DNA of 39,708 nucleotides from a virus. Where the stretch lies: positions 1 through 39,708 of the IMG/VR virus record IMGVR_UViG_3300007735_000716, one strand, 5' to 3'. This document shows positions 1 through 39,708 of this stretch, piece by piece; position 1 is the stretch's first letter; each line of letters begins with the position of its first letter. The notes beneath the pieces were generated by a model. It saw only the letters and a list, made by a program, of their open reading frames with translations, searched no databases and was not told the DNA's origin. The position numbers and the translations under genes were made by a program.

Positions 1-127
1 AGCCCAACTATTTCTAGCCCAACCATTACTGGTACTGGTGCTATTGCAGGTACCTTTACAGGTAACCTAACAGGTAACGTAACTGGTAACGTATCTGGTT
101 CAGCAGGTAGTGCAACAGGTAATGCTG
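1..127. repeat. Left copy of the 127-bp contig-end overlap
   Basis: These 127 bases are identical to the last 127 bases (39582-39708). Codon phase is preserved across the join: a gene opening at 38994 continues in frame at base 1. The natural reading is a circularly permuted or circular genome whose ends were not trimmed. A length of 127 equals a common maximum assembler k-mer, so it is more likely an assembly overlap than a biological terminal repeat (inference). Confidence 0.95.
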
Positions 128-1713
128 CTACTGCAACTGCTTTGCAGACAGCCCGTAACTTCCAACTAACTGGAGATGTAGAAGCCTCAGCCGTATCTTT
201 TGATGGTACTGGCAATGTGAGCCTAACTACTGTTATTGGTACTGGTGCAATTGTTAACGCAGACATCAACTCTGCTGCTGCTATTGATAAAACTAAGATT
301 TCAGGAACTGCTATTACTGCAGCCGATACTGGCACAGTAACTAGCACAATGATTGCTGATGGTACAATCGTAAATGGTGACATTAGTGCATCTGCTGGTA
401 TTGCTTACAGCAAGTTAAGCCTTAACAGTTCTATTACCTCTGCTGATATAGTAGATGGAACTATCGTCAATGGCGATATTAGTTCTAGTGCTGCTATTGC
501 ACTTAGCAAATTAGCAACTGACCCATTAGCCCGTACTAACCACACAGGTACACAGACTGCTTCAACTATCTCTGACTTTGATACACAGGTACGTACATCT
601 CGCTTAGACCAGATGGCAGCCCCAACAGGTAGCGTATCTGTAAACAGCCAAAAGATTACAAGCCTTGGAACTCCTACTACATCTACTGATGCAGCAACTA
701 AGGGTTACATTGACACACAGATTACTAACCTTGTTAATGGTGCTCCTGGCACATTAGATACTCTTAAGGAAATTGCTGACCAGATTCAGGCTGGTGGTAC
801 ATTCTACGATTCAGTTCTGTTCAAGTCTGGCGGAACAATGACTGGCAACCTAACCCTTGCTGGTGCTCCATCCTCTAACCTACACGCTGCTACTAAGTTG
901 TATGTAGATGATGTGGCTGGTTCTGCTACTGCTGCTGCAGCCTCTGCTGCCGCTGCTGCTGCTACATATGACTCTTTTGATGATAGATACCTAGGTGCTA
1001 AGTCATCTGCTCCAACATTAGACAATGATGGTAACGCACTTATTACTGGTGCTCTATATTGGAACTCAGTATCAAATGCTATGTTTGCTTGGTCAGGTTC
1101 TGCCTGGGGTTCAATCTCTTCAACTGCAGAAATCTATCGCTACAAGTTCGTAGCAACTGGTGGAGAAACTTCAGTATCTGGAACAGATGCTAATGGCTTA
1201 ACTCTTTCATACCTAGCAGGTAAAGAGCAGGTATACTTAAACGGTGTTCTATTAGTTCGTGGTACAGATTACACAGCATCTAATGGAACTAGCATTACAT
1301 CTTTGGCAGCCTTGGCTGCATCTGATGTATTAGAGGTAATTACCTTTACAGCATTTGATGTTGCTACTTCAATTTCTAACACGTTGTTTGACGCTAAAGG
1401 TGATATATTAGTAGCAACTGCTGCGGATACTGCAGGTAAGTTATCCGTTGGAACTAACGGTCAAGTATTAAAGGCTAACTCAGCAACCGCTACAGGATTA
1501 GAATGGGCTGCAGATAATACTTACGCTGCCCCAACTATTGGTTCAACATCAATAGCATCTGGTGCAACAGTAACAACAATTGCTGGATTAACTTTAACAG
1601 CACCAACATTAACTGGAACAGTAACAGCATCAGGTGATATTAACCTAAGTGCAGTTGGTGGACCAGGAAGCATAACAGACGAACTAACACTCATTCTTAT
1701 GGGTGCCCTCTAA
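1..1713 (+). CDS. Tail fibre protein, C-terminal part (gene crosses the contig ends)
   Basis: The frame is open from base 1 and is the continuation of the gene that starts at 38994; joined, the protein is about 766 aa. Three copies of a motif like GTIVNGDISSSAAIALSKL lie in the first 200 residues of this part, followed by two stretches of the kind found in collar and trimeric fibre repeats (A-T-K-G/L-Y-I/V-D, near 712 and 892), an alanine-rich run near 930-960 and a Thr/Ser/Gly-rich C-terminus. This composition is typical of trimeric phage fibres that bind the cell surface. An RBS-preceded small tail gene follows 17 bp later. I see no chaperone or hydrolase domain. Any start chosen inside this window, such as the ATG at 142, would be an artefact of the linear cut. 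Confidence 0.85.
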   Translation, partial: SPTISSPTITGTGAIAGTFTGNLTGNVTGNVSGSAGSATGNAATATALQTARNFQLTGDVEASAVSFDGTGNVSLTTVIGTGAIVNADINSAAAIDKTKISGTAITAADTGTVTSTMIADGTIVNGDISASAGIAYSKLSLNSSITSADIVDGTIVNGDISSSAAIALSKLATDPLARTNHTGTQTASTISDFDTQVRTSRLDQMAAPTGSVSVNSQKITSLGTPTTSTDAATKGYIDTQITNLVNGAPGTLDTLKEIADQIQAGGTFYDSVLFKSGGTMTGNLTLAGAPSSNLHAATKLYVDDVAGSATAAAASAAAAAATYDSFDDRYLGAKSSAPTLDNDGNALITGALYWNSVSNAMFAWSGSAWGSISSTAEIYRYKFVATGGETSVSGTDANGLTLSYLAGKEQVYLNGVLLVRGTDYTASNGTSITSLAALAASDVLEVITFTAFDVATSISNTLFDAKGDILVATAADTAGKLSVGTNGQVLKANSATATGLEWAADNTYAAPTIGSTSIASGATVTTIAGLTLTAPTLTGTVTASGDINLSAVGGPGSITDELTLILMGAL

Positions 1714-1730
1714 ACGAAAGGTAGTAACTA

Positions 1731-2048
1731 ATGGCTACGTCAACTAAAGTCCTCTTCCGAGGAGCAGCAACAACAACTACAACAACAGTGCTATATACAG
1801 TGCCTGCTTCAACTACTACGGTAGTAAGCAACATAGCAGTAACTAATACAGCAGCATCTGCTGGTACATTTACACTGGCTATGGGTCCATCAGCAGGACA
1901 GGTTGCATTACATACAACCACTACTATTGCTGCTAACTCAACAGTCTATATTGACCTTAAACAAGTATTAGCAACAACTAATACTATTACTGGTGGAGCA
2001 TCAGCAACAACAATTAACTTTCATATTAGCGGAGTGGAGATAGCGTAA
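1731..2048 (+). CDS. Small Thr/Ala-rich tail-associated protein, paralogue of the gene at 3213
   Basis: A 105-aa protein that starts MATSTKVLF and is rich in Thr, Ala and Val, predicted by eye to be all beta. Its pattern (VLYTVPA, then TTVVSNIAVTN, then a C-terminal ISGVEIA) matches the 109-aa protein at 3213-3542 (TLYTVPS, AVVSTIAVCN, FGSEIS), so the two are duplicates. It overlaps the following glycine-rich adhesin gene by one base (TAATG), as its paralogue also does. The role is probably a tail-tip or fibre accessory. No family name is recognised. Confidence 0.75.
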   Translation: MATSTKVLFRGAATTTTTTVLYTVPASTTTVVSNIAVTNTAASAGTFTLAMGPSAGQVALHTTTTIAANSTVYIDLKQVLATTNTITGGASATTINFHISGVEIA

Positions 2049-2794
2049 TGGGTATTAATACATTTCCTGCACCTGCAGCAGCAACTTTAACTCAAAAGTT
2101 TCAAGAATTTACTTCAACTGCATCTTGGACTGCACCAACTGGCGTAACAACTATTGAATGTTTATTAGTTGGCGGGGGTGGTGGTGGTTACGGTGGCGGT
2201 GGTGGCGGTGGACAAGTTGTAAAAACATTCTTAACTGTAGTTCCAACAACATCATATACAGTTACTATAGGTGCTGGTGGTGTTGGTGCAACTTCAAATG
2301 GCACAAATTCATCATTTGGTTCTTTACTTGTTTGCGGTGGTGGTGGTTTTGGTGGTCAAGGTGGGCAAGCAGGAGCAGCAGGCTCCGCTGGAACTAATGC
2401 TCGCGGTGGTGGTTCTAGTGGTGGTTTTTATAATAATGCTGGCACAATATATATTGGAGGCGCGGCAAATGGTGGTTCTGGTGGTGGAAGTTTTGGTGGA
2501 GGTGGAGGCGGTGCAGGAGGTGCTGGTGACGGTAATTTATATAGCGCAACTGCTAATTTAAGAAAATCTGGAAATGGCGGCATAGGTCTTTACGGTTTTG
2601 GTGGAGGTGGAGGCGGTGCAGGAGGTGCTGGTGAAGCACCTGGTTCTGGTTCATCAGGTGGTGGTAATGGTGTTGTTGGTGGCGCTACTGCAATTTCTGG
2701 AAGAGCAAACACTGGTGGTGGCGGAGGCGGAACAGCCAGTGGAACAACTTCTGATGGCGGTTCAGGTTATTGTCTAATTAGTTACTGGTCATAA
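2048..2794 (+). CDS. Glycine-rich tail adhesin-like protein (copy 1)
   Basis: A 248-aa protein with an N-terminal beta segment (FTSTASWTAPTGVTTIECLLVGGGG) and then long Gly-rich tracts (GGGGG blocks separated by GAGGVGAT, GGFGGQGG and similar), ending in YCLISYW. This is the glycine-rich domain layout of receptor-binding adhesins at phage fibre tips, where polyglycine helices pack into a sandwich carrying variable loops (family knowledge). The gene at 3542 has the same architecture. Because of GGN repeats the other frames also look open, and they are not real genes. Confidence 0.8.
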   Translation: MGINTFPAPAAATLTQKFQEFTSTASWTAPTGVTTIECLLVGGGGGGYGGGGGGGQVVKTFLTVVPTTSYTVTIGAGGVGATSNGTNSSFGSLLVCGGGGFGGQGGQAGAAGSAGTNARGGGSSGGFYNNAGTIYIGGAANGGSGGGSFGGGGGGAGGAGDGNLYSATANLRKSGNGGIGLYGFGGGGGGAGGAGEAPGSGSSGGGNGVVGGATAISGRANTGGGGGGTASGTTSDGGSGYCLISYWS

Positions 2795-2806
2795 GGAGAA
2801 AATATA

Positions 2807-3040
2807 ATGGCACATTTCGCAGAAATAGATTCAGATAATAAAGTACTTAGAGTACTTGTAGTAGATAATTCACAAGAACATAGAGGTCAAGAGTTTCTTG
2901 CTGAAGACTGTGGTCTTGGTGGTACTTGGATTCAGACTTCTTACAATGCCAATATCCGTGGTAAATTTGCAGGAATTGGTGATGTATATGACCCAATCAA
3001 TGATGTATTTATTACACCAGAACCAGAGGTGACTGAGTGA
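2807..3040 (+). CDS. Small conserved phage protein (MAHFAEID type)
   Basis: A 77-aa acidic protein beginning MAHFAEIDSDNKVLRVLVV, with a central LGGTWIQTSYNANIRGKFAGIGDVYD and a Pro/Glu-rich end. Short proteins with this opening and a G-x-W-x-Q-T-S-Y-N core recur in tail regions of aquatic phages (recognised by pattern only). An RBS (GGAGAA) sits 6 bp before the ATG. It overlaps the next small gene by 4 bases. Molecular role unknown; the position implies a virion or tail-assembly accessory. Confidence 0.75.
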   Translation: MAHFAEIDSDNKVLRVLVVDNSQEHRGQEFLAEDCGLGGTWIQTSYNANIRGKFAGIGDVYDPINDVFITPEPEVTE

Positions 3041-3213
3041 GTAAAGCAAGAGACCTAGCAAACGCAGCAACAGCCCTATCGGCTGTATCTGCAACAGAGT
3101 TAGGATATGTAGATGGTGTTACCTCTGCTATCCAAACACAGATTAATACAGTAACAACAGCAGTTAACAATGTAGACGCAACACCTACAGCACTAATGAC
3201 AATGGGAGCATAA
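3037..3213 (+). CDS. 58-aa tail-fibre-related mini-protein
   Basis: GTG start within the end of the previous gene; the product is 58 aa (MSKARDLANAATALSAV...) and contains TELGYVDGVTSAIQTQIN, a motif common in phage tail fibres just before coiled-coil trimerisation segments. It ends in LMTMGA, reminiscent of the LILMGAL end of the big fibre at 1713. It could be a detached remnant or free trimerisation peptide of a fibre. The stop overlaps the next start (TAATG). Confidence 0.65.
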   Translation: MSKARDLANAATALSAVSATELGYVDGVTSAIQTQINTVTTAVNNVDATPTALMTMGA

Positions 3214-3542
3214 TGGCAACAACATATAAAGTACTGGGGCAAGTAGCCCCTTCAGCAACAACAGCAACAACCCTATATACAGTTCCTAGTGCTACCTCAG
3301 CGGTAGTATCTACTATTGCTGTATGTAATCGTGCTGCTACTGCAGCAACATATCGTGTGGCTATTCGCCCCGCTGGTGCTACATTGGCTAACCAACATTA
3401 CATTGCTTATGACTCTACAGTAGCAGCCAATGATTCAACAATGATTACTATTGGTGTAACCCTTGCTGCTACAGATGTTATTACTGTATATGCATCAACT
3501 GCTAATACTTCATTCTCAGCATTCGGAAGCGAGATTTCATAA
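3213..3542 (+). CDS. Small tail-associated protein, paralogue of the gene at 1731
   Basis: A 109-aa Thr/Ala-rich, probably all-beta protein. It aligns by eye with the 105-aa product at 1731-2048 over its whole length (TLYTVPS, VVSTIAVCNRAATAATY, TITxG-V-L-A-A-T-D). Like its paralogue it precedes a glycine-rich adhesin with a one-base TAATG overlap, so the two-gene unit has been duplicated. Probable tail-tip component; function inferred only from position. Confidence 0.75.
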   Translation: MATTYKVLGQVAPSATTATTLYTVPSATSAVVSTIAVCNRAATAATYRVAIRPAGATLANQHYIAYDSTVAANDSTMITIGVTLAATDVITVYASTANTSFSAFGSEIS

Positions 3543-4363
3543 TGGCTATATCTAAACTTAATCCTGTAGCATCTGGTTTTGACCAGACAAAAATGACACT
3601 TCGCCAAACAATTACATCTGGCACAACAGTAACATTGCCTGCTGATGTAACCTGGGTTTACGCAGTATGCGTAGGCGGTGGCGGTAATGGTGGTTCTGGT
3701 TCTTTTGGCGCCAACTCTGGTGGCGGAGGTGGAGGTGGTGGTGTAGTTTTTGGTTGGGTTCCAGCATCTGCTACTTGCACAATTGGTGCTGCTGCTAATA
3801 GTACAATTTATAGCACTTTAATTGCAGGTGCTGGTGGTAATGGCGGAAGCAACGGTCAAGTTGGTTTTGCTGGAGGATTTCAAGCAGGCGGTGGCGGTGG
3901 TGGAACGGGTAACTCAAGTGCAGGTGGTGGTGCTGCTGGTAGTCCTTTTAATATGCCTTACACCGCAGCATCAGGTGGCAATACTACTACCGCTCCAAGC
4001 ACATCAGTTGTAGGTGCTGGTGGTTGTGCTAATACTCCAGGACAAGCAGGTGGCAGAGGTGCTCTTGCTGGTGGTGGAGGTGGAGGTGCGCCTTCAGTGC
4101 CAACAACAGGTGGTGCTGGTGGAGCAGGATATTACACAGGCGGAGGTGGCGGAGGCGGCGGAGGCTCTGGTTCTGGAGGCGCAGGTGGCGCTGGACTTTA
4201 TGCTGCTGGTAGTGCTGGTAACAATGGAGGCGGTGGAGGTGGCGTTCTTGCTGCTGGTTCTGGCTCAACAGGTGGTTCTGGCGGAGGCGGAGGCGGTGGC
4301 GGTCAATCAAACGCTGGAAGTGCTGGTAGTGGTGGCGCTGGTTGCCTTCTTCTTTACTACTAA
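3542..4363 (+). CDS. Glycine-rich tail adhesin-like protein (copy 2)
   Basis: A 273-aa protein with the same layout as 2048-2794: a short N-terminal beta region (TLRQTITSGTTVTLPADVTWVYAV) and then Gly-rich blocks, ending in GAGCLLLYY. The Gly tracts differ in length and intervening loops from copy 1, which fits divergence of receptor-contact loops after duplication (inference). Likely a fibre-tip receptor-binding protein. Other-frame open stretches here result from GGN codon repeats. Confidence 0.8.
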   Translation: MAISKLNPVASGFDQTKMTLRQTITSGTTVTLPADVTWVYAVCVGGGGNGGSGSFGANSGGGGGGGGVVFGWVPASATCTIGAAANSTIYSTLIAGAGGNGGSNGQVGFAGGFQAGGGGGGTGNSSAGGGAAGSPFNMPYTAASGGNTTTAPSTSVVGAGGCANTPGQAGGRGALAGGGGGGAPSVPTTGGAGGAGYYTGGGGGGGGGSGSGGAGGAGLYAAGSAGNNGGGGGGVLAAGSGSTGGSGGGGGGGGQSNAGSAGSGGAGCLLLYY

Positions 4364-4379
4364 TTCTTAGGAGAATAAT

Positions 4380-4520
4380 ATGACAACTAGATATATATAT
4401 GATTGCAATAGTTGCGGTATTGATTATACCGAACAACGCACAGAGAGTGAACCACAGTATATAACTGAATGTTCTTGTGGTGGCAACTTTGTATTTCAAT
4501 CTGAAGTACCAGTAGAATAA
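4380..4520 (+). CDS. 46-aa zinc-ribbon-like protein
   Basis: ATG preceded by TTAGGAGAATAAT, a good RBS. The product has an N-terminal C-N-S-C pair (residues 9-12) and a second C-S-C pair (31-33), a minimal metal-binding ribbon. Beyond that it is acidic and polar. It resembles the short FmdB-type or zinc-ribbon proteins that phages carry, but the second pair is CxC rather than CxxC. It sits between adhesin copy 2 and the large tail gene; role unknown. Confidence 0.65.
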   Translation: MTTRYIYDCNSCGIDYTEQRTESEPQYITECSCGGNFVFQSEVPVE

Positions 4521-4529
4521 TAATTATCC

Positions 4530-4552
4530 TGAGCAAGATAAAAAACTGCTCA
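4530..4552 (+). terminator. Weak hairpin between small zinc ribbon and tail gene
   Basis: TGAGCA and TGCTCA form a 6-bp stem with an A-rich 11-base loop, followed by ACTAATTTTCT. It could be a weak terminator or processing hairpin ahead of the RBS at 4567. The stem is short, so the call is tentative. Confidence 0.3.
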
Positions 4553-4577
4553 ACTAATTTTCTAACTAAGGAGTAAT

Positions 4578-6770
4578 GTGGCTGGTCGTGATATTACCGA
4601 AGGTCGTTCTAGCAGAGCGATTGCCGTTGACGTTGGTATTGTATCATCGTCTGCGGTGTGGCAGAATACTGCCGAAGCATACGATGTAGCAATTGGTGGC
4701 TTGCCATTCTTCTTCGCTATATCAGATAGCAGACCATATTTAAGACAGACTGCACCGTTCCGTAAAGACCAATTTGATAATGGGTCTGAGCCAGGTGAGC
4801 AATCACTTACTGGCTGGTGGATAAGAAGTCAGTCATCCTTTCATGGTGGCACTGGCATTAAGTTCTATGACCCATCTGCTGGCGAAACTGTAGCACACAG
4901 ATTTGCCGACTCTAAAGGCGTAGATGTTTGGACTAAAGGACAAGCAACCTTGCTTAAAGATACTAGTCAGGCACATGTAACTACCTACCCAATTGGTTCT
5001 GATGGCCGTGCTCTACAACAATTACGTTCTATTAAATGGGGCACCACTAATGGTGTGCTACTGCATGATGGATACGATGTAGATAAGATTGATTCATCTG
5101 GAACCGAGACACACTTTATTGATTATAATGCTGGAGCAGATGATAAGGTATACGCTATCTGCGATGATGGTAGCAGTGCATACTGGGTAACTAACGATAC
5201 TGGTCCTTCTGGTAAACTAGAAGTTAACAAGAAAGTATTAACAGCAGACTCAACTACTGCAGCAACTGTCATGTTTACGGCTGCTGGTATTACTGTAACC
5301 AATGCTGTTATGGAATATATCAAAGACCGCATTGTTATGTGCGCTAATAATAAGATATATGAATTTTCTACATCAGCATCATCATTGCCTACTGCTTTAT
5401 ATACACACTCAGATACAGATGTAATCTTTACATCTATAACAGCATCTGGTCCTGCTATCTATATTGCAGCATACAGTGGCATTCAATCATTTATTTATAA
5501 GTTTACTCTTAATACTTCTGGCGTAATGCCTACCCTAACTACTGCCATCACTGCAGCAGAAATGCCAGTAGGAGAAATCATTCACAAGATTTACTACTAT
5601 CTAGGGTATATGATGATAGGGACAAACAAAGGAATCCGTGCAGCAGTTGTCTCAGATACCGACGGCTCCATCCAATATGGTCCACTAATTGTGGAAACAT
5701 CACAGCCTTGCTATGACTTTGCTGCACGAGACAAATTCGTCTGGTGTGCAACCAGCGTAGACGGGGAACCTGGTGTCATACGTATTGACCTAGGCAACGA
5801 GATAGAGACACTACGCTTTGCATATGCTAATGACTTATATTATAGTGGAGTGTCTGGTGTAGAAACTACATCTTGTGCATTCTTAGGAGATACAAATAGA
5901 CTAGCATTTTGCACAGAATCAGTTAACCAAAAGTCTGTAACTAATAAAGAACGCACTGGAACTACAGCAACTATTACATCTGCTGCTCATGGTCTAGTTG
6001 CTGGAAATACTATTTATGTTATAGGTGTAGATGCAGCACTAGATGGCACTTGGACTATTACTTCAGTAACTACAAATACAATTACCTTTACAACTACCTC
6101 ATCAGGAACTATTGCATCTACTGCAGTAACTGGTGGTTTTGTAGGAAAGCCTGGTTATTCTTATATAGAGTCTGCCTCTACATTACGAACAGATGGCTAC
6201 ATTACTACAGGTAACATCCGCTACGGAACTCTAGAACCAAAGAACTTTAAACGTCTTCTTGGTCGAGGAGACTTTACCTATGGCTCGATGACCCTTGAAA
6301 CTGTGGATAAGAATGACACAGAGTATGACCATATAACTTACTCTAGCGCTGTGCCAGCAGTAGAAGTTACTACAACTCAACCTGAAACCGCACAGGAATA
6401 TGTAGCATTTAAATTTGTATTAACAAGAGATACTACTGATACTACACAAGGTCCAGTATTTAAAGGCTATCAATCTAAGGCTACTATTGCTACGCCTCGC
6501 CAACAGGTTATGAGATTTCCTGTATATTGCTTTGATGTTGAAACAGATAAGTACAATGTCCAAACAGGATATGAAGGCAGAGCCTTTACAAGAATTCAAG
6601 CGTTGGAAAATATAGAAGAGGATGGTGACGTTGTCACTATGCAAGATTTTACAACAGGAGAACAGCGTCAGGTGGTCATAGAGCAGTTGGCGTTTACAAG
6701 AGCAACTCCCCCAGACAGAGGCTTCTCTGGCTTTGGAGGAATTATAGACATCACTATCAGAACGGTATAA
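4578..6770 (+). CDS. Large tail or baseplate-like structural protein (730 aa)
   Basis: GTG start with AAGGAG 5 bp upstream. The N-terminal 400 residues show repeated short beta-strand blocks ending in aromatic and Asp/Gly turns (DGRALQQLRSIKWGTTNGVLLHDG, YAICDDGSSAYWVTND, FVWCATSVDGEPGVI), suggestive of a beta-propeller. Around residues 455-530 is an inserted Thr-rich beta sandwich (THGLVAGNTIYV-like then ALDGTWTITSVT). The C-terminal 200 residues resemble a jelly-roll fibre head. Its place after the fibre and adhesins makes it a tail component, perhaps the hub contacting the cell surface. No enzyme motif seen; no family name recognised. Confidence 0.65.
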   Translation: MAGRDITEGRSSRAIAVDVGIVSSSAVWQNTAEAYDVAIGGLPFFFAISDSRPYLRQTAPFRKDQFDNGSEPGEQSLTGWWIRSQSSFHGGTGIKFYDPSAGETVAHRFADSKGVDVWTKGQATLLKDTSQAHVTTYPIGSDGRALQQLRSIKWGTTNGVLLHDGYDVDKIDSSGTETHFIDYNAGADDKVYAICDDGSSAYWVTNDTGPSGKLEVNKKVLTADSTTAATVMFTAAGITVTNAVMEYIKDRIVMCANNKIYEFSTSASSLPTALYTHSDTDVIFTSITASGPAIYIAAYSGIQSFIYKFTLNTSGVMPTLTTAITAAEMPVGEIIHKIYYYLGYMMIGTNKGIRAAVVSDTDGSIQYGPLIVETSQPCYDFAARDKFVWCATSVDGEPGVIRIDLGNEIETLRFAYANDLYYSGVSGVETTSCAFLGDTNRLAFCTESVNQKSVTNKERTGTTATITSAAHGLVAGNTIYVIGVDAALDGTWTITSVTTNTITFTTTSSGTIASTAVTGGFVGKPGYSYIESASTLRTDGYITTGNIRYGTLEPKNFKRLLGRGDFTYGSMTLETVDKNDTEYDHITYSSAVPAVEVTTTQPETAQEYVAFKFVLTRDTTDTTQGPVFKGYQSKATIATPRQQVMRFPVYCFDVETDKYNVQTGYEGRAFTRIQALENIEEDGDVVTMQDFTTGEQRQVVIEQLAFTRATPPDRGFSGFGGIIDITIRTV

Positions 6771-6774
6771 TACT

Positions 6775-6969
6775 ATGACACCTAACGACTGGGCTGCATT
6801 AGCAGTAGCCATAACTACCCTTATTGGAACACTAGCAATAGCAGTAAGACACTTAGTAAAACACTATCTGTCCGAACTTCGTCCAAATGGTGGCTCAAGT
6901 GTCAAGGACCAGGTCAATAGGTTAGAACAAAAAGTAGATACTTTATACCAGATATTGATTCAAAAGTGA
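6775..6969 (+). CDS. Small membrane protein with coiled coil, holin-like
   Basis: A 64-aa protein with one hydrophobic segment (about residues 7-28, WAALAVAITTLIGTLAIAV) followed by a basic stretch and a heptad-like C-terminus (VNRLEQKVDTLYQIL). One membrane helix with a cytoplasmic coiled coil is common among small lysis-cassette proteins of actinophages. It lies 700 bp before the endolysin and its stop overlaps the next start. It could be a holin or a regulator partner of the protein at 8133. Confidence 0.6.
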   Translation: MTPNDWAALAVAITTLIGTLAIAVRHLVKHYLSELRPNGGSSVKDQVNRLEQKVDTLYQILIQK

Positions 6970-7613
6970 AGACTGATAATTTTCCTAAATGGTTTTATGA
7001 CAACAACACAGTTGCCGACTTTGAAACAGGGTTAGCAGAGTTTAAAGGTAAGAAGAATCTTAGGTTTTTGCAGATAGGTGTCTTTACTGGCAACGCATCT
7101 GCTTGGTTATTAAAGAATATACTTACCGACTCATCATCATTATTGGTAGATATAGACCCTTGGTGTGGCAATCTACCCCATGAGTCCGTCTATGACTGGG
7201 ATGATATACAAGAAGCATATAAAGAACAAGTATTACCTTACGGCAAGAAAGTTGAATCACAAAAAGCATTCAGTGGTGATTGGCTTAAAGAACACCGTGA
7301 AGTTAAATATGATTTTATTTACATTGATGGGGACCACCTACCTGAGTCAGTAACATTAGATGCTAATCTATCCTGGGACTTATTAAAGCCTGGTGGTATA
7401 ATGGCATTTGATGACTACGAGTGGGACCACCCAGATGGAACTGATAAGAATCCTAAACCAGCAATAGATGCTTGGTTAGGTAAACATAAAGATGAAGTTG
7501 AAATACTGCGTAAGGGATGGCAAGTATGGGTAAGGAAGAAGCAACAGGCGGAGGCTGTCAAGGATGTGTCTGTGAAAAGCACGACATCTGTTGGCCTAAA
7601 CAAAACGAATTAA
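6966..7613 (+). CDS. Class I SAM-dependent methyltransferase-like protein
   Basis: A 215-aa protein, GTG start overlapping the previous stop. A Rossmann methyltransferase pattern is visible: FLQIGVFTGNAS (residues 34-45, motif I), SLLVDIDPW (59-66, acidic end of strand 2), YDFIYIDGDH (115-124) and LLKPGGIMAFDDY (139-151). The IDGDHLPES-like segment is typical of the Methyltransf_24 type. The substrate is unknown; it could be a sugar or a surface compound. The last 20 residues overlap a small cysteine-rich gene in another frame. Confidence 0.8.
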   Translation: MKTDNFPKWFYDNNTVADFETGLAEFKGKKNLRFLQIGVFTGNASAWLLKNILTDSSSLLVDIDPWCGNLPHESVYDWDDIQEAYKEQVLPYGKKVESQKAFSGDWLKEHREVKYDFIYIDGDHLPESVTLDANLSWDLLKPGGIMAFDDYEWDHPDGTDKNPKPAIDAWLGKHKDEVEILRKGWQVWVRKKQQAEAVKDVSVKSTTSVGLNKTN

Positions 7614-7672
7614 GAGAAAAATGGTTACAAGATAACCCAGATGCTGGGTTTAATGGATGGTGGTCAATATGA
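7526..7672 (+). CDS. 48-aa cysteine-rich mini-protein
   Basis: Short gene in a different frame from the methyltransferase it overlaps; its TGA overlaps the ATG of the endolysin (ATGA, 7669-7672). The product carries C-Q-G-C-V-C at residues 11-16 and C22 next to H19, then a Trp-rich tail (PDAGFNGWWSI). The four cysteines could bind zinc. It fills the otherwise empty gap between 7613 and the endolysin, and the overlap suggests translational coupling. Confidence 0.6.
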   Translation: MGKEEATGGGCQGCVCEKHDICWPKQNELREKWLQDNPDAGFNGWWSI

Positions 7673-8124
7673 CGGTAGTTGATATAGCAAAATCCCAACT
7701 TGGATATCAAGAAGTGGGTAAGAATAATGATACCATGTATGGTAAATGGTATGGTTTAAATAACAATCCTTGGTGTGCGATGTTTGTATCTTGGTGCTTC
7801 AATCAAGCAGGTCTAGCATCTAAAGTTGCAGCCCAAACCAAAAAAGGATTTGCTTCATGTGACGCAGGTCTCAAATGGTTTGCTAAAAAAGGAAAAATAG
7901 TTCCAGTTGGTAAAGCCCAACCTGGAGATATAGTTTTCTTTCAGTTCGATACCGATGCGCAGCCCGACCATGTTGGTATCTGTGCTAGTAATGATGGAAA
8001 GAAATACCTTATGGTCTATGAGGGAAATACCTCAGGTGATAGTAAAGGTAGTCAATCAAACGGAGATGGCGTGTATCTAAAGAAACGTGCCTACTCCCTA
8101 GTAATGGGCGTTGCACGCCCTTAA
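7669..8124 (+). CDS. CHAP-type endolysin (peptidoglycan amidase/endopeptidase)
   Basis: A single CHAP / NlpC-P60-like domain fills the 151 aa. Catalytic Cys is in NPWCAMFVSW (C36), His in PDHVGI (H101), and the third polar residue in YEGN (E118/N120). It has no signal peptide or wall-binding domain, so it should depend on a holin to reach the wall. I chose ATG 7669 over an ATG 12 bp upstream because it overlaps the preceding gene as ATGA. A holin-like gene follows 8 bp after the stop. Confidence 0.88.
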   Translation: MTVVDIAKSQLGYQEVGKNNDTMYGKWYGLNNNPWCAMFVSWCFNQAGLASKVAAQTKKGFASCDAGLKWFAKKGKIVPVGKAQPGDIVFFQFDTDAQPDHVGICASNDGKKYLMVYEGNTSGDSKGSQSNGDGVYLKKRAYSLVMGVARP

Positions 8125-8132
8125 GGATGGAT

Positions 8133-8324
8133 ATGAATACAACTAAAGTAAAAGCAATTATTGCAAGTTATGCTCGTGCTGCAGTAGCAGCCGTGCTTGC
8201 TCTATACCTTGCTGGCACAACTGACCTGAAGACTCTAGCAATGGCAGGTCTTGCAGCCGTTGCAGGCCCAGTTCTGAAGGCATTAGACCCATCAGCCACA
8301 GAATTTGGACGTGGAAGTAACTAA
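8133..8324 (+). CDS. Holin-like small membrane protein
   Basis: A 63-aa protein with two hydrophobic stretches (about residues 14-27 and 33-48, AAVAAVLALYLAG and LAMAGLAAVAGPVL) and a charged tail. The size, topology and place directly after the endolysin are those of a class II-type phage holin. ATG 8133 is preferred to ATG 8127 because AAGGA then has a normal 6-7 bp spacing. The gene ends 45 bp before a strong terminator, closing the late operon. Confidence 0.75.
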   Translation: MNTTKVKAIIASYARAAVAAVLALYLAGTTDLKTLAMAGLAAVAGPVLKALDPSATEFGRGSN

Positions 8325-8369
8325 TTATATACCCCTAATTGGGCTTTAAACGCCCTTTAGAGACACAAA

Positions 8370-8414
8370 ACCCCCCGACCTTAGGTGATTACCTTTGGAA
8401 GGGGGGTCTTTTGT
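8370..8414 (+). terminator. Rho-independent terminator ending the late operon
   Basis: ACCCCCC (8370-8376) pairs with GGGGGGT (8401-8407), followed by CTTTTG. The intervening 24 bases contain a secondary AGGT/ACCT hairpin. It follows the holin gene by 45 bp and precedes the rightward replication promoter. Confidence 0.85.
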
Positions 8415-8460
8415 CGTTTCTGGACAACTTCCCCTATTGCCCAGCAACTCTATTAAGTTG

Positions 8461-8540
8461 TATTATATATTATATTATACTATAATAGACCCCGAAGGGG
8501 TCTTATATAATATATATATTATATATATATAATACATATA
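8461..8540. other. Very AT-rich tract, possible replication-origin unwinding region
   Basis: Apart from a GC hairpin at 8487-8503, this stretch is nearly all A and T (runs of TATATA/ATTATA). It lies between the late terminator and the replication genes. An easily melted tract beside replication genes could serve as an origin, but no iterons were identified, so this is inference from composition and place. Confidence 0.35.
8487..8507. terminator. Symmetric hairpin AGACCCC-GAA-GGGGTCT
   Basis: A perfect 7-bp stem with a GAA loop, flanked on both sides by AT-rich sequence. It could work as a terminator in both directions or insulate the replication promoter from late read-through. Confidence 0.6.
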
Positions 8541-8571
8541 CCTGAATGATAAGTTAGGTAGACAATGTTCC

Positions 8572-8600
8572 TTGACAAGCATTAACCTATGGTGTATAAT
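8572..8600 (+). promoter_or_regulatory. Consensus sigma70 promoter for the replication operon, leaderless start
   Basis: TTGACA (8572-8577), a spacer of exactly 17 bases, and TATAAT (8595-8600). The expected start site, about 7 bases after the -10, coincides with the ATG at 8607, so the first mRNA would be leaderless. Leaderless transcripts are frequent in actinobacteria (established). This is the strongest promoter seen on the plus strand. Confidence 0.92.
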
Positions 8601-8606
8601 ACTCTT

Positions 8607-8795
8607 ATGATACAAATTCAAGAGTATACATTACCTGAACACGTCAGTTATTCGGCGTTCACAACTTACATCGACTGTGGATATCAGTATTATCTAGGTC
8701 GCTTACTTAGCCTACCTGAGGAACCATCTGTGTGGTCCGTTGGTGGCTCTGCATTCCACTCAGCCACAGAGAAATGGGACTTAGAAAACCTATGA
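8607..8795 (+). CDS. N-terminal fragment of a Cas4/RecB-type PD-(D/E)XK nuclease
   Basis: A 62-aa product with the N-terminal signature of RecB-family nucleases: SYSAFTTYIDCGYQYYLGR (Cys24 is the usual first Fe-S ligand), then WSVGGSAFHSATEKW with the conserved His (H51). It stops directly after this helix; the matching remainder is encoded in the same frame from 8997. ATG 8607 is chosen because the promoter -10 ends at 8600; an upstream ATG at 8589 lies inside the promoter. The stop overlaps the next start as ATGA (8792-8795). Confidence 0.78.
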   Translation: MIQIQEYTLPEHVSYSAFTTYIDCGYQYYLGRLLSLPEEPSVWSVGGSAFHSATEKWDLENL

Positions 8796-9025
8796 TTGAA
8801 ATCGTTAATGAAGATGGGTCATCAACTATGACCTGGCAAACTTACTCCGCTATTATGCGTGAGAGATATGAAGATGGCAAGAGAGAAACATCTGCTATAG
8901 TATACGGTGCTCTCAACACTGTGATAGATAGAACTATGGATGAAACTGAAATCATAGGACTAGAACATGCTAAGGAAATTATTAAGGAGGCACTACGTGC
9001 TCACAGCCCAAAGTCTGTGGACTGA
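8792..9025 (+). CDS. Small gene interposed between the two nuclease halves
   Basis: A 77-aa charged, probably helical protein (MIEIVNEDGSS... KEIIKEALRAHSPKSVD) in a frame different from both nuclease parts. The start overlaps the N-half stop by 4 bases; the end overlaps the C-half start by 29 bases. I do not recognise it. It may be an inserted gene, a third subunit, or the middle of a single protein if two frameshifts occur. Confidence 0.6.
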   Translation: MIEIVNEDGSSTMTWQTYSAIMRERYEDGKRETSAIVYGALNTVIDRTMDETEIIGLEHAKEIIKEALRAHSPKSVD

Positions 9026-9602
9026 TGCCTGGAATAGAGAGGCTGATGGCAAAGACTTAACCTTTGCTAGAGTTGGTGGTCGTTCTTCTAAAGCATTTCC
9101 TAATAGAGAGAATGTAGATTTTTGGCAACAGACTGGACCTGAATGGGTTCAGGGATATATTGATTGGCGTAAGGCTAATCATAACTGGAGAATCTGGCAC
9201 ACACCAGAAGGCGCACCTGCCGTTGAACTGGGTCTGACACCTACCTTTGCCGATGTACCAGTCAAAATGGTTATCGACAGAGTCTTTGAAGTTGATGGTG
9301 AATTAGTCGTGGTTGACCTCAAGACTTCACAACAGACTCCGTTCAGCACGCTACAACTTGGCTTCTACCGCCTAGGACTTAAACAAGTTCTAGGGGTAGA
9401 TGTTAAGTACGGTGCATACTGGATGGCAAGACATGGTGGAACTACCTCACTTATAGACTTAACTGAGTATACTGAAGAAAAATTAGAGTATCTTGTTGGT
9501 GGCTTTGACAAAGCACGCAAGGCTGGAATTTTTATACCAAACACAAACAACTGCAATAGATGTGGACTTACAGAATACTGTCAGTTCTCATCTAAGAAAT
9601 GA
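8997..9602 (+). CDS. C-terminal part of a Cas4/RecB-type PD-(D/E)XK nuclease
   Basis: A 201-aa product carrying the active site: E77, D94 in MVIDRVF, D107-L-K109 in VVVDLKTS, and the QL-G-F-Y motif after it. The C-terminus has C186-x2-C189-x5-C195, the spacing of the [4Fe-4S] cluster of Cas4 and AddB, whose fourth ligand would be Cys24 of the 8607 product. GTG 8997 has TTAAGGAGG six bases upstream, a near-ideal RBS. Likely role: 5'-3' exonuclease in recombination or end processing. The next gene overlaps as ATGA. Confidence 0.85.
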   Translation: MLTAQSLWTDAWNREADGKDLTFARVGGRSSKAFPNRENVDFWQQTGPEWVQGYIDWRKANHNWRIWHTPEGAPAVELGLTPTFADVPVKMVIDRVFEVDGELVVVDLKTSQQTPFSTLQLGFYRLGLKQVLGVDVKYGAYWMARHGGTTSLIDLTEYTEEKLEYLVGGFDKARKAGIFIPNTNNCNRCGLTEYCQFSSKK

Positions 9603-10000
9603 GAAAAACAATGGGTAACGAAGACTGGAAACTACAAGTTTCCTACAAAACACCATCAGGTGACATGATAAATATCCGTGCTAATACTGCGGATGAATTG
9701 TCAGTGCTACTAGAAGGCATTGGCGATTACTCTACACAGATTTCATCTGTGCAACAGAAAGTCGTAGGTGCTTACACTCTAGCCCCTTTATCGACCACGA
9801 GTTCCACTACCGCCACAAAGCCCTTAGTATCCTCGCCTCCAACCCAGGTGTCAGCAGTATCAGGTACAGCGTCGCCAGTGTGCAAGCACGGACCCCGTAT
9901 ATGGCGAGAGGGAATCAGCAAGGCAAGCGGTAAACCATATGCATTCTGGGCATGTCCTTCACCACAAGGAACACCAGACCAATGCAAACCAGTAAACTAA
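9599..10000 (+). CDS. Zinc-ribbon protein, possible single-strand DNA-binding accessory
   Basis: A 133-aa protein. The N-terminal 55 residues are mixed alpha/beta (WKLQVSYKTPSGDMINIRA), then a Ser/Thr/Pro linker, then a C-terminal ribbon with Cys at CKHG, ACP and QCK. The C-HG-...-W-C-P pattern resembles zinc ribbons joined to phage recombination and ssDNA-binding proteins. The start at 9599 is translationally coupled (ATGA); ATG 9611 is an alternative. It lies between the nuclease and helicase, supporting a replication role. Family uncertain. Confidence 0.65.
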   Translation: MRKTMGNEDWKLQVSYKTPSGDMINIRANTADELSVLLEGIGDYSTQISSVQQKVVGAYTLAPLSTTSSTTATKPLVSSPPTQVSAVSGTASPVCKHGPRIWREGISKASGKPYAFWACPSPQGTPDQCKPVN

Positions 10001-10015
10001 ATAATTAAATATGAA

Positions 10016-10067
10016 GAAGAATCGTAGTCGTAAAATGCCTGTCAAATTATGGCTACGATTTTTCTTT
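10016..10067 (+). promoter_or_regulatory. 12-bp RNA hairpin with U-rich 3' arm before the helicase gene
   Basis: GAAGAATCGTAG (10016-10027) pairs with CTACGATTTTTC (10053-10064), with one G-U wobble, around a 25-base loop; TTTC is followed by TTT. It could be a partial terminator or an mRNA stabiliser that sets helicase levels. It lies in the 87-bp gap between two replication genes. Confidence 0.5.
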
Positions 10068-10087
10068 GGTACTAGAGAGGAACCAGG

Positions 10088-10870
10088 ATGCGCACACTTG
10101 TCCGTAGCGTTGGCCGTGCCAGTATCGGCGGAGAACCTTTACCTGCCTGTTTCAAAGCATTTGAGTCCAACAAGATTATCATCCGTCGTTCCGAAGTTTC
10201 GATGTTCGCAGCAGCACCAGGAGTTGGAAAGTCCACACTAGCATTAGCACTGGCACTAAAGATGAAGGTGCCTACGCTGTATATATCAGCAGATACTAAT
10301 GCCCACACTATGGCTATGCGTTTAGCATCCATGATTTCGGGGAAGAATCAGACTGATGTTGAAGGTATGTTATCATCTGATTTGGGATGGACTAAGGCTA
10401 CGCTATCTAAGAGTAGTCATATCGTATGGTCATTTGAATCAGCACCAACTCTTCAAGATATTGATGAAGAAGTGCAAGCCTTCGAAGAACTATGGGGTTG
10501 TTCACCTACACTTATAATTGTAGATAACTTAATGGATGTAGCCACTGATGGTGGTGAAGAGTTCGCTTCTATGCGAGCCATTATGAAGGAGTTAAAGTAT
10601 CTTGCTCGTGCAACTAATGCTGCTGTTGTTGTGCTTCACCATACTAGTGAGGCAGTCGCAGGCACTCCGTGCCAACCGCGAAGTGCTATTCAGGGTAAGG
10701 TTGCACAACTACCTGCTCTCATCTGCACTCTCGGAGTTGTTGGGACCTCAATGGGTGTCGCGCCAGTTAAGAACAGATACGGAAGAGCAGACGCAGGAGG
10801 TGGTCTCATGACATGGATTGCCTTTAACCCTGAGTATATGTTCGTTGATGATATTCCAGAGAACCACTAA
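10088..10870 (+). CDS. DnaB/RecA-like replicative helicase ATPase
   Basis: A 260-aa protein with Walker A AAPGVGKST (residues 42-50), Walker B TLIIVDNL (141-148) and the downstream VVVLHHTSE motif (181-188, sensor-like His). These are the features of RecA-fold ATPases of the DnaB/RepA group. It is shorter than full DnaB because the N-terminal primase-interaction domain is absent, as in many actinophages and RepA-type plasmids. It presumably unwinds DNA together with the split primase downstream. RBS GAGAGGA precedes the ATG. Confidence 0.85.
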   Translation: MRTLVRSVGRASIGGEPLPACFKAFESNKIIIRRSEVSMFAAAPGVGKSTLALALALKMKVPTLYISADTNAHTMAMRLASMISGKNQTDVEGMLSSDLGWTKATLSKSSHIVWSFESAPTLQDIDEEVQAFEELWGCSPTLIIVDNLMDVATDGGEEFASMRAIMKELKYLARATNAAVVVLHHTSEAVAGTPCQPRSAIQGKVAQLPALICTLGVVGTSMGVAPVKNRYGRADAGGGLMTWIAFNPEYMFVDDIPENH

Positions 10871-11082
10871 TGCAGAAAGATATTGGACGATACACAATAA
10901 CTATTGGATTTAATAATAGATATTGTTTTGGTATAGGATTCGAAAGATATCCCATCATAGAATGGAGTGACTCGGACATAGCATCTGTTACTGCTTGGGT
11001 CACTAGATTTGATTTCTTATTCTTCTTTATTAACTTTGCAAAATACCCTAAGGTGGCATGGCGTGATAATAACCCTGAGTAA
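10870..11082 (+). CDS. Hypothetical aromatic-rich protein
   Basis: A 70-aa protein whose start overlaps the helicase stop (TAATG). It is rich in Phe, Tyr and Ile with a central FDFLFFFINF stretch, probably a beta or hydrophobic core rather than a clear membrane helix. No family recognised. Placed in the replication operon. Confidence 0.6.
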   Translation: MQKDIGRYTITIGFNNRYCFGIGFERYPIIEWSDSDIASVTAWVTRFDFLFFFINFAKYPKVAWRDNNPE

Positions 11083-11545
11083 GGATGAGGTTAGAGTCTG
11101 CACTATGCTTGCAGTAGAGAGATGGCTAACTAAATTTGGTTCTACTGACCAACCTAATTATGCACAAGGCAAAGCAGATGGTAGGCTAGAGCCTGAGATT
11201 AATGCTAACATACGTGCCAATGCATGTGAGTGGGCTGTTGCTAAACATTATAATATGGCTTGGAATAATCCTTGGTATCCTAATTCTCTACATAAGAAAC
11301 GTTTTTCTTTACCTGATGTAGGTGAGAATGTAGAAGTTAGGTCTATTAGAACACAAGATAGTATACCATTTTGGAGTAAAGATAAAGGCAAGATTATTAT
11401 TGGCACTAAATGTTTAGACACAGAATACTTTTCTGAGGTAGAAATATTTGGTGTTGCCTATCCTGAAGAGTTTATGAAGCCTGAATACTATGACTCTTAT
11501 ATTAATGGATGGCGTATACCTATAAGTGGGTTCACCCATGAGTAG
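11063..11545 (+). CDS. Hypothetical protein, possible PD-(D/E)XK-type nuclease fold
   Basis: A 160-aa protein. GTG 11063 is chosen because AAGGTGG lies six bases upstream; an ATG 54 bp earlier is inside the previous gene. The residues EINANIRANACEWAVAKHYN (helix with Glu) and then D-V-G-E-N-V-E-V-R and KIIIGTKCLDTEYFSEVEIFGVAY give an E-D-ExR-like order that could be a diverged restriction-endonuclease fold. Phage relatives with a D-V-G-x-x-E-V-R core are recalled, but the assignment is not secure. Confidence 0.6.
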   Translation: MIITLSKDEVRVCTMLAVERWLTKFGSTDQPNYAQGKADGRLEPEINANIRANACEWAVAKHYNMAWNNPWYPNSLHKKRFSLPDVGENVEVRSIRTQDSIPFWSKDKGKIIIGTKCLDTEYFSEVEIFGVAYPEEFMKPEYYDSYINGWRIPISGFTHE

Positions 11546-11891
11546 TTATGGGAAGCGTAAAGGCGCTACCTTTGAAACCAGTGTGGTCAAATGGCTACGC
11601 TCTAAGAATATACTAGCAGAACGACTAACGAAAGCAGGGGCTAAAGATGAAGGCGACATTGTTATTATCGTCAACAACGAACCGATTGTTCTTGAACTTA
11701 AAGCAACTAAAAAACTTGAACTTCCTAGGTTCTGGGAAGAAGCAACGATTGAGTCGAGCAACTATGCTGCTGCTCGTAATTTACCTGACATACCGCGTCG
11801 TTATGTTATAGTTAAGCGTAGAATGGCAGGCATAGATAAAGCCTGGGTGATAGAAGATTTGGAGCAGTGGATTGAGAGGATTAGTGAATGA
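11538..11891 (+). CDS. Holliday-junction-resolvase-like PD-(D/E)XK nuclease
   Basis: A 117-aa protein with KRKGATFETSVVKWLR (E13), GDIVIIVNNEPIVLELKAT (D40, E53-x-K55) and then a helix region ending in PRRYVIVKRR. This layout (basic N-terminus, E, D, ExK) is that of Hjc/VRR-type junction resolvases and small phage recombination nucleases. It would cut branched intermediates before packaging. The ATG overlaps the previous stop; a GTG at 11526 is an alternative. Confidence 0.75.
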   Translation: MSSYGKRKGATFETSVVKWLRSKNILAERLTKAGAKDEGDIVIIVNNEPIVLELKATKKLELPRFWEEATIESSNYAAARNLPDIPRRYVIVKRRMAGIDKAWVIEDLEQWIERISE

Positions 11892-12249
11892 CCTTCCAAG
11901 CATTAGAGAAATACTCATCCACTATGGAGCGAGTGTTCGACAGGGACACGGGCAAGTTAATATCAAATGCCCTTTCCACTCGGACACTCACCAATCAGGA
12001 AGTGCTAATCTCGACAATAACATATTCATCTGTTTCGCCTGTGGAGTCCAAGGTAACAGTTTACAAATTATCGCCCAGCAGGAAAGAGTAGATATACATG
12101 AAGCAAAAAGAATTGCAGAAGGAATTGTTGGGTCAAGCGACTCAGAGATACGCGGCAAACATTTATCAGGCAGAAGATTACCTCAGAAGCAGAGGTATAA
12201 CAATGGAAGTAGCACGGTTGGCACGATTAGGCGTAGTCGTGGAACCTGA
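11884..12249 (+). CDS. Primase part 1: CHC2 zinc-binding domain
   Basis: A 121-aa protein beginning MNDLPSIREILIHYG, with C29-P-F-H32 and C50-F-A-C53, the CHC2 zinc finger of DnaG-type primases used for template recognition. The C-terminal 45 residues are basic and look disordered. GTG 11884 has GAGAGG just upstream and overlaps the resolvase stop. The TOPRIM catalytic half lies in the +1 frame from 12098, so the primase is split; the two genes overlap by 152 bases. Confidence 0.82.
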   Translation: MNDLPSIREILIHYGASVRQGHGQVNIKCPFHSDTHQSGSANLDNNIFICFACGVQGNSLQIIAQQERVDIHEAKRIAEGIVGSSDSEIRGKHLSGRRLPQKQRYNNGSSTVGTIRRSRGT

Positions 12250-12721
12250 AGTAGGACATGAATCATTTGCGGGTAGATTATCTATACCATACATTAGCAA
12301 GACTGGTGTAGTTGATTTAAGATTCCGCTCACTTAATCCTGCAGTTGAACCTAAGTATATGGGTATGACTGGTGCTGAAACAAAGATGTATAATGTATTG
12401 GATATTGAGAAAGCGGGTGACTACATTGGAATATGTGAAGGCGAGATTGATACACTTACTCTTTCTTCTCTCGTTGGAATTCCCTGTGTTGGAGTCCCTG
12501 GTGCGAACTCTTGGAAGAAGCACTACACACGATTGTTGGCAGACTTTGAACGGGTGTTTATCTTCGCAGATGGAGACCAGCCTGGCAAAGAATTCGCCAC
12601 TAGTCTTGCCCGCGAACTACCAGTTACTGTCATTCAATTACCAGATGGACAAGATGTCAATTCTATGTATGTGCAAGAAGGTTCTTCATACTTCCATCAG
12701 AAGGTGGGTATAAGTGGATAA
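12098..12721 (+). CDS. Primase part 2: TOPRIM catalytic domain
   Basis: A 207-aa protein with the DnaG-type order: an N-terminal helical segment (YLRSRGITMEVARLARLGV), a FAGRLSIPYIS strand region, ICEGEIDTLTL (E114, TOPRIM glutamate) and VFIFADGDQPGKEFA (D158-x-D160 metal ligands). It makes primers together with the zinc-finger half. No obvious slippery heptamer was found at the overlap, so separate initiation at ATG 12098 is favoured, though programmed frameshifting is not excluded. Confidence 0.82.
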   Translation: MKQKELQKELLGQATQRYAANIYQAEDYLRSRGITMEVARLARLGVVVEPEVGHESFAGRLSIPYISKTGVVDLRFRSLNPAVEPKYMGMTGAETKMYNVLDIEKAGDYIGICEGEIDTLTLSSLVGIPCVGVPGANSWKKHYTRLLADFERVFIFADGDQPGKEFATSLARELPVTVIQLPDGQDVNSMYVQEGSSYFHQKVGISG

Positions 12722-13058
12722 AAGAAAACCAGTGCCACCTTGTCCTGAATGTGGTGAGCATTTCGAAAATGTGTTCGAAGCAACTGACCATCTACTAGAA
12801 GATGATGAAGAATTTGACCCAGCATTAATCTTACCTAATGGATATAGATTAATGATTGGTTCTTTACTTAGATGCATATATAAATATTCAGATAAGCCTG
12901 AACATATTAAGGGTATTGCTGAGTCAACCTATATGACTTTATTTACTGCAGAGACTCAGCCCAATGTGGTGGCTGGTCTAATAGAAGATATGATAGTCGA
13001 TACTCAGATGATAGATTTGGATGATGAACTTAAACAACTACTTGAAAAGGGAGAGTGA
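12714..13058 (+). CDS. Zinc-finger protein with helical C-terminus
   Basis: A 114-aa protein. Residues 10-27 (CPECGEHFENVFEATDHL) form a C2H2-like finger; the rest is acidic and helical. GTG start with AAGGTGGG five bases upstream, overlapping the primase stop. It may be a primase or helicase partner or a small regulator. No specific family recognised. Confidence 0.65.
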   Translation: MDKRKPVPPCPECGEHFENVFEATDHLLEDDEEFDPALILPNGYRLMIGSLLRCIYKYSDKPEHIKGIAESTYMTLFTAETQPNVVAGLIEDMIVDTQMIDLDDELKQLLEKGE

Positions 13059-13061
13059 AGA

Positions 13062-13427
13062 GTGGCAGATTATAACCCACTTGGCGGAACAAGGTTTCCA
13101 TATAACACAAGCACAGAATATAAATGGGAATCTAGTTCTAACATTAACAATACCTCTTTTGAGTCAGCAGTCGGAACAACATACCAAGAACTATTAGACT
13201 TACTAATGTCCAAGCATAAAGATTATGGACCAAAGAATATATCTGATTCACCTGGTGGACCAATCAATGGGTTGCGTGTTCGTATGCACGATAAACTTGC
13301 TAGAATAAATAACTTAGTTGATAACGGCAAGAACCCTGAGCACGAAAGCCTTGAGGATTCCTTCAAGGATATGGCTAACTATGCAATCATAGGGTTGCTA
13401 GTCCTGAGAGGACAATGGGATAAATGA
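13062..13427 (+). CDS. Nmad1/DUF1599-like protein
   Basis: A 121-aa protein, GTG start. The second half has SKHKDYGPKNIS, GLRVRMHDKLARINNL and ESLEDSFKDMANYAIIGLL. This Y-G-P/x-N, R-x-x-DK-x-x-R, E-x-x-x-D-x-x-x-D-x-x-Y pattern belongs to the DUF1599 / nucleotide modification-associated domain 1 group, related to all-alpha nucleotide pyrophosphatases. The expected role is nucleotide pool or base-modification chemistry. No other modification enzyme is obvious nearby. It overlaps the next gene as ATGA. Confidence 0.75.
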   Translation: MADYNPLGGTRFPYNTSTEYKWESSSNINNTSFESAVGTTYQELLDLLMSKHKDYGPKNISDSPGGPINGLRVRMHDKLARINNLVDNGKNPEHESLEDSFKDMANYAIIGLLVLRGQWDK

Positions 13428-13567
13428 AAACAGTAGAAGATTCAATCAATTTAATTAACCAAAAAATATATCATCTTGCGGAAGAAAACCCAGTAGATAA
13501 TATAGAAAATATAAAAGAACTTACACGTATCATACAAAGATTAAGCCGTTCTACAGGAGCAAAATAA
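13424..13567 (+). CDS. 47-aa helical mini-protein
   Basis: Starts on the stop of the previous gene (ATGA) and ends directly before the metallophosphoesterase ATG. Composition is Asn/Ile/Glu-rich and helical (DSINLINQKIYHLAEE... IKELTRIIQRLS). The perfect packing between its neighbours supports it. Unknown function. Confidence 0.65.
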   Translation: MKTVEDSINLINQKIYHLAEENPVDNIENIKELTRIIQRLSRSTGAK

Positions 13568-14308
13568 ATGAAGGTTATAGTCTGCGTGTCTGATTTGCAG
13601 GTACCGTACCATGATAGGAAGGCAGTATCTGTATTGTCTCGCTTCATTAAGTCTTATAAACCTGATGAAGTTGTGTCAGTCGGGGATGAAATGGATATGC
13701 AGACTATCTCAAAGTGGAGTAAAGGTACAGACCTTGAACATGAGAAGTCTATTGCTAGAGATAGAGATGAAACATATCGTGTTCTTGAATCATTAAAGAT
13801 TAAACATATGATTCGTAGTAATCATACTGATAGATTATTTAATACAATTAAAATGAGAGCACCAGGATTAGCAGGACTACCTGAGTTAGAGTTAAAGAAC
13901 TTCTTAAGACTTGATAACTTGGGTATTAAATACCATGAGAAACCTTACGAACTAGCACCTAACTGGTTGCTATTGCATGGTGATGAAGGTAATGTCCAGC
14001 CTACTGCTGGTGCTACTGCATTGGGATTAGCAAAGCGTGCAGGTATGAGTGTGGTCTGTGGTCATACGCACCGCATGGGTCTAACTCATTATACCCAGTC
14101 ATACTTTGGCGGTAGTCCTAAGACCCTATGGGGTCTAGAAGTAGGTTGCCTAATGGACTTTAAGTTTGCTAAATATATTAGGGGTGGATTATTTACATGG
14201 CATAAAGGCTTTGGTGTATTGTATGTAGATGGAAATAAAGTTATGCCTCATCTAGTTCCAGTTAATATGGATGGGTCATTCGTATTTGATGGGAAGGTTT
14301 GGAAGTAA
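13568..14308 (+). CDS. Calcineurin-like metallophosphoesterase
   Basis: A 246-aa protein with the metallophosphoesterase metal motifs in order: SDLQVPYHD (residues 8-16; D9, H15), VGDE (38-41), SNHT (about 79), LLHGDEG (about 138) and CGHTHR (about 160). Phage members are proposed to act on nucleic acid ends or cyclic nucleotides; the substrate is not readable here. It is followed without gap by the sigma-factor-like gene. Confidence 0.88.
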   Translation: MKVIVCVSDLQVPYHDRKAVSVLSRFIKSYKPDEVVSVGDEMDMQTISKWSKGTDLEHEKSIARDRDETYRVLESLKIKHMIRSNHTDRLFNTIKMRAPGLAGLPELELKNFLRLDNLGIKYHEKPYELAPNWLLLHGDEGNVQPTAGATALGLAKRAGMSVVCGHTHRMGLTHYTQSYFGGSPKTLWGLEVGCLMDFKFAKYIRGGLFTWHKGFGVLYVDGNKVMPHLVPVNMDGSFVFDGKVWK

Positions 14309-15022
14309 TTGGATATTGAACGCATTGAAAAGTGGGACTACATTGTAGTTGCTGTTGCTGCTGAGTATCATAAGAAGTTCTCTATGGTGGAACTAGAAGA
14401 TATTAAACAGTCTCTCTATCAATGGTTCGTTGAGCACCCTAATAAGTTAGATGAGTGGGAGAAGATAGGTGAGAGAGATGCAAAGAATCTTATTTATCGC
14501 AGCCTACGCAATCAAGCATTAGATTATTGTCAGCATTGGAAAGCCAAGTCTCTTGGCTACGATACTGGTGATTTATATTACTATGAACCTGAAATGGTAG
14601 AGGCTGTGTTGCCTGCTGTATTGCGTGGTGATTATGGTGTAACTCACAAGTTAAACTTAGGTCGCCCAGGTCGCCCATCTGCACCAAGTGAGGGCGGTAA
14701 TCTTACTGTAATTATGTTAGAGGTGGACTCTGCATATTGGAAGTTAAGTAAAGACGATAAGAAGATACTCTTCTTCCGCCATGCAGAGTCCTTAGACTTC
14801 AAGGAAATAGCGAATCTCCTTGAATTGTTTAGCGAGGATACAGCACGCATGAGGCACAAGCGTGCTATTCAAAGATTAGTAAATAAAATGGGTGGCTTCA
14901 AACCTTATAAAGATAAGGACTTCTCAGACAAAGAAGACCAAGAAGAAGAAGATACCATAGAACATGCTGATGATACTAGCCACAGCGAGAGTGGGAATGA
15001 GAATGGGAGCGATGAAGAGTAG
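14309..15022 (+). CDS. Sigma-70-like RNA polymerase sigma factor
   Basis: A 237-aa protein starting TTG directly after the previous stop (TAATTG). Residues about 56-80 (RDAKNLIYRSLRNQALDYCQHWKAK) look like sigma region 2. Residues about 155-205 (LSKDDKKILFFRHAESLDFKEIANLLELF...ARMRHKRAIQRL) form a region 4 helix-turn-helix. The last 40 residues are very acidic and Ser/Glu-rich. It may direct host RNA polymerase to late phage genes. The acidic tail is unusual and could be an autoinhibitory segment (inference). Confidence 0.75.
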   Translation: MDIERIEKWDYIVVAVAAEYHKKFSMVELEDIKQSLYQWFVEHPNKLDEWEKIGERDAKNLIYRSLRNQALDYCQHWKAKSLGYDTGDLYYYEPEMVEAVLPAVLRGDYGVTHKLNLGRPGRPSAPSEGGNLTVIMLEVDSAYWKLSKDDKKILFFRHAESLDFKEIANLLELFSEDTARMRHKRAIQRLVNKMGGFKPYKDKDFSDKEDQEEEDTIEHADDTSHSESGNENGSDEE

Positions 15023-15026
15023 TCCC

Positions 15027-15170
15027 TTAAATAAAATTCTTTTCATCCCATAACTCTTCCTGTTCCATAGGGTCAACCCACATGCTCTCGCCGTAGTCAG
15101 CCCAGAACTTTGCTAACATCTCTTCGTCTTCATCTTTATCTGTAATTCCTTCAGGTCTATTAGAGTTCAT
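15027..15170 (-). CDS. 47-aa acidic protein
   Basis: Last gene of the leftward operon, ending 4 bp from the convergent sigma-like gene with no visible terminator. Sequence MNSNRPEGITDKDEDEEML..., strongly acidic with Trp residues. Its start overlaps the end of the upstream 45-aa gene by 11 bases. Unknown function. Confidence 0.55.
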   Translation of the reverse strand: MNSNRPEGITDKDEDEEMLAKFWADYGESMWVDPMEQEELWDEKNFI

Positions 15171-15297
15171 GCATCTCATCCCACATTCTGTCAGGGTCAT
15201 CCGCTACAATACAATCATCTTCATGGCGTTCTCCGCACTCATCACATCTTTCTGCACCAAAGAATGCTACATCATCTTCTAGTCTTGGCTCAGGCAT
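15160..15297 (-). CDS. 45-aa zinc-binding mini-protein
   Basis: Contains C-D-E-C-G-E-R-H-E-D-D-C (residues about 18-29), a compact CxxC-H-C metal site, in an acidic context. Overlaps both neighbours by 8-11 bases, as in a tightly coupled operon. One of several Cys-pair proteins in this leftward block. Confidence 0.6.
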   Translation of the reverse strand: MPEPRLEDDVAFFGAERCDECGERHEDDCIVADDPDRMWDEMHEL

Positions 15298-15526
15298 TTC
15301 TTGCTTCTCTCGCTTTCCAGTATGGTAATTTCTGTCGTGCTACTGCTAGCATCTCATCTCGCTGTTTAATTCCAGCCTCTAATCCAGCAGCATAATTATT
15401 TAATCTTAATATAATATCATCTGCTAAATGATAAGACTCTAGTTTCTTATATCCAAAAGACATAAGAGTATACATGATTGTGTCATGTCTATCTCCTTTA
15501 TATTTCAGAACCATCTTCATCCTCAT
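15290..15526 (-). CDS. Hypothetical basic helical protein
   Basis: A 78-aa protein, MRMKMVLKYKGDRHDTIMY..., with heptad-like helices (LADDIILRLNNYAAGLEAGIKQRDEM). No family recognised. Overlaps a 30-aa gene upstream (by 29 bases) and the zinc mini-protein downstream. Confidence 0.6.
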   Translation of the reverse strand: MRMKMVLKYKGDRHDTIMYTLMSFGYKKLESYHLADDIILRLNNYAAGLEAGIKQRDEMLAVARQKLPYWKAREARNA

Positions 15527-15590
15527 TTATCCCAAACATCTCAGCGAATAATCTATTCGCTTCCTCTAGTGTTTGAATTGTATCTTCCAT
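15498..15590 (-). CDS. 30-aa acidic micro-protein
   Basis: MEDTIQTLEEANRLFAEMFG..., 30 residues, acidic. A consensus AGGAGG lies 5 bases before the ATG, the best RBS in this block, which argues the peptide is translated. It overlaps the 78-aa gene downstream. Confidence 0.55.
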   Translation of the reverse strand: MEDTIQTLEEANRLFAEMFGINEDEDGSEI

Positions 15591-15591
15591 C

Positions 15592-15768
15592 TTAACCTCC
15601 TGTTGAATAGAATCCAGTCCCGTTAAACTTAACAGGCACAGGGCTATACTCTCGGCGCATTTCCCTGCCACAAGCAGGGCATTCTACCAAGTCATCTCTA
15701 TCATCTACGCTTCTAGATAAAGTAAGAAGCGTCTTGTCATCAACGCAACGATACTCATATGTCGGCAT
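15592..15768 (-). CDS. FmdB-like zinc-ribbon protein
   Basis: A 58-aa protein beginning MPTYEYRC, with ECPACGREM in the middle and FNGTGFYSTGG at the end. This is the opening and ending of the FmdB/CxxC-CxxC-SSSS putative regulatory family. The first CxxC is reduced to a single Cys (RCVDDK), so metal binding may be incomplete. Start overlaps the upstream stop (TAATG). Confidence 0.75.
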   Translation of the reverse strand: MPTYEYRCVDDKTLLTLSRSVDDRDDLVECPACGREMRREYSPVPVKFNGTGFYSTGG

Positions 15769-16007
15769 TAGTCTATCCTTTCTGCGTCAATAGGGGTAGG
15801 TGCTGTTGCTCTAGTCCCACACATAGAACATTCCATGTCAAGGAAATACATATCTATGCTACCATCTTCGCTGTCCCACATTAGTTTTACTGTCCATACA
15901 TTACAGCCACATGGACAAACTGTGGTTGGATTACCACGAATATCCATAGCCTGACTATAATCCTTAGGTTTCATATCATAGATACTCTTGTATCTTTTTG
16001 GTTTCAT
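15768..16007 (-). CDS. Zinc-ribbon protein
   Basis: A 79-aa protein from ATG 16007, which overlaps the upstream stop as TAATG. CPCGC (around residue 32) and CSMCG (around 62) make two Cys pairs separated by about 25 residues, a zinc-ribbon layout. Function unknown, possibly transcription-related. Confidence 0.65.
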   Translation of the reverse strand: MKPKRYKSIYDMKPKDYSQAMDIRGNPTTVCPCGCNVWTVKLMWDSEDGSIDMYFLDMECSMCGTRATAPTPIDAERID

Positions 16008-16411
16008 TAATACCAGCCTTTCTTGCTGAAATGTTTCCACGCATTACAAGGCGTTCCATATCTATTATAAATATAAACAAGCCCTCTGTCAATCTGTTTG
16101 GTTGCTGGAAGTTTAGGGTCTAGACCTAGTAATTGTGGGATACCTCCAGCGTTCTTGCCCATAACTTTAGTCTTGTTATAGGCATCGCTTCTCCAAGCAC
16201 TTTCCTTACCCCACAATTTAACTAGGCATGTGTATTGCTCATGTTGCCAGTCTAATAACTGGTCATAAGCATATGCTTTGCTATCCTCTATTGACCACTC
16301 TTCTTCTTTTTTATTATTCATAATGGGAGTGTCTGCTATAGGAAAAGCACTAGCAAATCCAATTAAGAACGCTGCTATAATAGCAAGCGTGCTTCTAGTT
16401 TTTATCTTCAT
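16007..16411 (-). CDS. Exported lytic-transglycosylase-like protein
   Basis: A 134-aa protein with an N-terminal signal or anchor (KIKTRSTLAIIAAFLIGFASA). The mature part has LVKLWGKESAWRSDAYN with the presumed catalytic Glu (E70), then NAGGIPQL (88-94), and ends GTPCNAWKHFSKKGWY. The E-S-x-W, G-x-x-G-I-P-Q pattern is that of SLT/Rpf-like actinobacterial transglycosylases. Two cysteines (62 and 122) could form a disulfide outside the cell. It is a second lysin, separate from the late lysis cassette and in the early-type leftward operon, next to WhiB. Confidence 0.75.
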   Translation of the reverse strand: MKIKTRSTLAIIAAFLIGFASAFPIADTPIMNNKKEEEWSIEDSKAYAYDQLLDWQHEQYTCLVKLWGKESAWRSDAYNKTKVMGKNAGGIPQLLGLDPKLPATKQIDRGLVYIYNRYGTPCNAWKHFSKKGWY

Positions 16412-16818
16412 AACTCTCCAGTAATCTCTCTCACCTTGTTAGCGAATAGAACCTTGTTAATTCTGTCAGATGATTGAACAGGTTGGTTAGCCATCAGTAA
16501 TCTTTCACCTGACATTTTACCTCCCCATATACCATAATCTAGGTTCTCCCTACGCATACCCTCTTGTAAGCATAGGTCTTTTACTTCACACTTACCGCAT
16601 ATGGATAGTGCTAGTAAAGACTTGTCAATGTTCTGTTGCTTCTGTGCTTTAGTAGGACCACCTCGCCTACCTAAATCTTCTACCTCTTCTGAGAACCATA
16701 GGTCAGGGTCAGGATACCTAGCGCATAATGCTTTATTATTAAAGGTCGTAATCTCTTCACGCATACCACGCTTGACCTTTAACTTATCCCAAAACAATGC
16801 CTTTCCTGGTGCTGCCAT
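16408..16818 (-). CDS. whiB: WhiB-family iron-sulfur regulator
   Basis: A 136-aa protein with the complete WhiB signature: C32 followed by PDPDLWF (36-42), C74-x2-C77-x5-C83 for the [4Fe-4S] cluster, and DYGIWGGKMSGER (94-106). WhiB proteins bind sigma-factor region 4 and exist only in Actinobacteria and their phages, so this gene is the main host marker. It probably retargets host transcription or blocks superinfection, as proposed for mycobacteriophage WhiB proteins. Its stop overlaps the transglycosylase start. Confidence 0.93.
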   Translation of the reverse strand: MAAPGKALFWDKLKVKRGMREEITTFNNKALCARYPDPDLWFSEEVEDLGRRGGPTKAQKQQNIDKSLLALSICGKCEVKDLCLQEGMRRENLDYGIWGGKMSGERLLMANQPVQSSDRINKVLFANKVREITGEL

Positions 16819-16821
16819 GTC

Positions 16822-17016
16822 TTATCCTCTATTGTGTGTTGGAACGCATACCTCTTGTATGGTAGCGTTAGTTAATTGTTTAGCCCACATTGTGGCTTCT
16901 TCTAAATCTTTGAATAAACCATAGGACACCATGCCATCTATTGTATCTGTCAGGGTTATGTATCCTGTAGTCCATGAACCTGCTGGCGCATGATTGACTT
17001 GTATATCTGTAGTCAT
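16822..17016 (-). CDS. Hypothetical 64-aa protein
   Basis: MTTDIQVNHAPAGSWTTGY..., a mixed alpha/beta small protein with RBS AAAGGA before the ATG. It ends 3 bp before the whiB start, hence co-transcribed. No motif recognised. Confidence 0.6.
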   Translation of the reverse strand: MTTDIQVNHAPAGSWTTGYITLTDTIDGMVSYGLFKDLEEATMWAKQLTNATIQEVCVPTHNRG

Positions 17017-17040
17017 GGTGTCCTTTCGGTTAGTGTTTGA

Positions 17041-17316
17041 TTAAGGAACAAAGACGACATCAACATAGCCGTCTAATCGTTCGTGCTTTGCGATAAGCCC
17101 ACGCTTACCTGTAATGTGCTTGTAAGTTCCGTCGCCTAGTGATACCCACATAGAGCGTGGCTTAAAGCGTGATTGGTCTTGCTGTGCTTTGACAATAGTG
17201 CCACGAACATAATAGTCGTTAGCATTATTAGGTAGAGAACTAAGTTCATCTACGATATCTTGTAGTGAATATGCGATACTTGTCAGGTAATCGCTATTGA
17301 TTGTCGTGTTCGGCAT
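17041..17316 (-). CDS. Hypothetical 91-aa protein
   Basis: MPNTTINSDYLTSIAYS..., with a helical first half and a beta-rich second half (MWVSLGDGTYKHITGKRGLIAKHERLDGYVDVVFVP). RBS GAAAGG precedes the ATG. An extended -10 (TGCTATATG) lies about 25 bases upstream in the 113-bp gap, so it may have its own weak promoter. No family recognised. Confidence 0.6.
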   Translation of the reverse strand: MPNTTINSDYLTSIAYSLQDIVDELSSLPNNANDYYVRGTIVKAQQDQSRFKPRSMWVSLGDGTYKHITGKRGLIAKHERLDGYVDVVFVP

Positions 17317-17429
17317 ATCTTACCTTTCGTTATTGTGTATCCCATATAGCACCTTACTAAATGGGGGTGAGCAGTTTAATGTCGTGCTCAGGACAATCCG
17401 ATAACCGCAGTCAAGGGCTAAAAGGAATA

Positions 17430-18326
17430 CTAGAAGTCAAGTGGTTGCTTACTCTTCCACTTCGCACCATACCAAGCGTGTTCATCTAATAAATAATTAT
17501 TTACATATTCGTATTCAGTAATAATAGAGTTCCTATCGTCATCATTATAGCACATACAATCGCTCATAACTGTGCCACAATCATAGCAAGAATTACAATC
17601 GTAGCAGTAGTATGGATTGACTTCCATATCTATCTTGCTATCGCACCACCCACAATGGGCTACATCTTCGTCATCTTCATAGACGCTACCACCTAAAGAC
17701 TTGTCTGTATAATCATCATACCCATAGTAGTTAGTGTATGAAGTAGTGCGTGGTGTAGATACTGTGCGCTTATGTGATTGGTTAGACCACCATACACCGC
17801 TATCGTCCCATGCGCCTAGACTTTCGTTAATAATATACATAGTGTATTTGGCACTAGGGTCTAAGGTCATGATTGCCACCTTACTACCACTAGCCCAAGA
17901 CGACACCATATCATATACATATTCGTCATCTAGCGCAGACACACCACCTAGTCGTGGCAGCAATTCTTCTGCCATAATTCTAGTGTCGCTACGCTTATCA
18001 CCTTTAGGTATATGAATATCTAGCACGCCATTGTGCGCAAGATAAGTCAAGTCGCTACCACCTACTTGAAATGGGTGGCAGTTCTGTTCGTTCTTAACGC
18101 CATGAGTAGCGTATCTAGCGTGCCACATAGCGTAGCCACTAGGATACTGCTCACGCAATTCTAAGAACCGCTTGATTGACTTCTTCGCAGACATACTGCG
18201 TTCAGATATAATACCTTCGGGTGTCTGTATCGCAAAGCCGAAGCCATGCGGATTACTACACGCACCATTATGTAGGTCATCTTTACTCGGTGTCGAGTTA
18301 GGATTACATACTACTAATAGACACAT
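17430..18326 (-). CDS. Class II glutamine amidotransferase with Cys-rich tail
   Basis: A 298-aa protein starting MC, so Cys2 becomes the N-terminal nucleophile of an Ntn hydrolase. Other family marks: HGFGFA (27-32), WHARYATHG (68-76), NCHPF (82-86), LAHNG (96-100) and SDTRIMAEEL (113-121). This domain frees ammonia from glutamine. Residues 224-260 add eight cysteines in pairs, a zinc-binding tail not usual for the family. It starts 11 bp after the amidoligase gene and probably feeds ammonia to, or works on the same substrate as, that enzyme. Confidence 0.88.
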   Translation of the reverse strand: MCLLVVCNPNSTPSKDDLHNGACSNPHGFGFAIQTPEGIISERSMSAKKSIKRFLELREQYPSGYAMWHARYATHGVKNEQNCHPFQVGGSDLTYLAHNGVLDIHIPKGDKRSDTRIMAEELLPRLGGVSALDDEYVYDMVSSWASGSKVAIMTLDPSAKYTMYIINESLGAWDDSGVWWSNQSHKRTVSTPRTTSYTNYYGYDDYTDKSLGGSVYEDDEDVAHCGWCDSKIDMEVNPYYCYDCNSCYDCGTVMSDCMCYNDDDRNSIITEYEYVNNYLLDEHAWYGAKWKSKQPLDF

Positions 18327-18337
18327 ACCTACCCCCT

Positions 18338-19546
18338 TTACGCATTAACTAGTTCTTTACTATCTATACTTAATGAGCGCACTTTGGACATGCGCTCATA
18401 TAAGTCAGGATAGAAGCCATTGTTTGCTTCTACATATTCATAGAACCAATCCCAACCTAGCATACCTAACTTCACATCAGATATGGTAAGGTTGCGAGTA
18501 TATTCTATACTTGCGTGTGCTAATTGTATAGCACTATGAACACCACTAGGTTTAGTAGTTCCTCTAAAGAACCGCAGTTCTAGCGTGTGTAAGTTCTGCG
18601 TATTCACCGCAGAATATCTCTCGGTCATGGCTTCTCTAGGCGACTTGACCTTATCGGCTAGCGAGAAGTATGGTCTATCGTATTCGTCATACTTCCATAC
18701 ATCACTAAACTTAGCATAGTCGGACTTGCGACCTGCGAACTTCATCATCTCTGGTGCGTTCTTATAGATAAGTGTTAGCCACCTATGCGTATGCGCACCA
18801 CCCTTAAACCCTGCCCTGCTTACATGGATATGTAGTCCGCAGTTCTTAGCGTCCCATGCCCTTGCTTCGTGGTTATCTCTAAGATAATCTAAGGTCTTGT
18901 CGAACACTTTCATATTTGACCACTTGCTAAAGGATATAGGGTGAGATACTAACTCGAACCCTCTATACCCACCTGCGTTAATACTACTATCCTCTTTCAT
19001 GTAGAACCAATTACCTAGTCTATCATGAACATAGTCGGAACTACCTCGCAAATCCCCCGACCTAATCTCCATCTCTAATTCTATACCGAAGTATAGGTTA
19101 TTCTTATCTTCACCTATAAATCTAGGGTCGGGCTTGTATGAGTAGTTATGGACACGACCACCGCCATTACTTTCACCGCAACTATTACACTCACTTTCGT
19201 AGTGTTCATCACAATCATCACAGAAGGTAGAGTCATTTTCCGCACAATACTCGCACCAATACTCGCTTCTATCGTTAATCTCATACATGCTTACATTGTC
19301 GCTGTATTGGTTCTCGCAACGCTCACACCAACTACTATGATTATCAGCGCAGTATTCGCACCAAGTTCCTTCACCTTCGATATATCTGCTATTCTCAGCA
19401 TAGCAGTATTCTTCACACCGATTACAATATGCCCGACAATCTTCACATAATAGTTCATCATTGACCACTACTAATTCATCTTCGTCAGTAGTAGTATAAC
19501 TACATGAACCGCAACTATGTTCTACTTCTTCATCATCTATCGGCAT
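18338..19546 (-). CDS. Cys-rich amidoligase (glutamine-synthetase-like fold)
   Basis: A 402-aa protein. Residues 12-123 hold 17 cysteines in CxxC pairs, probably four or more zinc knuckles in repeats ending WCEYCA. Residues 150-400 match the putative amidoligase family: FGIELEME (153-160), KEDSSI (184-189), GFELVSHP (196-203), CGLHIHVS (236-243) and the N-T-Q-N-x-H-T-L-E-L-R-F-F-R-G-T block (315-330). Such enzymes form amide bonds using ATP. RBS AAGGGG and a perfect promoter lie directly upstream. The target (wall peptide, protein or metabolite) is unknown. Confidence 0.85.
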   Translation of the reverse strand: MPIDDEEVEHSCGSCSYTTTDEDELVVVNDELLCEDCRAYCNRCEEYCYAENSRYIEGEGTWCEYCADNHSSWCERCENQYSDNVSMYEINDRSEYWCEYCAENDSTFCDDCDEHYESECNSCGESNGGGRVHNYSYKPDPRFIGEDKNNLYFGIELEMEIRSGDLRGSSDYVHDRLGNWFYMKEDSSINAGGYRGFELVSHPISFSKWSNMKVFDKTLDYLRDNHEARAWDAKNCGLHIHVSRAGFKGGAHTHRWLTLIYKNAPEMMKFAGRKSDYAKFSDVWKYDEYDRPYFSLADKVKSPREAMTERYSAVNTQNLHTLELRFFRGTTKPSGVHSAIQLAHASIEYTRNLTISDVKLGMLGWDWFYEYVEANNGFYPDLYERMSKVRSLSIDSKELVNA

Positions 19547-19569
19547 ATCATCACCCCCTTGTAGCCTAT

Positions 19570-19625
19570 ATTATAGCACCTTGCTATAACTTAGTCAAGC
19601 ACCTTTAGTGTGTCGTTAATCACAC
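19570..19625 (-). promoter_or_regulatory. Promoter with CRP-like site for the amidoligase operon
   Basis: On the minus strand: TTGACT (19598-19593), 17-base spacer, TATAAT (19575-19570) with TGC before it (extended -10). Nine bases upstream of the -35 is GTGTGA-TTAACG-ACACAC (19625-19608), one mismatch from the palindrome found at the 20.7-20.9 kb promoters, with the same 9-base gap as two of them. Transcription would start about 17 bases before the amidoligase ATG. The site lies inside the end of the 57-aa gene. Confidence 0.85.
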
Positions 19626-19764
19626 TATCGGCTATCTTGCTTCTTAATTCTTCTATCTCCATTACTAACACCTTGAAGTCATTACGCTTATGGCGTTCTT
19701 CTTCGGTGCGTAGTGCTTGTCTGATTACTACAAGTTCTCTCTCAGACAATTCTAAGGTTATCAT
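19591..19764 (-). CDS. 57-aa coiled-coil protein
   Basis: MITLELSERELVVIRQAL..., charged and helical (LRTEEERHKRND, VMEIEELRSKI). Starts on the stop of the upstream gene (ATGA, 19764-19761). Its last codons contain the -35 and operator of the amidoligase promoter, so upstream transcription runs through that promoter. Unknown role. Confidence 0.65.
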   Translation of the reverse strand: MITLELSERELVVIRQALRTEEERHKRNDFKVLVMEIEELRSKIADSVINDTLKVLD

Positions 19765-19979
19765 AGTTCGGCTTCTTCTTCTAAGTCTAACTCGATACCT
19801 TGATTAAGCCTATCTTCCATGCCGAACTCATAGCCACTATACCATATAGCAGTTAGTCGTTCGACCATATCTTGAACCGCCATATCATAATCGGCTATCT
19901 CAGAATTGTCTAACTCTAAGATATTAACCGCTTGTCTGACTAGTTCAGCGTTAATCTTATCTACTAGGTCATCTTCCAC
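19761..19979 (-). CDS. Hypothetical 72-aa acidic helical protein
   Basis: GTG start overlapping the preceding stop by one base (TAGTG). Sequence MEDDLVDKINAELVRQ..., helical and acidic, with Trp/Tyr in IWYSGYEFGMEDRL. No family recognised. Coupled to both neighbours by overlap. Confidence 0.6.
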   Translation of the reverse strand: MEDDLVDKINAELVRQAVNILELDNSEIADYDMAVQDMVERLTAIWYSGYEFGMEDRLNQGIELDLEEEAEL

Positions 19980-20080
19980 TATCGACCCCTATACTCTAGG
20001 CGACCTTGTAATCTATTCACTCTAGCAACTAGAGCGATAATCGCTAAGGTCTGAACTGCCACTAGTATCTCTAATAGCAT
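19979..20080 (-). CDS. 33-aa single-pass membrane peptide
   Basis: ATG with GGATAAG upstream; the product MLLEILVAVQTLAIIALVARV plus a basic tail (NRLQGRLEYRGR) is a membrane helix followed by positive residues, so N-out/C-in is likely. It is the first gene after the strong promoter at 20134-20106 and overlaps the next start (TAGTG). It could be a membrane-perturbing or superinfection peptide. Confidence 0.6.
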   Translation of the reverse strand: MLLEILVAVQTLAIIALVARVNRLQGRLEYRGR

Positions 20081-20105
20081 ATCTTATCCTCTCTACTTAT
20101 ACCTA

Positions 20106-20134
20106 AGTATAGCATACTTAGGGCTACAAGTCAA
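20106..20134 (-). promoter_or_regulatory. Leftward sigma70-type promoter
   Basis: TTGACT (20134-20129), 17-base spacer, TATACT (20111-20106) preceded by TGC. It shares GGGTGCTTGACT with the amidoligase promoter (GGTGCTTGACT). Expected start about 20099, upstream of the 33-aa membrane peptide. No CRP-like palindrome is seen; instead a tRNA-like element lies 20 bases upstream. Confidence 0.85.
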
Positions 20135-20154
20135 GCACCCTCGACTTATGGCGT

Positions 20155-20204
20155 GTCCTAGTAGGGTATCGAACCCTAAGCATACCGAACCTATCGGCTA
20201 GGAC
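20155..20204 (-). ncRNA. 50-nt tRNA-like element lacking a D arm
   Basis: On the minus strand a perfect 7-bp acceptor-like stem (GTCCTAG / CTAGGAC) encloses a 13-base hairpin (CCGA-loop-TCGG), six linker bases, and a canonical T arm: TAGGG, loop TTCGATA, CCCTA. The T loop fits the TTCRANN consensus and leads directly into the 3' acceptor strand. A D arm and a full anticodon arm are absent. It may be a degenerate tRNA, a tRNA-mimicking RNA, or a DNA palindrome acting as an operator. Confidence 0.4.
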
Positions 20205-20213
20205 TATCGGTGG

Positions 20214-20540
20214 TTAGTTATACTCACCGACTAACTTGCGATAATTCTGCGCTTGTTGCGCCTCGAACTCACGCTTGCGTTCTTCTAGGGCTATTGCCCG
20301 TAATTCATCAGCAGTTAAGGGTTTAGGGGTAGTATCGGTAGGCTTAGCGTTCTTAGCGACACGCTTAGCCAATTTAACCGCAGGACTATTCTCGACTACT
20401 GCGATTATATTGCCCGACTTATCACGCACCACGACCTCGCTGAACTTGCGTGAGCGTGAGCCTTTCCACGCTACGCTAGCCCTAACTTGTCTAGGTGGTG
20501 TGATAATACTACCCATAACCCCATAAGGGTTATAGGACAC
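20214..20540 (-). CDS. Hypothetical basic protein, first gene of the leftward block
   Basis: A 108-aa protein from GTG 20540, preferred because AAAGGTGAG sits just upstream; a GTG at 20555 would remove that RBS. The N-terminal half is beta-rich (SVAWKGSRSRKFSEVVVRDKSGNIIAVVE); the C-terminal half is basic and helical (ERKREFEAQQAQNYRKLV). It lies behind three tandem promoters and a structured leader, so probably an early, highly expressed protein. No family recognised. Confidence 0.65.
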   Translation of the reverse strand: MSYNPYGVMGSIITPPRQVRASVAWKGSRSRKFSEVVVRDKSGNIIAVVENSPAVKLAKRVAKNAKPTDTTPKPLTADELRAIALEERKREFEAQQAQNYRKLVGEYN

Positions 20541-20559
20541 TATCTCACCTTTCACTAGG

Positions 20560-20657
20560 GGTTATATGGCTAAGTAGTAGTTAGGGTCGTGATACCATAG
20601 GCGACCTACTGCTACTAGTAATCTAATCAAGCCTAACTACTGCTTAACCATATAACC
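20560..20657 (-). promoter_or_regulatory. 26-bp inverted repeat in the leader of the first leftward gene
   Basis: Arms 20560-20585 and 20632-20657 are complementary at 24 of 26 positions, one exception being a G-U wobble in RNA; the loop is 46 bases. It starts about 18 bases after the predicted start of promoter PL3 and ends next to the RBS of the 108-aa gene. Such a long hairpin in the 5' leader could control translation or termination. No U tract follows. Confidence 0.75.
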
Positions 20658-20681
20658 TTATTTAGTTTTAATTACTGCGTA

Positions 20682-20747
20682 ATTCTATCACGCTTAATTG
20701 TGTTAGTCAAGTGCGACACGCTCTAATTGGTGTGAAGTGTATCACAC
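20682..20747 (-). promoter_or_regulatory. Leftward promoter PL3 with CRP-like operator
   Basis: TTGACT (20710-20705), 17-base spacer, TAGAAT (20687-20682). The palindrome GTGTGA-TACACT-TCACAC (20747-20730) lies 19 bases upstream of the -35, exactly 10 more than in PL1 and PL2. It matches the TGTGA-N6-TCACA consensus of CRP/GlxR regulators. Downstream sequence TACGCAGTAATTAAA resembles that after PL2, indicating a duplicated unit. Confidence 0.87.
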
Positions 20748-20801
20748 GCCACTAGGCGATATATCCGAACTGCCTAACCTTATTTAATTGTGATACTGCG
20801 T

Positions 20802-20858
20802 ATCTTACCACGCCTAGATATGGAAGTCAAGTCGTGTCGGTGTGATTTACCTCACACC
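20802..20858 (-). promoter_or_regulatory. Leftward promoter PL2 with perfect CRP-like operator
   Basis: TTGACT (20830-20825), 17-base spacer, TAAGAT (20807-20802). The perfect palindrome GGTGTGA-GGTAAA-TCACACC (20858-20839) has its 18-bp core 9 bases upstream of the -35. GCGTGG directly before the -10 is shared with PL1. Confidence 0.87.
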
Positions 20859-20871
20859 ATATTAGGGCGGG

Positions 20872-20927
20872 ATTATACCACGCCACCCCTAAGAAGTCAA
20901 GTGTATATGGTGTGGTGTCTATCACAC
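20872..20927 (-). promoter_or_regulatory. Leftward promoter PL1 with CRP-like operator
   Basis: TTGACT (20900-20895), 17-base spacer, TATAAT (20877-20872). The operator GTGTGA-TAGACA-CCACAC (20927-20910) differs at one position from a perfect palindrome and lies 9 bases upstream of the -35. An SOS-box-like site adjoins it. This is the most upstream of three tandem promoters. Confidence 0.87.
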
Positions 20928-20941
20928 GAACATCTGTTCGA
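20926..20941. promoter_or_regulatory. LexA (SOS) box-like site
   Basis: ACGAAC-ATCT-GTTCGA matches the actinobacterial LexA consensus TCGAAC-N4-GTTCGA at 11 of 12 defined positions. It abuts the upstream edge of the PL1 operator, so LexA and a CRP-like protein could interfere there. It lies upstream of PL1 rather than over it, so the regulatory sign is unclear. Confidence 0.6.
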
Positions 20942-21125
20942 TTACTGGTGAGTAATATAATTATAGGGTGAGCCCTAGATATTCATAATTAAATATGCCA
21001 CCCCCCTAGAACTTATAGTGTCGGGAGATAGTCAAGCACCGACAATACCTTCCAGCGTTAAATTGTCGATAAATCTATATATCTACATGTCGATATTTTG
21101 AGGGTAGGGTTATTAAAGAAGGGTG
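20942..21125. other. Rest of the gene-free divergent region
   Basis: No gene is supported here. It contains a fifth GGTGCTTGACT motif on the minus strand (around 21036) framed by TGTCGG/CCGACA, but without a good -10 at 16-18 bases. It also has two direct TGTCGATA copies (21065-21072 and 21090-21097). These may be decayed promoter or binding sites. Confidence 0.4.
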
Positions 21126-21178
21126 CGGGGGGCATGTATAGTATCCCACAATAATTTTCTGTTATATGTAGCCCCCCG
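21126..21178. repeat. Strong GC inverted repeat, candidate packaging-signal structure
   Basis: CGGGGGGC (21126-21133) and GCCCCCCG (21171-21178) form a perfect 8-bp stem, extendable by two pairs, around a 37-base AT-rich loop. In an otherwise AT-rich region about 220 bp before terL, it might be a terminase recognition site (pac or cos) or a bidirectional terminator. Assignment to packaging is inference from position. Confidence 0.5.
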
Positions 21179-21214
21179 TATATATACCTAAATTGGACAT
21201 ATTATAAGTATTTT

Positions 21215-21235
21215 ACCGAACTTTGTTCGGTTTTC
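21215..21235 (+). terminator. Short terminator hairpin upstream of terL
   Basis: ACCGAAC (21215-21221), TTT loop, GTTCGGT (21225-21231), then TTTC. A perfect 7-bp stem with a short U tract, placed to stop rightward transcription before the terL promoter candidate. Confidence 0.65.
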
Positions 21236-21239
21236 ATAT

Positions 21240-21267
21240 TTGAACAGGTTATCTATATATGTAATAT
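21240..21267 (+). promoter_or_regulatory. Candidate terL promoter
   Basis: TTGAAC (21240-21245), 16-base spacer, TAATAT (21262-21267). A weaker match than the leftward promoters. The start would be near 21274, just before the terminator/antiterminator structure at 21282-21313, giving a leader of about 128 bases. A phage-sigma promoter of unknown sequence is an alternative. Confidence 0.45.
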
Positions 21268-21281
21268 TAATTCCATATATA

Positions 21282-21313
21282 GGGAGTTGGCTCCCTTTTA
21301 TTCCGCCAACTCC
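21282..21313 (+). terminator. Terminator/antiterminator switch in the terL leader
   Basis: GGGAG-TTGG-CTCCC followed by TTTTATT (21282-21302) is an intrinsic terminator. The overlapping segment GGAGTTGGC (21283-21291) can instead pair perfectly with GCCAACTCC (21305-21313), which would destroy the terminator. The two folds are mutually exclusive, as in attenuators. It lies 89 bp before the terL start. Confidence 0.6.
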
Positions 21314-21401
21314 TATTATAATATATATTATTATTATATATAAATGGGTGAGGTCTGTCCGTTTTACCTTACCGTTAAATGACCGTTTTATAGGAGGCTT
21401 C

Positions 21402-23270
21402 ATGGGACGAAAGCCTGGCAAACAGGACATTCCTAAAGAGGCCGCTAAAAAGCAGGTCCTGGAACTTCTGACCCAGGGTAGCACCATCACCGACGCTATG
21501 AAGGCTGTAGGTCGTAACGATGTTACCTTCCGCCAGTGGTCGATGTCTGACCCTGAGTTCAAGGCTGAGGCCGACAAATCAAGACTTGCTGGTAAAGGTG
21601 TTAAGGCTGACCTTGCCAATCTAAAGGATATCTCGTTTGAGGACTTCTCCGAGCAATTCCTAGACACCAAGTTGTTCGACCACCACAAAGATTGGGTAGA
21701 CCTGATTGAGGGGCGGGAACCTCGCTGGCTTCATCCATCTATGACTTATGAGCCTGCGGCCAGCAACCGAGTTCTTATTAACGTTCCACCTGAGCACGCC
21801 AAGTCTACAGTCATCACAATCAACTATGTGACCTACCGCATAGCCGTAGACCCTAACGTCAGAATCATTATTGTCTCTAAGACTCAGGGTATGGCTAGAA
21901 AATTTTTAAGTGCAATCAAGACCCGTATGTCCCATCCAAACTGGACCAAGTTACAGATGTCCTTCGGACCAAACGGCGGATACAAGGCTGACTCACCTAC
22001 CTGGTCAGCAGATATGATTTACCTAGGCACTGGACGCGACTCTGGCGAAAAGGACCCTACGGTTCAAGCATTAGGATTCGGGTCTCAGATTTATGGTGCT
22101 CGCGCCGACCTGATTATCCTAGACGATGTGGTGATGAACTCAAACTCTCATGAGTGGGAAAAGCAAATTGAATGGCTTCAGAAAGAAGTCATCACCCGTC
22201 TGGGACGGCACGGAAAACTACTTATCGTAGGAACCCGTGTCGCCCCAATAGATTTATATAAGATGATACGAGATGGCGACCAATGGACAGGTGGCAAATC
22301 TCCGTTCACTTACTTTTCCCAGCCAGCCGTCTTGGAGTTTGACGAGAACCCAAAGAACTGGAAAACATTGTGGCCTTGGACGGACAGGGCTGAGGGAGAA
22401 CAAGATGAACCAAATGAAGAAGGATTATACCCTAAGTGGGATGGACCCTCGCTCTTTACTAGAAGGTCTGAGGTTGCTCCGTCAGTCTGGGCAATGGTCT
22501 ACCAACAAGAAGATGTTGTCGAAGACGCAATCTTCCCACCAACAGTTGTCGCAGGATGCGTTAACGGAATGCGAAAGCGCGGACCTCTTAAGGCTGGAAC
22601 GCCAGGCCATCCAAAGCATGTTGAAGGCACTTACACAGTTATAGGTTTTGACCCTGCTGTATCAGGCAGGTCTGCTTTCGTAGCGGTTACATTTAACCGA
22701 AGTGACGGCAAAGTTTATGTTTTAGATTGCGTAAACATGGTTGACCCTACTCCACAAAAAGAGCGTGCTCTTATTGAAGAGTGGGTAGAACGATACTCCC
22801 CACAAGAGTTTCGAGTTGAAATCAACGCCCATCAAAAGGCGTATCAGATGGACACTGACTTAGTTCAGTATTTAGCCCAGTATGGTTGTAAGTTAAATCC
22901 ACACTTTACTGGAAAGAATAAATGGGACACATCATTTGGTGTGGCTTCCATGTCCGCCTTATTTGGCGGTCTGAGGGACGGCAGGTTTCAAGATAACAAC
23001 CTAATAGAACTTCCATCCAATGAAGGTTCTGAAGGGTTAAAGTCTCTGGTTCAACAATTAATTACTTGGAAGCCAGATACCAAGAACCCAACTGACTGCG
23101 TGATGGCTCTATGGTTTGCTATCATTCGAGTACGTGAACTAATGCAACAGACATCCTTTGCTACTAAGTATGCCAACAATAGGTGGGCAACTAGACGTCA
23201 AAAGGAAATGCGACACTCAATCAATTTAGATGATGCCTTTGCTGAGCAATGGGCTGAAACTTACGGATAA
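21402..23270 (+). CDS. terL: Terminase large subunit with N-terminal HTH segment
   Basis: A 622-aa protein. Residues 10-60 look like a small-terminase-type helix-turn-helix (VLELLTQGSTITDAMKAVG...FRQWSMSDPEF). The ATPase has Walker A NVPPEHAKST (127-136) and Walker B DLIILDDV (236-243). The RNase H-like nuclease begins at VIGFDPAVSGRSAFVAV (around 412). It packages DNA into proheads through the portal encoded 8 bp downstream. ATG 21402 has GGAGG upstream; an open stretch to 21240 is not used. No separate small subunit is seen, so the HTH may serve DNA recognition. Confidence 0.93.
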   Translation: MGRKPGKQDIPKEAAKKQVLELLTQGSTITDAMKAVGRNDVTFRQWSMSDPEFKAEADKSRLAGKGVKADLANLKDISFEDFSEQFLDTKLFDHHKDWVDLIEGREPRWLHPSMTYEPAASNRVLINVPPEHAKSTVITINYVTYRIAVDPNVRIIIVSKTQGMARKFLSAIKTRMSHPNWTKLQMSFGPNGGYKADSPTWSADMIYLGTGRDSGEKDPTVQALGFGSQIYGARADLIILDDVVMNSNSHEWEKQIEWLQKEVITRLGRHGKLLIVGTRVAPIDLYKMIRDGDQWTGGKSPFTYFSQPAVLEFDENPKNWKTLWPWTDRAEGEQDEPNEEGLYPKWDGPSLFTRRSEVAPSVWAMVYQQEDVVEDAIFPPTVVAGCVNGMRKRGPLKAGTPGHPKHVEGTYTVIGFDPAVSGRSAFVAVTFNRSDGKVYVLDCVNMVDPTPQKERALIEEWVERYSPQEFRVEINAHQKAYQMDTDLVQYLAQYGCKLNPHFTGKNKWDTSFGVASMSALFGGLRDGRFQDNNLIELPSNEGSEGLKSLVQQLITWKPDTKNPTDCVMALWFAIIRVRELMQQTSFATKYANNRWATRRQKEMRHSINLDDAFAEQWAETYG

Positions 23271-23278
23271 GGAAACTA

Positions 23279-25042
23279 ATGGCTCTTACCATTGAACAAA
23301 TTGCAGCACGGGTTGATTCCCTTAAATACCGTGCATCAGAGCGTGATGCTCGTGCAGGCGATGTGCTATCTGTGCGTCAGGGTAAGATTGCAGAAGTCTA
23401 TCCAGATTTCTTCCCTGAGGGTGTAGACGCAAACGTCGTAGCAAACTTTATCGATATCGTAGCCCGCGACCTTTCTGAGGTTATGGCTCCGCTTCCTGCA
23501 GTCAATTGTTCTAGCGCATCTCAAGTCAATGACCGTGCTCGTAAGTTCGCTGATAATAGAACACGCATTGCCTCAAATTATTTTAATCACTCTGACCTCC
23601 AAGTATCTATGTATACTGGAGCAGACTACTATGTAACATATGGTTTCGTCCCATTCGTAATTGAATTGGATGACGAAGCAAAGATGCCTCGTATACGCGT
23701 AGAAAACCCTCGGATGGCTTATCCTGAGTTTGACCGCTACGGACGATGCATTTCTTTTGCAAAGGTATATTCATTAACTCTCGGAGAGTTGGTTGCTCAA
23801 TTCCCTGAATACGAAGTACAATTACTTGGTCGTTCAGGTTTCAAACAAGACACCAACACTCTAGTAGATATTGTTCGTTATTACGACAAAGACCAATCTG
23901 TGGTCTATGTACCTAGCCGTGAGAATTTAGTTTTATCCCGTGCAAAAAATCCAATAGGTAAGATGATGGTTGTAGTAGCCAAGCGTCCTACTATTGATGG
24001 TGAAATGCGAGGACAGTTTGATGATGTTATTGGTATTCAGTTGCTTCGCAATCGTTTCGCTATGCTTGCTATGGAGGCTGCAGAAAAATCTGTACAATCT
24101 CCTATCGTCGTTCCAATGGATGTCCAGGAACTACAACTTGGCGGAGACTCAGTTATCCGAACCAACACACCTGCAGGAGTTCGACGTGTTGAACTTACAA
24201 TTCCACAAGGTGCGTTCACGGAACAAACGTTGCTCAATCAAGAACTCAGAATTGGTGCTCGTTACCCAGAAGGTAGAACAGGTAACGTCAATGCGTCTAT
24301 TGTTACAGGCCAAGGTGTCCAGGCTCTCATGGGAGCATTTGATACTCAAGTCAAGTCAGCCCAAGCAATATTTGCATCAGCACTTAGAGATGTAATTGGA
24401 CTTTGCTTTGAAGTTGATGAGTCAATCTTTGATATTCAAAAAACAATTCGTGGCGTAGATGCTGGTTCACCTTACGCACTAGAGTATAAACCAAGCAAAG
24501 ACATCAAGGGAGATTACTCCGCAGATGTTCGTTATGGTATGCTTGCTGGTCTAAATCCAGCACAAGGATTAATATTTATGTTACAGGCTCTTGGAGGCAA
24601 GTTAATCTCCAAGGATATGGCGATGAGAGAGTTACCATTCAATGTCAATGTTAGCCAAGAGCAAGAGAAGATTGAAGTTGAAGATATGCGTAATGCTCTT
24701 ATCTCTTCACTTCAAGCATACACCCAAGCCATTCCACAGATGGCCACGCAAGGACAAGACCCTTCAGAAGTTGTTACAAAGATTGCTAGTGTTATTAAGT
24801 CACGACAAAAGGGACAGAGCATCGAAGACGCAATAGAACAAACCTTTGCGCCTAAAGAACAAGTTCCTCCTGCTGGTGCTCCAATGGTTGAGCAACCGTC
24901 CCCTGCTCCCGCTGCGCCAGTAGGAGGTCAATCTCCAATGGAAGCACAGCCACAAGCAGTACCTGATGTACAAAGTTTACTATCTAGCCTAACTTCAGGC
25001 GGAGCGGCAAACGCAAGCGTAAGAACAATTCGTAGACGATAG
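23279..25042 (+). CDS. Portal protein
   Basis: A 587-aa protein directly after terL. Portal-like features: an N-terminal helical segment, a long RDLSEVMAPLPAVNC region, beta wing segments (RIRVENPRMAYPEFDRYGRCISFAKVY) and a long C-terminal helical region with a Pro/Ala/Gln-rich tail (APAAPVGGQSPMEAQPQAVP). Assignment rests mainly on size, order and fold impression. It would form the dodecameric DNA gate bound by terminase and by the connector. Confidence 0.82.
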   Translation: MALTIEQIAARVDSLKYRASERDARAGDVLSVRQGKIAEVYPDFFPEGVDANVVANFIDIVARDLSEVMAPLPAVNCSSASQVNDRARKFADNRTRIASNYFNHSDLQVSMYTGADYYVTYGFVPFVIELDDEAKMPRIRVENPRMAYPEFDRYGRCISFAKVYSLTLGELVAQFPEYEVQLLGRSGFKQDTNTLVDIVRYYDKDQSVVYVPSRENLVLSRAKNPIGKMMVVVAKRPTIDGEMRGQFDDVIGIQLLRNRFAMLAMEAAEKSVQSPIVVPMDVQELQLGGDSVIRTNTPAGVRRVELTIPQGAFTEQTLLNQELRIGARYPEGRTGNVNASIVTGQGVQALMGAFDTQVKSAQAIFASALRDVIGLCFEVDESIFDIQKTIRGVDAGSPYALEYKPSKDIKGDYSADVRYGMLAGLNPAQGLIFMLQALGGKLISKDMAMRELPFNVNVSQEQEKIEVEDMRNALISSLQAYTQAIPQMATQGQDPSEVVTKIASVIKSRQKGQSIEDAIEQTFAPKEQVPPAGAPMVEQPSPAPAAPVGGQSPMEAQPQAVPDVQSLLSSLTSGGAANASVRTIRRR

Positions 25043-25057
25043 CAGTAGGAGGGGACC

Positions 25058-25627
25058 ATGACAACACTTGCTGCTATACAAGGTGATGGATGGTGTGTAA
25101 TCGGAAGCGATTCACGTTCATCTGATGAATCAGGTCGTCCTATCGAAATGGCAACACACAAAGTTATTGAAAACAATGGTGTGTTGATTGCAGGTTCTGG
25201 TTCTGGTAGAGGTTCAAACCTATTACAGTTTGGATGGAAACCACCAAAACCTAAACTAAGTGAAGACTTAGATGAGTTTATGACTAAAAGATTTATACCA
25301 TCTATGAGAAAATTATTCATAGATGCAGGATATGATATGAAAGAAGATGGGGACCATGCTTCTCACGATTCGCAATTTATTATTGGCATTCGCGGTGTAC
25401 TTTATCCTATTTTTGAGGATTACAGTTGGGACCGTGATGTTCGTGGCATTTACTATTCTGGCTCTGGCAGCGATGTTGCCCTTGGTGCTATGGAGGCTCT
25501 TGGAATACGCAACGCTAAGTATGCTGATAAAGCAGAAAAAATTATTAGAAAGTCAATCGAAATAGCAACTAAATGGGACATTTATTCAAGTGGTCCTATT
25601 ATAACTAAAATACAATATTCTAAGTAG
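25058..25627 (+). CDS. 20S-proteasome/HslV-like Ntn peptidase
   Basis: A 189-aa protein starting MTTLAAIQGDGWCVIGSDSR. With Met removed, Thr2 is the N-terminal nucleophile, and D18 and R20 fall at the proteasome Asp17 and Arg19 positions. K35 in THKVIENNGVLIAGSGSG matches the catalytic Lys within one residue. A later YYSGSGSDVALGAMEAL matches the family glycine motif. It lies between portal and scaffold/capsid, where a prohead protease normally sits, suggesting head maturation. Host proteolysis is an alternative. RBS AGGAGG precedes the ATG. Confidence 0.82.
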   Translation: MTTLAAIQGDGWCVIGSDSRSSDESGRPIEMATHKVIENNGVLIAGSGSGRGSNLLQFGWKPPKPKLSEDLDEFMTKRFIPSMRKLFIDAGYDMKEDGDHASHDSQFIIGIRGVLYPIFEDYSWDRDVRGIYYSGSGSDVALGAMEALGIRNAKYADKAEKIIRKSIEIATKWDIYSSGPIITKIQYSK

Positions 25628-25635
25628 GAGGAACA

Positions 25636-26091
25636 ATGGCTGAGAATCGTGGAGGGTTTCGCCCAACAGCACCACAGAACAATCCTGCTAATGTTTCTGC
25701 AACTGGTGGCAATGGACAAAGTGGCACACAGGCTGCTAAATACTATTCAGGTTTACCTTACGGACAAGGACAGGCTACAATGGCTCAACAGCAAGCAGCA
25801 CCTATGGCTGCAGGTAGACCAATGCCAATGGTAAATCCTATTGAATCATTCCCTGCACCAATGCCATTATCTGAGCCATCAACAATGCCAGATGTTCCAA
25901 TTACTGATGGCGCTGCAGTAGGTCCTGGAGCAGGACTAGAGGGCTTGGCTTTACCTCAAGAACAAGACAATGATGTTGAAAAACAAAGACTATTATCATA
26001 TCTACCAGCACTGGAGGCAGCCGCACAAAGCCCAAATTCATCACAAGCATTCCGTAATTATGTGAGAATTCTAAGGGCTAATCTTCTATGA
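25636..26091 (+). CDS. Disordered Pro/Gln/Gly-rich head-region protein
   Basis: A 151-aa protein. Residues 1-110 are low complexity (Pro, Gln, Gly, Ala, Met). The last 40 residues are helical (DNDVEKQRLLSYLPALEAAAQS...). It overlaps the giant gene downstream by 4 bases. Possibly a protease substrate, scaffold-like factor or portal-associated linker. No family recognised. Confidence 0.65.
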   Translation: MAENRGGFRPTAPQNNPANVSATGGNGQSGTQAAKYYSGLPYGQGQATMAQQQAAPMAAGRPMPMVNPIESFPAPMPLSEPSTMPDVPITDGAAVGPGAGLEGLALPQEQDNDVEKQRLLSYLPALEAAAQSPNSSQAFRNYVRILRANLL

Positions 26092-29000
26092 GTGATAGAG
26101 AAGCGGCGCAAAAAGCATACCAAGATATGCAGAAGTCAAACAATCCTTCTGCCTTTGATACAATGGGTGCTTTCAATAAATATTATTCTAGTGGTAAGCC
26201 TGATGCATCTGGCGCACTACCTTTGGATATGGGAAGATATGTCCCGCCTAAAAATAGGGCTGATGCGATAGCGCAATTTAATAACCAAAATAAAATTGCA
26301 ACCTCAGAAGATAACAAAGGCTTCTGGTCTAGAGCATTCGAAGGTTTAGAAAAGGCTTACAACTTTACTACACAGGCTGTTTCATTTGGACTTACACTAC
26401 CTGAAAAGGGAAATCCAATTTGGCAGGGAGATTTCTCTGTAGATAAAGTAAAAGAAGCATGGGATAAGTCACACGACATCTCTGCTGGTCGCGCTATCAT
26501 GCGTTCATTCGTGGGAAAACCAATAGATGAAGTTGAAGGTTTATTTAGTGGCATAGCAAAGACTGTAAGTTTTGGAAAACTATCTGGGGCTGACAAGTTT
26601 CTACAGGACCATGTATTATTTGCCGCAAATGATTTTGATATCTTTGACAAGAAGCAATCTGAAAAAGCATTCCGCGAGCAGAATGTTGGACGATTCACAT
26701 CATTTGGTACAGATGTTGTAGCCCGATTTGTTCTTGACCCAACTATTGTAGTTGGTAAGGCTGTTAAGGTATATAAGGGTATTAGTTACGGCGTTAAAGG
26801 CCTTAATGAGTTAAATGCTATACTTGCTGGCGAGAAAACTGGTTTCAGAGCCAATAAAGTCAAGGCAACCTTTAATGAGTTTATTCTTAGAACAGATGGC
26901 ATGGATGCATCTGATTTATTCAGAGTAAAGGCTATTCGTGAGTCTGCTAACCCTGCAGCATTTGCAGATATTCTAGCAGATGCAAATAAGATTGATGATA
27001 TTACTCTGCGCCATACAGCCAAGGCTGATATTATTAAGATGGCAATGGGCGATGCTGACGCAGCAAATAGATTAATGGCACAAAACCGTAGTATTGCTAC
27101 TAAGATTGCTAACTTGCAGGACGAAATTACTGATGCTAAGTATCTTGGTGCTGGTATGGACAAGGCAAGTGGACAACTTACATTTGATTTAGTTAACAAG
27201 GGACCAGATTTAGAGAAGGCTGTAGAGAATGTAGCCTTGTATGAAGATGAATTATCTCAATTAACTCAGAAGTTAAACGCCGAGGCTATCCTAGACCCTA
27301 CAAGAATACCACAGTTTGATACACTTGCTGGATTCCGTCAAGCCAATTCTGCAAGTCAAAGATTTATTGACCTACGTGCTGGTGCTGCAGGTGCTCCACT
27401 TCGTGTTTTAACTGGATTTTTTTACAAACGTCCTAGAGGTTGGGTTGATTTTACCGATAATCAATCAGTTCAGACTGTAGATAATCTACTAAGTCGTGTG
27501 CGTGGCATAGCAGGTAAGCAAGAAAAAGCCTATCTTACAGAGATTAATAAACTTAAGAGCACTCTTAATACAAAGACTTTGAAACCTGAAGAAGTAAAGA
27601 CTCTTAAGACTAAGATTAGTGGACTAGAGGATGACCTAAAAAAGGCATCATTTACTGTTGAACGCAAGAATGCTTTATTCAACGAATATGTTGCAGCAAC
27701 AAATGCAGCAGAGCGTGCTAATGCTTTTCAGAAGATTGAACAAGAACTATTTAATACAGTTGCTAAGCAATTTGGATTTGATGAAAGCGATATTCGCCAG
27801 GCTTGGTCTTTATTCTCAGGTGGACGCGCTAAAGCGCACAACATTATTCGTGAGAGAGCCTATACTGGCGCTACCAAGACATTGCCTAATGGACAAGTTG
27901 TACCAGTAGGTTCTAAAGCGACACCTATTCTTGGCTCCGATGACCTTAAGTATATTGTTCCACTACCTTTAAATGAGACTCAACTAGTAAAACAGTTACC
28001 AGTTCTAGACATTGATACTATGTACAATGCCTTGAATCGTTTAACAAGAGCACGTCGTTCTGATGCTGCTGGTGTTTACTATAGAGGCAAGGCTGGTACT
28101 ACAGACCTTATTGATGGCCTAGATTCTTTGATTAAGTTTGAGGTTCTTGCTCGTATTGGTTACCCTGTGCGTAACGTATCAGAAGGAATCATGCGCATCT
28201 TAACCACTACTGGCCCTATGGCTATCGTTGCTGGGTTAAGAGAGTCAAGCCGTAAGTTAATTGCAAATAGATTCTCTGGCGCTTCATTAGATGATATCTA
28301 TCGTTTCTCAGATGATATGAAACTTCAGACATATCGTGATGAACTATATGCAATGCGTGACCTTGCTGATGACCCCGACCTAATTGATTCTCAACTTAAA
28401 GAAATTGATGGTATGTTAGATGGTACTATCAAGGTTGAAGATAAGTTTGGTTTAGGACTACGTGAAGTAGATGGCATTACATATGAAGATGCACTAGGTG
28501 CTACACCTGAGCGTGCTGAATTTATTAAGAATAAGTTTATTGCTGAATCTGCAAAGATTGTTGATGCTGCATTATCAAACAGCAGAAATAGAATAAACAA
28601 TGTATTTGAAACCACTGGAGATTTCGTAGTTATCAAGGGCGATGACCCTAACTGGGCTCAGGCTTATGAAAGAGTTGTCAACCGTCAGGTTAGAAACTCT
28701 AAGATTACACAGATTCTTCTACAGAATAAGCCAAGAGAACAGGTTATCGACGAGGCTGAATACTTCTTATTGAAGACCAAAGAGGGCCGAGATATTTTAA
28801 AAGTCCTTGCTTTAGGTAGAGATGCTCGTGCTATTGCAGAAGCCAATATGGATAACATTGATGAGTTATTCCCAGCCTTTGCATCTGGACTAAAAGAGAT
28901 TGCTAAGACCCGTAAGATTACAGCCGATGATATTAAGAAGGCTTTTGGTACAGATACACTAAACTATCCAGCAGTCAATGCTGCTCAAGTTGGTGCAGCC

Positions 29001-30746
29001 AATGGTACTCATCAGGCTATTAGATTTTTCTCCTCTATTAGAGATAAGTTTTATAAGAGTTTTGGTGAAATACCAGAATCTAATCTAGTTAGACACCCTA
29101 TGTTTGTTGACCTATACCGTAAGCGTATGGATGCAACTATTAGAAATGCTATCGATACTTATCCTGGCGATACAATCCCACCAGAGTATATCCGTAAACT
29201 AGAGTTTAATGCACGTCAATGGGCAAGAGCAGAACTTCGTCGCTCTCTATATGATACATCTGAACGAGTAGATGCTGCCTATACATTGCGCTATGCATTC
29301 CCATTCTTTGGTGCGTTTACAGATGTTGCTGAAAAGTGGAGCCGTATTGTAGTTAATGACCCATCAGTATTTGGTAAACTACGTACAGTTTATAATTCAC
29401 CTGACCGTGTTGGTATAACCGAAGAACGTGATGGTAAGACATACATTAATGTACCTGGTGAATGGGTAAAGCGTGGTTCATTTGGTCTAGTAGACAGACC
29501 TTTGGCTATTCCTAAAACAAGCCTTGACTTACTATTCCAAGGTAATGCTTGGTGGAACCCAGGCGCTGGATGGTTCGTTCAGATAGGTGCATCTCAATTA
29601 ATTAAACAAATCCCTGATTGGGAACGTAATAAGTTAATTAAGACCGTATTGCCTTATGGTCCAACTGGTACAAGTCCAGTAGAGTTTACTAAAGATTTGC
29701 TTATTCAGAACCAAGCATTGCGTAAAGCATGGGCTGTATTTGATGAGAGTGACCCTACTCGACGCAACTTAACAGTTCTTGTTGCTATGGAAGAGAACCA
29801 TAAGTTTGATAATGGACTTAGAGATTCCGCTCCAACTGCTACAGAGATTGATAATAAAGTTAAAAGCATTCTTAAACTAGAAGTTGCTGCAAGAGCAATC
29901 CTTCCATTTGCTACTAACCTACGTTCTCCTTATCAATTCTATATTGATGAGTTCCAAAGAATGCGTGAAGAAGACCCACAGACAGCATCTGAAAAATTCT
30001 ATGACACATATGGTGAGGAATATTTCCAGTTCACTACTAGTCTATCAAAGAACAATACAGGTATTGCTGCTACTATAGAGGCAGAGAAGCGTTCTAGAGA
30101 ACTATCTGATTTGATTGCTAAGAATCCTGAGTATGGATGGTTTGTTGTTGGAGATGTTAATGCTGGAGAATTCTCTCCTAGCGTTTATCAAAGCCAAAGA
30201 AATACACCAGTTGCTCCAGGTAGTACAAAGAAGTTCCGTGAATCACAGGACCCATATGAGGCAGTGGCTGCAACGCAGGCTGAAAAAGGGTGGATTACCT
30301 ACAATAAGGGTATTGATATCATTGAAGCAGAGCGTATTGCACGAGGACTTTCTAGTCTAAATGTTGCTGATGCAGCAGACCTTAAAGAACGCAAGCGTGT
30401 ATTTATCCAAGAATTAGAAGCAGAGAACCCAGCGTGGGCTGAGGTTCGTGGAAGAATTGATACTAAGAAGGTAATCAACTTCCTTAAGTTTGCTAATGAA
30501 GTAATCACTGACCCTAGAACTAAAGGCCGCAGTGATATGGCTGGTATGTCAGACTACCTAGAGGGTAGAGAATATGTACGCCAACTTCTTGCAAGTAGAG
30601 ATAGCAAGTCTATAGATGCTGTAGGAAATGCTGATATCAAAGAAATGTGGGACACATTTACTAGCGGATTGCTAGATGAATACATTTCATTCAGTAGAGT
30701 GTACTCAAGAATACTTGAAAAAGATGACCTTACGGAGGGCTTATAG
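26088..30746 (+). CDS. Giant (1552 aa) presumed internal/ejected virion protein
   Basis: The largest gene. Mostly alpha-helical with coiled-coil-like stretches (LTEINKLKSTLNTKTLKPEEVKTLKTKI region, around 475-520) and a recurrent aromatic block (LRYAFPFFGAFTDVAEKWSRI, around 1065) that resembles membrane-approaching segments of internal virion proteins. There is no peptidase or lysozyme motif visible by eye. In podoviruses such proteins are packaged in the capsid and ejected to form a DNA channel through the envelope. Its place between portal and capsid genes, together with the absence of a tape measure, supports that role. Confidence 0.6.
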   Translation: MSDREAAQKAYQDMQKSNNPSAFDTMGAFNKYYSSGKPDASGALPLDMGRYVPPKNRADAIAQFNNQNKIATSEDNKGFWSRAFEGLEKAYNFTTQAVSFGLTLPEKGNPIWQGDFSVDKVKEAWDKSHDISAGRAIMRSFVGKPIDEVEGLFSGIAKTVSFGKLSGADKFLQDHVLFAANDFDIFDKKQSEKAFREQNVGRFTSFGTDVVARFVLDPTIVVGKAVKVYKGISYGVKGLNELNAILAGEKTGFRANKVKATFNEFILRTDGMDASDLFRVKAIRESANPAAFADILADANKIDDITLRHTAKADIIKMAMGDADAANRLMAQNRSIATKIANLQDEITDAKYLGAGMDKASGQLTFDLVNKGPDLEKAVENVALYEDELSQLTQKLNAEAILDPTRIPQFDTLAGFRQANSASQRFIDLRAGAAGAPLRVLTGFFYKRPRGWVDFTDNQSVQTVDNLLSRVRGIAGKQEKAYLTEINKLKSTLNTKTLKPEEVKTLKTKISGLEDDLKKASFTVERKNALFNEYVAATNAAERANAFQKIEQELFNTVAKQFGFDESDIRQAWSLFSGGRAKAHNIIRERAYTGATKTLPNGQVVPVGSKATPILGSDDLKYIVPLPLNETQLVKQLPVLDIDTMYNALNRLTRARRSDAAGVYYRGKAGTTDLIDGLDSLIKFEVLARIGYPVRNVSEGIMRILTTTGPMAIVAGLRESSRKLIANRFSGASLDDIYRFSDDMKLQTYRDELYAMRDLADDPDLIDSQLKEIDGMLDGTIKVEDKFGLGLREVDGITYEDALGATPERAEFIKNKFIAESAKIVDAALSNSRNRINNVFETTGDFVVIKGDDPNWAQAYERVVNRQVRNSKITQILLQNKPREQVIDEAEYFLLKTKEGRDILKVLALGRDARAIAEANMDNIDELFPAFASGLKEIAKTRKITADDIKKAFGTDTLNYPAVNAAQVGAANGTHQAIRFFSSIRDKFYKSFGEIPESNLVRHPMFVDLYRKRMDATIRNAIDTYPGDTIPPEYIRKLEFNARQWARAELRRSLYDTSERVDAAYTLRYAFPFFGAFTDVAEKWSRIVVNDPSVFGKLRTVYNSPDRVGITEERDGKTYINVPGEWVKRGSFGLVDRPLAIPKTSLDLLFQGNAWWNPGAGWFVQIGASQLIKQIPDWERNKLIKTVLPYGPTGTSPVEFTKDLLIQNQALRKAWAVFDESDPTRRNLTVLVAMEENHKFDNGLRDSAPTATEIDNKVKSILKLEVAARAILPFATNLRSPYQFYIDEFQRMREEDPQTASEKFYDTYGEEYFQFTTSLSKNNTGIAATIEAEKRSRELSDLIAKNPEYGWFVVGDVNAGEFSPSVYQSQRNTPVAPGSTKKFRESQDPYEAVAATQAEKGWITYNKGIDIIEAERIARGLSSLNVADAADLKERKRVFIQELEAENPAWAEVRGRIDTKKVINFLKFANEVITDPRTKGRSDMAGMSDYLEGREYVRQLLASRDSKSIDAVGNADIKEMWDTFTSGLLDEYISFSRVYSRILEKDDLTEGL

Positions 30747-31456
30747 TGGGTGCTTTAGATAACTTAAAAGGTAGTAGTACAAATGCTGGCACCAGTACTG
30801 CTGGTAAGGTATATATTGGTGAAGGCACACCTAAGACCATTAAGATGAAAAAGACTGGCAAAGAGATTCAAATAGTAGGTTCTGATATGACTACTTTTGA
30901 TGCCAAGAAAAGATATCTTGAAGACCCTAAGGTCGAAACAGGTTGGCTATACACTCTTAAGAAGTATGGCTATGGTGATGTAAGTCCAGCCAAGGCAAAG
31001 ATTCTTTACGAGATGGCTGTTGATGAGGCTGGTAAATGGTACCAACAATCTAATGGTACTAGAAAAATAACACCTGAACAATACTTACAGTGGTATGCTA
31101 AAGACACTGGAGTACTTGGCGGCGGTGGCCCATCTGTATCTGTGCAAAAGTATCTATTCCAACCAGAAGAGATTCAATCTTTAATTGATGATACGCTTAA
31201 GGGTGTGTTAGGACGCAAGGCTACACAAGCCGAAAGTAAAGAGTTCTATACTGCTATTCAAAAGATGATTGATGAGGGAACTGTAACCACAACAAAGAAA
31301 GTTGGCGGAAAGACAATTACTGAAATCAAACCTGGATATAGCAAGGAAAAGGCAGAGGCTCTTATTACTGAAAGAGTTAAAACTCAATCACCTCAGGACT
31401 ACCAAGAGGCACAAAGCCTAGGTTTCGCTGACTTTCTTGGAAAGTTGAAGGGTTAA
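30746..31456 (+). CDS. Head-region protein, probable internal virion component
   Basis: A 236-aa protein, GTG start with GGAGGG upstream, overlapping the giant gene (TAGTG). A Gly/Thr-rich start, then helical blocks such as FQPEEIQSLIDDTLKGVLGRKATQAESKEFYTAIQ, a pattern that also recurs in the 456-aa protein. No family recognised. Confidence 0.6.
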   Translation: MGALDNLKGSSTNAGTSTAGKVYIGEGTPKTIKMKKTGKEIQIVGSDMTTFDAKKRYLEDPKVETGWLYTLKKYGYGDVSPAKAKILYEMAVDEAGKWYQQSNGTRKITPEQYLQWYAKDTGVLGGGGPSVSVQKYLFQPEEIQSLIDDTLKGVLGRKATQAESKEFYTAIQKMIDEGTVTTTKKVGGKTITEIKPGYSKEKAEALITERVKTQSPQDYQEAQSLGFADFLGKLKG

Positions 31457-31457
31457 T

Positions 31458-32291
31458 ATGGCAGACTCAGCAGCAACAGCATACGGTATTACCGCTGATT
31501 TAATCAGAGCATTCCCTGAACTACAAAGAGTTTATGACCTATATGTAGCAGGAGATTTAACTCAGGCTGAACTTGAGTATTATAAGACTGGATACTACAG
31601 AGGTCTTACTACTACATCTAAGAATAGAGCACAACAAAAGGCTTCTCAACCTGGTGTATATACTCAGGGACTAGAGGCATTCAAGGTAGAGCAACGCAAG
31701 CGTCTTATTGCTAAAGGTATTAACCTAGACGAAGCAACCTTTAATACAGTAATTCAAGATGCATATGATAAAGGTCTTGATGATGCTCAGATAGACCTAC
31801 AGGCACTAAGTAAATTTAAAGGTACCCTTGGTGGAGATACCCTTGGTAAAGTTCAAACTCTAGAAGAGTATGCTAAATCATTCGGTATGTCTTACTCTCA
31901 GACTACACTTAATTCATGGTCTCAGGGTATATTCTCTGGAACAAATACTATATTTGATATACAAGAAAAAATTCGTAGAGATGCGGCTAGTGCATATCCA
32001 GTATTTGCAGATGAAATTAATAAGGGGACTAGCGTTGATGCATTAGCATCCGCTTATAAATCATCTATGGCTACTATATTAGAGATTGATGCAGACACTA
32101 TCTCCTACAATGACCCTACATTTCGTAGAGCATTGCAGTATGTGGGACCAGATGGTAAGCCTGCACTCAAACCAATATGGCAGTTCGAAGCAGAATTACG
32201 TCAAGACCCTCGTTGGGATTTGACAGATAATGCTAGAGCCACTGTTGATTCACTATCATTAAAAGTCCTTCGTGACTTTGGACAGGCGTAA
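31458..32291 (+). CDS. Helical head-region protein
   Basis: A 277-aa protein beginning MADSAATAYGITADLIRAFPELQRVYDLY. All-helical with many aromatic residues; the segment LEEYAKSFGMSYSQTTLNSW resembles parts of its neighbours. It follows the 236-aa gene after 1 bp. Likely part of the same internal virion complex. No family recognised. Confidence 0.6.
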   Translation: MADSAATAYGITADLIRAFPELQRVYDLYVAGDLTQAELEYYKTGYYRGLTTTSKNRAQQKASQPGVYTQGLEAFKVEQRKRLIAKGINLDEATFNTVIQDAYDKGLDDAQIDLQALSKFKGTLGGDTLGKVQTLEEYAKSFGMSYSQTTLNSWSQGIFSGTNTIFDIQEKIRRDAASAYPVFADEINKGTSVDALASAYKSSMATILEIDADTISYNDPTFRRALQYVGPDGKPALKPIWQFEAELRQDPRWDLTDNARATVDSLSLKVLRDFGQA

Positions 32292-32293
32292 AG

Positions 32294-33664
32294 ATGGCTG
32301 ATGTAGTAAAAGTTAAACCAGGGCAAACTTTATCAAGCATTGCTGCAGCAGCATCAACTCCAAATAATAAAGTTACAGTTGCTCAGATATTAGCAGCAAA
32401 TCCTAAGTTTACAACAGACCCTAAGTATAAGGGCGGAAATGTAATATTTAGTGGAACAACAGTAAAGATTCCTACCGCAACGCCTGCTGCACCAGCAGCG
32501 CCTGCAGCGCCTGCTGCACCTACTGGTGGAATAGATGCAGCAACACAAGCAGCAATAGATGAAGCAAATCGTAGAGCAGCAGAAGAAGCAAGATTAAGAG
32601 CAGAAGCAGAGGCTAGAGCCAGGGCAGCACAAGATGCTTTAATTAAAGCACAAGCAGATGCAGCGGCAGCAGCCGCAGCAAACAATGCTAGTGCATTAGC
32701 GGCAGCACAAGCAGCAATAGCACAGGCTCAAGCAGCAGCCAATGCAGCAGCGGCAGCAGCCGCAACTGCTACACAGACAGCAGCGCAGGATGCAGCAGCC
32801 AAAGCCGCAGCAGATGCAGCAGCAGAAGCCGAAAGAGTTGCAGCACAACGTGAGTCTGTAGGTAAAATTGTTGCAGATAGATTTGCTCAATATGGACTAG
32901 CATCACTTGGTGCAAAGGTTTTAGAACTTGCACGCAAAGGATATACTGAGGCTACAATTACTTTAGAGTTACAAAATACAGACGAATATAAAATGAGATT
33001 TGCTGCTAATGAGGAAAGACGCAAGAAGGGCTTATCAGTTCTTACTCCTGCAGAATACCTAAGCGTAGAAGATGCATACCGTCAAACACTGCGTGCTTAT
33101 GGATTAACTCAATTTGATAACGATGCATATGTTCGCCAGTTTATTGCTAACGATGTATCTCCATCTGAGTTATCTACTCGTGTAGTAACTGCAGTTCAAA
33201 GAGTTCAGAATGCTGACCCAGCAATTGCTAGAACACTACGAGACTATTATGGCATTGGTGCTATTGATATGGTTGCTTATGTATTAGACCCTAATCAGCA
33301 ATTACCTAAGATTCAACGTCAAGTTGCAGCAGCAGAGATTGGTGCAGCAGCAAGACTACAAGGTCTTGAGGCTGGAGTATCAGTATCTGAGCAACTTGCA
33401 GCACAAGGAATTACACAGGCTGAAGCGCAAAAGGGATATGCAACTATTGCAGATATCCTACCTACTGCACAAAAGTTAAGTTCTATTTATGGAACTCAAC
33501 TAGAGGGATACAGTCAGGCAGAAGCGGAGCAAGAAGTATTTAATACTTTAGCATCTGCGCAACGTAAGCGTAAAGCACTTATTGAAAGAGAAACCAGTGC
33601 ATTTGGTGGTAAGTCTGGAACATCCAGAGCATCACTAACATCTGGACAAGGCGGACAAATATAG
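32294..33664 (+). CDS. LysM-domain protein with long Ala-rich coiled coil
   Basis: A 456-aa protein. Residues 1-55 match a LysM wall-binding domain (VKVKPGQTLSSIAAAAS ... VTVAQILAANPKF ... GTTVKIP). Then a PAAPAAP linker and an Ala/Glu/Arg coiled coil (about 85-185), then a helical C-terminus. LysM binds peptidoglycan, so this virion protein could anchor an ejected channel to the wall. It completes a four-gene presumed ejection block. Confidence 0.75.
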   Translation: MADVVKVKPGQTLSSIAAAASTPNNKVTVAQILAANPKFTTDPKYKGGNVIFSGTTVKIPTATPAAPAAPAAPAAPTGGIDAATQAAIDEANRRAAEEARLRAEAEARARAAQDALIKAQADAAAAAAANNASALAAAQAAIAQAQAAANAAAAAAATATQTAAQDAAAKAAADAAAEAERVAAQRESVGKIVADRFAQYGLASLGAKVLELARKGYTEATITLELQNTDEYKMRFAANEERRKKGLSVLTPAEYLSVEDAYRQTLRAYGLTQFDNDAYVRQFIANDVSPSELSTRVVTAVQRVQNADPAIARTLRDYYGIGAIDMVAYVLDPNQQLPKIQRQVAAAEIGAAARLQGLEAGVSVSEQLAAQGITQAEAQKGYATIADILPTAQKLSSIYGTQLEGYSQAEAEQEVFNTLASAQRKRKALIERETSAFGGKSGTSRASLTSGQGGQI

Positions 33665-33690
33665 AATCCTGACATGGACCTATCGGCCCC

Positions 33691-33768
33691 ATGCAGCGTA
33701 CAAGACCGATAGCAAGAGCCAGCCAGTTTCCCCGAACTGAACTGTGGCTTGCGACTAACAACGAATAG
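33691..33768 (+). CDS. Possible 25-aa peptide
   Basis: A short frame MQRTRPIARASQFPRTELW... in the 121-bp gap before the scaffold gene. It has no good RBS. The gap also has CTATCGG/CCGATAG inverted repeats (around 33680-33711). It may instead be untranslated leader of the capsid genes. Confidence 0.25.
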   Translation: MQRTRPIARASQFPRTELWLATNNE

Positions 33769-33785
33769 AAGGGTGGATAGTTGCT

Positions 33786-34274
33786 ATGAGCAACAACTAC
33801 TGGGAAGACGAAGACGAAGACCTAGATACCGACCAAGGATTTTCTGGTGATGGTAGTGACTTAATTAAGAAACTACGTAAAGCCAAGAGAGCCGACGAGA
33901 AACGTATTAAGGAACTCACTGAACAACTTGAGGGATTATCCAAAGTGCAGCGTGAGAGAACCGTCAAAGAAGTCCTAGAAAAGAAGGGCGTAAACGCTAA
34001 GGCTGCACGCTTGATTCTTAAGGACATTGAAGACGTTAACGAAGATTCAGTTTCTAACTGGCTCGATGATAACGCAGATTTGTTTGGAATACAAGTGCAG
34101 AAAGATGAACCTAAGATGGCGGAACAAGACCGTGCTGCTCTAAGACAGCAGGATGTTCTAACACAGGGCGCGTTCACCCCAGACCGAATGGAAGAAATTA
34201 ACTCAAGAATTGATAATGCAGATTCTATGGATGCATTGTTAGACGTTCTTCGTTCACAAGAACAATCATCATAG
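33786..34274 (+). CDS. Capsid scaffold protein
   Basis: A 162-aa acidic protein (MSNNYWEDEDEDLDTD...) with a long coiled coil (KKLRKAKRADEKRIKELTEQLEGLSKVQRERTV) and a basic/acidic mosaic C-terminus. The composition and its place 24 bp before the major capsid gene are those of phage scaffolds. It should be removed during head maturation, possibly by the Ntn peptidase at 25058. Confidence 0.82.
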   Translation: MSNNYWEDEDEDLDTDQGFSGDGSDLIKKLRKAKRADEKRIKELTEQLEGLSKVQRERTVKEVLEKKGVNAKAARLILKDIEDVNEDSVSNWLDDNADLFGIQVQKDEPKMAEQDRAALRQQDVLTQGAFTPDRMEEINSRIDNADSMDALLDVLRSQEQSS

Positions 34275-34298
34275 TTTCTAGTCACTTGGAGGTGACAA

Positions 34299-35252
34299 AT
34301 GCCTAACAGTTATGTATCAACTGGTTCTTCCTCATTAGGAGGTACCGCTGGTGCTGCTGGTCTAGTACAGAAGGCGTATGACCGTCTTCTGGAATTTGCT
34401 CTCCGTTCTGAACCACTAATTCGTTCAGTCGCAGACAAGCGTCCAGTACGCCAAACACAACCAGGTTCAACAGTTGTTCTACAACGTTATGTTGACCTAT
34501 CTGCTGCAACTACAGCCCTCACAGAGGATACTGACCCAGATGCAGTAGCAATGTCAACACCAACCTCAGTAACCATTACTCTTAATGAGTATGGTAACTC
34601 AGTGTTGGTAACACGTGCTCTTGAGTTATTCTCATTAGCAGATGTTGACCCTGCAATCGCAAACATTATTGCTTTCAACCTAGCAGATTCTATTGACCGA
34701 GTCGCAATGACAACATTGCGTGGCGGTTCAAACGTAATCTACTCAGGTTCAACAGCAACTTCAACTGCAACTATCACAGCAGCAGCAACACTATCTTCAG
34801 CAAACATCCGTAGGGCTGTTGCTAAGTTACGTGCTAACAACGCTGCAGGACGTAAGGGTAACCTATACTGGGCTGGATTACACCCAGAGGTATCCCACGA
34901 CCTACGTGCTGAGACAGGTTCAGCAGGATGGTTGCTTCCTAACCAATACGGTGCTTCACAGGACCGCATTTGGGCAGGAGAAATCGGAACATATGAAGGT
35001 GCATACTTCGTAGAGTCCTCACGTCTTTACACTGCAACAGACGGTGCTTCATCTGCAAAGGTGTACCGCACAATCGTTGCTGGACAACAGGCATTGGCCG
35101 AGGCAGTTGCCGAAGAGCCACACGTAGTAATCGGACCAGTAGTTGACAAGTTAATGCGTCACCGCCCAATGGGTTGGTACGGCGTACTTGGCTTTGCACG
35201 CTACCGCGAAGAGGCACTATACCGAATCGAATCAGGTTCATCAATCGCTTAG
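34299..35252 (+). CDS. Major capsid protein (HK97 fold, N4-gp56-like)
   Basis: A 317-aa protein with the layout of the N4-gp56-type capsid family: N-terminal LVQKAYDRLLEFALRSEPLIRSVADKRPV, a QPGSTVVLQRYVDL segment, then PTSVTITLNEYGNSVLVTRALELFS, a central A-domain (LRANNAAGRKGNLYWAGLHPEVSHDLRAETG) and a C-terminal MGWYGVLGFARYREEALYRIES. RBS GGAGGTGAC lies before the ATG. A strong hairpin follows the gene. Confidence 0.88.
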   Translation: MPNSYVSTGSSSLGGTAGAAGLVQKAYDRLLEFALRSEPLIRSVADKRPVRQTQPGSTVVLQRYVDLSAATTALTEDTDPDAVAMSTPTSVTITLNEYGNSVLVTRALELFSLADVDPAIANIIAFNLADSIDRVAMTTLRGGSNVIYSGSTATSTATITAAATLSSANIRRAVAKLRANNAAGRKGNLYWAGLHPEVSHDLRAETGSAGWLLPNQYGASQDRIWAGEIGTYEGAYFVESSRLYTATDGASSAKVYRTIVAGQQALAEAVAEEPHVVIGPVVDKLMRHRPMGWYGVLGFARYREEALYRIESGSSIA

Positions 35253-35263
35253 TTGATTGACGG

Positions 35264-35289
35264 TAGGGCTAGGGGAAACCCTAGCCTTA
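35264..35289 (+). terminator. Strong hairpin after the capsid gene
   Basis: TAGGGCTAGGG (35264-35274), GAAA tetraloop, CCCTAGCCTTA (35279-35289): an 11-bp stem including one G-U pair. No U run follows, so it may be an RNase-blocking or partial terminator that keeps capsid mRNA abundant. Confidence 0.7.
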
Positions 35290-35312
35290 CAGTAAGTTCA
35301 TTAAGGAGAACA

Positions 35313-35582
35313 ATGACAGAATATATCTTTACAACACCAGTTGTAGAAGAAGGACCAATAGGCAAACACCGTCTATTTTATTTCTATAAAATGAATAAGG
35401 GTGTATCTATCGCAAAGTCTGGTGGCACCTATTCTAAACTAAGATATCCTTTAGATGAGGATATTATTAGTTATGATGAATTCTATCTTGGAGGACATGA
35501 GCATATCGTAGATGCAGCGACAAAGGCAGCACTTATTGCATCAGGACTAGGAATAACTGAGGCTAACTTTACAGAAGCATAG
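35313..35582 (+). CDS. Hypothetical protein after the capsid gene
   Basis: An 89-aa protein from ATG 35313 (RBS AAGGAG; the open stretch to 35253 covers the hairpin and is not used). MTEYIFTTPVVEEGPIGKHRLFYFYKM..., beta-rich then helical. Possibly a minor head or decoration protein by position. Confidence 0.65.
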   Translation: MTEYIFTTPVVEEGPIGKHRLFYFYKMNKGVSIAKSGGTYSKLRYPLDEDIISYDEFYLGGHEHIVDAATKAALIASGLGITEANFTEA

Positions 35583-35589
35583 GGGATAA

Positions 35590-35898
35590 ATGAAGCACTG
35601 GGAATATCATCCAGAACCAGAAGATGATTGTTTTGGATGCAAGGCTATGGGATTACAAATGAATACGGGAGACGCCAAAAGAGATATACCAGATAAAAAA
35701 TGGAATGCAGAACTTCAGGCTTATCGAGATGCAAGAGCACAAGGAATACAACCAGCAGGAACAAGTATGCGTCATGTACAAGAAGCGCATAAAGCATCAG
35801 AGGTTTTAGGCAAAGCGTACAATGCGGACACTATGCCTAAGACAAAAGACATCAACCATAAATCCGCAGCCGTAATGAAAGAGATAGGACAAATCTAA
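35590..35898 (+). CDS. Conserved actinophage-type protein with CxxC
   Basis: A 102-aa protein, MKHWEYHPEPEDDCFGCKAMGLQMN..., with a single CFGC pair at 14-17 and a helical remainder (EAHKASEVLGKAYNADTMPKTKDINHKS). Proteins with this HWEYHPEP-CFGCK opening occur downstream of capsid genes in actinophages (pattern memory). Function unknown. Confidence 0.7.
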   Translation: MKHWEYHPEPEDDCFGCKAMGLQMNTGDAKRDIPDKKWNAELQAYRDARAQGIQPAGTSMRHVQEAHKASEVLGKAYNADTMPKTKDINHKSAAVMKEIGQI

Positions 35899-36062
35899 TG
35901 CCAAAAGTAGGAAACAAGAAGTTCCCATATACCGCCAAAGGTAAGAAGGCTGCTAAGGCTTATGCTAAAGGTGAGAAGATGGAATCTAAGGCTGAGAAAA
36001 AAATGGAAATGAAGATGGGCATGAAGAAGATGGCCATGAAGAAAATGGGAAAGAAGAAGTGA
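35898..36062 (+). CDS. 54-aa lysine/methionine-rich basic peptide
   Basis: MPKVGNKKFPYTAKGKKAA... followed by Lys-Met repeats (KMEMKMGMKKMAMKKMGKKK). Starts on the previous stop (TAATG) and overlaps the next gene. Very basic; likely nucleic-acid-binding or a packaged counter-ion peptide. First of six basic small genes. Confidence 0.7.
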   Translation: MPKVGNKKFPYTAKGKKAAKAYAKGEKMESKAEKKMEMKMGMKKMAMKKMGKKK

Positions 36063-36214
36063 AGAAGACCAAAGCCCAAAAGAAAATTTCCAAAGTAATG
36101 AAAGAGTTTAAGGCTGGCGAACTTAATGTTGGCAAGTCTAAGAAAAAAGTAAAGTCTAAGAAGCAGGCAATTGCTATTGCCCTATCTCAGGCTGGTAAGT
36201 CAAAGAAGAAGTAA
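36059..36214 (+). CDS. 51-aa basic protein (DUF6496-like)
   Basis: GTG start overlapping the upstream stop. KVMKEFKAGELNVGKS then KSKKQAIAIALSQAGKSKKK, a motif seen in DUF6496-type small proteins (recalled pattern). Strongly basic. Stop overlaps the next start (TAATG). Confidence 0.7.
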   Translation: MKKTKAQKKISKVMKEFKAGELNVGKSKKKVKSKKQAIAIALSQAGKSKKK

Positions 36215-36357
36215 TGTCATCGGGTCAACGTAAGCGTCACGATGGATTTAATAAATCTATCATGCGAGATGGCGTAGTTGTTATTCTTCGCAAAGATGGG
36301 CGTGAGAAAGTACGCCTTGACCCTAAAACAAAAGAAACTATCAAGGGGAGCAAATGA
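36214..36357 (+). CDS. 47-aa basic protein
   Basis: MSSGQRKRHDGFNKSIMRDGVVVILRKDGREKV..., basic, beta-prone centre. Start and stop overlap both neighbours (TAATG, ATGA). No family recognised. Confidence 0.65.
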   Translation: MSSGQRKRHDGFNKSIMRDGVVVILRKDGREKVRLDPKTKETIKGSK

Positions 36358-36632
36358 AAGATTCAATTCTAAAGCGAGTTGGAGTATCTGGCTACAACAA
36401 GCCTAAGCGTACTCCTAATCACCCTAAGAAGTCACACGTAGTTGTGGCTAAAGTAGGGGATAAAGTAAAGACTATCCGATTTGGACAACAAGGTGTATCT
36501 GGTTCTCCAAAGAAAGAAGGAGAGTCTGCTTCTTATCGCAAGCGTCGTGAAGCATTTAAGGCTCGTCATCAAAAGAATATTGCTAAAGGCAAAATGTCTG
36601 CAGCATATTGGGCAGATAAAGTAAAATGGTAG
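36354..36632 (+). CDS. Conserved 92-aa basic phage protein
   Basis: A basic protein with KTIRFGQQGVSGSPKKEGESASYRKRREAFKARHQKNIAKGKMSAAYWADKVKW-type ending (key block: RF-G, Y-x-K-R-R-x-x-F-x-A-R-H, A-x-Y-W-A). This RF-G...R-F-x-A-R-H...YW pattern is widespread in marine and freshwater phages. Function unknown; perhaps a head-filling or DNA-condensing protein. Confidence 0.72.
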   Translation: MKDSILKRVGVSGYNKPKRTPNHPKKSHVVVAKVGDKVKTIRFGQQGVSGSPKKEGESASYRKRREAFKARHQKNIAKGKMSAAYWADKVKW

Positions 36633-36817
36633 CCAAAAAGAAAAAGACCAAGTCTAAAGTTAATGCTGCTGGTAATTATACCAAGCCTGAAATGAGAGCA
36701 GCATTATTCAAGAAGATTAAGGCTGGTTCTAAAGGTGGAGACCCAGGGGAATGGTCTGCACGTAAAGCACAATTACTTGCTGTTCAGTATAAGAAAGCAG
36801 GCGGAGGTTACAGATAA
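36626..36817 (+). CDS. 63-aa basic phage protein
   Basis: MVAKKKKTKSKVNAAGNYTKP then KIKAGSKGGDPGEWSARKA and AVQYKKAGGGYR. The G-N-Y-T-K-P and G-x-W-S-A-R-K-A-Q-L-L motifs recur in aquatic phages. Highly basic. Its stop overlaps the next start. Confidence 0.72.
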   Translation: MVAKKKKTKSKVNAAGNYTKPEMRAALFKKIKAGSKGGDPGEWSARKAQLLAVQYKKAGGGYR

Positions 36818-37053
36818 TGGCTCTTGCTAAATCACAGAAGTCTTTGAAGGATTGGACTAAACAAAAGTGGAAAACTTCTGATGGTAAACCATCTAAAGGC
36901 AAGAAGAGATATTTACCTGAAGCAGCATGGGCTGCCTTAAGTCCTGCTGAAAAGGCTGCTACTAATAAAGCCAAGGCTGCAGGTAATGCAAAGGGCAAGC
37001 AGTTTGTAAAACAACCTAAATCTATAGCAAAGAAAACATCTAAGTACAGATAG
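36817..37053 (+). CDS. 78-aa basic phage protein
   Basis: MALAKSQKSLKDWTKQKW then TSDGKPSKGKKRYLPEAAW and KGKQFVKQPKSIAKKTSKYR. Its SLKDWTKQKW-RYLP-AW pattern occurs in small phage and giant-virus proteins (recalled, no name given). Last of the basic cluster. Confidence 0.72.
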   Translation: MALAKSQKSLKDWTKQKWKTSDGKPSKGKKRYLPEAAWAALSPAEKAATNKAKAAGNAKGKQFVKQPKSIAKKTSKYR

Positions 37054-37067
37054 GGACACAGGGGACT

Positions 37068-37802
37068 ATGAGTAAAAAAGATTCTGTTGCACTAGTATGG
37101 TGCGATAATGGAATGGTAGATGGCAAGTTTATGCAAGGCGTAGCAGATGTAATGCTAAAGTCTGGTGTAGAATTTGGCTCTACATTAAGAAGTCAAGGCA
37201 ATCAAATTGCCAGACAGCGTCAAACAGTAATTGATTACTGGTATGACAAGACTGATTATGAATGGCTACTATGGGTAGACTCGGATGTAGTAATTAGTCC
37301 AGAGAAGTTTAAGTTACTATGGGATAACAAGGATGCTGAGAAGCGTCCAATGGTTACTGGTGTATACTTTACCACAGATAACCCTGAAGAGCCATTGATG
37401 ATTCCAATGCCTACAGTATTTAGTTTTGTTAATGATGGAGAGGGTGGCTTTGGTTTAGCCAGAGTACATCCACTACCAGAGAATCAACTCATCAAGGTAG
37501 ATGCAGCAGGTATGGGATTTATCCTAATGCACCGCAGTATAGTACCTAAGGTCCGTGAAGTAGCACCTGATGGTCAAATCTTTATGGAGATGGGTAGAGG
37601 GTCTAAGTTCATAGGAGAAGATATATTCTTCTTTGCATTATGCGATAAGGCCGAGGTTCCACTGTATTGCCATACTGGAGCACTAGCCCCACATATGAAA
37701 CGATTCTCATTTGATGAGCACTACTATAAAGCATTCTTCGGTAAGCCTAAAGAAGAATCTAAATTGATTACACCTAAGAAGAAAATAATTACACCTAGAT
37801 AG
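37068..37802 (+). CDS. GT-A type glycosyltransferase-like protein
   Basis: A 244-aa protein. QIARQRQTVIDYW and YEWLLWVDSDVVI (DxD nucleotide-sugar motif, around residues 66-76), then VDAAGMGFILMHR and FIGEDIFFF (E-D pair) match GT family 2-like enzymes. The structural-block position suggests glycosylation of virion proteins or of the host surface. The C-terminus is Lys-rich. Confidence 0.75.
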   Translation: MSKKDSVALVWCDNGMVDGKFMQGVADVMLKSGVEFGSTLRSQGNQIARQRQTVIDYWYDKTDYEWLLWVDSDVVISPEKFKLLWDNKDAEKRPMVTGVYFTTDNPEEPLMIPMPTVFSFVNDGEGGFGLARVHPLPENQLIKVDAAGMGFILMHRSIVPKVREVAPDGQIFMEMGRGSKFIGEDIFFFALCDKAEVPLYCHTGALAPHMKRFSFDEHYYKAFFGKPKEESKLITPKKKIITPR

Positions 37803-37810
37803 GAAAAGAT

Positions 37811-38065
37811 ATGGCACTTGGTAAAGCAGGTAGCAGTCTAGCAGCAGAACTTAATCGTCTTGCTGGAACAACTGGATTAGATGAACAAGGTGCAGCCAAT
37901 GCTTGGGCTGGCACCACTGGACTTGCAACCGTAGGTGCTCTCAATATTAAAGCGCAAGCAGCAAGAACAAAAGACAAGTTTAAAGATATTGATGGAATAT
38001 GCAATGAACTTGCTGGAACCACAGGACTAGCAGCACCTGCTGCATTACGGAGTATAAACGCCTAA
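37811..38065 (+). CDS. LAGTTGL-repeat protein
   Basis: An 84-aa protein with three copies of (L/W)AGTTGL (residues about 17-23, 32-38, 68-74), the first followed by DEQGAANAWAG. Such repeats are common next to head-tail genes of actinophages. Overlaps the connector gene by one base (TAATG). Possible head-tail joining or trimerisation element. Confidence 0.7.
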   Translation: MALGKAGSSLAAELNRLAGTTGLDEQGAANAWAGTTGLATVGALNIKAQAARTKDKFKDIDGICNELAGTTGLAAPAALRSINA

Positions 38066-38985
38066 TGACAACTACTCTATCTAATATGATTGACGAGGTA
38101 GTAACTAACCTATCAGGTTATACCTACCAGCAAGAAAGAACTACCTATCTAAGAAGTAGTGTTACTACAACAGTATCTACCTCTGCTTCACCTACTATCT
38201 TATCTCTTGGCTCTACAGAAAATGTTGGTAAGGGTGTAGTAGAAATTGATGAAGAATTATTATGGATTGATACATTTGATAGAGTAGGTAATACCGCAAC
38301 AGTATCTCCATATGGCAGAGGATATCTAGGCACTGCTGCTGCTACACATGCTGCAGATTCTAAAGTAACTATCTCACCTATCTTTCCACGCTCTTCAATT
38401 AAAAGAGCAATTAACGATACTATTCGTGCTGCTGGCTCTACAATATTTGCTGTAAATAGCACAACATTTACTTTTAATGCAGCCGAAACTACATACGCTT
38501 TTAACAATTTAAATATACAAAATATCCTTAGCCTAATGTGGCAAGAGGTTGGACCATCCAAAGAGTGGCGACCAGTGCGTCGTTGGTCTTGGGATTCTGC
38601 AGCCGATGAAACAGAGTTTGGCGCTGGAGCACAAACAGTAACAATAGGGGACTACATCACACCAGGAAGAACAGTAAAAGTTATTTATTCTACTGACCCA
38701 GTAGCATTTACAAGTAACTCTGAAGACTTTGCAACACAGACTGGATTACCAGAATCTTGCAAGGATGTGATTATCCTGGGTGCATCTTATCGTTTGCTAA
38801 CATATCTAGACCCTGCACGTGCTGCTCAAATATCACCACAGGCCGATGAGACTGATAGCAAACGACCTTACGGAGCATCTCAGAGTGCAACAAAACAACT
38901 CTATGCTTTGTATACGCAACGCCTACAAGAGGAAACTCAGAGGCAGCAAAATCAATACCCAATCCGTGTCCACTACAGCCGATAG
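38065..38985 (+). CDS. Head-to-tail connector / tail-attachment protein
   Basis: A 306-aa protein. After a short helix, residues about 45-105 form a beta domain (VGKGVVEIDEELLWIDTFD ... VSPYGRGYLGTAAATHAADSKV) that resembles the N-terminal domain of the tail fibre (EEIVDVSNY ... [19 protein letters not shown]). The rest is mixed with a helical C-terminus rich in Gln. Its location between head genes and fibre and its length fit a connector. It may use the shared domain to attach the fibre (inference). Confidence 0.7.
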   Translation: MTTTLSNMIDEVVTNLSGYTYQQERTTYLRSSVTTTVSTSASPTILSLGSTENVGKGVVEIDEELLWIDTFDRVGNTATVSPYGRGYLGTAAATHAADSKVTISPIFPRSSIKRAINDTIRAAGSTIFAVNSTTFTFNAAETTYAFNNLNIQNILSLMWQEVGPSKEWRPVRRWSWDSAADETEFGAGAQTVTIGDYITPGRTVKVIYSTDPVAFTSNSEDFATQTGLPESCKDVIILGASYRLLTYLDPARAAQISPQADETDSKRPYGASQSATKQLYALYTQRLQEETQRQQNQYPIRVHYSR

Positions 38986-38993
38986 GTAAATAA

Positions 38994-39708
38994 ATGACAG
39001 TACGCAAATATTCATCTCGTTCTCAACAAACGACATTAGCATCAGCAATTGCCGCTGGAGATACCAGCATGACGGTAATCTCTGGTTCACAACTTATGGG
39101 TGGAAAGACTCCGTCTTCCTCTGAAACATACACAGTTGTCATTGACCCAGATACAGCACTTGAAGAAATTGTAGATGTAAGTAATTATTCTTCTGGCAAT
39201 ACACTTACCATTACTCGTGCTAGAGATGGCTCAACGGCTGTGGGCCACTCTGCTGGTGCGGTAGTTCGACACATGGTTATTGGTCGAGATTTACAAGAGG
39301 CTAATGACCACATTGAAAATACAACAACTGCACACGGATTAACAATTGCAAACGTAGTTACTACATCAGGTACTCAGACTTTAACCAACAAGACTTTAAC
39401 TAGCCCTACATTAACTACTCCAGCACTTGGAACACCATCTGCTGCTGTACTTACAAATGCAACAGGATTGCCTTTAACCACTGGCGTAACTGGAACTTTA
39501 CCAGTAGCCAATGGTGGTACTGGTGTAACAACTTCAACTGGTTCTGGTGCAAATGTATTAGGAACTAGCCCAACTATTTCTAGCCCAACTATTTCTAGCC
39601 CAACCATTACTGGTACTGGTGCTATTGCAGGTACCTTTACAGGTAACCTAACAGGTAACGTAACTGGTAACGTATCTGGTTCAGCAGGTAGTGCAACAGG
39701 TAATGCTG
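38994..39708 (+). CDS. Tail fibre protein, N-terminal part (gene crosses the contig ends)
   Basis: Starts [26 protein letters not shown]. Residues about 30-100 are the virion-anchor beta domain shared with the connector. Then come [30 protein letters not shown] and LPVANGGTG-type motifs common in fibre shafts, and the SPTIS tandem repeat. The frame stays open to the end and continues at base 1 (codon phase conserved) to the stop at 1713. The 588 unique bases here add 196 residues. Confidence 0.85.
39566..39605 (+). repeat. 15-bp in-frame tandem repeat in the fibre gene
   Basis: TAGCCCAACTATTTC occurs twice in tandem (39566-39580, 39581-39595) and is followed by a third partial copy. It encodes repeated SPTIS. 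Because each unit is 15 bases, copy-number change keeps the frame. The contig ends fall inside this repeat, so copy number may be mis-assembled. Confidence 0.85.
39582..39708. repeat. Right copy of the 127-bp contig-end overlap
   Basis: Identical to bases 1-127. Removing one copy gives a circle of 39,581 bp. See the left copy for interpretation. Confidence 0.95.

Follow-up and report, generated by a model that had tools for sequence, protein, structure and literature searches.

Host regulators are already known to act on phage promoters. Host CRP does so in coliphage T1, where its effect is repression (PMC6737242), and host LexA does so in phages such as GIL01 (PMC4551915). In Mycobacterium tuberculosis, CRP bound upstream of a promoter is associated with activation, and CRP bound close to the start point with repression (PMC4117774); in addition, a GlxR site closer to the consensus gives higher ldhA promoter activity (PMC7999487). 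The open-access literature that we searched yielded no account of CRP operators in the promoters of actinophages. Here we describe candidate operators of this kind at four leftward promoters of a freshwater phage, place them among related phages and viral contigs at large, and weigh which protein might read them and with what effect.

The window, i.e. the whole stretch of DNA that was analysed, is IMG/VR record IMGVR_UViG_3300007735_000716 (39,708 bp, 42% GC). Its proteins include WhiB-like, amidoligase-like and sigma-like proteins, a DnaB-like helicase, a primase, a terminase and a major head protein; no integrase or lysogeny repressor was found in the subset of open reading frames that was scanned. 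Two of the genes lie as follows:

16408 to 16818, minus strand: WhiB-like gene (PF02467) of the leftward block, marking the phage as an actinophage
18338 to 19546, minus strand: amidoligase-like gene (PF12224), downstream of promoter PL4

DNA similarity searches among annotated phages returned no near match, and the host was therefore approached through protein searches and a link to Ca. Planktophila strain LanE-43. Two phages isolated on that strain, LanE43-AprE7 and LanE43-AprF5 (E7 and F5 below), both lyse it (PMC10202952). Since the terminase of the window is 75% identical to theirs, its host is very likely a Nanopelagicales bacterium. The LanE-43 genome (OX376642.1) was analysed whole.

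A preliminary description of this DNA had reported four minus-strand promoters with GTGTGA-N6-TCACAC or a one-mismatch form upstream, separated from TTGACT by 9, 9, 19 and 9 bp, the exception differing by about one helical turn. The coordinates bear this out, with 1, 0, 0 and 1 mismatches for PL1 to PL4. Its two perfect palindromes hold for the 6-bp arms at PL2 and PL3 and not for the N6 between them, which is not palindromic. The promoter block is arranged as follows:

20910 to 20927, minus strand: CRP/GlxR-like operator of PL1, GTGTGATAGACACCACAC, one mismatch, 9 bp to TTGACT
20872 to 20900, minus strand: promoter PL1, TTGACT-N17-TATAAT
20840 to 20857, minus strand: CRP/GlxR-like operator of PL2, GTGTGAGGTAAATCACAC, both arms perfect, 9 bp to TTGACT
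20802 to 20830, minus strand: promoter PL2, TTGACT-N17-TAAGAT
20730 to 20747, minus strand: CRP/GlxR-like operator of PL3, GTGTGATACACTTCACAC, both arms perfect, 19 bp to TTGACT
20682 to 20710, minus strand: promoter PL3, TTGACT-N17-TAGAAT
20106 to 20134, minus strand: strong promoter without operator, TTGACT-N17-TATACT
19608 to 19625, minus strand: CRP-like operator of PL4, GTGTGATTAACGACACAC, one mismatch, 9 bp to TTGACT
19570 to 19598, minus strand: promoter PL4, TTGACT-N17-TATAAT, before the amidoligase-like gene

Scored with the 18-bp motif GTGTGA-N6-TCACAC, the window contains four operators with at most one mismatch, against a Markov mean of 0.1 and a maximum of two in 200 simulations. 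The pattern TTGACT-N17-TANNNT matched five times against 0.56 expected, every time on the minus strand and inside the promoter block. The operator is not part of every strong promoter: it is absent at 20106 to 20134 (-) and, in a looser promoter scan with the flanks inspected, at the TTGACA-N17-TATAAT promoters at 8572 (+) and 16092 (-). The former of these two, a perfect promoter at 8572 to 8600 (+) with neither a CRP nor a LexA site, precedes the exonuclease, helicase and primase genes, and the replication genes thus lie outside the leftward design. At PL4, the operator and its -35 fall inside the 3' end of a 57-aa open reading frame (19591 to 19764), so that conservation there may be partly coding; the link to the amidoligase gene depends on PL4, the weakest site. 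Elsewhere in the block, the leader of the leftward transcript at 20561 to 20657 (-), just before a 113-aa open reading frame, folds back on itself as a long hairpin, with an energy of -44.8 kcal/mol and a z of -4.9; it matched no RNA family in Rfam.

The distance between operator and promoter is kept well beyond this phage. We measured it as the core gap, from the 16-bp core TGTGA-N6-TCACA to TTGAC, a core gap of 10 being equal to a gap of 9 from the 18-bp motif. Relatives were collected through their amidoligase and terminase, and their 227 unique promoters, which are not independent of one another, were searched at all spacings with up to two mismatches. Fifty operators were found at core gap 10 and eight at core gap 20, where 0.1 was expected per gap; the check proposed in the preliminary description, a search of related phages for the motif and its distance to TTGACT, thus found the placement kept. 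The operator arms are conserved in these relatives while the N6 and the flanks vary.

We then scanned 2.9 million viral contigs, allowing any core-to-TTGAC spacing between 5 and 35. At least 85 unique cases were found and, among the matches listed, 24 lie at 9–10 bp, 20 at 20–22 bp and 15 at 30–32 bp. The resultant length at a period of 10.5 is 0.60 among these matches (p < 2.1e-4, the lowest value that 5,000 simulations allow). A control with the palindrome reversed, scanned likewise, reached 0.22, and the spacing peaks therefore lie on the same face of the DNA. Pooled phage loci, which include loci chosen by the pattern, number 114 at gap 10, 70 at gaps 20–22 and 24 at gaps 31–32. In isolate E7, TTGACT follows a perfect operator at gap 31, although the -10 is poor; the two perfect operators of isolate F5 have no clear -35 next to them. 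The actinophage marker WhiB is encoded in 10 of 25 in-phase contigs and in none of 25 controls (contigs of the promoter scan, among the matches listed).

The region upstream of PL1 holds a further element that is absent from the preliminary description:

20927 to 20940, no strand assigned: SOS/LexA box CGAACAGATGTTCG, a perfect CGAAC-N4-GTTCG, one base in common with the CRP site of PL1

This 14-mer is identical to the box before recA in LanE-43 (the box before lexA reads CGAACAGTTGTTCG), and LexA is encoded in all six complete host-order genomes. PL1 thus has the sequence that marks a phage promoter under LexA/SOS control and, because its box is that of the host recA gene, LexA probably gates it; PL2 to PL4 have no LexA box. 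As the two sites at PL1 share one base pair, LexA and CRP could hardly bind simultaneously. In 20 distinct variants of the phage family, GAACA-NN-TGTTC likewise lies 0–1 bp from the operator, whose arm is then usually weakened.

The pairing is also found across viruses. Searching for GAACA-NN-TGTTC followed by TGTGA-N6-TCACA within 30 bp, a pattern of which the promoter is not part, we obtained a complete listing of 112 stretches; with 20 fixed bases and 31 spacings, chance would give about 6 matches per 100 billion bases. Within the 75 bp examined, TTGAC promoters follow these stretches at gaps of 10 (11 times), 21 (7 times) and 31 (twice) only. WhiB is encoded in 22 of the 39 contigs with the LexA-CRP pair and, taken with its frequency in the in-phase contigs and the controls, this places the promoter grammar largely in actinophages. 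Viral-wide, the distances between LexA box and CRP box cluster at 0–4, 9–10, 18–21 and 26–29 bp with few between. Dense arrays in which the two boxes alternate occur in some viral contigs (L466 at about 14340–14410, L531 at about 990–1045 and L239 at about 3160–3350) and exceed the needs of one promoter.

Two short elements close to the -35 are given as a lead:

20834 to 20838, minus strand: GACAC element (WhiA-like motif; lead only), between the PL2 operator and the -35
20715 to 20719, minus strand: GTGTC element, GACAC in reverse, at 4 bp from the -35 of PL3

In the class of promoters with a spacing of 20–22 bp, GACAC or GTGTC, often as GACACGCC or its reverse, stands at a fixed 13 or 3–4 bp from the -35, and it occurs in the last 16 bp of 23 of 64 distinct gaps against a background of 6.8%. 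The stretches of the window concerned are 20711 to 20729 and 20831 to 20839. Since GACAC is the WhiA consensus (PMC3781837), WhiA is encoded in six of six complete host-order genomes and the phage itself encodes a WhiB-like protein, a contact by WhiA or WhiB at these promoters is a lead.

Which host protein could read the operators? The preliminary description had matched them to the CRP/GlxR consensus TGTGA-N6-TCACA, which they fit, and the host clade has exactly one CRP/GlxR orthologue: each of six complete host-order genomes encodes a single cNMP-binding/CRP protein, so that CRP is the sole candidate of its family in the host. M. tuberculosis CRP (3i54) and the LanE-43 CRP can be aligned along the length of the protein (E = 1.5e-79), and the recognition helix, SRETVNKALADF, is identical in the two. 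The locus therefore has two hallmarks of a CRP/GlxR-controlled promoter, a TGTGA-N6-TCACA operator near a sigma-A promoter and a host CRP with the matching recognition helix.

The host genome itself avoids the site. With expectations that assume independent half-sites, GTGA-N6-TCAC occurs once in LanE-43 against 22.3 expected, and none of the 50,449 4-mer-N6-4-mer pairs compared is more depleted; GTGA and TCAC at spacings of 0–5 and 7–20 occur 15 to 46 times each. Three other host-order genomes, sampled at 400 kb each, are weaker singly (3, 5 and 1 observed against 9.7, 7.8 and 8.5 expected); the four pooled give 10 against 48.3, and the next lowest spacing has 30. In the phage family the same form is enriched (67 against 7.6 expected). 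Two other sources of the depletion were rejected. A codon-phase artefact is ruled out as the same-frame N3 and N9 forms are present (30 and 19), and restriction-site avoidance was rejected because in the phages the motif is enriched and its position follows the phase of the promoters. Because only the N6 form is depleted in LanE-43 while other spacings are normal, the host likely has an active protein of exactly this specificity, and stray sites would be harmful. Taken together, these sequence comparisons make it quite likely that host CRP reads the operators, whether it activates or represses.

As to the effect, we lean towards activation: host CRP would bind the four palindromes and switch up leftward, possibly early, transcription. 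The single CRP/GlxR-type protein of the host would occupy the four operators, always on one fixed face of the DNA, with one, two or three turns of the helix between it and the near-consensus sigma-A promoter downstream, and by touching RNA polymerase it would boost transcription to the left. Contact between CRP and polymerase is indicated by positions that shift by whole turns. With an assumed start site (-10 at -12 to -7, 17-bp spacer), the operator centres would be at about -53.5 for gap 10, -63.5 for gap 20 and about -74.5 for gap 31, the last in other phages. At PL1, LexA would probably compete with CRP, and the boost would be lost for as long as LexA is uncleaved. The same block would be driven by PL2 and PL3, free of a LexA box. 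Several points weigh against activation by CRP. Near-consensus promoters might not need an activator; no host promoter of this architecture was found among 151 host-family genomes, TGTGA-N6-TCACA being absent from within 35 bp of TTGAC in all of them; and a gap of 10 leaves little space for the alpha-CTD between CRP and sigma. Given that little space and the rotated positions, the contact with polymerase may differ from that of E. coli class I. Within LanE-43, operators are enriched neither upstream of genes nor near promoters (longest-ORF calls, upstream regions approximate), so the phage design has no counterpart among the host genes searched. Looping between neighbouring operators was rejected, as centre spacings of 70 and 110 bp share no multiple of 10.5.

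The same sites could instead hold the leftward promoters down, with host CRP, aided by LexA at PL1, repressing or delaying them so that they open only in certain host states, like pir of T1. The pir, dam and recE promoters of T1 are indeed inhibited by cAMP-CRP (PMC6737242), the core promoters look strong alone and LexA is usually a repressor. However, the operators lie upstream of the -35 and not over the promoter, the recurring spacings of 10, 21 and 31 bp suit polymerase contact better than occlusion, and the association of repression with sites near the start point in M. tuberculosis (PMC4117774) speaks against it as well; we regard repression as unlikely.

Unlikely too, and a shade less probable, is that the operator serves a phage-encoded regulator of CRP-like specificity and that the host protein is irrelevant. 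It would agree with the 151 genomes in which host promoters of this design were not found, and many small open reading frames of the window have no family match. Among the window proteins scanned, however, there is no CRP-family or similar helix-turn-helix regulator, only WhiB-like, sigma-like and FmdB-like proteins; the operator is found again in contigs of about 24–116 kb that encode WhiB; and a regulator of the phage would not cause the host to purge exactly the N6 form.

The preliminary description had tied early transcription of a supposed takeover block, including the amidoligase operon, to a host cAMP or nutrient sensor or to a look-alike regulator; as to cAMP and nutrients, the genomes do not support it. 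Neither a class III adenylate cyclase (PF00211) nor a CYTH protein (PF01928) was found in any of six complete Nanopelagicales genomes, in searches where control genomes including Corynebacterium glutamicum were positive, so that host-made cAMP from a class III cyclase is not in evidence. The M. tuberculosis orthologue moreover binds DNA and regulates without cAMP, which changes its binding about twofold (PMC4005916). The host CRP does retain the cNMP-binding domain and the E, R, TS and TN residues of the motif (PMC4005916), which would suit a real sensor of metabolism; all the same, such a role at the operators is very improbable. There may be another source of cAMP, such as uptake from outside, or another ligand for the host CRP. 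In the activation reading, since the hosts have no recognisable adenylate cyclase, CRP would probably be a constitutive, cAMP-independent booster. LanE-43 keeps CRP without a visible adenylate cyclase while being nearly free of GTGA-N6-TCAC genome-wide.

Chance, or common descent from a single promoter block that was duplicated and has no function, would fit the likeness of PL2 and PL3 to copies of one unit, the relatives not being independent and the overlap of the PL4 site with coding sequence, but it is already contradicted by the viral-wide spacing distribution, and since the phasing, the WhiB association and the LexA-CRP scan stem from many unrelated contigs and the arms are kept where N6 and flanks vary, it can be set aside with near certainty.

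On a wider view, we tentatively propose a grammar common to freshwater actinophages, made up of LexA box, CRP box, a gap of 10, 21 or 31 bp and a sigma-A promoter, in which cAMP-free CRP would be a constitutive activator and LexA a damage gate, and in which streamlined hosts would have purged the CRP operator, leaving the strongest sites of their CRP in viruses; the evidence leaves this broader proposal somewhat short of an even chance. Almost no transcriptional regulation is known for phages of the very abundant acI/Nanopelagicales bacteria. The sequence rule predicts promoters of these phages and names CRP and LexA as likely host inputs, and it suggests that infection could be tuned by growth state or by damage from sunlight. 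A clean case of a host genome that avoids an operator exploited by its viruses is offered as well, and so is a CRP that has been retained although no adenylate cyclase is visible. For testing, strain LanE-43 and its phages E7 and F5 are available as isolates.

To judge from the open-access literature, three things are new: the phased CRP design common to actinophages, the LexA box that is paired with it, and a host that avoids the operator. The GlxR and M. tuberculosis CRP (Rv3676) regulons share with it the TGTGA-N6-TCACA palindrome, an orthologous host protein with an identical helix and sites upstream of the promoter; here, however, the sites are in phages and strictly phased, and the hosts lack a class III cyclase and avoid the site. 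Coliphage T1, with pir, dam and recE, resembles the present phage in having promoters under host CRP, a control that is predicted here; T1 is repressed by cAMP-CRP, whereas in our case the positioning argues for activation and the role of cAMP is doubtful. In GIL01, likewise, the promoter region of a phage contains a box for host LexA (PMC4551915), but its SOS boxes lie in a lysogenic promoter and act with gp7, while here one LexA box adjoins a CRP operator and the sister phages E7 and F5 lyse their host.

The class I CRP promoters of E. coli (lac, -61.5) also place the activator upstream of a sigma70 promoter with helical phasing. Their gaps from the -35 are 17, 27–28 or 38 bp, against 10, 20–21 or 31 bp here, and the phage spacings are about 3–4 bp longer, or rotated, relative to the lac class I distance from the -35. 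Class I centres lie near -61.5, -71.5 or -82.5; the phage operators also keep to one face, but at about -53.5, -63.5/-64.5 and -74.5 with the assumed start site, and the closest of these positions would be no class I site in E. coli.
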